Source: Mesoaciditoga sp. (lineage in GTDB: Bacteria > Thermotogota > Thermotogae > Mesoaciditogales > Mesoaciditogaceae). From it: DNA of 47,641 bases. Positions 1 to 47,641 of this stretch are shown piece by piece; the first letter of the stretch is position 1, and each line of letters opens with the position of its first letter. The stretch lies in assembly GCA_002878315.1 (NCBI GenBank), contig PNIW01000050.1:1-47641 (forward strand), in the 5' to 3' direction. The notes below the pieces were generated by a model that had not been told where the DNA came from, searched no databases, and was given only the letters and a program-made list of their open reading frames with translations. The position numbers were made by a program, and so were the translations under genes.

Positions 1-26
1 GGGCCTACCTTTTGGTGGTGAAGAGT

Positions 27-1295
27 TTGAACAGGAAAAGAAATTATATAATCGGTTATCTTTACCTTATTCCTGCCCTTGTGATCTTCATCCTTTTTAC
101 TTACTGGCCTGCGATATATTCTTTCTATCTGAGTTTTTTTAACACAACGACAAGCGTTGGTCATGCCATTTTTGTTGGCCTTTCAAACTACGCTTACCTT
201 TTTAGGACGGGAGAGATTCCATACTCGCCTTTTACCGCATTTGAATATTCTTTTATCAGATTTTCATTCGCTTTTATAATTTCTGTGGCGATATTCGGAT
301 GGATTGAAAAAGGTGGAAAGAATTCAAAGAATTTGATCCCACTTTTAATTATTCCGATCTTCGCACTGGTATTTGTCTATCCCTCACTTTCTACTTTAGG
401 TGGTAATCTATATATTTTTATTTTATGGATTGCGCTCGGACTTTTGACATATTTTTTTACAAGAAAGATGGAGTTTTACAAATTCCATACAGTTTTATTC
501 CTCTTGTCTCTTCTCGGACTTTACATAGTGGCATTCTATATAGGCAGAAGAATAGATCTTTACCTGCTTTTCTTTAAAATAGCGCAGAATAATTCTTTCA
601 TAATGTCGATATGGAACACATTTTATTTCGTGATAATAGACGTTCCGCTTACCATAGTCATATCTCTTGCGGCCGGTCTTCTTATGAAGAATCTGCCATT
701 TTTCAAAGCGTTTTTCAGGACGGCATTTTTTGCTCCTTATGTTGCATCTATCGTTGCGGTAAGTCTTTTGTGGTTATGGATGTTTAATTATCATTACGGA
801 ATATTCAATTACATACTTTCATGGTTTGGCATATCGCCGATAAATTGGCTTAACAGCGCCTCTTTAACGATGCCAACCGTTGCCATACTAAGTATATGGG
901 AATATTTCGGATATTATGGGCTTATATTTCTTTCGGGCCTTCAAAACATAGATCAGGAGTATTACGAAGCGGCTGAAATAGAAGGCGCGAATTCATTTCA
1001 AAGATTTGTATACATTACATGGCCCTTGCTTAGCCCTATAACATTTTTTGTAATGGTGGTTTCTTTAATAAATGCTTTTCAGGTTTTCACGCAGGTTTAC
1101 GTGCTTTACAATCAGATGCCAGGCCCTTACGCGAACAGCGGTCTTACGATGGTCTTTTACATATACAACACATTCTATAACGAACAGCAAATGGGACTCG
1201 CATCTGCCGCGGCGTATGTTTTACTCGGAATTATAATGGTTTTGACTTTAATTCAGTTTAAAACGACAGAAAAGAGAGTTGAGTATAACATATGA
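27..1295 (+). CDS. Sugar-type ABC transporter permease, MalF/UgpA-like, with extra membrane helices
   Basis: This is an inner-membrane permease of a carbohydrate-type ABC importer (binding-protein-dependent transport family). The cytoplasmic EAA loop is visible near residues 320-345 (YEAAEIEGANSF followed by WPLLSP). The first hydrophobic helix (about residues 6-28) leads to the family segment FVGLSNY. About 120 residues with four further hydrophobic stretches then intervene before the canonical SIWNTFYF segment, so the protein is about 420 residues instead of the usual 290-310. The frame is open to the window edge with possible starts at 12, 15 and 18. I prefer TTG at 27 because GGTGGTGA sits 5 nt upstream and the product then begins MNRKR. 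The stop overlaps the next permease by 4 nt (ATGA). The substrate cannot be told from sequence. Confidence 0.85.
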   Translation: MNRKRNYIIGYLYLIPALVIFILFTYWPAIYSFYLSFFNTTTSVGHAIFVGLSNYAYLFRTGEIPYSPFTAFEYSFIRFSFAFIISVAIFGWIEKGGKNSKNLIPLLIIPIFALVFVYPSLSTLGGNLYIFILWIALGLLTYFFTRKMEFYKFHTVLFLLSLLGLYIVAFYIGRRIDLYLLFFKIAQNNSFIMSIWNTFYFVIIDVPLTIVISLAAGLLMKNLPFFKAFFRTAFFAPYVASIVAVSLLWLWMFNYHYGIFNYILSWFGISPINWLNSASLTMPTVAILSIWEYFGYYGLIFLSGLQNIDQEYYEAAEIEGANSFQRFVYITWPLLSPITFFVMVVSLINAFQVFTQVYVLYNQMPGPYANSGLTMVFYIYNTFYNEQQMGLASAAAYVLLGIIMVLTLIQFKTTEKRVEYNI

Positions 1296-2989
1296 AAAAA
1301 CCAAGAAAGAAATTACTTTACTTTTTTTATTACGCGGCCGCAGTAATTCTTGCGATCTTCGCAATAGGCCCTCTTATCTGGATGGTCGACACTTCATTTA
1401 AGACCAATTCCGAAGTTCTAAGTTATCCTCCGAGTTGGGGCACAATAAATGCTTTGCCTTCAAGGACATTAACTGCAGATATAATAAAAACAAGGGCAGG
1501 ACAAAATGCCAATCCTTCAACGCTTTCTCTTGAAGCGCTCTTGGGTTCTTTATCTACCACACAAACTACGACATTAGCGAGTCCCAACACTCTTGCGATT
1601 CATGTGCTTGGCGCCTCGGGATATCGTGGAACGGGAACAATGCCGAGACGTGGGATACTTTCGATCAAATTGTTGGACGAAAATGGCAATTTTGCTTCTT
1701 ATTCTACCAGTTTCAGCACTCCGGAATTTAATCTGGCGGTTGCAAAGATATCTTCTGTCTCAACTCTTACTAACAATGTCAAAGGAATTATAAGTTCGCT
1801 CTCACAGTATACCTCTGATCCTCAGGAATATATTCTGAATTTCTACGATGATTTTATGTACGGAAATAACCCAGTCTTTTCGAGAATCGATTTCATCTCG
1901 AATTTACTTGGAGTGAAAGGATTATCCAAATTTCAGGACGAAATAACGCCGTTTAAAAAAGGCATAGGTCCGCTTTCAGCGATAGAACTTAACGAATTAG
2001 CCGGTATATTGCAAAATGCCCTCGAAGCCCAATCTATGGACAAGATAGAAATAGAAAAATACCTTAACGATATAAAGATATACATTGAATTCAACGATTT
2101 TTACCAATCCCAGAAGAACCATAAGTTAAGCGGGCCAATAAAACTTGCATTTATACCAAACTCCAATCAATTAAAGGTAATAGACGGACAATCGATAGTC
2201 AAAAATGCCTATACTTCAGGGGATCAGATATATATAACATTCAAAAACGTGAGTTTTGTCTGGTTCTTAAATGACAGCGTCTCATTAACTGCCCATTACA
2301 ACTTCTGGGAGGTGCTTGAAAATTTCTTCGACAATTACGTTAGCGCATGGAATTCAGCGCCTTTTGGAATTTACTATTTTAACAGTATCTTCGTTGCGGT
2401 GGCGACAACATTTTTGAATATCATCTTCGATGTCATGATGGCTTTTGCATTTTCAAAACTTAACTTTCCCGGAAGAGACAAAATCTTCATAGCGGTTATA
2501 GCAACGATGATGATACCCTATCAGGTTCTGCTCGTTGCAGATTATTTGATAATTCATTCATTCGGTTGGATAAACACTTACTATGCGTTGATAATTCCAT
2601 GGTCTGCCACGGCATTCGTGGTCTTCCTGATGAGGCAGAGTTTTAACTCGATTCCAAATGATCTTTACGACGCGGCAAAGATTGATGGTGCATCTTCATG
2701 GAGATTTTTGTGGACGATAGCCGTGCCATTGTCTATGCCAGTCATAATAACAGGAGCGTTGCTTACATTTTTAGGTAGTTGGAATTCATTCCTGTGGGTT
2801 TTGATAATGACCGACACCACTAACATGAGAACACTTCCTGTTGGTCTTCAAAATTTCATAATAAATTCGGGAGCGATCTTCAATCAATTAATGGCAGCCG
2901 CTACCTTTACAATGATACCGGTCGTGATAGCATTTATGTTCTTCCAGAAGTATTTTGTGAGCGGATTTTTCAGATCGGGAATAAAATGA
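1292..2989 (+). CDS. Sugar-type ABC transporter permease, MalG-like, with large periplasmic insertion
   Basis: This is the second permease of the importer, translationally coupled to the first by an ATGA overlap. TM1 lies at about residues 12-32 and is followed by a conserved start of the periplasmic loop. About 270 mostly hydrophilic residues (roughly 50-325, rich in Ser/Thr/Asn) then precede the canonical YFNSIFVAVATTFLNI helix. The C-terminal EAA loop reads YDAAKIDGASSW followed by VPLSMP. The usual length is about 280 residues; this one is 565. The insertion is predicted to be extracytoplasmic and shows no family I recognise. No ATPase or binding protein gene is in the window; the binding protein may lie just upstream of base 1. 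Family assignment is firm, substrate unknown. Confidence 0.85.
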   Translation: MKKPRKKLLYFFYYAAAVILAIFAIGPLIWMVDTSFKTNSEVLSYPPSWGTINALPSRTLTADIIKTRAGQNANPSTLSLEALLGSLSTTQTTTLASPNTLAIHVLGASGYRGTGTMPRRGILSIKLLDENGNFASYSTSFSTPEFNLAVAKISSVSTLTNNVKGIISSLSQYTSDPQEYILNFYDDFMYGNNPVFSRIDFISNLLGVKGLSKFQDEITPFKKGIGPLSAIELNELAGILQNALEAQSMDKIEIEKYLNDIKIYIEFNDFYQSQKNHKLSGPIKLAFIPNSNQLKVIDGQSIVKNAYTSGDQIYITFKNVSFVWFLNDSVSLTAHYNFWEVLENFFDNYVSAWNSAPFGIYYFNSIFVAVATTFLNIIFDVMMAFAFSKLNFPGRDKIFIAVIATMMIPYQVLLVADYLIIHSFGWINTYYALIIPWSATAFVVFLMRQSFNSIPNDLYDAAKIDGASSWRFLWTIAVPLSMPVIITGALLTFLGSWNSFLWVLIMTDTTNMRTLPVGLQNFIINSGAIFNQLMAAATFTMIPVVIAFMFFQKYFVSGFFRSGIK

Positions 2990-3157
2990 TTGTGTAACAT
3001 ATAAAACCGTTCTTCTTAACAAGGTTTCGTATTTCATGATAAATTGATAAGAGTTAATTAAAACATAAAATTCGCAGATCTCTAATTGATCTCTTTTAAA
3101 ACCCCTTCTAAAGAGTAGAATTGTATAATTTTTATGCTCGAAAGGAGGGGCACCATT
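2990..3157. other. Non-coding spacer with a possible -10 element
   Basis: This spacer lies between the permease operon and a small gene. A TATAAT at 3124-3129 could be the -10 of a promoter for the small gene, but no matching -35 is visible 16-18 nt upstream. No strong terminator hairpin for the permease operon was seen. Confidence 0.4.
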
Positions 3158-3271
3158 ATGAAAAAGCAGGATATCGAAAAGGTATTATATAAAGAAGAAA
3201 GTAAGAAACTCGCGGAGAAGGTAAGAATCGAAACGATAATTAAAGCATCTCTCTACGGAATAAGGTTTTAA
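3158..3271 (+). CDS. 37-residue orphan small protein
   Basis: This is a short ORF with an excellent SD (AGGAGGGG at 3143-3150, 7 nt before ATG), and a rho-independent terminator begins at its stop codon. The product is charged, starting MKKQDIEKVLYKEESKK and ending LYGIRF. It has a Lys/Glu-rich N-terminal half that could form an amphipathic helix, and no signal peptide or cysteine. I do not recognise a family. The close-fitting SD, possible -10 upstream and dedicated terminator make translation plausible. Alternatively the unit is a short regulatory RNA with an incidental ORF. Confidence 0.6.
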   Translation: MKKQDIEKVLYKEESKKLAEKVRIETIIKASLYGIRF

Positions 3272-3297
3272 AAAGGGCGCTGTCTGGCGCCCTTTTT
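3271..3297. terminator. Bidirectional rho-independent terminator
   Basis: The hairpin arms AAAAGGGCGC (3271-3280) and GCGCCCTTTT (3287-3296) enclose a 6-nt loop, with a T-run to 3297 on the plus strand. On the minus strand the same stem is followed by TTTTTAAAA, so it can end both the 37-aa gene and the converging metal permease gene, whose stop codon lies inside it. Confidence 0.9.
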
Positions 3298-4198
3298 ATT
3301 CGTGAAGGTCTTCAGATGGAACCGAGATTTTTGCTGCCTTTCTTACTTCTCTTACAAGAGTGCCTGTTCCTATAACAAGCACGACCACGATCACAAGTAC
3401 GAATTCTATTCCTAAAGAGTGAAGGTTATGTACATGGAGAGGCGTTGTGATTTGAAAATTGGCAATCGATGGAAACGTAAGGCCAAAGATACCCGCAACT
3501 ACAAAAACAATTCCACCCCATAGCAACGTTCTGCCGGCTGTCAAACTGGAAATTTTTGAGGCGACTTCTCTGCTTATCTTCAAATGTGTCGTAATCGTTC
3601 CAAAGAGCAATCCCGCGATTGCTTGAACCGTTGCAGTGCCAATTCCAAAGAAAAATCCAGGGACCCATCCAACATAAGCATTTGGCATTGAAGGAGCGAG
3701 TACAGTATAGATTATAAGAGCAAAAGCCCCAAATCCAAAGCCGGCTATAAAGCCATGAACTATTGCCATTTTGGGTGTCGGGGGCTGTACGTCAGGATAT
3801 TCTTCTCCCTTTAAAGCCGCGGCATGATGAGATCTGTCTATTTTGCTAAAATGTACGTGAAAAGCATTTTTGAATTTAAAAACGTACATTCCTCCAAGCG
3901 CCATCGCTGTTCCGACTATTATGTATATTATGTAATTGAAATAAGGGAGAGAAAATACCTTTGAAAGCGCAAAGTACGAAATTTCGCTCATCAAACTTCT
4001 TTGAACTGTAAAACTGAGAGAAAATATTAGACCGACTATCAATCCCTTCTTTGCCGAATAACTTCCGACAGCATAACTGAATGTTATTGGCCAGGTGTGC
4101 TCATCTGGCGTTATTCCGTGGACAAGACCTAAAAGGTAGGATGTTATTATGATCATACCGACCGACATGCCGGCCGAAGGAGACCACAGATCTATCAT
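3296..4198 (-). CDS. NicO-like metal (Ni/Co-type) membrane permease
   Basis: This is a polytopic membrane protein of about 300 residues with 6-7 hydrophobic helices. The first helix carries the metal-permease-like motif HGITPDEH (H27, D32, H34), similar to the HX4D(H) signature of nickel/cobalt transporters. A His-containing loop (FHVHF, then DRSHH) and a second HGF motif in a later helix support metal handling. The start is ATG at 4198, because GAGGTGA lies 4-5 nt upstream on the coding strand. A longer start at 4222 would lie before that SD. The start overlaps the fur-like stop by 4 nt, so the pair is co-transcribed and the substrate is probably the metal sensed by the regulator. Direction of transport is unknown. 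Confidence 0.7.
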   Translation of the reverse strand: MIDLWSPSAGMSVGMIIITSYLLGLVHGITPDEHTWPITFSYAVGSYSAKKGLIVGLIFSLSFTVQRSLMSEISYFALSKVFSLPYFNYIIYIIVGTAMALGGMYVFKFKNAFHVHFSKIDRSHHAAALKGEEYPDVQPPTPKMAIVHGFIAGFGFGAFALIIYTVLAPSMPNAYVGWVPGFFFGIGTATVQAIAGLLFGTITTHLKISREVASKISSLTAGRTLLWGGIVFVVAGIFGLTFPSIANFQITTPLHVHNLHSLGIEFVLVIVVVLVIGTGTLVREVRKAAKISVPSEDLHE

Positions 4199-4620
4199 TT
4201 GTTCACCTCTTTTTTGCTGCATTCATCACAGATACCAAAAAAATCAACCTGATGGCTTTGAATTTTAAATCCATCCACCTTTACGTCCTTTACAGGACAG
4301 TCAAATATATTCTTTACTCTCAAACATTTAACGCATATCATATGGTAATGATGATCCGGAGGGCAGAAAATATACCTTAACTCGCCATTTATGGAATAGG
4401 CTTTTGTAAGTCCGGCTTCCATTAGATAATTCAACATTCTGTAAACGGTTGTAAGGCCTATGTTGATGTTATGCTGCTTTATATTTTCAAGAAGTTCTTG
4501 AGGAGTTTTAAGATACTCTTCCGACGTAAAAAAATCAAGAAACTCCTTCTTCGGCCTTGTCATTCTCATTCCTTTTTTATGAAGGGTATCTGTTATAAAG
4601 GTTTCTATATTCTTTTGCAT
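4195..4620 (-). CDS. Fur-family metalloregulator
   Basis: This is a 141-residue DNA-binding repressor of the Fur/Zur/PerR family. The winged-helix recognition segment GLTTVYRMLNYL is at residues 55-66, the HHYH metal-binding cluster at 90-93, and the structural zinc site at C96-x2-C99 and C131-x2-C134. The SD is GAGGTGG 4 nt before ATG. It is the first gene of a two-gene operon with a metal permease and sits just downstream of a perfect operator-like palindrome overlapping its own transcription start. That suggests autoregulation by metal. Which metal (Fe, Ni, Zn, Mn or peroxide sensing) cannot be settled from these residues; the NicO-like partner favours Ni/Co. Confidence 0.92.
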   Translation of the reverse strand: MQKNIETFITDTLHKKGMRMTRPKKEFLDFFTSEEYLKTPQELLENIKQHNINIGLTTVYRMLNYLMEAGLTKAYSINGELRYIFCPPDHHYHMICVKCLRVKNIFDCPVKDVKVDGFKIQSHQVDFFGICDECSKKEVNK

Positions 4621-4630
4621 GATCCACCTC

Positions 4631-4653
4631 TTATAGAAAATTATTTTCTATAA
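4631..4653. promoter_or_regulatory. Perfect 23-bp inverted repeat, probable Fur-type operator
   Basis: The arms TTATAGAAAA (4631-4640) and TTTTCTATAA (4644-4653) are perfect inverted repeats around a 3-nt centre TTA. The element begins 2 nt downstream of the -10 box and ends 10 nt before the fur-like start codon, so a bound dimer would block initiation. Its AT-rich symmetric form resembles Fur/PerR boxes but matches none exactly. Confidence 0.8.
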
Positions 4654-4655
4654 CT

Positions 4656-4684
4656 ATTATATACCGTCTTTCCCTGTTTGTAAA
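4656..4684 (-). promoter_or_regulatory. Sigma70-type promoter of the fur-like operon
   Basis: On the minus strand a -35 TTTACA (4679-4684) is separated by exactly 17 nt from a perfect -10 TATAAT (4656-4661). Predicted initiation falls within the palindrome at 4631-4653. Confidence 0.85.
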
Positions 4685-4708
4685 GTGCTTTTTTGGACAT
4701 CCCGATAT

Positions 4709-4737
4709 TTGAATTTTTAAAATTTTGGTGATAAAAT
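4709..4737 (+). promoter_or_regulatory. Promoter of the cold-shock gene
   Basis: A -35 TTGAAT (4709-4714) and an extended -10 TGATAAAAT (TG at 4729-4730, hexamer 4732-4737) are spaced by 17 nt. The predicted 5' leader is about 40 nt. It is divergent from the fur-like promoter. Confidence 0.7.
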
Positions 4738-4783
4738 ATTTATGTGGTTTGAACAAAACCAATTTCTTTCAGGAGGCAAGGAA

Positions 4784-4981
4784 ATGAAGGGTACTGTAAA
4801 GTGGTTCGATGCCAAGAAAGGCTATGGGTTCATAACGATGGAAGACGGGAATGACATCTTTGTTCACTACTCGGCAATCAAGATGGATGGTTACAAGAGT
4901 CTAAAAGAAAATCAGGCAGTTGTCTTTGATATCACAGAAGGGCCAAAGGGTAAGCAGGCATCGAACGTAAGAAGCGCTTGA
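4784..4981 (+). CDS. csp: Cold-shock domain protein (CspA family)
   Basis: This is a 65-residue single cold-shock domain that binds single-stranded nucleic acid and acts as an RNA chaperone. RNP1 (KGYGFI) and RNP2 (DIFVHY) are intact, and the N-terminus [17 protein letters not shown] is typical. The start is ATG 4784 with SD AGGAGG at 4771-4776; an in-frame ATG at 4742 lies before this SD and would add 14 non-homologous residues. It is monocistronic, with its own promoter and a terminator right after the stop. Confidence 0.97.
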
Positions 4982-4990
4982 AAATGATCT

Positions 4991-5018
4991 AAAGCCCGAT
5001 GTCGAATCGGGCTTTTTT
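4991..5018 (+). terminator. Rho-independent terminator of csp
   Basis: The 10-bp arms AAAGCCCGAT (4991-5000) and ATCGGGCTTT (5006-5015) enclose the 5-nt loop GTCGA and are followed by a T-run. Confidence 0.92.
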
Positions 5019-5038
5019 AATGAAATGGGAGGAATGAT

Positions 5039-6064
5039 ATGAGATATATAGATATAAGAAGCGATACCGTCACACTTCCGACACAAAAAATGAGGGAAGC
5101 GATGTTCAGAGCGGAAGTCGGAGATGATGTCTACGGCGATGATCCGACAGTTAGAAAACTCGAAGAAATGGCGGCCGAAAGGGTTGGCAAGGAAGCAGCT
5201 CTGTTTGTTCCATCTGGAACTTTTGGAAATGAACTTGCCCTTCTTACCCATACCCTAAGAGGCGATGAGGTTATATTGGACGCAAATTCACATATAATTT
5301 TGCATGAAGCGGGCGCTTCAGCCGTTATTGCAGGGGTACAACTTAGAACCTTCAGATCTAAGAATGGCCATCCGGATCCCCATGAGATAGAATCATTGAT
5401 AAGATCTGAAAATATACATTTTCCAAGGACAGGACTAATCTGCCTTGAGAATGCACATGGCATGGGAACGGTTATAGATTTAGAAAGTATGAAAAGCATA
5501 TATGAAATTGCGAAAAGCCATAACATACCGGTTCATCTCGACGGAGCAAGGATCTTCAACGCAGCGTGTACTCTAAAGGTTGACGCAAGGAAAATAGCAC
5601 AATACGCTGACAGCGTTATGTTCTGTCTTTCTAAAGGCCTCTCGGCACCGATTGGATCAATACTTGCGGGTACAAAGCCTTTCATCGAGAAGGCGAGAAA
5701 GGGCCGAAAATTGATGGGGGGTGGAATGAGGCAAGCCGGGATCATAGCGGCTGCAGGAATAGTTGCCATCGAGGAGATGATAGACAGGCTTTGCGAGGAT
5801 CATGAAAATGCAAAAATACTCGCAAAAGGTCTTGAAAAGATAAAGCATATAGAAGTCTTTAAAGACAGGCTCGATATAAACATGGTATTTTTCAAAGCCA
5901 GAGCAAATGGAGATGATTTCGTCTCTTACATGATGAATCGTGGCATAAAGATAAATCCAGAAGAAGATGGAGAGTACAGATTTGTGACTAACAAGGATGT
6001 TACACGTGACGACATATATTACGTTCTTGAAAGTGTTGAGAAATATTTTCAGAAATTAGCGTAA
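5039..6064 (+). CDS. ltaE: Low-specificity L-threonine aldolase
   Basis: This is a PLP-dependent aldolase splitting L-threonine/allo-threonine into glycine and acetaldehyde. It is 341 residues long, the family norm. The opening IDIRSDTVTLPT and GDDVYGDDPT are hallmarks; the PLP-binding pair is in HLDGAR (D168, R171) and the Schiff-base lysine is K199 in FCLSKGLSAPIGS. The SD GGAGG lies about 7 nt before ATG. It stands between the csp terminator and an MFS gene. A substrate preference among beta-hydroxy amino acids cannot be read from sequence. Confidence 0.93.
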   Translation: MRYIDIRSDTVTLPTQKMREAMFRAEVGDDVYGDDPTVRKLEEMAAERVGKEAALFVPSGTFGNELALLTHTLRGDEVILDANSHIILHEAGASAVIAGVQLRTFRSKNGHPDPHEIESLIRSENIHFPRTGLICLENAHGMGTVIDLESMKSIYEIAKSHNIPVHLDGARIFNAACTLKVDARKIAQYADSVMFCLSKGLSAPIGSILAGTKPFIEKARKGRKLMGGGMRQAGIIAAAGIVAIEEMIDRLCEDHENAKILAKGLEKIKHIEVFKDRLDINMVFFKARANGDDFVSYMMNRGIKINPEEDGEYRFVTNKDVTRDDIYYVLESVEKYFQKLA

Positions 6065-6137
6065 AAGGTCCTTCAAATTAAGTTAATCATAAAAAGTTAA
6101 AATAACGTTGTAAAAGAATTTTCAAGGGGATAGTATT

Positions 6138-7484
6138 TTGAAGGAACTCAGAAAACTTTTTATAGCCTTTGGATTTCAAGGTGCTGCTTTTGGAGCGATA
6201 GGTGTAATAATAAGTCTCTTTGTGGTTATAGTCCTTGGAGGAAACGTTGCAAATGGCAGCGTGGCTTCGGCTTTTTACGCCATTGGAAACCTTCTTGGAT
6301 CGATGATCGTTGGAATAATCATCGATAAATACCAGCGTTTCTTTGAGGTTGTATTTGTGAGCGTCGTGGTAGATGCTACGGTAAGCGTTTTTATGTCATT
6401 TACAGATAACCTCTACATTTACTATATTTTAGCACTTACGTTAGGCACCTTCGCGGCCATGATGGGTCCTTCCATAACGATATATCTTAACAAGAAGTTC
6501 GATGAATCACTCTACAGGAAAAATATAAACACGATGAATCTTTTCAACAGTGTTGGTGTCACTGTAGGCACCTTTGTTGGGGGATTGTGGCTCTCTTATT
6601 TTCCTTTTATGTCTAATGGAACTGAAAAGATGAGATTTGTATTTTTCATCGCTTCCTTTCTCCTTATAATCGCAATAATATTTTCGGGCGGATACATAAA
6701 AAGAAAGGAGTTCTTTAGAACTTTCAAAAGTAAAAAATTCATTCCCAATATGCATTCTCTCGCAGATCATATTACTTCTATTCCTCACAATATAGTCCTT
6801 TCAATAAGTTCGAGAGGATTTAAACCAGGGACTGGAAAGTACATGGGAAGCATCTTTATGATCTTTTTCGGGGCAAATATGATTTTTTCCATCTTTTCTA
6901 TATATCTCGCCGAAGTTTTGAAGATAAGCAGTGGCATGATCTTCATCATTTACGGAATGAATAATATTCTTACGAACGTTGCTTATTTTCTCACAAATCC
7001 CATCACCAAAAGACTGCCGGATGCTCTTATCGTCAGAAGCGCTTTATGGACACGTATCATTCTCTTTTCATCTATAGCCGTATCTGGATATTTTCTTCCA
7101 TTCGGCGTGTTCATAACCGTTATAGCCTTTCTCATAGTGGGCTTCACATGGCCGTTCTTTTACATTCCAACGACTGTCCATGTTACAGATCTCGCTCTTC
7201 CAACAGACCGCGGACGTATAATAGGACTTTTCAACGTTACCATTAACTTCGCAGTAATAGCGGCTTCCTTCATATCCGGTTACATAGCCTTGAAATTTGG
7301 ATATATAACTTCCTTTATATTGGGAATAGTCTTTTTGTTTTTTGGAGAAAGGTTTATATATAAGTTAAATGTTGTAAGACCTATCTCAAAAGAAGACTTC
7401 TCAGCCCTGTCCAAAAAGAATGGTAACAGAGTAAGTGATAAAAGTTTGGATGAAAAAAATTTGGCCAGTCAGGAAAAATTATGA
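6138..7484 (+). CDS. Major facilitator superfamily transporter
   Basis: This is a 448-residue integral membrane protein with about 12 hydrophobic segments in two halves. A motif-A-like cytoplasmic loop (GIIIDKYQRF, about residues 59-68) lies between helices 2 and 3, and there is a larger charged central loop (about 190-230). The C-terminal tail from about 415 is hydrophilic. The start is a TTG with a modest AAGGGG SD. The substrate is not recognisable. It is followed immediately by the valS promoter, whose -10 overlaps the stop region. Confidence 0.8.
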   Translation: MKELRKLFIAFGFQGAAFGAIGVIISLFVVIVLGGNVANGSVASAFYAIGNLLGSMIVGIIIDKYQRFFEVVFVSVVVDATVSVFMSFTDNLYIYYILALTLGTFAAMMGPSITIYLNKKFDESLYRKNINTMNLFNSVGVTVGTFVGGLWLSYFPFMSNGTEKMRFVFFIASFLLIIAIIFSGGYIKRKEFFRTFKSKKFIPNMHSLADHITSIPHNIVLSISSRGFKPGTGKYMGSIFMIFFGANMIFSIFSIYLAEVLKISSGMIFIIYGMNNILTNVAYFLTNPITKRLPDALIVRSALWTRIILFSSIAVSGYFLPFGVFITVIAFLIVGFTWPFFYIPTTVHVTDLALPTDRGRIIGLFNVTINFAVIAASFISGYIALKFGYITSFILGIVFLFFGERFIYKLNVVRPISKEDFSALSKKNGNRVSDKSLDEKNLASQEKL

Positions 7485-7490
7485 TAGAAT
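7461..7490 (+). promoter_or_regulatory. Probable extended -10 promoter for valS and downstream genes
   Basis: The extended -10 TGATAGAAT spans 7482-7490, with a poor -35 TTGGCC at 7461-7466 (18-nt spacer). It overlaps the stop codon of the MFS gene. Confidence 0.5.
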
Positions 7491-7518
7491 ATACTGAAAA
7501 TAAAGGGAGATCAAGAAT

Positions 7519-7569
7519 ATGCATGCCTTGAAAGGAGGAAGTGACCTAAGTCACGCCCTTAGTGGATAA
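7519..7569 (+). CDS. 16-codon leader ORF overlapping the valS start
   Basis: ATG at 7519 is preceded by AGGGAGA about 8 nt upstream and encodes MHALKGGSDLSHALSG. Its TAA (7567-7569) lies 5 nt inside valS, so ribosomes finishing it would stop on the valS start. It contains no valine codons, so it is not a classical Val attenuator peptide. The alternative is that it is incidental and the internal AAAGGAGG serves valS directly across a hairpin. Confidence 0.4.
   Translation: MHALKGGSDLSHALSG
7541..7554 (+). promoter_or_regulatory. Hairpin between SD and start codon of valS
   Basis: GTGAC (7541-7545) and GTCAC (7550-7554) pair around the loop CTAA. The hairpin lies between the SD GGAGG (7534-7538) and the GTG start (7562). 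The linear spacing is 23 nt, too long; with the 14-nt hairpin folded out it becomes 9 nt, which is optimal. Confidence 0.55.
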
Positions 7570-10141
7570 ATTTTATTCTCCTTATGAAAGCGAGAAAAAA
7601 TGGTATAAAAAATGGGAAGAGAGCGGGGCTTTTAAACCCAGGCCGGGCGATGGCAAGTTTTCTATAGTGATCCCGCCTCCAAATATAACAAATGTATTGC
7701 ACATGGGACATGCGCTTAACATTGTTCTCCAGGATATCGTAACGAGATACCAGAGGATGAAAGGAAAGGAAACGCTGTGGCTCCCAGGCGAGGATCATGC
7801 CGGTATTGCGACACAAAATATGGTCGTAAAACAACTTTCCTCCGAAGGCAAGACAAAAGAAGATGTCGGGTATGATGAATTCGTCAGAATAACATGGGAA
7901 TGGGCTCGGGAATACAGGCAAAAAATAAGATCCCAGATCGAGGCGATGGGCGCTTCTTGCGACTGGTCGAGAGAGAGATTCACTCTCGACGAAGGATTAA
8001 GCCGGGCCGTAAGAAGGGTCTTCGTTTCCCTCTACAAAAAGGGATTGGTATACAAAGGCAAATACATGGTTAACTGGTGCCCAAGTTGCGGTACAGTCCT
8101 TTCAAATGAAGAGATCGAGTTCGAAGATGAGAATTCAAAACTCTATTATATAAAATATCTAATTCAAGAAGGCGGAAGCGTTGTCATAGCGACCACAAGA
8201 CCCGAGACGATGTTGGGAGACACGGCAGTGGCGGTCAATCCAAAAGATGAAAGGTACAAGGACTTTATAGGAAAGCATGCTATTCTGCCTCTTGTCGGAA
8301 GAATCATACCCGTGATAGAGGATGATTACGTTGATATGTCCTTCGGAACGGGGGCTTTGAAGGTCACTCCCGCACACGATCCGAATGATTTTGAAATTGG
8401 CAAAAAACACAATCTTGAATTTATAGAAGTGCTCGACGATAGCGCGCACATAAAGTTTGACGGACGTTATAATGGAATGACAAGGGAAGAGGCAAGAAAG
8501 GAAATAGTAAAAGATCTTGAAATCAACGGTTATCTTGTCAAGATAGAAAATTACAATCATTCCGTCGGCCACTGTTACAGATGCCACACTGTGGTAGAGC
8601 CAAAATTGTCCGATCAGTGGTTTGTGAGCATGAAAAAGCTTGCCGATCCTGCAATAAGAGCCGTCAATGAAGGAAAGGTAAAGTTTCATCCAGAGAGGTG
8701 GGAAAAGGTTTATCTTAACTGGATGGAGGATGTACATGACTGGTGCATTTCGCGCCAACTTTGGTGGGGTCATAGAATTCCTGTCTGGTACTGCGATGAC
8801 TGTGGACATCTGACTGTTTCTGAAACGACACCGGACAGGTGCGAAAAATGTGGCTCTACGCATATTCATCAAGATAAAGACGTGCTTGATACGTGGTTTT
8901 CGTCGGCTTTATGGCCATTTTCAACGCTTGGATGGCCTGAGAGAACGGAAGATCTCGAGAAATTTTATCCTACGAATTTACTCGTTACAGGATTCGATAT
9001 AATATTTTTCTGGGTTGCGCGCATGATCGTTATGGGATTAGAGTTTATGAATGATGTGCCCTTCCATGACGTTTACATTCACCAACTCGTAAGGGACAAA
9101 TTTGGACGGAAAATGTCAAAATCTCTTGGAAATGGAATAGATCCGAATGAAATCATTTCAAAGTATGGAGCAGATTCAATGAGAATGGCTCTTGCTATGC
9201 TTGCCGCTCAGGGAAGGGATATAAATTTGGACGAGAGGGTCTTTGAATCTTATATGCATTTTTCAAACAAGATATGGAATGCGAGCAAATTCGTTGAGAT
9301 GAACGCGAAAGGCACAAAATTGTCAAGACCGCAAGGACTTACAATGGCCGACAGATGGATTCTTTCGAGATCGAATGAGGTTATAAGAAAAGTTACAGAT
9401 TCTATAGATTCGTACGATTACAATATAGCGGCCCGTGAGACATACGATTTCTTCTGGGGAGATTTCTGTGACTGGTACATAGAACTTTCAAAGGTTCAAC
9501 TTGAAGATCCAAAATTAAACCAAAATACAAAATACATTCTACTTTACGTCTTGAACGTGAGTCTAAGGCTTTTGCACCCATTTATGCCTTTTATTTCCGA
9601 AGAAATATGGTCCAACTTCTTTGATGGGCTTCTAATAACGTCGAAATGGCCCGAGATAGATGAGGAATTTTATTTTGGAGATGATAATTTCAGTTTCTTC
9701 ATGGAAACGGTAAGAGGAATAAGAAATGTGAGATCGGATCTTGACCTTCCGCCTTCAACCAAGATAAAAATAGTTATGACAAAAAATGTATGGCCAAAGG
9801 ATTCACCTGTTGAAAAGTACATATCAAAACTTACGAACGCTTCCGATGTCGATGTCTTCCGGATAAGACCTAAGAAGGGAATGACCGCGGCTGTTAACTC
9901 TGAGGCCGAAGTCTTTGTAGTTATGGATGAGCATTTTGACTTTAACAGCGAAATAGCAAGACTTAATGCGAAAATAGTAAAGGCCACCGAAGAATTCAGG
10001 AAATTGAATGCAAGGCTTTCAAATGAAGAGTTCGTAAAAAAGGCTTCCGAGGAGGTTGTCCAGAAGGCAAGGGAAGAAAGGGCCGAACTTGAAAAAACTT
10101 TAAGGCGGCTTGATAGCACATTGAGAAAATTAAAGGAATGA
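7562..10141 (+). CDS. valS: Valyl-tRNA synthetase
   Basis: This is a class I aminoacyl-tRNA synthetase charging tRNA-Val, 859 residues. The HIGH motif is HMGH (47-50) within NITNVLHMGHALN, and KMSKS is at 517-521. Zinc-ribbon-like cysteine pairs (CPSCG, and CDDCG with CEKCG) are present, as is the CP1 editing domain with TTRPETMLGDTAVAVNP. The C-terminus is the usual ValRS coiled-coil arm, rich in Glu/Lys/Arg. The GTG start is fixed by an in-frame TAA at 7547 and by homology of MDKFYSPYESEKKWYKKW. Its SD lies unusually far upstream. It heads the long folC-ruvA-glmU-prs run. Confidence 0.98.
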   Translation: MDKFYSPYESEKKWYKKWEESGAFKPRPGDGKFSIVIPPPNITNVLHMGHALNIVLQDIVTRYQRMKGKETLWLPGEDHAGIATQNMVVKQLSSEGKTKEDVGYDEFVRITWEWAREYRQKIRSQIEAMGASCDWSRERFTLDEGLSRAVRRVFVSLYKKGLVYKGKYMVNWCPSCGTVLSNEEIEFEDENSKLYYIKYLIQEGGSVVIATTRPETMLGDTAVAVNPKDERYKDFIGKHAILPLVGRIIPVIEDDYVDMSFGTGALKVTPAHDPNDFEIGKKHNLEFIEVLDDSAHIKFDGRYNGMTREEARKEIVKDLEINGYLVKIENYNHSVGHCYRCHTVVEPKLSDQWFVSMKKLADPAIRAVNEGKVKFHPERWEKVYLNWMEDVHDWCISRQLWWGHRIPVWYCDDCGHLTVSETTPDRCEKCGSTHIHQDKDVLDTWFSSALWPFSTLGWPERTEDLEKFYPTNLLVTGFDIIFFWVARMIVMGLEFMNDVPFHDVYIHQLVRDKFGRKMSKSLGNGIDPNEIISKYGADSMRMALAMLAAQGRDINLDERVFESYMHFSNKIWNASKFVEMNAKGTKLSRPQGLTMADRWILSRSNEVIRKVTDSIDSYDYNIAARETYDFFWGDFCDWYIELSKVQLEDPKLNQNTKYILLYVLNVSLRLLHPFMPFISEEIWSNFFDGLLITSKWPEIDEEFYFGDDNFSFFMETVRGIRNVRSDLDLPPSTKIKIVMTKNVWPKDSPVEKYISKLTNASDVDVFRIRPKKGMTAAVNSEAEVFVVMDEHFDFNSEIARLNAKIVKATEEFRKLNARLSNEEFVKKASEEVVQKAREERAELEKTLRRLDSTLRKLKE

Positions 10142-10145
10142 TCCT

Positions 10146-11459
10146 ATGAATTACGAAGAGATGATAAATAAGTTGTTCTCCTTTCATCCGGAGGCCAAAA
10201 TAAGACTTGGTCTCGATAGAATAGAAGAATTGCTCGAGAGATTAGGCAATCCACAAAAGAGTTTTAAGTACATTCATGTAACTGGCACAAATGGCAAAGG
10301 AACTGTCACAAGAACTGTTGGAAAACTTCTGACTTCACATGGCTTCAAGGTCGGAACTTATTTTTCTCCGCATCTTGAAACCTTCAGAGAGAGAATTAGA
10401 ATAGATGACGTCTTTATACCAGAAGATCGCGCAGTCGATGTGTATGAAAGAGTTATAAAAGAAGCGGACAAAATGCCAACAGATCCCGGAATGAAGCCGA
10501 CCTTTTTTGAAATTGTCACGGCCATGGCTTTTTTGTACTTTAAAGATCAGAGAGTCGATGTTGTCGTTTCAGAGGTAGGAATGGGTGGAAGGTTTGACGC
10601 GACAAATGTTGTCGATGATCCCCTGTGCTCGGTTATAACGATAATAGATTACGATCACATGAATGTCCTCGGAAATACACTGTCTCAAATAGCATTTGAA
10701 AAGTCCGGGATAATAAAGGCCAGATCACCTGTTATAACGGGTGAATACAAAGCAGAACCTTTAAGAGTCATAACCAATAGGGCAAAAGAATTGAATTCCG
10801 AGGTCAGACGCATAGGCAAAGATTTCAGGTACATCGTTAAAAGAATAGAATTTGCAAGAAATGCTTTTGAATTTGTCGGAAAAAGATTAAGAATTTCCTT
10901 AGAAACAAGGATGAATGGTCTTGCGGCGATGAATAACATTGCCATATCTTTGGAGGTTATCGAATATCTTGACGAGATAGGATTTATAAAGTTAGACAGG
11001 GATAAAATTTATAAAACGATCTTCACGATACCATGGGAAGGGAGATTTGAATGGTTCCCTTCCGATTCAACTATAATTTTGGACGTGGCCCATAACGCAC
11101 CTGCGATGGAAATGCTCAGAAAAAATCTTAAACTTTACTTTCCATCGCGGCAGATGAATGCGGTTGTTGGAATTCTCAATGATAAAGATTACAAACGCAT
11201 GATAGAAATAATTGCACCTATCTTTAGAAGAATTTATTTAACTTCTCCAAGGAATGAACGTGCCAAGGCTCCTTTTGAAATATACGACTGGGCCGTAAGA
11301 CGTTACGATAACATAGGTTTTATAAAAGAGATCGAAGAGGCAACGGATCTTTGCACGAATATCTCCAAGAAAGAAAATGCGATCTCGGTTATAACTGGCT
11401 CTTTTTACACGGTTGGATTTGCGAGGAGCTTTTTAAGGGGCGTGAAGTCAGAAACGTGA
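10146..11459 (+). CDS. folC: Folylpolyglutamate synthase / dihydrofolate synthase
   Basis: This Mur-ligase-family enzyme adds glutamate to folates (and, in bifunctional forms, to dihydropteroate) using ATP. The P-loop TGTNGKGT is at residues 46-53, the SPHL and FRERIRID segments follow, and EVGMGGRFDATN is intact. The C-terminal domain contains LDVAHNAP. It is 437 residues, normal for the family. AAAGGA upstream serves as SD and there are only 4 nt between valS and folC. The stop overlaps the ruvA GTG start. Both activities are possible; I cannot separate them. Confidence 0.95.
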   Translation: MNYEEMINKLFSFHPEAKIRLGLDRIEELLERLGNPQKSFKYIHVTGTNGKGTVTRTVGKLLTSHGFKVGTYFSPHLETFRERIRIDDVFIPEDRAVDVYERVIKEADKMPTDPGMKPTFFEIVTAMAFLYFKDQRVDVVVSEVGMGGRFDATNVVDDPLCSVITIIDYDHMNVLGNTLSQIAFEKSGIIKARSPVITGEYKAEPLRVITNRAKELNSEVRRIGKDFRYIVKRIEFARNAFEFVGKRLRISLETRMNGLAAMNNIAISLEVIEYLDEIGFIKLDRDKIYKTIFTIPWEGRFEWFPSDSTIILDVAHNAPAMEMLRKNLKLYFPSRQMNAVVGILNDKDYKRMIEIIAPIFRRIYLTSPRNERAKAPFEIYDWAVRRYDNIGFIKEIEEATDLCTNISKKENAISVITGSFYTVGFARSFLRGVKSET

Positions 11460-12016
11460 TATGGGCATTGCGTGGAAAAATAATCAAAAAGAATTCAGGC
11501 CGTCTTATCCTTGATACTGGAAATATAATCTACGATGCCATCATGACTTCAAAGGATTTGGAACTTTTAAATGAAGGTGAAGAGGCACTTGTATATATAC
11601 GCGAGGACGTAAAAGAGGGAGAGCCGGTAGAATTAATAGGATTTTTAAATGAGGAAGAGAGATATCTTTACGATGTTTTGACAAGCGTTAACGGCATTGG
11701 AAAGAAAAATGCTCTAAGAATAATGGAAGTTATTGATCTTCAAAATTTTTCTTCCGCTGTTGAAACGAAAGATATAAAATTTCTCAGTTCTTTGCCGGGC
11801 ATCGGGCAGAAAACTGCTGAAAGGATAATACTTGAACTTTCCGGAAAGATAAAGCCTTCTCAGTTGAATCCAAACCTTGGAGAGGCCGTTGAAACGCTTA
11901 TCGCTTTAGGATTTTCGCGCAATGATGCATTTGTTGCTGTGGAAAAAGCGGCCAATAACGGGAAAAATCTTGAGGAAATCATTAAAGGTGCCCTTTCCAT
12001 TTTGAGAAAGGTATGA
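11456..12016 (+). CDS. ruvA: Holliday junction branch-migration protein RuvA
   Basis: RuvA binds four-way DNA junctions and recruits the RuvB motor in recombinational repair. It is 186 residues. An N-terminal OB fold (LRGKI) is followed by two helix-hairpin-helix motifs (VNGIGKKNA and LPGIGQKTAE) and the C-terminal domain III (LIALGFSRNDAFVAVEKA) that contacts RuvB. The start is GTG 11456, giving the typical beginning MIWALRGKI and overlapping the folC TGA as GTGA. A longer in-frame start at 11351 lies inside folC and is not homologous. No ruvB or ruvC is adjacent. Confidence 0.96.
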   Translation: MIWALRGKIIKKNSGRLILDTGNIIYDAIMTSKDLELLNEGEEALVYIREDVKEGEPVELIGFLNEEERYLYDVLTSVNGIGKKNALRIMEVIDLQNFSSAVETKDIKFLSSLPGIGQKTAERIILELSGKIKPSQLNPNLGEAVETLIALGFSRNDAFVAVEKAANNGKNLEEIIKGALSILRKV

Positions 12017-12057
12017 ATTGATGTTAGAAAGTTGTATAATGTGATGGGTGATTGGGA

Positions 12058-13407
12058 ATGAATAAGGCGCTAATTTTGGCCGGAGGACTTGGAAAAAGAA
12101 TGAACTCTCCGAAGCCAAAAGTTCTTCATGAGGTACTTGGGAAACCTCTTATAAATTGGGTCATTGATGCTGCAAAATTAGCCGGAGCCGATGAAATAGG
12201 AGTGGTAGTTGGTCATTCGGCCGAAGATATATACCCTTTTCTTAAAGACGTAAAGATCTTTGTTCAGAAAGAACAACTCGGAACGGCTGATGCGGTAAAA
12301 TCGGCATTGCCTTTCCTGGATGGCAGGATCTTGGTCCTTTACGGAGATATGCCGTTAATACCGGCCTCGACTTTAAGAAAACTCTTTGATTCTGATGCAG
12401 ATCTGACCATTTTGACGGCTTCCCTTCCAAATCCGTTCGGGTACGGGAGAGTTTTGAGAAAGGGTGGCAAAATTGAAAAAATAGTTGAAGAGGCAGATGC
12501 CACCGATGAGATAAAAGCTATAAAAGAGGTAAATAGCGGCGTTTATGCCTTTAACTCAAAGGCGTTGCTTTACGCTCTTGAAAGGATAAAGAACGACAAT
12601 AAAAAGGGAGAATATTATCTTACCGATTCCATAGAGATACTAACAAAAAGCGATTTTAAGGTTGAAACAATTGAGACGCCCGATCCAGGCACTGTGGTGG
12701 GAGTCAATACGCAGCGTGAACTTTCCGTTTTGATAAGGCGTGCAAGAGAAACAATAAACTTTGCCCTTATGGACTCCGGTGTTACCATTGAAGATCCCGA
12801 CACCACTTTTATAGGTCCTGATGCGAAAATAGAACCTGGAGTAATCGTAAAACCATTCACTTTTATATACGGGAAGACTGAAATATTATCCGGTTCCACG
12901 ATCGGTCCTTACACGACTATATTGGATTGCAAGATCGGAAGTAAGAGCGCCGTGATAAGTTCTGACTGCAACGGCGCAGTCGTTGGAGAAAATTGCTCAA
13001 TAGGACCATTTTCACGCTTAAGGCCCGGAACTATCATAGAGAATAACGTAAAGGTGGGAAATTACGTTGAGGTAAAGAATTCCCATCTTTTTAGCAATGT
13101 TAAAGCCCAGCATCTTACATATCTTGGGGATGCAACGATAGGAGAAAACACGAATATAGGGGCCGGAACTATAACTTGCAATTATGATGGAGTCAAAAAG
13201 AATCAAACCTTTATAGGCAAAAATGCATTCATAGGTTCAAATACGGCACTTGTTGCACCCGTTAAGATTGGAGACAATGCTTTTGTCGGAGCGGGTTCGA
13301 CCATAACAGAAGATGTTCCGCCCAATGCACTTGCGCTTGGAAGATCAAGGCAGGTTAACAAAGAGGATTGGGTGCTAAAAAAAAGGAGAGAATCCGATGA
13401 AAAATGA
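12058..13407 (+). CDS. glmU: Bifunctional GlmU (UDP-GlcNAc synthesis)
   Basis: This cytoplasmic enzyme makes UDP-N-acetylglucosamine for peptidoglycan. Its C-terminal domain acetylates glucosamine-1-phosphate and its N-terminal domain uridylylates the product. The pyrophosphorylase signature LAGGLGKRM is near residues 7-15, with YGDMPL and GTADAV further on. The C-terminal left-handed beta-helix is visible as hexapeptide repeats (IGPYT, IGPFSRLRPG, IGENTNIGAGTITCNYDG). The start at ATG 12058 gives MNKALILAGG; a TTG two codons earlier is less likely. A TATAAT at 12035-12040 suggests a possible internal promoter. It overlaps prs by 11 nt. Confidence 0.97.
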   Translation: MNKALILAGGLGKRMNSPKPKVLHEVLGKPLINWVIDAAKLAGADEIGVVVGHSAEDIYPFLKDVKIFVQKEQLGTADAVKSALPFLDGRILVLYGDMPLIPASTLRKLFDSDADLTILTASLPNPFGYGRVLRKGGKIEKIVEEADATDEIKAIKEVNSGVYAFNSKALLYALERIKNDNKKGEYYLTDSIEILTKSDFKVETIETPDPGTVVGVNTQRELSVLIRRARETINFALMDSGVTIEDPDTTFIGPDAKIEPGVIVKPFTFIYGKTEILSGSTIGPYTTILDCKIGSKSAVISSDCNGAVVGENCSIGPFSRLRPGTIIENNVKVGNYVEVKNSHLFSNVKAQHLTYLGDATIGENTNIGAGTITCNYDGVKKNQTFIGKNAFIGSNTALVAPVKIGDNAFVGAGSTITEDVPPNALALGRSRQVNKEDWVLKKRRESDEK

Positions 13408-14338
13408 CATGAAGATTCTTGGCGGTTCTTCTAACAGGCCTTTACTTGAGAAGATATGTTCCTATCTCAATGTAAATCCCACTCATGTCGAGATTTCGAG
13501 ATTTGCCGATGGGGAAATAAACATGAGAATAGAAGAAACTGTAAGAGGGCACGACGTCTTTTTGATTCAATCAACTTCTCCTCCGGTAAATGATAACCTT
13601 ATGGAGTTGCTTATACTAATAGATGCCCTCAAGCGCGCATCGGCAGGTTCTATAGCGGTAGTCATCCCTTACTACGGATACGCAAGACAGGATAGAAAGG
13701 CGCGTGGAAGAGATCCTATAACGGCCAAACTCGTTGCGAATCTCCTTACAGTCGCGGGCGCATCGAGAATTTTGACGATGGATCTGCACAGCGAGCAGAT
13801 ACAGGGTTTTTTTGATATTCCCGTCGACAATTTGCAATCCTTTCCCGTTTTTGTCGAGGTCCTTAAGAAACATGAATGTATAGATAAAGATAAGACAGTT
13901 GTAGTTTCTCCAGATGTCGGGGCTGTAAAGCGCGCTCGAAAATTCGCGGAGAAGATGGGATTGCCGATCGCGATTCTCGATAAAAGAAGGCCGAAGGAAA
14001 ACGTGGCAGAGATACTTCACATCATAGGCGATGTTGAAGGCATGTCATCCATAATGTTTGATGATATGATAGATACGGGCAGAACGTTGATAGAAGGCGC
14101 AAAACTTTTAAAGCAAAAAGGATCTACAAAAGTTATTGCCTGCGCAACTCATGGCCTTTTTTCTCAAAATGCGCTTGAAATGCTCGATAAATCAGACATA
14201 GACACCATCTATGTCACGGATACCATAGCGCACGACGATCTGCCAGATAAGATAAAGGTCGTCTCCGTTTCTTCTTTGTTCGGAGAGGCAATGATAAGAA
14301 TAAGAAAAAGTTTATCAGTTAGCATATTGTTCAAGTAA
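13397..14338 (+). CDS. prs: Ribose-phosphate pyrophosphokinase (PRPP synthase)
   Basis: It transfers pyrophosphate from ATP to ribose-5-phosphate, giving PRPP for nucleotide, NAD, His and Trp synthesis. It is 313 residues. Class I features are intact: RFADGEI, the YARQDRKARGRDPITAK flexible-loop region, the DLHSEQIQGFFDIPVDNL metal-site segment, and the PRPP-binding loop DDMIDTGRTL. ATG 13397 has AGGAGA 10 nt upstream. The adjacency glmU-prs-rplY-pth is a widely conserved bacterial order. Confidence 0.98.
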   Translation: MKNDMKILGGSSNRPLLEKICSYLNVNPTHVEISRFADGEINMRIEETVRGHDVFLIQSTSPPVNDNLMELLILIDALKRASAGSIAVVIPYYGYARQDRKARGRDPITAKLVANLLTVAGASRILTMDLHSEQIQGFFDIPVDNLQSFPVFVEVLKKHECIDKDKTVVVSPDVGAVKRARKFAEKMGLPIAILDKRRPKENVAEILHIIGDVEGMSSIMFDDMIDTGRTLIEGAKLLKQKGSTKVIACATHGLFSQNALEMLDKSDIDTIYVTDTIAHDDLPDKIKVVSVSSLFGEAMIRIRKSLSVSILFK

Positions 14339-14350
14339 GGAGGAATTCAA

Positions 14351-15010
14351 ATGGCTGTCCAACTCAAAGCCAGCGCAAGAGAAAAGGGAAAAGCAAAAAA
14401 TCTCGTTAAGGTAGGTAAAATTCCTGCCATCGTTTACGGTCCAAATCGCCAAAATCTTGAGATTCAATTACTTCAGGGAGAGATCGAATCTTTGATTTCT
14501 AAGGCAAAGGAGACTACTCCTGTACGTCTTACCGTAGATCTTAATGGAAGCACCGAAGAAAGAAATGTTTTTGTAAAATCAGTTCAATTTCATAAGGTGA
14601 ACGGAAAGATAATTCACGTTGATCTTTATGAACCAGATCCAGCCAAACCAATGAGATTCAAGATGCCGGTAGAACTTTCCGGCGAATCTGAAGGAGTTAA
14701 AGCAGGAGGAATTCTCGACGTGCTCTTAAGAGACGTTGAAGGTGAGGCGCTGCCTTCGAATATAATCGAAGAGATAAAGATCGATATTTCTTCCATGAAA
14801 ATAGGAGATTCCTTAAGGGTCAAGGATCTCAAAGTGCCGGAAGGCGTAAAAATACTCCAAGATCCAGAAGATGTCATAGCGACCATAAAGGCTCCGAGGG
14901 CTGAAGAGGTTGCCGCTCCTGCTACTGCGGAAACTGCCGAGACTTCTGAACCTGAAGCCATAAAGACAAAGGGTAAGAAGGAAGAAGAGGAAGAAACAGA
15001 GGAGAAGTAA
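14351..15010 (+). CDS. rplY: 50S ribosomal protein L25 (Ctc/TL5 type)
   Basis: This is a ribosomal protein binding 5S rRNA, the long Ctc form. The N-terminal L25 beta-barrel (residues 1-90, KIPAIVYGPNRQN) is followed by the TL5-type C-terminal domain (about 95-185, FKMPVELSGESEGVKAGGILD). A Glu/Lys/Thr-rich tail of about 35 residues, probably disordered, follows. SD AAGGAGG is 9 nt before ATG. The stop directly abuts the pth TTG start, so the two are probably coupled. Confidence 0.96.
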   Translation: MAVQLKASAREKGKAKNLVKVGKIPAIVYGPNRQNLEIQLLQGEIESLISKAKETTPVRLTVDLNGSTEERNVFVKSVQFHKVNGKIIHVDLYEPDPAKPMRFKMPVELSGESEGVKAGGILDVLLRDVEGEALPSNIIEEIKIDISSMKIGDSLRVKDLKVPEGVKILQDPEDVIATIKAPRAEEVAAPATAETAETSEPEAIKTKGKKEEEEETEEK

Positions 15011-15565
15011 TTGTCCAGTCTTATAATCGGTCTCGGGAATCCCGGCAAAAAATACGCCTTTACGCGCCATAATGTGGGCTTTATCTTCGTAGATAAGTTT
15101 CTGAAAAAGTATCCACCTTTTGAAACTGTTCAAAAGGTGGATTACCTTCTTTATTCTACGATTGCTGAAGGTCTTGAAATTTCTCTCGTAAAGCCTTTAA
15201 CTTTTATGAATCAAAGCGGGTTAATCTTTAACTCTCTCTACGTGATCGATCCTCCTTTGGTGGTATACGATGATCTTGATCTCGAAATTGGGAAGATGAG
15301 GATAAGGCCTTCGGGATCGGCCGGAGGACATAATGGCGTTAAATCGATAATCGAGCATCTTGGAACACAGAATTTTCCAAGAATTAGAATAGGAATAGGT
15401 CCGAAAAATTCTGATGCGATTGAATATGTCCTCGGAAGATTCAGCGATGAAGAATTTGCAATCGTGGATCGTGTGATCGATCACGCCATTGAGGCGGCCA
15501 TAGTTATATTTAAGGATGGTATAGACGTGGCAATGAACAGATTTAATTCTTTAAAGTTATCATGA
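15011..15565 (+). CDS. pth: Peptidyl-tRNA hydrolase
   Basis: It recycles peptidyl-tRNAs by cleaving the peptide-tRNA ester. It is 184 residues with the family opening LIIGLGNPGKKY, the catalytic His H20 in TRHNVGF, the Asn-containing PLTFMNQSG and the Asp of VYDDLDL. GSAGGHNGVKSI is also present. The start is TTG immediately after the rplY stop, with its SD (GGAG) inside the rplY end. The last four bases overlap the mrnC ATG. Confidence 0.97.
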   Translation: MSSLIIGLGNPGKKYAFTRHNVGFIFVDKFLKKYPPFETVQKVDYLLYSTIAEGLEISLVKPLTFMNQSGLIFNSLYVIDPPLVVYDDLDLEIGKMRIRPSGSAGGHNGVKSIIEHLGTQNFPRIRIGIGPKNSDAIEYVLGRFSDEEFAIVDRVIDHAIEAAIVIFKDGIDVAMNRFNSLKLS

Positions 15566-15921
15566 AGGCATTTGGAATTGAATTTAAAAGGGATCTAAGA
15601 GAGGTTCCAACGAAGGATCTCGCATACATCGGAGATGCTGTTTTTGAACTTTACTGCAGATTGTCCTTTTCATTTAACAGCAAGACGGTTAAGGCACATG
15701 TCAATGCCAAATCGCAGGCAATAAAGTACGATTTTATAGAACCATTCTTGCATGAAGATGAAAAAGAAATAGCGATGAGGGGAAGAAATTTAAAAAGTCC
15801 GAGAAGCAAAGATCCATCTTACAGAAAAGCAACAGCCTTAGAAAGCGTCATAGGATATCTTTTTCTTTCAGGCAAATCTGAAAGGCTTGAAGAGATTCTT
15901 TCCCTATCCTTAAAGATTTAG
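15562..15921 (+). CDS. mrnC: Mini-ribonuclease III
   Basis: This is a 119-residue RNase III-like nuclease without a dsRNA-binding domain. MrnC enzymes mature 23S rRNA ends in bacteria that have them. The signature helix AYIGDAVFELYCRL (about 21-34) carries the catalytic Asp, and the second acidic patch is in YRKATALESVIGYLFLSG (about 87-104). It overlaps pth by 4 nt. Its 3' end overlaps the convergent HAD gene by 12 nt, with no terminator hairpin evident between them. Confidence 0.93.
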   Translation: MKAFGIEFKRDLREVPTKDLAYIGDAVFELYCRLSFSFNSKTVKAHVNAKSQAIKYDFIEPFLHEDEKEIAMRGRNLKSPRSKDPSYRKATALESVIGYLFLSGKSERLEEILSLSLKI

Positions 15922-16740
15922 TATGTATTCTATAGCCCTTGCAACTCCATTTTCGTCATTTGAAGATGTTACGTACCTTGCTATTTTAAGAAGTTCCTGT
16001 GGAGCATAAGAATTTCCCATTACAATCGGGTATCCGGAGATCTTTAATGCTTCAAGATCGTTGTAATTGTCTCCTATGAATGCCGTTTCAGATCTTTTTA
16101 TGCCCAAAGATTCTATAAGAAATTCAAGAGCCTTTTCTTTTCCACATCCGGGGCCAAAGCATTCGACAAAGGCTTCATTGTTATTTGAAAAGAGAGTGCT
16201 CAGGATCATTGTGTAATCGGTACATTTTATCTCTTTTTGCATGGACTTTATTTCTTCAAAATCCCCAACGATCGAGATCTCGCTTACTTCCTCGTCTATA
16301 TAATCGGAAAGATCGGGGACTCTTATCATCCTGTAGGCATTTCTTTCAAAATAACCTGTATAATTTGAACCTTCTGGCCAGTCTTTATCGTAGATCATGT
16401 CAGGTGCCTGTGTAAAATTCGTGAATAAAATGACGAACAGATCATGCCTTTTAGCCGCAGATATTATCTCCCGCGCACATTTGCCGGAAAGGGTAATTTT
16501 TTTGATAACCTTTCTTGACTTTATTGTAGAGATGAAGGCCCCATTTTGAAAGACTCCTGGGATGTCAGATGAAATGGCATCTAAATATTCTTCGGACGCG
16601 ACTAACGATCTGCCGGTAAAGATCGTCACTTTAACGCCTGCTTTTTCGGCCATTTCGATGGCTTTCAAATTTTTGTCAGATACTTTCTTTTCGGAATTGA
16701 GTAATGTACCGTCCAAATCTATACCGACGAACTTTATCAT
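15910..16740 (-). CDS. Cof-type HAD-superfamily phosphatase
   Basis: This is a cytoplasmic phosphatase of the HAD IIB (Cof) group that likely acts on sugar phosphates or related small molecules. Motif I is DLDGTLL with the nucleophile D8 and acid/base D10; motif II is the TIFTGRS segment; motif IV is IGDNYNDLEAL with metal-binding Asp residues. It has 276 residues with the cap domain between motifs II and III. The start overlaps the rpiB stop by 4 nt. It is the last gene of the minus-strand operon beginning with the ferritin-like gene. Substrate unknown. Confidence 0.9.
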   Translation of the reverse strand: MIKFVGIDLDGTLLNSEKKVSDKNLKAIEMAEKAGVKVTIFTGRSLVASEEYLDAISSDIPGVFQNGAFISTIKSRKVIKKITLSGKCAREIISAAKRHDLFVILFTNFTQAPDMIYDKDWPEGSNYTGYFERNAYRMIRVPDLSDYIDEEVSEISIVGDFEEIKSMQKEIKCTDYTMILSTLFSNNNEAFVECFGPGCGKEKALEFLIESLGIKRSETAFIGDNYNDLEALKISGYPIVMGNSYAPQELLKIARYVTSSNDENGVARAIEYILNL

Positions 16741-17174
16741 TTCTCTATTTCCTTTATTTCATCTATTCTTCTTTGATGACGACCGCCTTCGAAGTTCGTT
16801 GATAGAAATGTGTCTACAGTCTCTTCTGCAAGGGTTGGTCCCATTAGCCTGCCAGCCATTACGAGTATGTTGGCATTGTTGTGCATCCTCGCATATTTCG
16901 CCATGGTCGGATAAAGGCAAAGCGCGGCGTATATATTTTTAAACTTGTTTGCCGTTATAGACATTCCAAGGCCAGTCCCGCATATCAATATCCCGTAATC
17001 CACCATTTTATTCTGCAGATCTTTTGCAACCTTTCCCGCAAATACAGGATAATCAACGGAATCGGGAGAGTAAGTTCCTTCATCTACCACCTCTATACCT
17101 TTTGATTCTAAATATTTTTTCACATGTTCTTTCAATTCGAATCCTGCATGATCGCTTCCAATAGATATTTTCAT
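16737..17174 (-). CDS. rpiB: Ribose-5-phosphate isomerase B
   Basis: It interconverts ribose-5-phosphate and ribulose-5-phosphate (RpiB/LacAB family), 145 residues. It opens with MKISIGSDHAGFELK; the catalytic Cys is in ILICGTGLGMSITANK, followed by CLYPTMAKYARMHNNANI and MAGR. The start is ATG 17174, because GAGGTGAT lies 4 nt upstream; the GTG three codons earlier is part of that SD. It follows the ABC permease by 14 nt. An allose-6-phosphate or lactose-pathway isomerase role is possible but less likely at this length and context. Confidence 0.95.
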   Translation of the reverse strand: MKISIGSDHAGFELKEHVKKYLESKGIEVVDEGTYSPDSVDYPVFAGKVAKDLQNKMVDYGILICGTGLGMSITANKFKNIYAALCLYPTMAKYARMHNNANILVMAGRLMGPTLAEETVDTFLSTNFEGGRHQRRIDEIKEIEK

Positions 17175-17188
17175 TTCAATCACCTCAT

Positions 17189-18787
17189 TTATTTAGTCTC
17201 GTAAGGATTTGCCCAGTCAATCTTTGATAACAACTCGAAGATCACAAAGGCCATAATAATCTCGCCGGCGATAGGCCCTGCAAGAAAGATCAGAAACTGA
17301 TAGGCTGGAGAAAGAAAGGGAAATATTCTGTTTCCCGAGAAATAAAGGCCTTCAGACGTGGCAATTAACGCTCCAAGAAAGCCTATTCCCATGCTGACAA
17401 AATTCCCCGTCGTGTTAAGCGGACGCCTCACGCCACCGATCGAGTTTGGCCATTTGACGGTCGCATAAACCCCGAAAAATGAAAGTATTAAAAGGACTGG
17501 GATTGATAGAAGCACCGTTATAACGGATAAGATAAAACCACCAAAGAATGCCGAAAGAATGGAGAAAGTTACCATCATGACGATGGCAAAAGCACCGGTG
17601 ATGACAAAGGCCTTACTCCACAAAGGAGTTCTGTTTCCTACCGGCAATGTTTTTATGAATTCACCGACCTTTATCTCTATTGAAACCAAACTGGCCGTAG
17701 CGATGACGGTGTACATAGAAGAGATAAAGATGGATATCAGGATGCCGCCCGTCAGGGCATGAGTAATCGAACTTTGGCCTCTTCCCATAACCCCTCCGAT
17801 GAGGAGAAATAAAGGAAAGATGGCCGGATAAATGAGCAAAAAGAGAATGGAGGGTTCTCTTCTCATCAACTTCAAATCCTTCGACACAAAAGCCTGTTCC
17901 GGGCTCTTTAAATTGTAATTTCTCATCCTGATATGTTTTGTCGCGCTCTTCATCTTGGAATATCCAGAAAGTATACCAGAAGAAGAGATCCTGTACGTTA
18001 CGAACGCCAAAATGGTGGCCGTGATTATCAACGGTAAGAGTCCATCGATGCGAAGTTTTATGGCATTTATAAACCATGTCGAAGGAAGAAATGGAAGATT
18101 TATCGTGCTTAAGTAACTGGCAAAGGCTTCCGTTATGTTTTTATCATTTGGATTGAGAGAACTGACCGTACTCATCAAAAGGATGGAAAGCACGTAGACG
18201 ATCAAAGATGTAAAAACCATGAAACGCTGGGTACCTGACCTTGATGCGAATTTGGAAACGCCAAGCGCTATGATAGATGATATGGAATTCACTATCACGA
18301 AGTAAATTATGTACATTAAAAACATCACGGTTATCATGTACCACGGCATCATCGTTGCGTTGGCATAAGAGATAAGGATGGGTATCACGAAAAGAGCAGG
18401 GAATCCACCCTGTATTATCGTCTCAAGATTTTTTGAAATGAATATCGTTGATTGACTGATAGGAAGTGATAGTAAAAAATCCACATCTTCGCTCATGAAA
18501 ACGTTGAGCGCTATTGCAGGCGTGTCTGTAACGAGAACAAGCACAAAAATGCCTATCATCGATATCTCGACAAAAAGATCGGCAAGACTTATCCCGTTAA
18601 AGATTATTTTCGAGTAATTCTGAAAGAGATCTAGCGTGAAAAGGTAAAGAGGCACGCTTATCGCGATAAAAACGCCGGCAAGCATTAAAATGTAAAATGG
18701 GAGTGGAATCTTTCTCCTTCCCCTTCTAAGCGGTATGTTGGACCACATTTTTAATTTGTATCTTATCAAAAGCGTCAGTTTATTCAT
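17189..18787 (-). CDS. ABC-2-type exporter membrane subunit
   Basis: This is a 532-residue membrane protein with about 12 hydrophobic segments and no ATPase motifs. It resembles the putative ABC exporter family whose members pair with a stand-alone ATPase. Short basic N-terminal segments (IRYKLKMW, RRGRRK) precede TM1. It starts in an ATGA overlap with the ATPase gene, so the two form one exporter. Cargo is unknown. The preceding ferritin-like gene suggests, but does not prove, a metal or stress link. Confidence 0.82.
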   Translation of the reverse strand: MNKLTLLIRYKLKMWSNIPLRRGRRKIPLPFYILMLAGVFIAISVPLYLFTLDLFQNYSKIIFNGISLADLFVEISMIGIFVLVLVTDTPAIALNVFMSEDVDFLLSLPISQSTIFISKNLETIIQGGFPALFVIPILISYANATMMPWYMITVMFLMYIIYFVIVNSISSIIALGVSKFASRSGTQRFMVFTSLIVYVLSILLMSTVSSLNPNDKNITEAFASYLSTINLPFLPSTWFINAIKLRIDGLLPLIITATILAFVTYRISSSGILSGYSKMKSATKHIRMRNYNLKSPEQAFVSKDLKLMRREPSILFLLIYPAIFPLFLLIGGVMGRGQSSITHALTGGILISIFISSMYTVIATASLVSIEIKVGEFIKTLPVGNRTPLWSKAFVITGAFAIVMMVTFSILSAFFGGFILSVITVLLSIPVLLILSFFGVYATVKWPNSIGGVRRPLNTTGNFVSMGIGFLGALIATSEGLYFSGNRIFPFLSPAYQFLIFLAGPIAGEIIMAFVIFELLSKIDWANPYETK

Positions 18788-19542
18788 AGATTTTGTATTA
18801 TTTCCTTTACTTCTTCGTCTGTTGAACCTGTCAGTTGCAAAAAGATATCCTCGAGAGATTGTTTTCCAGATTCATTTCTGAGATCTGAAAGAGTTCCTTC
18901 GGCTATTATTTCCCCGGCATTTATTATTCCTATCCTATCGCACATCTTTTCCGCGATCTCGAGAACATGCGTTGTCATGAAAATACTCGATCCTTCGTTT
19001 GCGTACTTTTTCAAAAGCATCTTCAAAATCTTTGCGCTTTTTGCATCAAGTCCCACAGTTGCTTCGTCTAAGAAAATCACTTTTGGCTTTCTCATGAGTA
19101 CGGAAGTAAGCATTAATTTTTGTTTCATACCATGAGAATAATCGCCTATGAACTTTTCTAAAAAATTTATTTCAAATGCGTCGCAAAGTTCTTCTATTCT
19201 TTTTTTCATTTCATCTTTATCCATCAAAAAGATAGATCCCACAAATTCAAGAAACTCCTGTCCTGTGAGGTTTTCATAAAGTTTTGGTTCATCAGGCACA
19301 ACCCCTATCTGGGATTTAACCTCTAAAGGATGCGTCAGAAGATCGAGACCACATATTTCTATCTTTCCACTCGTTGGCACAAGAATGCCGGTAAGCATCT
19401 TTATAGTCGTTGTCTTACCTGCGCCATTGGGGCCCAAAAAACCGTAGATCTCTCCTGAATTTATGTTGAAACTTATCGATTTTACGGCTGTAAAGGTTCC
19501 AAAATTTTTCTTTAAATTTGAAACTTTTACAAGTTGCGTCAT
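18784..19542 (-). CDS. ABC transporter ATP-binding protein (exporter type)
   Basis: This is a 252-residue nucleotide-binding subunit. Walker A GPNGAGKT is at residues 37-44, the signature is YSHGMKQK (135-142, a variant of LSGGQ), Walker B VIFLDE is at 155-160, and a switch His is in MTTHVLE. The C-terminal segment after about 215 is the extra tail often seen in ABC-2 exporters. It overlaps both neighbours by 4 nt: the ferritin-like gene upstream and the permease downstream. Confidence 0.93.
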   Translation of the reverse strand: MTQLVKVSNLKKNFGTFTAVKSISFNINSGEIYGFLGPNGAGKTTTIKMLTGILVPTSGKIEICGLDLLTHPLEVKSQIGVVPDEPKLYENLTGQEFLEFVGSIFLMDKDEMKKRIEELCDAFEINFLEKFIGDYSHGMKQKLMLTSVLMRKPKVIFLDEATVGLDAKSAKILKMLLKKYANEGSSIFMTTHVLEIAEKMCDRIGIINAGEIIAEGTLSDLRNESGKQSLEDIFLQLTGSTDEEVKEIIQNL

Positions 19543-20012
19543 ATCTCACCCTTTATTTTCAACAATTTTTGAACATGTCCGAGTTCTTCGTGAATTATTT
19601 TTTCAAGGATTTCACGTACCTTGGGTTTTTTTGATGTATCGAGTATCTGATCGTAAAAGACGATCGTTTCTTTTTCTATGGATAGGGCGAAATCAACGAT
19701 TTCATTCATATCCATGTATTTTGATTTTGAAATCATTTCATCTAATGAAGGGAAAATTCTTCCATTGACAAGGCTTTCAAGGTAAGGTTTTGCGTCGGCC
19801 CATAATTCGGGATCTATTTCATCTACTATTTCTTTAGATATTCTTTCAAAATCCTTCGCGTGCTGTGCCTCCTGGGCTGCCAAATACGAGAACAATTCTT
19901 TTTTTGCGGGATTTTCGAAATTTTTGGAAAGGTAAGAGTAAAACTTTTCACCATCTTTTTCTATTTTGACGGCCATTTCGAAAATCTCATTTGGAGCATA
20001 CATATCATTCAT
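19539..20012 (-). CDS. Ferritin-like / rubrerythrin-type diiron protein
   Basis: This is a 157-residue four-helix-bundle protein. Diiron ligand motifs are visible as EKDGEKFY (helix 1), AAQEAQHAKDF with an E..H pair (helix 2), SIEKETIVFY (helix 3) and IIHEELGHVQKL (helix 4). There is no C-terminal rubredoxin domain (no CxxC), so it is an erythrin-like form of rubrerythrin. The likely role is peroxide or iron handling. SD AAGGAGG is 8 nt before ATG. It is the first gene of the exporter operon and has its own extended -10 promoter. Confidence 0.85.
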   Translation of the reverse strand: MNDMYAPNEIFEMAVKIEKDGEKFYSYLSKNFENPAKKELFSYLAAQEAQHAKDFERISKEIVDEIDPELWADAKPYLESLVNGRIFPSLDEMISKSKYMDMNEIVDFALSIEKETIVFYDQILDTSKKPKVREILEKIIHEELGHVQKLLKIKGEI

Positions 20013-20049
20013 AGTTAACCCTCCTTGTGAAAATTAATATTCGTTTTTA

Positions 20050-20058
20050 ATTATACCA
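20050..20058 (-). promoter_or_regulatory. Extended -10 promoter for the ferritin-like operon
   Basis: On the minus strand the sequence reads TGGTATAAT, a perfect TGN-TATAAT extended -10, about 38 nt before the ATG. No good -35 is visible. Confidence 0.65.
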
Positions 20059-20110
20059 GAATTTTGAATCATTGTATGTGTAGAGTGTGTATATAACAAA
20101 TGAATCGTCT

Positions 20111-20137
20111 TTGTTCATAATTGTGTTAAAATATAAT
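20111..20137 (+). promoter_or_regulatory. Promoter for the NAD-salvage operon
   Basis: TTGTTC (20111-20116) and a perfect TATAAT (20132-20137) have a 15-nt spacer, short but tolerable. The ATG at 20151 follows with the SD GAGGGG between. It is divergent from the ferritin-like promoter. Confidence 0.5.
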
Positions 20138-20150
20138 ATGGTGAGGGGTC

Positions 20151-20687
20151 ATGAATGATTTACTTATGGTTATAGACATGCAAAATGACTTTGTCACAAA
20201 AAATGGCGTGCTTTACTTTGAAAGGGCCGAGTTTGTAAAACCCGTTGTGCTTGATATCGTAAGGAATAGAATGTCAAAAAATTACACTATCATTTTCACT
20301 CAGGACTGGCACGAAGTTGAGGATCTTGAATTCAAACGTTTTCCGCCCCACTGTATTAAAGATACTTACGGTTCTGAACTTTTTGATGATTTGAAGGAAA
20401 TCGTAAGAGGTTATAAGAATTCGATCTTCATTCAAAAAAGACGTTTTTCTGCCTTTTTTGGAACGAATCTCGGTGAAATTTTAGAAAAACTCTCTCCTTC
20501 CAAAGCAGAAGTTTGCGGGGTCGATACGAATATATGCGTTATGTACACGGTCGAAGAGTTAAAAAACAGAGATTACGATGTTGTGGTGTACGAAGACGCT
20601 ACCGGTACTTACGATGAAAAATTACATCTGTTCGCCATTGATCAGATGAAAAATGTCCTTGGGGCTCAAATAGAAAAATGGAGGTAG
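20151..20687 (+). CDS. pncA: Nicotinamidase / isochorismatase-family amidohydrolase
   Basis: It probably hydrolyses nicotinamide to nicotinate and ammonia. The triad is visible: D9 in MVIDMQ, K96 in IQKRRF and C129 in GVDTNICV. The metal-site motif DWH (D52, H54) and the nicotinamidase-type FPPHCIKDTYGSEL support nicotinamidase over isochorismatase. It is 178 residues. The next gene, 4 nt downstream, is nicotinate phosphoribosyltransferase, the next step of NAD salvage, which strengthens the call. Confidence 0.88.
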   Translation: MNDLLMVIDMQNDFVTKNGVLYFERAEFVKPVVLDIVRNRMSKNYTIIFTQDWHEVEDLEFKRFPPHCIKDTYGSELFDDLKEIVRGYKNSIFIQKRRFSAFFGTNLGEILEKLSPSKAEVCGVDTNICVMYTVEELKNRDYDVVVYEDATGTYDEKLHLFAIDQMKNVLGAQIEKWR

Positions 20688-20691
20688 GTTG

Positions 20692-21972
20692 ATGCGCGGC
20701 GAAAGACTTGATCCGAGGGTTTTCAAGGTTCCTATAGACAGAATCCGTGCTGGATATTATTCTGACAAGTATTTCACAAGATATGTGGAGGTTTTGAAAA
20801 AGGATAATCACCATCCACGTGTCCTTTACCAGTTCTTTCCCCGAAAAGATGCCGTAATCGTCGGTATAGACGAAGCGCTCGCGATCTTGAAGTTGTGTAC
20901 GGGATATTTTAAAGACGAAGAAAAAGCACAGAAACTCTTCAACGAACTGCTTGTGGCAGAGAGAGAACTTCAAAATGCTGTCCTTGACATGAACAGGGCT
21001 GACTTGGAAAAAATAAACAGGAAAAGATGGGATCTTCGTGAGGCAATGAACGCACTGTGGGTTGACAAGTTCAACGAAATAGAAATAAGGGCACTATACG
21101 ATGGAGAAGAGGCAAAGGAAATGGAGCCAATCATGACAGTGGAAGGAGATCCGATTTATTTTGGATATCTTGAGACTGTATTGCTTGGAGTGATAGCGCG
21201 CGGAACCTCTTCCGCAACTGCCGTAAGAAAGGTTGTCAAAGCCGCAAATGGAAAACAGATTCTTTTCTTTTCCGCGCGGTTTGATCATTACTGGGTCCAG
21301 GCTACAGATGGCTACGCGGCATTTAAAGCCGGTGCCAATGTCGTTTCGACTGATGCCAATGCCGATTACTGGGGCGCCAAAGGCATAGGCACCGTACCTC
21401 ATGCATTGATAGCCGCCTATCATGGCTCCACATCTATGGCCGCCATTAAATTCGATGAGTATGTTCCACCAGAAGTTAACAGAATAATTCTTGTAGACTG
21501 GGACAATGACGTCATAGGAACGACAAAAAAGATGATGATCGATTTTTATGAGCACGTTACAGGCAAAAAATATTCTCCTTCCTCTGATCTCAATACAGTT
21601 ATAGGAAGTGGAAAGGGTAAAATATGGGGAGTTAGGTTTGATACATCCGGAACTCTTAGGGATAAATCCGTTACTCCTATCAACGAGAATTCTTTGGGAG
21701 TATGTCCCGAACTTGTATGGAAAGCAAGGCAGGAATTCGATAAGATGGGCATGAACAATCTCAAGATAGTCGTCTCAGGAGGATTCAGCGCTGAAAAGAT
21801 CTCTTTATTCGAAAAATTAGGTGTTCCTGTCGACTCTTACGGTGTAGGTTCTTCTCTTTTGAGAGAAAAAATAGACATAACTGCCGATATAGTAGAAGTC
21901 GATGGAAAGCCGTGTGCAAAGGTGGGAAGAAAAAAAGGAGATCTCTCGAGACTTGAAAAAGTTATTTTATGA
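20692..21972 (+). CDS. pncB: Nicotinate phosphoribosyltransferase
   Basis: It converts nicotinate and PRPP to nicotinate mononucleotide in the Preiss-Handler pathway. It is 426 residues, similar to the archaeal/thermophile type. Conserved pieces include [24 protein letters not shown], the phosphate-binding region [12 protein letters not shown], and DSYGVGSSL near the C-terminus. The start is ATG 20692 with GGAGGT 6 nt upstream; a TTG one codon earlier is too close to the SD. It follows the nicotinamidase gene directly and is followed by pdxS. Confidence 0.93.
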
Positions 21973-21986
21973 GGAGGTGTTTTGAT

Positions 21987-22865
21987 ATGGTCGAAAAAGG
22001 AACATGGGTAATAAAAGAAGGATTTGCCGATATGTTTAAAAATGGAGTCATTATGGACGTTACGACTCCGGAACAAGCGAAGATTGCCGAAGATGCAGGA
22101 TCAGTCGCCGTGATGGCTCTCGAGAGGGTGCCGGCAGATATAAGAAAGGCCGGCGGCGTTGCAAGAATGGCAGATGTAAGGCTTATCAGAAAAATAATGG
22201 AGAGCGTTTCCATTCCAGTTATGGCCAAGGTTAGGATAGGCCACATAGCAGAGGCTAAGATTTTGGAGGCATTAGGTGTGGATTTCATAGACGAGAGTGA
22301 AGTGTTGACTCCTGCTGATGATAAATTCCATATAAACAAACATGAATTCAAAGTTCCATTTGTTTGTGGTGCAAGAGATTTAGGAGAAGCCTTAAGAAGG
22401 ATAGCAGAAGGAGCCGCCATGATAAGAACGAAAGGAGAGGCTGGCACCGGAAATATCGTCGAGGCAGTCAAGCACATGCGCACCGTTATGGATGCCATAA
22501 GGATGGTCAAAGGTATGGCTGAGGAAGAACTTGTAAATTACGCAAAAGAAATTGGGGCTCCAGTTGAGATAGTAAGAATGGTCAAGGAGCGCGGAAGGTT
22601 ACCAGTTGTCAATTTCGCGGCAGGTGGAGTCGCAACTCCTGCAGATGCCGCTTTGATGATGATGCTTGGCGCAGATGGAGTCTTTGTTGGTTCTGGAATC
22701 TTCAAGTCTTCCAATCCACCCAAGATGGCTAGTGCCATAGTTCAGGCTGTCTTGCATTACGATGATCCAGATGAACTTGTCAAAATAAGTGAAGATATAG
22801 GTATGGCAATGGAAGGCCAGGAAATAGCCACTTTGTCCGAAAAACTGCAAGAAAGAGGCTGGTGA
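21987..22865 (+). CDS. pdxS: Pyridoxal 5'-phosphate synthase subunit PdxS
   Basis: This is the synthase subunit of the ribose-5-phosphate-dependent PLP pathway. It condenses ribose-5-phosphate, glyceraldehyde-3-phosphate and ammonia supplied by PdxT. It has 292 residues. The Schiff-base lysine K81 is in [10 protein letters not shown], and the phosphate-binding GEAGTGN motif is present. The start is ATG 21987; AGGAGGTG lies 7 nt upstream, and the in-frame ATG at 21969 is part of that SD. pdxT follows after 10 nt. Confidence 0.98.
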
Positions 22866-22875
22866 AAACTCACAA

Positions 22876-23454
22876 ATGAAAATAGGCGTTCTCGGAATGC
22901 AGGGTGATATAGAAGAACACCTTGCCATGCTGTCAAAAATAGGCGTAGAAGGAATCCGCGTTAAATCTGTGAAGACCCTCGAAGAGGTCGACGGACTTAT
23001 AATGCCGGGCGGAGAGAGCACCACGATGTTAAGATTGCTCAAATTAACCGGACTTTTTGATCATCTGAAAGAAAAAATAAGAAATGGCTTTCCCGTCTAT
23101 GGAACGTGCGCAGGTCTTATTTTACTTGCAAAGGATGTCTCAAATCCAGTTCAGGATTCTCTAAAAGTGTTAGATGTCGCTGTTAGCAGAAATGGGTATG
23201 GCAGACAAATAGATTCCTTTCATGCCATGATTCCATTATCTATATTGGATGGCGATCTCTTCGATGCGGTATTCATAAGGGCACCTATAATAACGCGTGC
23301 TGGAAATGTTGAAGTTATCGGCACATACGGAGGAAACCCTGTCTTTGTCAGGGACACCAATGTGATCGCATCGACCTTTCATCCCGAACTTTCAGAAGAT
23401 ACAAGAATACATGAATTTTTCGTGAGGATGGTAGAAAATGCTGTTAGCCATTGA
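22876..23454 (+). CDS. pdxT: Pyridoxal 5'-phosphate synthase glutaminase subunit PdxT
   Basis: This is a class I glutamine amidotransferase that feeds ammonia to PdxS. It has 192 residues, with MPGGESTTM (oxyanion region), the nucleophile C78 in YGTCAGL, and H169 and E171 in FHPEL completing the triad. The SD is weak (GGTGA), consistent with coupling to pdxS. The 3' end overlaps coaX by 17 nt. Confidence 0.98.
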   Translation: MKIGVLGMQGDIEEHLAMLSKIGVEGIRVKSVKTLEEVDGLIMPGGESTTMLRLLKLTGLFDHLKEKIRNGFPVYGTCAGLILLAKDVSNPVQDSLKVLDVAVSRNGYGRQIDSFHAMIPLSILDGDLFDAVFIRAPIITRAGNVEVIGTYGGNPVFVRDTNVIASTFHPELSEDTRIHEFFVRMVENAVSH

Positions 23455-24211
23455 TGCTGGAAATACAAATGTCGTCATGGGACTTATGAACGAAAAAAAA
23501 TCATTTTACACTTGGAGAATAAGCACGAAGAATATATCAACGGAAGACGAGTTTCTGGTTCATATAAAGAATTTCTTAGATTTTTCAGGCTACAGATTTT
23601 CAATTATAGAAGACGTATGTGTGGCCTCTGTTGTGCCGAGTTTGAATGAGGTATTCAAATATTATGGCAAAAAATACATGAACAAGAATCCAACCTTTGT
23701 TAAAATAAAGGATGTTAACTGGATAGAATGGAATATCTGGACTCCAAATGAACTCGGTGCCGACAGGATAGCAAATGTTATCGCGGCCAAAGAAATTTAT
23801 AACAAAAATGTCATAGTTGTAGATTTTGGAACAGCGATAACCATAGATATTCTAACAGACAGGTATGAAGGCGGTGTGATCCTTCCTGGTCCGAGAACTG
23901 CCATTCAATCTCTATTTACAAATACGGCAAAACTTCCGGCCGTCGAGGCTAAATTTCCAGATTCTCCGGTCGGAAAAGATACAATAACCAATATTCAAGC
24001 CGGTATCATGATGGGTACAATGTTTGCGATAGATGGCTTTGTCTCTCTCTTCGAAGATGAATTCTCGACGAAGTTCAAAGTTATCTCTACAGGTGGCTAC
24101 GGAGCCGAAATATCGAAGAGTTCAACCAAAATAGAACAGTACGAACCAGATCTAACCCTGATGGGAATATCCGTTTTTTATTCTCGTAAGAATGAAAGTT
24201 CTCCTCGTTAA
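23438..24211 (+). CDS. coaX: Type III pantothenate kinase
   Basis: It phosphorylates pantothenate in the first step of CoA synthesis. It has 257 residues of the ASKHA fold: AIDAGNTNVVMGL at the N-terminus, GADRIANVIAAKE, and DFGTAITID with the catalytic Asp region. SD GAGGATGG lies inside pdxT. It overlaps both neighbours (17 nt upstream, 20 nt downstream), so the cofactor genes are one transcription unit. Confidence 0.96.
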   Translation: MLLAIDAGNTNVVMGLMNEKKSFYTWRISTKNISTEDEFLVHIKNFLDFSGYRFSIIEDVCVASVVPSLNEVFKYYGKKYMNKNPTFVKIKDVNWIEWNIWTPNELGADRIANVIAAKEIYNKNVIVVDFGTAITIDILTDRYEGGVILPGPRTAIQSLFTNTAKLPAVEAKFPDSPVGKDTITNIQAGIMMGTMFAIDGFVSLFEDEFSTKFKVISTGGYGAEISKSSTKIEQYEPDLTLMGISVFYSRKNESSPR

Positions 24212-25526
24212 TCCGTACATTCATGATGTATCGGCCTACGATTTCTGGCTTAAGCCTGTCGGGCTTTTGTACATAGCAAAGGCTCTTAGAATGGCCGGTG
24301 TTGAGGTAAAATTGCTCGATCTTTTGGACAGGAAATTACCCGGGAATAATGCGCACGAAGGGATGTACGGAACGGGGAAGTTTTATCATGAGGTAATAGG
24401 AAACTTAAATAAATATGGTATACCGAGGCGTATTAAAAGATATGGCGCACCTTTAAAAGTCATAGACGATCTTGATTTTGATCCGGATGTGATTTTGGTT
24501 ACTTCGATGATGACTTATTGGTACGGCGGTGTTTTTGAGACGATAAAAATTTTGAAAGAAAAATTCGGTGCCCCAATCGTCCTCGGAGGGAATTATCCAA
24601 CATTGCTTTTCGATCACGCAAAAAATTCAGGTGCGGATGTGATAGTTGCTGGCGATGGCATTCCGGCAGTTTATGAAGTCATAGAAAAGTTGACCGGCCA
24701 AAAGATAGAAAGAGTGGTTGGCAAAGACTGGTTTGAAAAGATAACACCAGATTATTCTTTTTACAAAGAACTTGATTCTGCCGTTGTTCATACAACTTAC
24801 GGGTGTCCCTTCAGGTGTACTTACTGTATAGCATGGCAAAAAGGTTTTAAATCGAGAAGCGTGGATTCCGTCATAGAGGAAATTCTTTCATTGAAAAAGA
24901 TGAATGTCAGAGACATAGCGTTTTACGATGATGCCATTCTTTTTAACAAAGAAAGATTTAAAACCATCTTGAAAAATCTTCCCGAGGGTATTAGGTACCA
25001 CCTTCCAAATGGAATACATGCGGCCTATGTTGATGAAGAAATAGCCTCTTTGATGATGATAAAACAATTCAAGACCGTAAGGATAGGTTATGAAACCGGC
25101 GATCCGTACCTTCAAAAAAAGACCGGCGGAAAGGTTACGAATCAAATCTTTGAAAGAGCCATTAAAATCCTAAGAAATACGGGCTTTACCTATGATAATT
25201 TAGGAGTTTATCTTATAATAGGATTGCCCGGCCAGACTTTTGAGTCAGCCCTCGAAGACATTGAAAGGATAGAAAAACTTGGCGCAAAACCTTTTTTGAA
25301 TGAGTACACTCTCATACCCGGATCTTTAGACTGGCAGAATGCCATCGAAGAGGATCAGATACCACAGGATATCGATCCATTCATATTAAAGGGTGCGCTT
25401 ATTCATTACTGGTGGAAGGGTTCAATGGGTATAGAAAAAATAAACAATCTAAAGAAGATCGTCCAGGATCTTTATCTTAAGCATTACAAAAGTTCGGAAC
25501 AGCCTTTAAAGGAGGAAAACTTATGA
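24192..25526 (+). CDS. B12-binding-domain radical SAM enzyme
   Basis: This is a 444-residue class B-type radical SAM protein. The N-terminal 1-170 resembles the cobalamin-binding domain of this class (VGLLYIAKALRMAGVEVKLLDL). It lacks an obvious DxHxxG motif, as usual for the class. The radical SAM cluster motif is C205-x3-C209-x2-C212 (CPFRCTYC), followed by FYDDAILFN and a conserved IGLPGQT. It overlaps coaX by 20 nt and mce by 4 nt. The reaction (methylation, rearrangement or other) is unknown; the neighbourhood hints at CoA or methylmalonyl metabolism only by position. Confidence 0.85.
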   Translation: MKVLLVNPYIHDVSAYDFWLKPVGLLYIAKALRMAGVEVKLLDLLDRKLPGNNAHEGMYGTGKFYHEVIGNLNKYGIPRRIKRYGAPLKVIDDLDFDPDVILVTSMMTYWYGGVFETIKILKEKFGAPIVLGGNYPTLLFDHAKNSGADVIVAGDGIPAVYEVIEKLTGQKIERVVGKDWFEKITPDYSFYKELDSAVVHTTYGCPFRCTYCIAWQKGFKSRSVDSVIEEILSLKKMNVRDIAFYDDAILFNKERFKTILKNLPEGIRYHLPNGIHAAYVDEEIASLMMIKQFKTVRIGYETGDPYLQKKTGGKVTNQIFERAIKILRNTGFTYDNLGVYLIIGLPGQTFESALEDIERIEKLGAKPFLNEYTLIPGSLDWQNAIEEDQIPQDIDPFILKGALIHYWWKGSMGIEKINNLKKIVQDLYLKHYKSSEQPLKEENL

Positions 25527-25927
25527 AGGTGAAGAAGATCGATCATATCGGTATAGCCGTAAAATCACTCTCTCAGGCCTCTAAGCTGTACACAGGCCCT
25601 CTTTCCCTCGAAGGGAAGGAAGAAATCCTCGAAGACAGAAAACTGAAGGTTATGATGATAAAGATTGGAGATACAAGAATAGAATTGCTTGAGGATCAGG
25701 ATCCGGAAGGCACGATATCCAAATTCATAGAAAAACGCGGAGAGGGATTAAACCATATAGCCTTCGAAGTCGATGACATTTATGAAACAATCCAAAATTT
25801 AAAAGCGCAGGGTTATAGAATAACGTCCGAGCCTTCGGCTGGCGCAGACAACACGATAGTAACCTTTGTGCACCCAAAGGATGCAAATGGTGTTATGATA
25901 GAACTTGTTGAAAGGAGGAAAGATTGA
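25523..25927 (+). CDS. mce: Methylmalonyl-CoA epimerase
   Basis: It interconverts the R and S forms of methylmalonyl-CoA. It has 134 residues of the VOC fold with two halves. Metal ligands sit in IDHIGIAVKSL, IELLED, LNHIAFEVDD and IELVE. SD AAAGGAGG precedes the ATG, which overlaps the radical SAM stop as ATGA. mmdA follows after 1 nt, so epimerase and decarboxylase are coupled. Confidence 0.96.
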   Translation: MKVKKIDHIGIAVKSLSQASKLYTGPLSLEGKEEILEDRKLKVMMIKIGDTRIELLEDQDPEGTISKFIEKRGEGLNHIAFEVDDIYETIQNLKAQGYRITSEPSAGADNTIVTFVHPKDANGVMIELVERRKD

Positions 25928-25928
25928 A

Positions 25929-27464
25929 TTGGACAAAAACAAAGATTTACTTCAAAGGCGTGAAATAATAAGGGCCGGTGGAGGATCGGAAAGGATAAAA
26001 AAACAGCACGAAGAGGGAAAGTTAACCGCGAGAGAAAGGATAGATCTTTTGGTAGACGAAGGAACATTTTTCGAAGTTGACGATCACATAAGACATAGAT
26101 CCACATACTTCGGTCTTGATCAAAAGTATTTTCCGGCAGATGGTGTTGTCACCGGCATAGGTAAGGTCAACGGGCGCGAGGTTGCGATCTTCTCTCAGGA
26201 CTTTACCGTTCAAGGTGGTTCTGTTGGGGAAATGCACGCAAAAAAGATTGTCAAAATTCAAGATCTTGCCATGAAGATGGGAATACCTCTTATTGGCATA
26301 AATGATTCTGGAGGTGCAAGGATTCAGGAAGGCGTAGACGCGCTCTACGGTTATGGAGAAATATTCTACAGAAACACGCTCGCTTCTGGTGTAATCCCTC
26401 AGATTACGGTCATAGCGGGGCCCTGCGCGGGAGGGGCTGTCTATTCGCCGGCAATCACGGATTTTGTCATCATGGTCGATAAAACCTCAAAAATGTTCAT
26501 AACTGGGCCAGAAGTCATAAAAGCCGTTACGGGCGAGGATGTAACGCAGGAAAATTTAGGTGGAGCAGAGATTCACAATTCAAAAAGCGGGGTTGCGCAT
26601 TTCATCGCAAAAGACGATAAGGATGCAATGGATATAGTCAAAAAAATACTTTCCTATCTACCTTCAAATAACATGGAAATGCCATCTATTACCTCTCCTG
26701 TAGATCTTTCCGTGGATGAAGCGCTCAATTCGATCATTCCAGAGAGTTCAAATAAACCTTACGATATGATCGAGATAATAAATAGAATTGTGGATCCCGA
26801 CACCTTTCTTGAGGTTCATCAGAAGTTTGCAAGATCCATGATCACGGGTTTTGCAAGGATAAATGGAAGGGTAGTTGGAATAGTTGCAAATCAGCCAAAG
26901 GTCCTTGCTGGCGTGCTCGATATAGATTCATCTGATAAAGCGGCGAGATTCATAAGATTTTTGGATGCCTTCAACATACCAGTTCTTACCTTTGCGGATA
27001 CCCCAGGATTTTTGCCGGGTACTTCACAGGAGTACGGTGGAATAATAAGGCATGGAGCGAAGTTGCTCTTTGCTTACAGTGAGGCCTCCGTTCCAAAAAT
27101 AACGGTGATAACCAGGCGAGATTACGGTGGCGCTTATATAGCGATGGGTAGTAAACATCTCGGGGCAGATCTTGTAATGGCCTGGCCAACGGCCGAGATA
27201 GCGGTTATGGGAGCAGATGGTGCGGCGAATGTGATCTTCAGAAATGAGATAAAGAACTCTCCGGATCCTGAAAAGACGAGATCGGAAAAGATCAAAGAAT
27301 ACGCAGAAACATTTTCCAACCCGTATGTCGCGGCGTCGAGAGGATATGTTGACACAGTGATTCTTCCATCCGAGACAAGAGAAAAAATAATACGTGCACT
27401 TGAAATCCTCTCTTCGAAGGTCGAAGGCAAACCTGCCAAAAAACATGGGAATATACCACTGTAG
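25929..27464 (+). CDS. mmdA: Methylmalonyl-CoA decarboxylase / acyl-CoA carboxyltransferase alpha subunit
   Basis: This biotin-dependent carboxyltransferase moves a carboxyl group between (methyl)malonyl-CoA and carrier biotin. It has 511 residues and two crotonase-like halves. Typical pieces are KLTARERIDLL, FTVQGGSVGEMHA, GINDSGGARIQEG, GPCAGGAVYSPA and DTPGFLPGTSQE. The start is TTG 25929 with GGAGG 10 nt upstream. Together with mce and the biotin carrier it would serve succinate-to-propionate conversion or the reverse, and sodium export if a beta subunit exists elsewhere. Propionyl-CoA carboxylase beta subunit is the alternative name for the same fold. Confidence 0.93.
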   Translation: MDKNKDLLQRREIIRAGGGSERIKKQHEEGKLTARERIDLLVDEGTFFEVDDHIRHRSTYFGLDQKYFPADGVVTGIGKVNGREVAIFSQDFTVQGGSVGEMHAKKIVKIQDLAMKMGIPLIGINDSGGARIQEGVDALYGYGEIFYRNTLASGVIPQITVIAGPCAGGAVYSPAITDFVIMVDKTSKMFITGPEVIKAVTGEDVTQENLGGAEIHNSKSGVAHFIAKDDKDAMDIVKKILSYLPSNNMEMPSITSPVDLSVDEALNSIIPESSNKPYDMIEIINRIVDPDTFLEVHQKFARSMITGFARINGRVVGIVANQPKVLAGVLDIDSSDKAARFIRFLDAFNIPVLTFADTPGFLPGTSQEYGGIIRHGAKLLFAYSEASVPKITVITRRDYGGAYIAMGSKHLGADLVMAWPTAEIAVMGADGAANVIFRNEIKNSPDPEKTRSEKIKEYAETFSNPYVAASRGYVDTVILPSETREKIIRALEILSSKVEGKPAKKHGNIPL

Positions 27465-27473
27465 GAGAATATC

Positions 27474-27623
27474 ATGGATGAAGAGATAGTTGCTGTCATA
27501 ATTTCTGCGATAATGTCTTACGAAAAACGGGAAAATCTAAGGATTGTAAGCGTCAGAGAGATTCCGTGTTCGAGATGGATTGCCCATACACCTTACGTTT
27601 TTTGGAGAGTAAGAAAGGGGTAA
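27474..27623 (+). CDS. Small decarboxylase subunit, MmdE / C-terminal MmdD-like (49 aa)
   Basis: This short gene between mmdA and the biotin carrier has SD TAGGAGA 5 nt before ATG. The product starts MDEEIVAVIISAIMSY and continues LRIVSVREIP, then W. This matches the pattern (D)EE-x-VAVI-x-A-A, V-x-S-I/V-R, W seen in the C-terminal tail of sodium-pump delta/gamma subunits and in the separate epsilon subunit. No membrane anchor is present. The likely role is binding or stabilising the carboxyltransferase. Assignment rests on pattern and position, not alignment. Confidence 0.72.
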   Translation: MDEEIVAVIISAIMSYEKRENLRIVSVREIPCSRWIAHTPYVFWRVRKG

Positions 27624-27627
27624 AGCA

Positions 27628-28050
27628 ATGAAGAAATACATTGTGAAGGTCAACGGAAAGAGTTACGAAGTTGAGGTCGAAGAGATTCAAAACCAACGTG
27701 AAAATACTTATATTCCAAAATCGAGGGTAGAAAATGAGATCCACACAAAAGAAATAAAAGAAATCAGACACGAGGTGGAACCAAAGCCTGAAGAGCCAAA
27801 AGTTCAGAATGCAGAAACCGTTTCTTCAGATGAAGAGATATTGCGAGCTCCCATGTCCGGAACGATTGTGAAAATAAAGGTTAATGTTGGAGAAACTGTA
27901 AAGGATGGACAGACGATCCTAACGCTCGAGGCCATGAAAATGGAGAACGAAATTCTTGCTCCTTTCAATTGCAAGATAAAATCGATTCTCGTAAAAGAAG
28001 GCCAACAGGTTGAAATAGACCAGCCACTTGTTACACTTTATCAAATATAA
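27628..28050 (+). CDS. mmdC: Biotin carboxyl carrier protein of the decarboxylase
   Basis: This 140-residue carrier has its biotinylation site K104 in EAMKMEN and a typical lipoyl/biotinyl fold (residues about 70-140, LRAPMSGTIVKIKVNVGETV). The N-terminal KYIVKVNGKSYEVEVEE is followed by a Glu/Lys/Pro-rich linker (about 20-70). SD AAGGGG lies at the end of the small-subunit gene, whose stop is 4 nt upstream. It is the last gene before a terminator; no biotin carboxylase or beta subunit follows. Confidence 0.95.
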   Translation: MKKYIVKVNGKSYEVEVEEIQNQRENTYIPKSRVENEIHTKEIKEIRHEVEPKPEEPKVQNAETVSSDEEILRAPMSGTIVKIKVNVGETVKDGQTILTLEAMKMENEILAPFNCKIKSILVKEGQQVEIDQPLVTLYQI

Positions 28051-28073
28051 AAAGGGCGATTTCGCCCTTTTTT
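28051..28073. terminator. Bidirectional rho-independent terminator between mmdC and tRNA-Ala
   Basis: The GGGCGA / TCGCCC stem is flanked by A-run and T-run (AAAGGGCGA, then TCGCCCTTT). Plus-strand readers meet a long T-run; minus-strand readers leaving the tRNA meet TTTTTATA after the same stem. Confidence 0.88.
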
Positions 28074-28077
28074 TCTG

Positions 28078-28150
28078 TGGAGCCGATGGGATTTGAACCC
28101 ACGACCTCTTGCATGCCATGCAAGCGCGCTCCCAACTGCGCCACGACCCC
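28078..28150 (-). tRNA. tRNA-Ala (anticodon GGC)
   Basis: This is a complete 73-nt cloverleaf on the minus strand. The acceptor pairs GGGGTCG with CGGCTCC and includes the G3:U70 wobble that is the alanine identity element, with discriminator A73. The anticodon stem CTTGC/GCAAG encloses ATGGCAT with anticodon GGC, and the T-arm contains GGTTCAAATCC. The 3' CCA is not encoded. Confidence 0.97.
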
Positions 28151-28164
28151 GCATAACGATTTAT

Positions 28165-28193
28165 ATTCTAATACATTTGAAGATAAAAATCAA
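28165..28193 (-). promoter_or_regulatory. Promoter of tRNA-Ala
   Basis: On the minus strand -35 TTGATT (28188-28193) and -10 TAGAAT (28165-28170) are separated by 17 nt, placing initiation about 7-8 nt before the mature tRNA 5' end. Confidence 0.75.
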
Positions 28194-28215
28194 GCCCGCT
28201 TTTTGTACGAATAGT

Positions 28216-28257
28216 GTGTATAAATGGTCATTATATCGTTTGTAACGCGTATAAATG
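28216..28257 (+). repeat. Pair of 11-bp direct repeats upstream of the envelope cluster
   Basis: GTGTATAAATG (28216-28226) and GCGTATAAATG (28247-28257) differ at one base and start 31 bp apart, close to three helical turns. They lie in the non-coding stretch between the tRNA promoter and the envelope-cluster promoter. Function unknown. Confidence 0.45.
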
Positions 28258-28268
28258 AAAATTTTAAA

Positions 28269-28279
28269 TGACATTGTCA
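28269..28279. promoter_or_regulatory. Palindrome TGACA-T-TGTCA
   Basis: This is a perfect 5+1+5 inverted repeat about 50 bp upstream of the envelope-cluster -10. It shares the TGAC/GTCA core with the inverted repeat at 28304-28321. Confidence 0.4.
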
Positions 28280-28303
28280 AAACGAAATCCAATTACTTTA
28301 CAC

Positions 28304-28321
28304 GTCAAAAATTAATTTGAC
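28304..28321. promoter_or_regulatory. Inverted repeat GTCAAA-N6-TTTGAC over the -35 zone
   Basis: Perfect 6-bp arms surround an AT-only 6-nt centre, ending 8 nt before the extended -10 element. The position fits a repressor or activator site. Confidence 0.45.
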
Positions 28322-28329
28322 TGATTATC

Positions 28330-28338
28330 TGGTATAAT
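28330..28338 (+). promoter_or_regulatory. Extended -10 promoter of the envelope cluster
   Basis: TGGTATAAT is identical to the element upstream of the ferritin-like gene. TTGACT at 28317-28322 is only 10 nt upstream and cannot be the -35. The GTG start is 36 nt downstream. Confidence 0.65.
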
Positions 28339-28373
28339 AATAAATTGTATGTGACTGTAAAGGGGGTAAGATT

Positions 28374-31300
28374 GTGAAAAGATTTATATTTATCTTCGGA
28401 ATTCTTATGATCATAGGTCTGTATGGAATGGCCCAGATCATTCAGATGCAGGTACAGATTTATCCCCAGCAGGTCCTCGCAAATGCTCCTTTTAAAGTTT
28501 TTGTAAGCGCATATTCAACCTCTGGAGAGCCAATTTCCTTCATAACGGCTACTTTTAACGGTCTTACTTTAAAGGCCACAGGTTCGACTGCTTCATTTGA
28601 TTTCATCGCTCCTTCCATAACGCAGGCAGTTCAAAACTTTCCGGTCTCCATAGTCGCCCGAGCACAAAATGGTGAAACTTTCAGTAAAGAATCAACAATA
28701 ACCGTTTCGATCAACGCAAATCCCGTTATACAAATAGGAAAACCCATACCGTCAAATAACTCCTACATAGGAAATACAAAGATTGTAAAGATACCTGTAA
28801 AGGTCTACGGAGGTTTGGGTCTTGAGAAAGTTGAATTCATGGTTGATACCACTATAGCCTCGGTGATAAATGTGAGTCCGTCTGCAACTGTTTACCTTTC
28901 AAAGACCTTTGATGTCGACACAACTCATTTAAAGAATGGATGGCATATATTTTCTGTCAAGGCCGTTAACATAGCAGGAGAGATTTTCTCATCCATTTCC
29001 GCGTACATTATAGATATTGGGACCCCTACCGTAAATTTTGTGAATTTACAAAAGTGTCTGCCGGCGAATACTTACATCCCCGTAAATGTAACGGCTGTAT
29101 CGACTATAAGCGGAGTAGCGAATGTTATTGTAAATGGAATTCAGGCCGAATTTTTAAAAGATTCGACATGGAAGGCTACAATTTTGACGCCGGATCTGAC
29201 AGGGCCTTTTAAAATAGAGGCTACAGCCATTGACGCCGCTACTAACAAAGGATATGCATCCTTTGAGGCTTTTTCTGATGGGAAGAATCCTTCTTATCTG
29301 CTAATTACCAAGGATGCCTCGATGATCAGAAACAATGTTCTGTGGGGAAAATACGCAATTCCATTCGTTACCTTTGTCGCTACAACGGCATGCCGGAATG
29401 TACCGCCCGAAGTTACCGTAAGCGGGGACACTCCGTCAAAAATCAGCGAGAATCTTTACAATGGTTATGATGCCCGAATTTTAACCTTTGAATTTCCTTC
29501 GAGCGGAAGTTACACGATTGCACTGAAAGTTATAGACCCTGTAAATAAACTTTCAACTTCCTTTTCAACGAGTGTCTCTGTTGCTTATTATCCTCTTAAA
29601 CCCGAGATAAAACCGCCCGTCTATCCAAGATACGTCGGTCCCGATAGTACAATGACAGTGTCGGTCTTAGCGACAGATGGCCAAGGAATAGGAATCGAAA
29701 ATGTCTTTGTCAACGATGTTAAAGCAAAAGAAGTGAATGGAAAGTGGATTGCGGATATAAAGAGTCCAAGTTCCTCAGTAAGCGGTTATCACAAATTCAC
29801 CGTTACGGCATATGATTATCTTGGAAATTCATCCGCGGCCACTTTCAGTTACTATGTGGATGTCAATCCTCCGTACATTTCGATAACTCCTGTCGCTTCG
29901 CTTTACTCTAATGGGATTTACTGGAGCAGAAATCTTTTCAGGGTCAATATAAATGTAAGGACAGATTCCGGTACGTCTGCATTTACAAAGGTCATAGTTA
30001 ATCAGGATCCTCAAATTTACAGCGAAAAGAATTTCATCTCGATAGAGTTAACAACTGCCGGTACCTACACTATAACGGTTGTATCAACGAATGCGGTTAA
30101 CGGTTTTTCTAAAACCGAAAGTGTAACGTATCGAGTTAAATTTGATCTCAAAAATCCAGAGATAACCGGAATTGATTTTCCATCTTTAATTGGCCCTTCG
30201 ACACCTTTTACCGTGAAAGTTGACATAAATGATGATTTTGGGCCGGGAATAAAGAGTGTTTTGGTCAACGGTACAAAAGCATTACCGATTAATTCGACAA
30301 CGTGGGCTGCAACATTGATCTCGCCGGACACACCGGAGAGCAAGATATTCTCTATAGTTGCTACAGCAACAGATCTGCTTGATCTGTCATCTGCGACAAA
30401 GCAAAATTACTTTGTCGATGTGAAACCTCCTTATATCAAAATAGTACCGGTTGCAACGCTCTTCAAAGATGGTACATACTGGGGAATTCAAAAATCATAC
30501 TTAGAGATCTCGGCAACAACTGATTCAAAGATCACCCCCTACAGTCTTGTGACTTTGAACGGCAAAACTTTTAAAATGACTGCGTCTTCAACTATAATAA
30601 CTATAGACAGAGATGGTACTTATTTGGTAAATGTATTTTCAAGAAATCCTGTGAATAATCTGAGCACAAGCACCTCGACCGCTTTCAAATTCGCCTTTGA
30701 TAGAATTGGCCCGAGGATAACGGAAGTTATGCCTTCTCCTACCGTTATAGGGCCGGATATGGCTTTGAAAGTAACGGCTAAGGTTGAGGATGTCTCAGGG
30801 CCGGGAATAAAAAATGTCTACGTGAATGGCAAAGCCGCAATTAAATTTGATAACAACACTTGGACTGCGACTGTTATAAGCGCGAATCTTAAAAAGAGCG
30901 GCATAGCGACTCTTACTGTAAAGGTCGTAAACTTTTTGGATCAGTCAACTCTAACTTACAAAAATTACTTCGTGGACACCGAACCTCCGGTGATAGACGT
31001 TTATCTTAACGGCCAAAAAATATCGAATGGCTCAGAAATTTACAAATTCGAAAAGGCTACTCCAACAATTTTGGTGAAGGCCTTTACTGACGGAGGGGTA
31101 AGTCCTGATGTTGAAGTATACCTTAACAATGTGAAAGTATCTGATAAGTTAACATTTGCAGGCATCGGCCTGTTGAATGTGAGGGCTGTTAATCCAGCCA
31201 ACATGAAAGGTTCAACATTTGAGGCCAAGATCGCAATTTTTGTCGATCCAAAATCCCCAGAACTTGAATTTTATGGACCTTCAACTGTGAATATGACATC

Positions 31301-31799
31301 ATACGCTACCTTTACTCTTAACGTGAACGGGAAAGATCTAAGATACGCCATCCTTAGCATGAATTTGAATGATCGCCCACTTTACTTCAGAATCTTCGAT
31401 GAGAATGGGATATATACGCTGTCTCTTAGAAAGATCTTCGCGGGCATAGAAGGAAAAGACGTCAACGTTGAATTGAAAGCAGTCGATATGGCGGGAAATA
31501 AAAGATATCTTAACAACACGATCTACGTCGATACGATCGGCCCGAGAATAACAGATGTCCGGATTGTCAACGGAACTTTGAAGATCTCTTTTGACAAAGA
31601 GATTCAAGGCGTACCATATGTTAAACTTGAAAATCTGAATGGAGAGGTATTCGATCTTGGTAAGGCCACCATCTCTTCAAAAACTATTATTGTAAACAAC
31701 GTTAGCATTCCTTACGGTCCTTACAATGTAATTGTAAATGGAATAACAGACAACGATGACAATCCTCTCATGAACAATTGCTCGATATGGGAGTTCTAA
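28374..31799 (+). CDS. Large secreted Ig-like repeat protein
   Basis: This is a 1141-residue exported protein. The N-terminal signal peptide (MKRFIFIFGILMIIGLYGMA) is followed by beta-rich Ig-like modules. From about residue 310 to 1040 a composite unit of about 185-190 residues is repeated roughly four times. The copies are marked by YFVDVKPPYIKI-like joints, a GTYWG/NGIYWS motif, GPGIK-x-V-x-VNG, and NPVN or NAVNG. The last 80 residues (ITDVRIVNGTLKISFDKEI) look like an SbsA-type Ig-like end domain. There is no C-terminal anchor, catalytic motif or cysteine-rich region. It is a probable surface or toga structural protein. GTG start with SD AAAGGGGG. First gene of the envelope cluster. Confidence 0.8.
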   Translation: MKRFIFIFGILMIIGLYGMAQIIQMQVQIYPQQVLANAPFKVFVSAYSTSGEPISFITATFNGLTLKATGSTASFDFIAPSITQAVQNFPVSIVARAQNGETFSKESTITVSINANPVIQIGKPIPSNNSYIGNTKIVKIPVKVYGGLGLEKVEFMVDTTIASVINVSPSATVYLSKTFDVDTTHLKNGWHIFSVKAVNIAGEIFSSISAYIIDIGTPTVNFVNLQKCLPANTYIPVNVTAVSTISGVANVIVNGIQAEFLKDSTWKATILTPDLTGPFKIEATAIDAATNKGYASFEAFSDGKNPSYLLITKDASMIRNNVLWGKYAIPFVTFVATTACRNVPPEVTVSGDTPSKISENLYNGYDARILTFEFPSSGSYTIALKVIDPVNKLSTSFSTSVSVAYYPLKPEIKPPVYPRYVGPDSTMTVSVLATDGQGIGIENVFVNDVKAKEVNGKWIADIKSPSSSVSGYHKFTVTAYDYLGNSSAATFSYYVDVNPPYISITPVASLYSNGIYWSRNLFRVNINVRTDSGTSAFTKVIVNQDPQIYSEKNFISIELTTAGTYTITVVSTNAVNGFSKTESVTYRVKFDLKNPEITGIDFPSLIGPSTPFTVKVDINDDFGPGIKSVLVNGTKALPINSTTWAATLISPDTPESKIFSIVATATDLLDLSSATKQNYFVDVKPPYIKIVPVATLFKDGTYWGIQKSYLEISATTDSKITPYSLVTLNGKTFKMTASSTIITIDRDGTYLVNVFSRNPVNNLSTSTSTAFKFAFDRIGPRITEVMPSPTVIGPDMALKVTAKVEDVSGPGIKNVYVNGKAAIKFDNNTWTATVISANLKKSGIATLTVKVVNFLDQSTLTYKNYFVDTEPPVIDVYLNGQKISNGSEIYKFEKATPTILVKAFTDGGVSPDVEVYLNNVKVSDKLTFAGIGLLNVRAVNPANMKGSTFEAKIAIFVDPKSPELEFYGPSTVNMTSYATFTLNVNGKDLRYAILSMNLNDRPLYFRIFDENGIYTLSLRKIFAGIEGKDVNVELKAVDMAGNKRYLNNTIYVDTIGPRITDVRIVNGTLKISFDKEIQGVPYVKLENLNGEVFDLGKATISSKTIIVNNVSIPYGPYNVIVNGITDNDDNPLMNNCSIWEF

Positions 31800-31802
31800 A
31801 TC

Positions 31803-32780
31803 ATGTCGAAGTTTTTCTTCGTGCTTTTTTTAATTTTGGTTGTGAGCCTGGTACATGCGGGTGTGGTCCGCTCTTTCGGGAGCGGGCCAGCCTTTGAGAT
31901 ATCTCCCGGCATAGTCATTGCCGGGCCGGACGGCCATTTTCAAATTGGCGGTTTTTCTGAAGATGGTAGGCCAATAGCCCTTAAGGCTTATTTCAACGGC
32001 GAGATTAAAAATACCGTAGACAAACAATGGACCTTTAACTTTACGCTTCCATCCACGATGCCTTACGCCTATGTGACTTTTGAAAGCAGAACTGGATATC
32101 TTTCGTCTTTTGCGACGGCACTTGTGATCTCTTACAATTTGCAAAAGAGCGTCGCAGATCTGTATTTTTCTCCGTCCTACAATGGTTACATGAGAGGAAA
32201 TGAACATATTTACGCGGTGGCGCAACCGGGATATGGAAGGGAAAGTTTTTCTGTTCTTGTAGATGGTAACAGGATCTTTAAATGGCAGATCTCTCCTTTT
32301 GATAATTCTCCAAAGATATTCGTTTTTAATCTTGACACGAAAGATTTAAGAGATGGATTTCATCTATTTTCAACGCGAGAAAGCCTTATAACCGGACAAA
32401 CTTTGAGTTCAAATGCTTACATAGGTATCGACAACAATGGCCCAGAAGTGGTATCATTCATAGGAAAAGATATTTTTTTAAGTGGAAAGTACGAAATAAC
32501 GGTAAAAGCAACGGGTGCCATTCCATTAAAAGATATCTCTTTGTACGTCAAAAATGGGAATGAAAGCACACTTTTATCTGCTTTACCGTTAAAAAACGGA
32601 GAGGCAAAGTTCGTGATCAACGAATTTGCAGGATCCAAAACTTTTGAAGTGAATGTCTCAGACATCGCCGGAATATCAAAAGTCTACAGTTTTGTGATTC
32701 AAAACAATCAGTCATTTGTGATTCCGTTAGTTATTCTGGTTTTTACCGTAGGAGTTGTTTGGCTTACATTCTTAAAATAA
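31803..32780 (+). CDS. Secreted, C-terminally anchored beta-rich protein
   Basis: This 325-residue protein has an N-terminal signal peptide (FFFVLFLILVVSLVHA). Its Ser/Thr/Asn-rich Ig-like body shares phrases with the upstream protein (IDNNGPEVVSF, NVSDIAG). A single hydrophobic C-terminal helix (FVIPLVILVFTVGVVWLTFL) ends in one Lys. The topology suggests a periplasm-facing protein held in the inner membrane. It starts 3 nt after the large Ig protein stops. No family recognised. Confidence 0.75.
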   Translation: MSKFFFVLFLILVVSLVHAGVVRSFGSGPAFEISPGIVIAGPDGHFQIGGFSEDGRPIALKAYFNGEIKNTVDKQWTFNFTLPSTMPYAYVTFESRTGYLSSFATALVISYNLQKSVADLYFSPSYNGYMRGNEHIYAVAQPGYGRESFSVLVDGNRIFKWQISPFDNSPKIFVFNLDTKDLRDGFHLFSTRESLITGQTLSSNAYIGIDNNGPEVVSFIGKDIFLSGKYEITVKATGAIPLKDISLYVKNGNESTLLSALPLKNGEAKFVINEFAGSKTFEVNVSDIAGISKVYSFVIQNNQSFVIPLVILVFTVGVVWLTFLK

Positions 32781-32792
32781 AGGGAGGAAGAT

Positions 32793-33269
32793 ATGAAACT
32801 CATTCTATTTCTGATTTTAATACCGGTTTTAGCAATTTCCTCATTTGCAATCACATCTGTAAATGGCAGCGTTGGTTTGCAGTCCAACGGGTATGATGTC
32901 GGATTGACATTTAAATCCATAGGTACAATGGGTTTTGAACTTACTGTAGAGGGGACGGTCAATAATTTGATGGATCTTTCCCAGATAGGAAATATATCTA
33001 AATGGTACCTTTATCCGACGCTTCTCGTATCGTTGCCAACCGGAGAGATAAGGCCTTATGCGGGCCTTGGCATAATGACGACATTTTCACCAAACAGCGG
33101 ATTCGGTCCTGTCTCATTTAGTCCGCTTTATTACCATGTAGGCGTTGATATGTTCTTTGGCGCCTTTTCTGCCTTTGGAGAAGGACAGGGTATTTACAAC
33201 ATAGCGTCCAGTATAATATCTTTTTCAAACATAAAAGAGTGGAGATTCGGTGTGGGATTGGCATTTTAA
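32793..33269 (+). CDS. Small outer-membrane beta-barrel-like protein
   Basis: This 158-residue protein has a signal peptide (MKLILFLILIPVLAISSFA) and alternating polar/hydrophobic strands with many Gly and aromatic residues (YPTLLVSLPTGEIRPYAGLGIM, YYHVGVDMFFGAFSAFGEGQ). It ends in Phe (WRFGVGLAF), as outer-membrane barrels do. The size fits an 8-stranded barrel. SD GGGAGG lies 6 nt before ATG. Function unknown; it could anchor or insert other envelope proteins of the cluster. Confidence 0.72.
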   Translation: MKLILFLILIPVLAISSFAITSVNGSVGLQSNGYDVGLTFKSIGTMGFELTVEGTVNNLMDLSQIGNISKWYLYPTLLVSLPTGEIRPYAGLGIMTTFSPNSGFGPVSFSPLYYHVGVDMFFGAFSAFGEGQGIYNIASSIISFSNIKEWRFGVGLAF

Positions 33270-34397
33270 ATGAAAAGATTCTTGCTTGCCTTTTCGGTTT
33301 TAGTATTAGTACTTGTTTTATCTTCTTGTATGCTCATAAAAGGCTCTTCGAAGCCTATGATACTTGATCTGTCAAAATCAGCGACCCTTCTCTCGGGATA
33401 CAACATAGAATTTTCCGCAAGAGTTCTATCTGAAGGTCAGTCACCTCAGGTCGTCTTCGATCTTGATAACTCTCCGTTACCGACAACTCTTGTCGGAACC
33501 TCTCTTTATGTTGCAAACTGGGTTGGCGTTTACGGAAAGCATAAAATAACTGTCTTTGCCGTTAATCCGGGAGGAATGGTCGCAACAAAGACGGATACCT
33601 TTTTTGTTAAAGACTCTACGCCTCCTGTTGTAAAAGCCCTTTATCCATCGACAATAGCACAGGGTGTCGTATTTCCCGTGAAAATAGATGTGTACGATCC
33701 CGAAAGCGGAATACAATCTGTTTCCATGAGCATAGACGGTAAAAATGTTCCTTTCACTTCAAACGTCTTCGATCTTTCTTTTCAAGAAACGGGCATAAAA
33801 GAAATAACAATAACTGCCGTAAATGGCCAGGGATTAATATCAACGCCGACCTTTAACATAAATGTTGTAAAGCCATCTAATGCCGTTCCTTACGTTCAAA
33901 TCCTAAATTATCCAAAACTTTTCATGGCCGGATCAGAATCGACAGTAACATTCTACGCTTATTCACCTAATGGTATTAAAAGTGTGAATTTTGATTTTGC
34001 CGGTGTATATGAAACGATGGATTCAAATGCGAGTAACACCTACACATTTAATTTCAAGGTTCCCGAGGTTAAAAGTGGACTCTACACTGCTACATGTACC
34101 TTTATTGACGGGATAGGAAATCCCAAGGTTATAACGAAATCATTCCTTGTTGCCTCAAAAGGATCGACGGGAGTGATTTATATACCGCCGGTAAGTCTTT
34201 CTTCAACAAAAACGATAGTCCCATTTTTTGCTTCCGCATATCCTCAAATAAACAGTATATCTGCGTACATTGATGGAGTCCCAACGCAGATTTACGGTAA
34301 ATCGCCAGATTTTTACATTCTTATTCCTTTTTCAAGCGGAGATCATACGGTAAAGATCGTTATGAATAATCTCACAGAGATCGCTTCTTTAAAGTAG
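33270..34397 (+). CDS. Ig-like lipoprotein
   Basis: This is a 375-residue predicted lipoprotein. A signal peptide with lipobox VLSSC puts the modified Cys at about residue 20. The body contains about three Ig-like beta modules, with the same style of joint as the large Ig protein (FVKDSTPPVVKALYP, DPESGIQSVSMSIDG). It abuts the barrel gene with no spacer and no clear SD, suggesting translational coupling. Only 20 nt separate it from alaS. A role in surface assembly is inferred from context. Confidence 0.78.
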   Translation: MKRFLLAFSVLVLVLVLSSCMLIKGSSKPMILDLSKSATLLSGYNIEFSARVLSEGQSPQVVFDLDNSPLPTTLVGTSLYVANWVGVYGKHKITVFAVNPGGMVATKTDTFFVKDSTPPVVKALYPSTIAQGVVFPVKIDVYDPESGIQSVSMSIDGKNVPFTSNVFDLSFQETGIKEITITAVNGQGLISTPTFNINVVKPSNAVPYVQILNYPKLFMAGSESTVTFYAYSPNGIKSVNFDFAGVYETMDSNASNTYTFNFKVPEVKSGLYTATCTFIDGIGNPKVITKSFLVASKGSTGVIYIPPVSLSSTKTIVPFFASAYPQINSISAYIDGVPTQIYGKSPDFYILIPFSSGDHTVKIVMNNLTEIASLK

Positions 34398-34417
34398 ACT
34401 TGAAAGGAGAAACAATT

Positions 34418-37003
34418 GTGAAAAATCTTTCCTCCGAGCAAATAAGAAAGGAATTTCTGGAATTTTTTAAATCAAAAGGTCATGAAATTTTACCGAGTAT
34501 TTCTCTAATACCTGACGATCCCCAACTTTTGTTTACGGTTGCGGGAATGGTGCCGTTTAAAAAGATCTTCTGGGGTCTTGAGGACCCAAAATATCCAAGG
34601 GTCGCGACCGTTCAGAAATGTATAAGAACAAATGACATAGAGAATGTTGGAAGAACGCCACGGCATCACACATTTTTCGAAATGCTCGGAAACTTTTCAT
34701 TTGGAGATTATTTCAAAAAAGAGGCTATAGAGTATGCATGGGAATTTCTAACTCAAAGACTTGAAATAGATCCCAGTAGGCTTTGGGTTTCTATATATAA
34801 AGATGATGACGAGGCATTCGAAATATGGACAAAGGACATAGGCATTGATCCTCGAAAAATAGTCAGAATGGGGAAAGAAGACAATTTCTGGGGTCCGGTA
34901 GGGCCGAGCGGGCCTTGCGGACCTGATTCTGAAATATTTTACGATCTAAAGATTCCCGTCAAAGAATGTCCAGATCCGGATAAATGTACGCCTGCCTGTG
35001 GCTGTAACAGATTCCTTGAGATATGGAACCTTGTATTCACCGGCCTTTACCAGGATGAAAATGGAAATATCGGTGAACTTAAGAGGAAAAACATCGACAC
35101 AGGCATGGGCCTTGAAAGAATCGCGTCAGTTTTGCAAGGAGTGAAGAGTAATTTTGAAACCGATCTCTTCATGCCTTTAATTCATAAATCAGAAAATATC
35201 TTTTCGGTAAAGTATGGTGCTCAGGAAAGTACCGATATCTCAATGAGAATAATCGCAGATCACGCAAGAGCCGCAACCTTTCTCATAGCGGATGGAGTTT
35301 CTCCTTCCAATACGGAGCGTGGATATGTGTTGAGACGTTTGATAAGAAGGGCTGTCAGATATGGACAATTGATGGGGGCCGATGAGCCTTTCCTTTACAA
35401 ATACGTTTCAACGGTTGAGGAGATAATGGGAAAGAGTTATCCAGAAATAGTTGAAAGAAGATCTTTCATAGTTGAGACGATAAAAAACGAGGAAGAAAGA
35501 TTTCTAAAAACACTCGATCAAGGTCTTGCAATGGTCGAAAGGATCATTTCGACATCCAAAAACATATCCGGCGAGGAGGCTTTCAAACTTTATGATACTT
35601 ATGGAATGCCTCTCGATATTTTGTTAGATATATCGAATGAAAAGAATGTTCAAGTTGATGTTGAAAGTTTTAACAGACACATGGAAGAACAAAAGCGCAG
35701 ATCAAGAGAAAATCTCGGTGTTCAGTCATTCGTTGATAGCATCTACGAGTCTATTTCGAATTTCAAAACGGAATTCGTTGGATATGAAAGTTTCGAATCA
35801 GAATCGAAGATCGTTGCCATGATTTCGAATGGAGAGGAAACTGGAAGCGTTCTAAGCGGAAATGAGGCCGAAGTTATCTTTGATAAAACCCCATTCTACG
35901 CCGAGATGGGAGGACAAGTAGGTGATACTGGAAGATGTGAATTTTCAGGAGGATACGCGAGCGTAATCGATACGTATCAAAAGGCAAATCTTCACATACA
36001 CAAAATAAAAGTTGAGAGTGGGACTTTGAGGATTGGAATGAACGTTAAGTTGATCGTCGACGAAAGGAGAAGAAAGTCAATAGCAAGAAACCACACGGCA
36101 ACCCATTTACTTCAGGCTGCTTTACAAAAAGTGCTCGGCGATCACGTAAGACAGTTCGGATCCTACGTGGGCCCCGAGAAATTGAGATTTGATTTTACCC
36201 ACAATTCTCCTCTGACACCTGAAGAGATCGAAAAAATTATCATGATGGTCAATGACGAGATATTGAAGGCAATTGATGTCAAAACAAAGATCATGCCATT
36301 GGAAGAGGCAAAGAAAATTGGCGCAATGGCATTGTTTGGAGAAAAGTATTCCGACACGGTAAGAGTCGTCTTCGTCGATGATTTCAGCAAGGAATTATGC
36401 GGAGGGACGCACGTTTCGAACACGGGAGAAATAGGCATCTTCATGATAACAAGCGAGAGAGGTGTCTCTGCAGGCGTTAGACGCATAGAGGCAACGACCG
36501 GAACCAACGTTTTGAAAATCCTTTTAGATCAATCTAAAATGATAGAAAATCTCTCCTCAAAACTTTCATGTCAGAAGGAAGAGATAGAAAATAAAGTTAA
36601 AATTTTGATAGATGAAAACCAGGAATTGATCCGTGAAAATGGCACCCTTAGAAAGAACTTGATCCTTCAGAATGTTAAAGAGCAGTGCGAAAATTCAAGG
36701 AAAAACGGTAAGAAATTCGTGATCACAAAGGTAGAAAATTTGAATTCTTCAGATCTAAGAGATGTGGCCGACGACGCCTTAAGGATTTTTGGAAAGGGCG
36801 TTGTGGTAATCCTGCAGGAAAACGACGAAAAGACAACATTTATAGTGAAATCCACTCTTAACAATGCAAATGAAATAGCCTCTAATTTATCTAAACATTT
36901 CGGTGGTAAAGGCGGCGGAAAGGGAGAGATGGCTCAGGGAGGATGGAATGGCAAGGTAGATACAGGAAAAGTAGAAAAAATCCTTGAGGAGTTATTAAAA
37001 TGA
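34418..37003 (+). CDS. alaS: Alanyl-tRNA synthetase
   Basis: This is a class II synthetase charging tRNA-Ala, 861 residues. The catalytic core has FTVAGMVPFKKIFWG and RTPRHHTFFEMLGNFSFGDYF. The editing domain has the zinc/active-site motifs HTATHLLQ and CGGTHV. The C-terminal DHHA1 domain ends with GGKGGGKGEMAQGG. The start is GTG 34418 with AAAGGAGA 8 nt upstream; a TTG at 34400 lies before the SD. It is co-directional with and only 20 nt downstream of the envelope cluster, and overlaps the HAD gene by 4 nt. Confidence 0.98.
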   Translation: MKNLSSEQIRKEFLEFFKSKGHEILPSISLIPDDPQLLFTVAGMVPFKKIFWGLEDPKYPRVATVQKCIRTNDIENVGRTPRHHTFFEMLGNFSFGDYFKKEAIEYAWEFLTQRLEIDPSRLWVSIYKDDDEAFEIWTKDIGIDPRKIVRMGKEDNFWGPVGPSGPCGPDSEIFYDLKIPVKECPDPDKCTPACGCNRFLEIWNLVFTGLYQDENGNIGELKRKNIDTGMGLERIASVLQGVKSNFETDLFMPLIHKSENIFSVKYGAQESTDISMRIIADHARAATFLIADGVSPSNTERGYVLRRLIRRAVRYGQLMGADEPFLYKYVSTVEEIMGKSYPEIVERRSFIVETIKNEEERFLKTLDQGLAMVERIISTSKNISGEEAFKLYDTYGMPLDILLDISNEKNVQVDVESFNRHMEEQKRRSRENLGVQSFVDSIYESISNFKTEFVGYESFESESKIVAMISNGEETGSVLSGNEAEVIFDKTPFYAEMGGQVGDTGRCEFSGGYASVIDTYQKANLHIHKIKVESGTLRIGMNVKLIVDERRRKSIARNHTATHLLQAALQKVLGDHVRQFGSYVGPEKLRFDFTHNSPLTPEEIEKIIMMVNDEILKAIDVKTKIMPLEEAKKIGAMALFGEKYSDTVRVVFVDDFSKELCGGTHVSNTGEIGIFMITSERGVSAGVRRIEATTGTNVLKILLDQSKMIENLSSKLSCQKEEIENKVKILIDENQELIRENGTLRKNLILQNVKEQCENSRKNGKKFVITKVENLNSSDLRDVADDALRIFGKGVVVILQENDEKTTFIVKSTLNNANEIASNLSKHFGGKGGGKGEMAQGGWNGKVDTGKVEKILEELLK

Positions 37004-37632
37004 AGGCTTTTTTGTTCGATCTCGATGGAACACTTCTGCTCTCAGACGAGGAAATCTTTTACGATAATTATTTTAAACTCGTTTCTTCAGAATTTCCGGA
37101 ATTCGATCCAAAGGAATTTATCTCAGCCATAAACGAGATAATAAAAGAGATGACCTTTGAGGATGATCTCAGGAATAACTACCATAAGTTCATGGAAAAG
37201 ACGGGCTTAAGGTTTAGAAAGGACCCTTTCGAATTTGAAAAAAGATTTACTGATTTTTACACTGGAAAATTCAAACTTCTGAAATCTCTAACTCTTCCAA
37301 ATCATGAATTGATAGAACAAATGAGAAAGTTGGATGGCATAAAAGTGCTTGCCACGAATCCCCTTTTTCCGGAAATCGCGATAAAGGAAAGAATGAAATG
37401 GGCCGGATTGAGGGAAGAAGAATTCGATCTGATAACATTCATGGAAAATTCCCATTATCTAAAGCCTAATCCAAAGTATTTCCTCGAGATAGCATCAAAG
37501 ATAAAGGTGGATCCCGTAGAGTGCACCATGATAGGGAATGACCCTATTCTCGATGGCGCATGTCAGAAAATCGGAATGAAATTCGTCTTGATCGGAGATG
37601 AAGATGGATACAAAAATAGAATTAAAAGTTGA
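37000..37632 (+). CDS. HAD-superfamily hydrolase (phosphatase-like)
   Basis: This is a 210-residue haloacid-dehalogenase-like protein. Motif I FDLDGTLL has D7 and D9, motif II is VLATNP, a motif III Lys is at LKPNPKYF, and motif IV is MIGNDPILDG. The helical cap between motifs I and II marks subfamily I. It is translationally coupled to alaS (ATGA). Substrate unknown. Its end overlaps the DUF342 start by 29 nt. Confidence 0.88.
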   Translation: MKAFLFDLDGTLLLSDEEIFYDNYFKLVSSEFPEFDPKEFISAINEIIKEMTFEDDLRNNYHKFMEKTGLRFRKDPFEFEKRFTDFYTGKFKLLKSLTLPNHELIEQMRKLDGIKVLATNPLFPEIAIKERMKWAGLREEEFDLITFMENSHYLKPNPKYFLEIASKIKVDPVECTMIGNDPILDGACQKIGMKFVLIGDEDGYKNRIKS

Positions 37633-38980
37633 TTCCGATAAGTTGAATGCTTTCATTGTTTTAAATGATAAAAATGTATCCGAAAGCGAGATAAAATTCG
37701 TTTTAGATAACGGCGGAATAAAGTTCGGAATTGCCGATGCAAAAATAAAAGAGATAGTCAAAAATCCCATACTAAAAGAACCGTTATTAGTAGCCCAGGG
37801 AGTTCCACCTGTAAATGGAAAGGATGCAAAAATAGAATATAAACTCGAAGAGGGAACTCAGGAAAGAAGGCCTTTGGTGCTCGATGATGGTACCGTCGAT
37901 TACAAGGACGTGAAGGTCTTTAAGATAGTCAAAGCCGGAGATGTCCTTGCGGTAAAGACTTCCCCAACCAAGGGCAGGAATGGACGCGATGTTTTTGGAA
38001 ATGATATACCCGCAAAGGACGGAAAAGATATAAGGTTAATCGTGGGAAGAAATGTTTCGATCTCGGAAGATGGATCGAAAGCGATAGCCGAAAAAGACGG
38101 AATACCACTTATTCACGACGGTATTCTTGAGGTAAGCCAGTTGTTAGAAATAAAAGGAGACGTGGACTATTCGACGGGAAATATAGATTTTCCCGGTGAT
38201 GTTGAGATAAGAGGAGGCGTCTCTCCCGCCTTCTACGTAAAGGCAACCGGAAATATAAGAATAAAAGGGATCATTGAAGCCGCCGATGTAAGTGCCGGTG
38301 GCAATATAGAGTGTTTAGGCGTTAAGGGACGAGGAAAGGGACTCATTACCGCAAAGGGAGATATAAAGGTAAAGTTTCTTGAAAACGCGATAGTCGAATG
38401 CGATGGAGATCTTTACGTGGACGGCTCAATAGTAAACAGCAAGGTAAGAGCTGGAAGAAAGGTAGAGGTTACCGGTAATGTAGGTCAAATAGTCGGATCC
38501 AACGTTATGGCCGGCCTGATCGTTGCGGCAAAGGAAATAGGAAGTGAAATGGCCGTTACGACAAGAATAGAGGTCGGAGTTAATCCAAAAATAAGAGACA
38601 GGATAAAGATGCTCTCATCACAGATATATGTTCAAAAACAAAACCTTGAAAAACTCTCTAATCTCATAAAGTTGTTTGAAGACACAAAAAAGAAGAATAA
38701 CGGTTTTCTCCCGGCAGATAAAGCCGAAAAATACGATCAGGCAAAATCATCAAGGCTTGAAATATACAAAAGCCTTTCTCAGATGATAGCAGAGGTTAAA
38801 GAACTCGAAGAAAATATTTCGACCTATGCCAATGACAGCATGATAATAGCGCTATCAAAAATTCATCCGTCCACCGAAATAATAATTGGCGGGAGACGGA
38901 TGATAATCGACAAGGAATTCGGGCCGTCAATTGCAAAGATTTCAAATGATAAAATAGAGATAAAACCTTACATTCCATGA
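37604..38980 (+). CDS. FapA/DUF342-family protein
   Basis: This 458-residue protein has an N-terminal alpha/beta domain (to about 165), a right-handed beta-helix core (about 165-320; GDVDYSTGNIDFPGDVEIRGGV, NIRIKGIIEAADVSAGGNIE, GLITAKGDIKVKFLENA) and a C-terminal coiled coil with a final beta-sheet segment. This is the FapA architecture, a family linked to polymer and cell-surface-associated functions but biochemically poorly known. The start is ATG 37604 with GGAG 6 nt upstream, inside the HAD gene. It ends 2 nt from the convergent channel gene. Confidence 0.85.
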   Translation: MDTKIELKVDSDKLNAFIVLNDKNVSESEIKFVLDNGGIKFGIADAKIKEIVKNPILKEPLLVAQGVPPVNGKDAKIEYKLEEGTQERRPLVLDDGTVDYKDVKVFKIVKAGDVLAVKTSPTKGRNGRDVFGNDIPAKDGKDIRLIVGRNVSISEDGSKAIAEKDGIPLIHDGILEVSQLLEIKGDVDYSTGNIDFPGDVEIRGGVSPAFYVKATGNIRIKGIIEAADVSAGGNIECLGVKGRGKGLITAKGDIKVKFLENAIVECDGDLYVDGSIVNSKVRAGRKVEVTGNVGQIVGSNVMAGLIVAAKEIGSEMAVTTRIEVGVNPKIRDRIKMLSSQIYVQKQNLEKLSNLIKLFEDTKKKNNGFLPADKAEKYDQAKSSRLEIYKSLSQMIAEVKELEENISTYANDSMIIALSKIHPSTEIIIGGRRMIIDKEFGPSIAKISNDKIEIKPYIP

Positions 38981-38982
38981 TT

Positions 38983-40020
38983 TCATCCTTCGGCTATTTC
39001 TCTCAATTTTTTTGATTGATTTTCGCTACTTTCTATCACAACGAGAATATCACCCGGGTTTATAACCGTATCAGATGCGGGGTTGAATTTGAAATCCGTT
39101 CCGCTTTGAATTGCAACAACTAAAAGGCCGGTCTTTTCTCTTATCTGGGCTTCTTTCAAAGTTTTGCCCGTTAAAGGACTTTTAACGTTGACGAGAATTT
39201 CTTCCATCTTAAGATGGATATTATTAGATTGGTGAATTATGTCCATAAAGGACTGAAGGGCGGGATTGAGCACAAGAGATGCTATCCTCGATCCAACAAT
39301 CTCAGTTGCCGAGAGCACATTGTCTACACCGGCATATCTCAATCTCTTTATTGCAGTTACGTTATCAGCCTCGCTTATTATTTTTAACCCTTTATTCATA
39401 TTTCTTGCCATCAAAGAGACGTAAACGTTAAGAGAATCATCCGAAAGCGTAACGACAAGTGTTGAGGCTTTGCTTATGCCGGCCTTTAAAAGAGTTTGCT
39501 CATCCATTGCATCTCCGACAACGTACATGAAATTTTCTTCATTCATGATGTCAGAGATTATACGCTTTACTTCATCAACCCTTGAAGATGTTGGCGTTAC
39601 AAAGACAAATGGATATTTCCCGTTTGCAAGTTGCCTTATGACGTACTTTCCTATCTCACTTCCACCCATTACTATACAATGTCCTTCCATCTTGTTTATC
39701 ATCTTCATCATCCTTTTCCATTTCATATACTTTCTCAAATCTCCATCTAAAAAAAAGGAAGTGATAACTCCTATGGCATACAAATACGACGATATTCCTA
39801 TGAGAATTAAAATCGTTGTAAAGAGATAGCCGTTATAATCCAAAGGCTTTGGAAGACCGTAACCAACCGTCGATAAGGTCATCGCCGTCATGAAAAGCGC
39901 ATCAAAAATGTCCCATTTTTCTATTATCATGTAACCGAAAATTCCAAAGATAAAAACTCCTACAATAATTGAAAATGCTAAAATAACATGCTTTATTCTT
40001 CTTTTAAGATCCTCTCCCAT
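38983..40020 (-). CDS. Two-TM potassium channel with RCK/TrkA domain
   Basis: This is a 345-residue MthK-like ligand-gated K+ channel. TM1 (about 11-33), a pore helix and the selectivity filter TVGYG (51-55), then TM2 (about 65-90) are followed by an RCK_N Rossmann domain (HCIVMGGSEIGKYVIRQL, with GDAMDEQTL) and an RCK_C domain (about 260-345). The nucleotide loop reads MGGSEIG. It is the last gene of a minus-strand trio, 5 nt after the CDF gene. The effector (Ca2+, nucleotide) is not determinable. Confidence 0.92.
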   Translation of the reverse strand: MGEDLKRRIKHVILAFSIIVGVFIFGIFGYMIIEKWDIFDALFMTAMTLSTVGYGLPKPLDYNGYLFTTILILIGISSYLYAIGVITSFFLDGDLRKYMKWKRMMKMINKMEGHCIVMGGSEIGKYVIRQLANGKYPFVFVTPTSSRVDEVKRIISDIMNEENFMYVVGDAMDEQTLLKAGISKASTLVVTLSDDSLNVYVSLMARNMNKGLKIISEADNVTAIKRLRYAGVDNVLSATEIVGSRIASLVLNPALQSFMDIIHQSNNIHLKMEEILVNVKSPLTGKTLKEAQIREKTGLLVVAIQSGTDFKFNPASDTVINPGDILVVIESSENQSKKLREIAEG

Positions 40021-40025
40021 TTATA

Positions 40026-40919
40026 TCACTCTTTTATATCCGGCCATTTGTCCTCTCCGCGGCCGATTGGCTCGGCATGGATTGTGACTTCTTTAACCTC
40101 TGGTAATCTTTTCTTTATTTCATCCTCGATAGACGTCATTATGCTGTGAACATGCTCAAGACGCATCTTCCCCGGCACTTCTACATGCATGTCCACTATG
40201 TAGTACGATCCGAGTTTTCTAACCCTTATAAGATGGGGATTAAAAACATATTCTTGCTTTTTAACGATTTCTTCTATCAACGCGGTCATGGCAGGATCCC
40301 GTTTTTCCATGAGTTCTGGAAGGCCTGTCTTTAAGACGTCTATGCCCATCAAGACTATCAAAATTGCCACGGCTATAGAGGCAATGGGATCGAAGATCGT
40401 CATGCCAGTTACCATGACAAGGATTCCACCTACAAGAACAGCAACTGATGCAAAGACATCGCTCATGTAATCTTTTGCATCCGCTATCACGGCTTGATTT
40501 GAAAATTTCTTTCCCATCTTGAACATGTAATAAGAAAGAAAGAACTTTCCAACTATACTGATAGACGCTCCGGCTATCATTAGCGTTGCAATAACATCGT
40601 GGTGCCCCAAATCGATGAATGATTCCTGAACAATAATAAGGCCGGCAAAGATGACGGAAATTCCAATTATGTTCGCAACTATTGTTTCAGCCCTTCCATG
40701 TCCATAAGGATGATCCACATCTGGTGGAAGACCTGCGACTCTTATGCCCTGATAAACGAGAATAGACTTTGCGACATCCATAGTTGTGTCTATTCCATCA
40801 CTTATTAAAGCGATGGATCCACTTATAATTCCGAGCAATATTTTGAAGACAGCAAGCACTGCGTTACCGTAGATTCCAATCATTACGGTCTTCAGACTCC
40901 GTTTAGTTCTTTCTTCCAT
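40026..40919 (-). CDS. Cation diffusion facilitator, Mn/Fe-type site
   Basis: This is a 297-residue metal/proton antiporter. TM2 has D44-TTM-D48 and TM5 has D150-YMS-D154; both halves of the transport site are DxxxD. The usual zinc form has HxxxD in TM5, so manganese or iron is more likely than zinc. HPYGHGRAE and the C-terminal ferredoxin-like domain with several His are present. SD GAGGAGAGG is 3 nt before ATG. It overlaps the EEP gene by 17 nt upstream. Confidence 0.9.
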   Translation of the reverse strand: MEERTKRSLKTVMIGIYGNAVLAVFKILLGIISGSIALISDGIDTTMDVAKSILVYQGIRVAGLPPDVDHPYGHGRAETIVANIIGISVIFAGLIIVQESFIDLGHHDVIATLMIAGASISIVGKFFLSYYMFKMGKKFSNQAVIADAKDYMSDVFASVAVLVGGILVMVTGMTIFDPIASIAVAILIVLMGIDVLKTGLPELMEKRDPAMTALIEEIVKKQEYVFNPHLIRVRKLGSYYIVDMHVEVPGKMRLEHVHSIMTSIEDEIKKRLPEVKEVTIHAEPIGRGEDKWPDIKE

Positions 40920-41952
40920 TAACCTCTCCTCTAAGTTTAACCTTTAATTGTACGGGGTTGTGATCGCTATTTTCGAATTCCAAATTGATTCCTTTTACAG
41001 ACATTATTTCAAGATTTGGAGAGAGTAAAAACCCATCTATGACTGTCATGAAGTTTTCTCCCTTTACAAAGGGCTTTTCATTCGATCGGTTGGTAGGCGT
41101 GTTAGGATCAAATGCCCATTGCCACCCGGATGGCGTCCAATTTTGAGGAAATTCAAAATAATGCTTCAAGTACTTTTCAGAAGTTGCGAATTCAAAATGC
41201 TTCTTCGAAAGGCCCGGCATTATCAAATTCCAGTCTCCACTAACTATCACGTAATTCCCCTTTTCATATTCATTCAAAATAAAACTCTTCAGGTATTCAA
41301 GTTCTTTCATTCTCAACTTCCCATTATCAAAGGCCGAAAGATGCAGGTTCAATATCAGCAAATCGCAAGAAGCTAAACGGTACCTCGTAAGTAAAAAAGC
41401 CCTTTTGAGTTCGAAAAGTTTTCTTGGCCACTCTAAATCACCTGGCAAGGCATACCGTTCAACTTTGTATGGTCGAAATTTTGAAAGTGTCATAATTCCA
41501 GATCTTACCTTACCAAGTGGAGAGAATAAAGGTACAGGAACAAATTGCACATTGTAATTCATCGCGAAGTAAGAAAGATAGGGCAACCGTGAAAGCAAAT
41601 TCACTTCATTTATTTTGTATGTCCTTGATGACATCATGTCAACTTCTTGCAAAAGAATACAATCAAATTTTTGAGTATATAAGAAAGAAAAAATTGAATT
41701 CATATTCTCTTCCACGATCTTTTTGTTTGCTGGCTTTGAAGTTTTACCTCCGCTCATGAAAAAATCAGCACTTTTTCCAAGACCGCCGTAACCTATATTC
41801 CATGTTAAGATCGAAAATTCAGATCGAAATTCTTCGCCTTCTATTTTGCGCAAAATCTTGATTTCTTGGACTTTAGGAGGCCTGTACATCGTTATTTCTG
41901 CAAAAATTATGAATCCTAAAATGATCAAAAAAATTCCCGCAATATATAACAT
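40903..41952 (-). CDS. Endonuclease/exonuclease/phosphatase-family protein, membrane-anchored
   Basis: This is a 349-residue EEP-fold hydrolase with an N-terminal hydrophobic helix (residues 2-22) acting as signal or anchor, so the domain is probably outside the cytoplasm. Catalytic motifs are ILTWNIGYGG, LLQEVDMM (metal-binding Glu), NLHLSAFD, VSGDWNL and NSDHNPVQ. Substrate could be nucleic acid, phospholipid or phosphodiester. SD GGAGGT is 3 nt before ATG. First gene of a trio with the CDF and K+ channel genes. Confidence 0.85.
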   Translation of the reverse strand: MLYIAGIFLIILGFIIFAEITMYRPPKVQEIKILRKIEGEEFRSEFSILTWNIGYGGLGKSADFFMSGGKTSKPANKKIVEENMNSIFSFLYTQKFDCILLQEVDMMSSRTYKINEVNLLSRLPYLSYFAMNYNVQFVPVPLFSPLGKVRSGIMTLSKFRPYKVERYALPGDLEWPRKLFELKRAFLLTRYRLASCDLLILNLHLSAFDNGKLRMKELEYLKSFILNEYEKGNYVIVSGDWNLIMPGLSKKHFEFATSEKYLKHYFEFPQNWTPSGWQWAFDPNTPTNRSNEKPFVKGENFMTVIDGFLLSPNLEIMSVKGINLEFENSDHNPVQLKVKLRGEVNGRKN

Positions 41953-41982
41953 GAGACCTCCATAAAAGATCTATACCCATAG

Positions 41983-41991
41983 ATTATAACA
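41983..41991 (-). promoter_or_regulatory. Extended -10 promoter of the EEP-CDF-channel operon
   Basis: The minus strand reads TGTTATAAT, about 31 nt before the ATG. Just upstream, AATGGC and GCCATT (41994-42011) form an inverted repeat with a 6-nt loop covering the -35 zone. Confidence 0.55.
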
Positions 41992-42011
41992 TGAATGGCA
42001 TTCAAGCCATT

Positions 42012-42190
42012 AGAATAGAGGATATAAAATGATTTGTGTAGTGCGGCTGAGAAATTGCGTTAACTCTAATGGATGAAAGTCCTATAAAAAGGCTATGGAA
42101 ATATTCGAAAAACTTGGTTGAGTATAAAAGGCAGGCATCTCGATTTCAAGGGATCATAAATGTCGATCCCATTTTGAGATATCATAAAAT
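42012..42190. other. Non-coding stretch, nothing firm
   Basis: This is part of the 342-nt gene-free region between the two minus-strand operons. A 62-codon frame on the plus strand (42069-42257) runs through the terminator and lacks an SD. I see no RNA gene here. Confidence 0.5.
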
Positions 42191-42217
42191 AAAGGGCCCC
42201 ATAAAGGGCCCTTTCTA
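42191..42217 (-). terminator. Rho-independent terminator of the ptb-to-AOR operon
   Basis: The perfect arms AAAGGGCCC (42191-42199) and GGGCCCTTT (42206-42214) enclose the loop CATAAA. On the minus strand the stem is followed by a T-rich ATTTTATGAT tract. It lies about 78 nt after the last gene of the operon. Confidence 0.85.
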
Positions 42218-42294
42218 TAATTTAAGGGGGATAGGGGGTATTCACTTATTAGACTGATAAGATGAATATTTGTTCAAAATATTTTTATGCAGAC

Positions 42295-43242
42295 TTAAAT
42301 TCTAAAGTCAAAACCTGATTTACGTATAATTGTGAGGTAATCCTCAACTTTGAAAGTTCCATAAGAAAAGGCACAAAATCCGAAGGTATCCATCATGTCT
42401 TTGACCGGATCTTCATGTACGTGAGATGGCCGGGCTTGAACGTGCTTTAAAAGGTCTAAAAGTTCTTTTGTGTCTTTGGGAAGATGTTCTATTATTTCTC
42501 CCGCACGCAAAGAATCAACGCCAAGGTCGTTACATAGGTTAACAAATTTTCTGACCGTTTCTTTGTCCCCGATATGCTTCATAAATGTGATGCCAGCCTT
42601 TTCCCAGTGATCATTCAAACGTTTTTCGCATTTAACAGGACATTCCAGACATGGATCATTTACCACTTCATTGGTGGACAACTTTATCGCCTTCAAATTT
42701 TTACTTCCCATTACGGCTCCGAAACCGTTCCGTCCGGCAGGAGAGTCATCAAAAAGTATAACGGATAATGGCGAGAGCATCTCTCCTGTTGGCCCTATAC
42801 ATGCGATAATTGATCTTCCATCTGAAAGAGATTTTTTGCATTCCGACACATTTGTCCCTTTTAGGTACGGCGCATCGAGTATTTCGACTTTCGAACCATC
42901 TATAGAAATGTATGAAAGATCCTTTGCCTTTCCTTCAATTAAAAGGCCATCGTATCCGATCAATTTGAGAGCAATGCCAAACCTTCCACCTGTCGAACTG
43001 ACGCTTCTTGTACCATCAATTCCATATGTTGCCACAGCAAATCTTCCGCCGTGAGGTATGCCTTTCTTTCCGGTGAATGGTCCCGTCGCGATGGCGAGCA
43101 TATTTGACTCCGACAAAGGATCGGAAGGACAGATCAATTCAAGGGCAAGTTTTTTCCCGCCTATTAAATCCGGATTAATTTCAAGTGTTGATATTTCTCC
43201 AACGGACAAATTTATCTTTAAAAATCTTATCTCCTTCATCAT
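42295..43242 (-). CDS. Half-length aldehyde ferredoxin oxidoreductase homologue
   Basis: This 315-residue protein is homologous to tungsten-pterin aldehyde ferredoxin oxidoreductases, which are about 600 residues. The N-terminal domain is well kept (STGGRFGIALKLIGYDGLLIEGKA, GRNGFGAVMGSKNLKAIK). The Fe4S4 cysteine triad is C198-x2-C201-x3-C205, and domain 2 begins normally (CNDLGVDSLRAGE, 237-249). After that, about 200 residues expected in the family are missing. The text resumes with DTFGFC (285-290), resembling the DxxGxC motif that supplies the fourth cluster cysteine and a pterin contact. A short C-terminal end follows. The frame is clean, so it looks like a real compact protein rather than a fresh frameshift. 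Overlaps the TPR stop by 4 nt. Confidence 0.82.
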   Translation of the reverse strand: MMKEIRFLKINLSVGEISTLEINPDLIGGKKLALELICPSDPLSESNMLAIATGPFTGKKGIPHGGRFAVATYGIDGTRSVSSTGGRFGIALKLIGYDGLLIEGKAKDLSYISIDGSKVEILDAPYLKGTNVSECKKSLSDGRSIIACIGPTGEMLSPLSVILFDDSPAGRNGFGAVMGSKNLKAIKLSTNEVVNDPCLECPVKCEKRLNDHWEKAGITFMKHIGDKETVRKFVNLCNDLGVDSLRAGEIIEHLPKDTKELLDLLKHVQARPSHVHEDPVKDMMDTFGFCAFSYGTFKVEDYLTIIRKSGFDFRI

Positions 43243-44771
43243 CTTACAACCATCTCGATAAGGTTCGCAAGATCAGGATCAATTTCTCCAGAGAACATAA
43301 GATACGTTATGTAACCGGCCATTCCCCTTGGATTATCTTTGTTTGCCGTAGCAAACTTTTCATCCATAACCTTTGCAATGACACCTCCGATCTTCCACGA
43401 TATATCGCTTATCTGCGGTATGACCTCATCTATTGATTCATCAACATTGTATCCGAGTGCGTGAATGTAAAAGTAAACCCTGTAAAGGAAAATAAGCAGC
43501 GCTGTGACATCGAAAGATCCCGAAAATGCAAGAGAGGCGCGAGTTATGAATGATTCGGCCGAATAAAAATGAAGGCCGTGTTCTCTGATCGCGATCTCGG
43601 CGATCTTGATCATCGAAGGATCGAAGATCATCTCTTTACCCATATAACCTTCTTTTATCTCTTCAATTCTTTTTTTGATACGTGGATCTTCTGTATTCAT
43701 GTATTTCGCGACTTCTAAAAGATCGATTTTAAGGTTCCATTCATCCTGAAACTCTATGAGTGTTTTTCTCGATAAAGAAAGTTCTCCTGGAAGTTCCCCA
43801 CACAACTTGAGAGCTTCTTCTGTCATCCCGTTTAACGCATAAAGATCGATAGCGGCAATTAAAAATCCTTCTTCATCGATACCAAGACTGAGGCCTTCCT
43901 CAACATATGCGAGAGATTCTTCGTAAAGGCCGGCTATTTTTTCAAGAATCACAAGTTCGGTGAAAAATTCTGGCAATTTGTTCTCTTTAACGAGAGATTT
44001 CAATATTTCAATAGCCTCGAAGATCTTTCCTTGCCGGTAAAGGGCATATGAAAGATTGTACCTCGAGTGAAGATCTCCTTCCTTGTTTTCGATCGAGGAT
44101 CTGAATTCTCTTTCGGCAAGAGAGAATTTCTGGAGAGCATTTGCAGCAACGCCTATTCTCCAATGCACAGGCAATGTCTTTTCAATAGAAAGAGATTGAC
44201 GGTACAGCGCTATGGCCGAATTGTAATCTCCGATCGCAAGATACGCATCACCCATTAAAACGTAAAAAAGGGCAAAAGACGGATCTATCTCGAGGGCCTT
44301 CTTACACACATCTATTGCTTCTTCGTATTCGCGCTCTTCCATAAGAGTCCTTGCAAGTTCCAATCTTATCGGCAAATACTCTGAATTCATTGCGAGCGCC
44401 TCTTTAAGGAGGATTTCCGATCTCTCGAGATTACCCTCGATTCTTTCTATTATTCCGAGATGAAGCGGATACCGGTAATCCTTTTTGTAATCAGATGCTT
44501 CCTCGACGTATTTTCTTGCCGCATTTATATTCCCATTATTTATGAAAAACCTTGCCCTGTCATAAAGCAAATAAACTAAATATGGAAGGTAATAATCTAC
44601 CTTTTTCCCCGTTTCTATTTGGGCCTTTAATCCTCTCAAGATCATCTCTGGATCCAGTTTGTTGTTTTTGATGGCCTCTTCGAAATCATCACCAAGCAAA
44701 GGAAGAGAAAGAGGAAGGTTTTCTTCCTTGGCCTTTTGCGGCTCCAAAGAAAGATAAAATATGACCTTCAT
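43239..44771 (-). CDS. TPR-repeat protein
   Basis: This 510-residue cytoplasmic protein has no signal or membrane segment. About six or more tetratricopeptide repeats span about residues 75-330 (AARKYVEEASDY, YEEAIDVCKKALEIDPSFA, YNSAIALYRQSLSIEKTLP, FEAIEILKSLVKEN). The 180-residue C-terminal region is alpha-helical and unfamiliar. It is a probable scaffold for protein interactions. It overlaps the degenerate activator upstream and the AOR homologue downstream by 4 nt each, implying coordinated expression. Confidence 0.82.
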   Translation of the reverse strand: MKVIFYLSLEPQKAKEENLPLSLPLLGDDFEEAIKNNKLDPEMILRGLKAQIETGKKVDYYLPYLVYLLYDRARFFINNGNINAARKYVEEASDYKKDYRYPLHLGIIERIEGNLERSEILLKEALAMNSEYLPIRLELARTLMEEREYEEAIDVCKKALEIDPSFALFYVLMGDAYLAIGDYNSAIALYRQSLSIEKTLPVHWRIGVAANALQKFSLAEREFRSSIENKEGDLHSRYNLSYALYRQGKIFEAIEILKSLVKENKLPEFFTELVILEKIAGLYEESLAYVEEGLSLGIDEEGFLIAAIDLYALNGMTEEALKLCGELPGELSLSRKTLIEFQDEWNLKIDLLEVAKYMNTEDPRIKKRIEEIKEGYMGKEMIFDPSMIKIAEIAIREHGLHFYSAESFITRASLAFSGSFDVTALLIFLYRVYFYIHALGYNVDESIDEVIPQISDISWKIGGVIAKVMDEKFATANKDNPRGMAGYITYLMFSGEIDPDLANLIEMVVR

Positions 44772-45898
44772 TTCAAATTGTAAATTTTGATCTTTTTGTT
44801 TAAGGTCTTTACGTTTATTCCGAGTACTTCGGAGATCTTTTTCTTGTCTTTTTTATAGATTTCCATTGCCCTCTTTATTATTGCCATTTCGCCTTCTCTT
44901 ATAATTCCTTCCATATAATCTTTCATCTTGGGAATTTCTGAAAGTTCTTTTATATCTTTTCTAAATGTAATCTCACCACCTATGAATGCCTTGCAAAACC
45001 TAAAGAAACTTCTCCAGTTTTCCGGCCACTTTTCTTTTTTCAAAGTTTCATTTATGTTTTCTGAAAAGTTCAAAAGGGAGTTCTTCGTGTTTTGAGCCAT
45101 CATGGAAATCACGTACCTGAAAATTATCGGAATATCTTCAGATATTTCTTCAAGAGACGGGATTTCGACGGTGCTAAGTCCCGCTATTTGAATTATTGGT
45201 TTGGGTATATTTTGGGGTTCAACAAAGTGAAATAAAATTCTCGCATTGCATCTTTGATCTCTATCCGTTCCGTAAGACGAAAAACGGCCGGTTGAAACTG
45301 CCATTGCTATTCTAAAAAGCAGTGAAGAAGGGATCTTATCACAATTTGTAAGAACCACAAGGGTATTTTTTAAAAGTTTGGGAAGATGATTTGCCGTACC
45401 AAAAAGGTTTAACATAACCTCTTCTTCCTGAATAGATTTAAAATCAAATGTATCGTGATCTCCGACAATCTTTGAAAGTATCCACTCTTCGAGCAATCCG
45501 TCCTTTGCGATTGCTATCGACACTCTTGATCTCGTTATTTTGGAAAGTTTATCGTATGCGGCAGACATTTTTGAACTGAGATTTATAGGCTCAAAAAGCA
45601 AATCCTGATTTTTCTTGAGTATCTCTATCTCATTTTCTCGTTGATCCATCTTCACGAAGATCTCTACAAAAAGCCCGACATCCGCTTTAGAAACTTTAAT
45701 TGCGCCTTCTATGGAATCTTCACCGGTATAAAGTATTCTATCTTTGCCAACGAATTTTGAGGCGATTTCGAAATCGCCTTTATTCTCAACAACAATAAGA
45801 TCCCAAAATTGAGAGTAGATTTCATCTTCTATTTTGGCGTAAGTTTTATGTTCGGAGTTCACCTGTTTGTCAAGTTCCAATGGAACGAGTATATTCAC
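44768..45898 (-). CDS. NtrC-like regulator with degenerate AAA+ domain and Fis-type HTH
   Basis: This is a 376-residue protein with the layout of a sigma54 enhancer-binding protein. Its N-terminal 1-80 may be a receiver-like fold. The AAA+-like middle reads RVSIAIAKDGLLEEW where Walker A GESGTGKE is expected, lacks GAFTGA after LFG, and has TLVVLTNCDKI where TLFLDE is expected. A Fis-type helix-turn-helix closes it (AIIKRAMEIYKKDKKKISEVLGINVKTLNKKIK). It therefore probably cannot hydrolyse ATP or open sigma54 promoters, and may act as a DNA-binding repressor or adaptor. The start is GTG 45898 with GGAGG 4 nt upstream; an ATG at 45925 lies before that SD, inside arcC. Family call by pattern only. 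Confidence 0.65.
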   Translation of the reverse strand: MNILVPLELDKQVNSEHKTYAKIEDEIYSQFWDLIVVENKGDFEIASKFVGKDRILYTGEDSIEGAIKVSKADVGLFVEIFVKMDQRENEIEILKKNQDLLFEPINLSSKMSAAYDKLSKITRSRVSIAIAKDGLLEEWILSKIVGDHDTFDFKSIQEEEVMLNLFGTANHLPKLLKNTLVVLTNCDKIPSSLLFRIAMAVSTGRFSSYGTDRDQRCNARILFHFVEPQNIPKPIIQIAGLSTVEIPSLEEISEDIPIIFRYVISMMAQNTKNSLLNFSENINETLKKEKWPENWRSFFRFCKAFIGGEITFRKDIKELSEIPKMKDYMEGIIREGEMAIIKRAMEIYKKDKKKISEVLGINVKTLNKKIKIYNLK

Positions 45899-45908
45899 AT
45901 TTCCTCCA

Positions 45909-46850
45909 TTAGTCGGGAATGACAAAGGTTCCAGCTGTCCCCTTCATCGCTTCGGAAGACTTCTCAAGAGACGTTATGATACACTGACGGCCTGTTGCCT
46001 CAACGAAAGAGATGGCCGCTTCTATCTTTGGTCCCATAGAGCCTGAAGGGAACTGATTCTGCGCAAGATACTTTTTCGCATCGGATACTTTTAATTCTTT
46101 AAGAATCTTCTGATCTGGCTTACCGTAATTCAAGTAAACCTCATCAACGCCGGTTAAAATCATAAAGATATCGACATTGAGTATCCTTGCAAGCAACGAA
46201 GATGCCCTGTCTTTATCTATAACAGCCTCAACGCCATGGAGTGAGCCGTCCTTTTCTCTTAAGACAGGCACCCCTCCGCCTCCAACGGCAACCGTTAAAA
46301 CACCTTTTTCCATCAAATCTTTTATAAGATCCTTTTCTATTATATCAAGCGGTTCTGGCGAAGGAACAACTCGCCTGTAACCCCTTCCCGCATCCTCTTT
46401 CATCTTCCATCCTTTTTCTCTCGCGAGTCTCTCTGCTTCCTTCACATCGTAAAAAGGACCAACTGGTTTGGTTGGATTTTGAAATGCCTTATCCTCCGGA
46501 TCAACTACAACCTGCGTGACTATCGCCGCGCATTGTCTGTGTTTTTTGTGAACAAGCAATTGATTTTCCATAGACTCGACTATAAGATAACCAAGCATTC
46601 CCTGAGTGTACGCGTCGTTAAGATCTAAAGGAAGCGGCGGAATAAGTTCCTTTGCCCTGTCCTGCTGGACCATCAGATTTCCAACCTGAGGCCCATTTCC
46701 ATGAGTTATCACGATATTGAGATCGTCTAACATATCTACAAGGTATTTGGCCGTAACATTGAGGTTCTTCCTCATAACTTCGGCCGTTGGTGGTTCCTTC
46801 GGACCCTGAATTGCGTTCCCGCCTACCGCTATAACGGCACTTTTTTTCAT
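45909..46850 (-). CDS. arcC: Carbamate kinase
   Basis: This amino-acid-kinase-fold enzyme transfers phosphate between carbamoyl phosphate and ADP, making ATP. It has 313 residues. AVGGNAIQG at the N-terminus, the family signature THGNGPQVGN, ILTGVDEVYLNYG and GSMGPKIEAA are intact. The start is ATG 46850 with AGGAGG 7 nt upstream; the longer frame to 46925 lies inside ptb. No arginine deiminase or ornithine transcarbamylase is adjacent, so its partner pathway (ureidoglycine, agmatine or other) is not shown. It sits 10 nt after ptb. Confidence 0.95.
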   Translation of the reverse strand: MKKSAVIAVGGNAIQGPKEPPTAEVMRKNLNVTAKYLVDMLDDLNIVITHGNGPQVGNLMVQQDRAKELIPPLPLDLNDAYTQGMLGYLIVESMENQLLVHKKHRQCAAIVTQVVVDPEDKAFQNPTKPVGPFYDVKEAERLAREKGWKMKEDAGRGYRRVVPSPEPLDIIEKDLIKDLMEKGVLTVAVGGGGVPVLREKDGSLHGVEAVIDKDRASSLLARILNVDIFMILTGVDEVYLNYGKPDQKILKELKVSDAKKYLAQNQFPSGSMGPKIEAAISFVEATGRQCIITSLEKSSEAMKGTAGTFVIPD

Positions 46851-46860
46851 ACTTATCCTC

Positions 46861-47641
46861 CTATTCGAGTGCTCCCAGAGATATAGATGCAAGTTTAGCC
46901 TTTGCCTCATCGGCTCTTGATACAACGATTATCGGAACTTTTGCACCAAGAATTATACCACCTATCGTGTAATGTGCGCAGTAATCCATACTTTTTCCAA
47001 TGAAATTGCCTGAATTTATTTCTGGAACGATCAATATATCTGCGTGGCCAGCAACATCGCCGCCTACTCCCTTTACCTTTGCGGCCCTTTCGTCTATAGC
47101 GTTGTCAAAGCCAAGAGGCCCATCTATTATGCATCCTTCTATCTGTTTTCTCTTTCCCATCGCCGCAAGTTCGGCTGCCTCGACTGTTTCAGGTATTTCT
47201 GGATTCACAACTTCAACTGCCGCTATGCATGCAACCTTTGGAAGCGACACTCCGAGTCTTTTGAAAAATGAGACTGCGTTCTTTATAATTTGAACCTTTT
47301 GATCCAGCGTGGGTTTTATTATCATTCCTCCGTCCGTTATTCCTATGAATCTTCCGTAATCCTTTGCTTCAACGACCGTAAGATGGCTCAAAAGGGATCC
47401 GGTTCTCAAACCCCATTCAGGATTTAGAACGGCCTTCAGAAGATCGCTCGTCTTAACAAGACCCTTCATGAGTATATCGCCTTTTCCGGAAGAAACGATT
47501 TTGACTCCCACCTCACAGGATTTGTGAGGATCTGAATCGATTATTTCGAATTTATCCTTTATTCCAAGAGATTCGAGATTTTCTTTTGTAACTTTTCCAT
47601 CCCCAACAAGAATCCCATCGACAAAGCCTCGATCTACCGCC
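46861..47641 (-). CDS. ptb: Phosphate butyryltransferase (5' end beyond window)
   Basis: It interconverts butyryl-CoA (or branched acyl-CoA) and acyl phosphate in fermentation. Conserved pieces are VGDGKV, KGDILMKGLVKTSDLL, WGLRTGSLLSHLTVVE, ITDGGMIIKP, KVACIAAVEVVNPEIPETVEAAEL, IDGPLGFDNAI, VAGHADILIVPEINSGN and VSRADEAKAKL. The frame is open through the window edge: codons before the GTG at 47511 continue with family-like sequence (AVDRGFVDGILVGDGKV). About 260 of some 300 residues are therefore visible, and the gene is partial, not short. Butyrate kinase is not next to it; arcC is. Confidence 0.92.
   Translation of the reverse strand, partial: AVDRGFVDGILVGDGKVTKENLESLGIKDKFEIIDSDPHKSCEVGVKIVSSGKGDILMKGLVKTSDLLKAVLNPEWGLRTGSLLSHLTVVEAKDYGRFIGITDGGMIIKPTLDQKVQIIKNAVSFFKRLGVSLPKVACIAAVEVVNPEIPETVEAAELAAMGKRKQIEGCIIDGPLGFDNAIDERAAKVKGVGGDVAGHADILIVPEINSGNFIGKSMDYCAHYTIGGIILGAKVPIIVVSRADEAKAKLASISLGALE

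Follow-up and report, generated by a model that had tools for sequence, protein, structure and literature searches.

The window analysed here is a 47,641-nucleotide stretch of DNA (contig PNIW01000050.1) from a heat-loving bacterium, a relative of Athalassotoga; its nearest relative is A. saccharophila NAS-01 (G003), the genome of which has been described (PMC7163026). Five minus-strand open reading frames lie at the end of the window, in the order ptb, arcC, a gene for a degenerate NtrC-like protein, a gene for a TPR protein and a gene for a compact homologue of the tungsten-containing aldehyde oxidoreductases (hereafter, the compact AOR). The first two gaps along the unit measure 10 nt each, and at the last two junctions the genes overlap by 4 nt. 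An earlier note on this DNA had described this tight packing and the one strong terminator that closes it, and all of these features are found in place (Table 1).

Table 1. Genes, motifs and terminator of the ptb-arcC unit at the end of the window
Feature	Position	Strand	Evidence or remark
Ptb-family phosphotransacylase	46861..47640	-	PTA_PTB 1.5e-39; 259 codons visible, 5' end past contig
arcC, carbamate kinase	45909..46850	-	TIGR00746, 396.6 bits vs cut-off 358.25
NtrC-like degenerate regulator, GTG start	44768..45898	-	23-ortholog alignment, AlphaFold2, Foldseek
HTH_8 (Fis-type) DNA-binding segment of NtrC-like regulator	44786..44899	-	Pfam 0.0058, weak
TPR protein, 510 aa	43239..44771	-	TPR_19 2.2e-19
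Compact AOR homologue, 315 aa	42295..43242	-	AFOR_N 7.4e-45
C198-x2-C201-x3-C205, predicted [4Fe-4S] ligands 1-3	42628..42651	-	Align with P. furiosus AOR C288, C291, C295
NDLGVD, first DxxGL(D/C)-type motif	42514..42531	-	Aligns with AOR 338-343
DTFGFC, second DxxGL(D/C)-type motif; C290 = predicted fourth ligand	42373..42390	-	Aligns with AOR 489-494, C494
Intrinsic terminator 3' of AOR gene	42191..42214	-	10-pair stem, 6 G-C, T-rich tail

The five genes most likely constitute one transcription unit, read as a single transcript; promoter scans of the window and of A. saccharophila gave results with which internal promoters remain compatible. A terminator-like stem is found at the matching spot 3' of the AOR gene in A. 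saccharophila (L071:6914-6896). The count of five genes is a limit imposed by the contig end, because the A. saccharophila operon reaches further upstream, through lonB, ham1-like and lysA-like decarboxylase genes.

We mapped gene order around orthologs of the NtrC-like gene in a search of 41 genomes, the orthologs having been picked by sequence and not by position. The gene order, which is observed directly, has a stable center. The NtrC-like gene adjoins arcC or a ptb-family gene at 22 of 23 loci, drawn from several families of the Thermotogota. The one deviating locus (L092) belongs to a short contig, and the gene that neighbors the NtrC-like gene there is one that sits between ptb and arcC in another genome (G012). 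Further, arcC is present in 40 of 41 relatives. The upstream neighbors vary: dppA stands in front of ptb in two families; dppA and ispD are found outside the window's family; the lonB/ham1/lysA genes occupy the position in Athalassotoga; and the sister genera of the family have genes of the methylmalonyl-CoA pathway (methylmalonyl-CoA epimerase, carboxyltransferase and biotin-carrier types).

ArcC scores above the equivalog cut-off for carbamate kinase. The full-length A. saccharophila ortholog of the operon's Ptb misses the TIGR02706 cut-off for phosphate butyryltransferase (313.9 vs 410.5 bits). A second Ptb of the same organism passes it; its gene has a butyrate kinase gene on either side and neighbors of the 2-oxoacid oxidoreductase type, and this canonical buk-ptb-buk cluster is located elsewhere in the genome. 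The operon under study resembles a Ptb-Buk operon in that a Ptb-family gene lies beside the gene for a phosphokinase acting on an acyl-type phosphate, but the kinase here is ArcC, not Buk, and the Ptb paralog falls below the curated cut-off. The idea that ArcC might substitute for butyrate kinase was left weak, given that A. saccharophila possesses two buk genes with a ptb of their own.

The protein encoded next to this pair has the architecture of the NtrC/NtrX-type sigma54 enhancer-binding proteins, with receiver-like, AAA+ and Fis-type HTH domains in the same order. Its AlphaFold2 model (mean pLDDT 85, pTM 0.58) matches NtrX (5m7p, 1.2e-16) and NtrC1 (1ny5, 3.8e-14) in Foldseek over all three domains, and the Pfam families AAA_lid_14 and HTH_8 match weakly. 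The orthologs, of about 285-425 aa, keep the start of the lid (IPPLRxRxEDIP in most), a W-G/E-N segment and the Fis-type HTH, the last being one of the best conserved stretches of their alignment. Unlike NtrC and NtrX, however, they have neither the Walker A nor the GAFTGA motif, both of which are missing from all 23 aligned sequences. The sigma factor RpoN is present in genomes of the window type; it was not found in others, among them G026, G028, G032, G040, G011, G017 and G023, though NtrC-like orthologs occur there.

These observations vindicate the suggestion of the earlier note that this protein is a disabled sigma54 activator. We infer that it regulates by binding DNA and has given up the use of both ATP and sigma54. 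It follows from the lost ATPase and sigma54-contact motifs that it is most likely an ordinary repressor or activator, and the most likely target is its own operon. A metabolite, for instance an acyl-phosphate or carbamoyl-phosphate, could be sensed by the regulator in its receiver domain or in the dead nucleotide pocket. Searches of the open-access literature yielded no account of this regulator.

Homologs of the TPR protein occur in all 41 genomes searched. In the window's family, the TPR gene is found directly 3' of the NtrC-like gene without exception (10 of 10 genomes), mostly with a 4-nt overlap; in the families examined outside it, the TPR gene is placed elsewhere, for example adjoining comEC-type and phosphoglycerate-mutase-type genes. 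The protein has TPR repeats in common with scaffolds such as MamA and PilW, but it scores far below the curated cut-offs for these proteins and is a Thermotogota protein with a conserved C-terminal part. Between the window and A. saccharophila, the dN/dS values (NG86) of the three conserved neighbors are about 0.03 for arcC, 0.07 for the NtrC-like gene and 0.1 for the TPR gene.

The last gene of the unit has a much narrower distribution. The compact AOR gene lies within the operon only in G000 and G003, two of the four genomes of the genus. G001 and G002, which belong to the genus as well and are 96% complete, lack it at the same locus, and there a convergent gene follows the TPR gene. With the C-terminal half of the protein as query, a search of 103 Thermotogota genomes located compact AORs in G000, in G003 and, outside the window's family, in five genomes of a single family (f11). 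None of the f11 genes has arcC, NtrC-like or TPR genes nearby; their neighbors include a gene for glucose-1-phosphate thymidylyltransferase in two genomes and one for rubrerythrin in two. The link of the compact AOR to the operon rests on one lineage. The earlier note had raised, as a speculation, a regulatory complex involving the TPR and AOR proteins, and had offered conserved co-occurrence of their genes and the NtrC-like gene across the Thermotogota and relatives as a check. The NtrC-TPR pair held up in this comparison throughout the family, but the AOR joins it only within the genus, in half of the genomes. A conserved system of the three genes, found together in two genomes only, is therefore rejected. 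What the comparison shows is three stacked layers, not a single system.

How these layers relate to one another can be read in several ways. We lean, with a confidence only somewhat better than even, toward a layered unit in which a ptb/arcC core is regulated by the dead NtrC-like protein and carries in addition a TPR protein and a non-enzymatic redox protein derived from AOR. The old core would consist of a Ptb-family phosphotransacylase and a carbamate kinase beside a DNA-binding protein of bEBP descent. The latter retains the folds of the receiver, AAA+ and Fis-HTH domains and would repress or activate the operon in the ordinary way. The TPR gene, phylum-wide in its distribution, would have become joined to the NtrC-like gene in the family, and the compact AOR would stand at the operon's end in part of Athalassotoga.

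Another account is that the genes share a transcript but not a function: the regulator would serve ptb and arcC, and the TPR protein and compact AOR would be passengers of a housekeeping operon, to which in A. saccharophila the lonB, ham1-like and lysA-like genes would also belong. The variation of upstream neighbors between genera, the dispersal of the TPR gene in other families and the missing compact AOR in G001 and G002 are all consistent with this view. The mostly overlapping NtrC-TPR arrangement in every genome of the family argues against it, however, and we consider it unlikely, while granting it appreciable weight.

A third possibility is a regulatory complex linked to redox state or acyl-phosphates, with the TPR protein as the bridge between the compact AOR and the NtrC-like protein. 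That the three genes are tightly coupled in G000 and G003 would fit such a complex, as would an AOR homolog with cluster ligands and no catalytic residues (see below) and a regulator devoid of ATPase motifs. Yet a compact AOR is missing beside most NtrC-TPR pairs, and neither an NtrC-like nor a TPR gene adjoins the other compact AORs. Gene context outside the genus does not support a physical complex that includes the compact AOR, and this reading appears improbable. A low probability also attaches to a bolder version, in which the compact AORs would be a distinct, pterin-free branch of the tungsten oxidoreductase superfamily, pared down to a [4Fe-4S]-binding core and put to new use as redox sensors or carriers; in Athalassotoga one of them would pass redox state, with the TPR protein as adaptor, to the dead NtrC-like regulator of acyl/carbamoyl-phosphate metabolism.

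The most striking member of the unit is the compact AOR. Pfam recognizes a clear AFOR_N domain in it, and of AFOR_C only a fragment (about 77 of 385 positions) that falls below the cut-off. The earlier note had called the protein "half-length". It is indeed shortened (about 315 aa, compared to about 605 for AOR), but that term is inexact: alignment with full-length Thermotogota AORs reveals that three blocks have been deleted, and the protein still extends to the fourth cluster cysteine, located in DTFGFC near its C-terminus. The first missing block comprises about 85 residues ahead of CxxCxxxC in the window copy (fewer in the f11 copies), the second about 115 residues of the helical middle, including the NRGGCH segment, and the third about 100 C-terminal residues.

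For residue numbering, we used a sequence that we take to be that of P. furiosus AOR; its length agrees with that of 1aor, and the positions checked fit. The equivalents of C288, C291, C295 and C494 are cysteines in every aligned compact AOR; in two of these proteins (G090 and G091), they are the sole cysteines. Also invariant among the compact AORs are N238, D239, G241, V242 and D243 of the first DxxGL(D/C)-type motif and D285, G288 and C290 of the second. R76 is retained, and N93 and R182 are altered in the window copy. The resemblance to the AOR/WOR family (PDB 1aor and 9g7j) therefore encompasses the AFOR_N domain, R76, the CxxCxxxC motif with its distant fourth cysteine and both DxxGL(D/C)-type motifs. 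What a functional tungstoenzyme would have in addition, namely a complete AFOR_C domain and the residues Glu313 and His448, is missing; the positions of the latter two are gapped in six of six aligned compact AORs. In the AOR of C. autoethanogenum, E312 and H448 have been described as perfectly conserved in the family and proposed to be catalytic (PMC12727526).

The structural model of the compact AOR (pTM 0.84) finds AOR-family structures as its only confident matches in the PDB, with TM-scores near 0.56 of query length for the N-terminal domain. The cluster site is a sequence-based prediction, because the segment just after CxxCxxxC is poorly modeled (pLDDT below 50 at residues 204-221). We envision a protein in which the N-terminal domain of AOR would be followed by what is left of domains 2 and 3, gathering the four cysteines for a [4Fe-4S] cluster. 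Most likely it has such a cluster and a redox role; because the catalytic Glu and His are absent, its function is most likely that of an electron carrier or redox sensor and not of an aldehyde oxidoreductase. The earlier conjecture of a sensor or adaptor rather than an enzyme is thus sustained insofar as the catalytic residues are lost and a redox protein is favored, but the three-protein complex that accompanied it finds no support in conservation. No description of the compact AOR was found in the open-access literature.

Could the compact AOR nonetheless be an enzyme, with a scavenged pterin or some other ligand in the old pterin site? The retained R76, N-terminal domain and DxxGL(D/C)-type motifs speak for this notion, as do MoeA and a MogA-like gene, both present in Athalassotoga; indeed, pterin binding is conceivable because these two genes and both motifs persist. 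Against it stand the absence of E313 and H448 in all aligned compact AORs, the altered N93 and R182 in the window copy and the fact that the search for MoaC came up empty in all four Athalassotoga genomes, a finished chromosome among them. We regard an enzymatic role as very doubtful.

Neither MoaC nor a full-length AOR (that is, an AFOR_C match over the cut-off) was found in the six tested genomes with a compact AOR. Among relatives with a full-length AOR, MoaC occurs in 12 of 16. The six genomes represent two lineages, however, so this joint lack reflects few independent events. As far as tested, the pterin pathway in Athalassotoga appears to be incomplete but not wholly absent. A clean argument for "no pterin at all" is weakened by MoeA, by the MogA-like gene and by four genomes (G007, G011, G019 and G023) in which MoaC was not found despite a full-length AOR.

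That the compact AOR is a decaying pseudogene, or an assembly break, of a full-length AOR is suggested by its large deletions and by the lack of any full-length AOR in the genome, but it is exceedingly improbable and in effect refuted by the A. saccharophila (G003) ortholog, which has an open frame and the same boundaries at 79% identity (22% of residues differ), by dN/dS values of about 0.2 (0.17 by NG86, 0.21 by YN00), by the retention of all four cysteines and by relatives in another family with the same deletions. These ratios indicate that the predicted gene is selectively maintained, under purifying selection.

Large W-pterin enzymes are what the tungsten oxidoreductase family is taken to comprise. 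A conserved AOR branch that is devoid of the catalytic residues and of most of the C-terminal domains, and equipped with the cluster cysteines, would show the passage from a metalloenzyme to an iron-sulphur redox protein, and it would be a warning against annotating such genes as "AOR". The NtrC-like family would be a second clean case of such a change, from a sigma54 activator to a non-ATPase regulator, tied phylum-wide to one metabolic operon and persisting even in members without detectable sigma54.

A tree built from 329 columns divides the compact from the full-length AORs, on long branches and with a UFBoot value of only 90, which is a weak basis for deciding between a single and a double origin of the compact proteins. 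When 84,980 species genomes were scanned for a sequence pattern, five of the genomes with a compact AOR came back, namely A. saccharophila and four MAGs that carry the label Thermotogaceae, along with one short match that is weak.

In two genomes of f11, another Thermotogota family with compact AORs, a rubrerythrin gene directly adjoins the reading frame of the compact AOR or overlaps with it, and this contact is consistent with a redox role for the compact AOR protein. In family f2 (loci L094, L104 and L105), the unit of NtrC-like, ptb and dppA genes has a gene for a GGDEF diguanylate cyclase at its head, which hints that c-di-GMP may act on the NtrC-like regulator in that family. A protein of about 380 residues is encoded beside the ptb, arcC and NtrC-like genes in two families; an NCBIfam scan of the L091 copy returned no match.

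Features at loci of relatives and of the window's genome (L numbers) and in the window
Feature	Location	Strand	Remark
Compact AOR/rubrerythrin contact	L119:2541-4027		f11
Compact AOR/rubrerythrin contact	L120:8965-10454		f11
Butyrate kinase/Ptb/butyrate kinase/small ORF/2-oxoacid:ferredoxin oxidoreductase-type cluster	L135:81-6396		A. saccharophila
Same-type butyrate kinase-Ptb-butyrate kinase cluster	L136:11848-17998		window's genome, contig C24
~380-aa protein gene	L091:9846-10973		adjoins ptb/arcC/NtrC-like genes
~380-aa protein gene	L092:2746-3909		adjoins ptb/arcC/NtrC-like genes
tRNA-Ala (GGC)	window 28077-28150	minus	

The cluster that joins butyrate kinase and Ptb to 2-oxoacid:ferredoxin oxidoreductase-type genes is likely a branched-chain acyl-phosphate route to ATP. 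A moeA gene and a mogA-like gene lie close to the butyrate kinase-Ptb-butyrate kinase cluster. Full-length AOR genes are present in genomes G011 and G023, in which neither MoaC nor MoeA was detected; either these genomes are incomplete, or their cofactor supply is odd. The tRNA-Ala was the sole RNA gene found in a search of the window.
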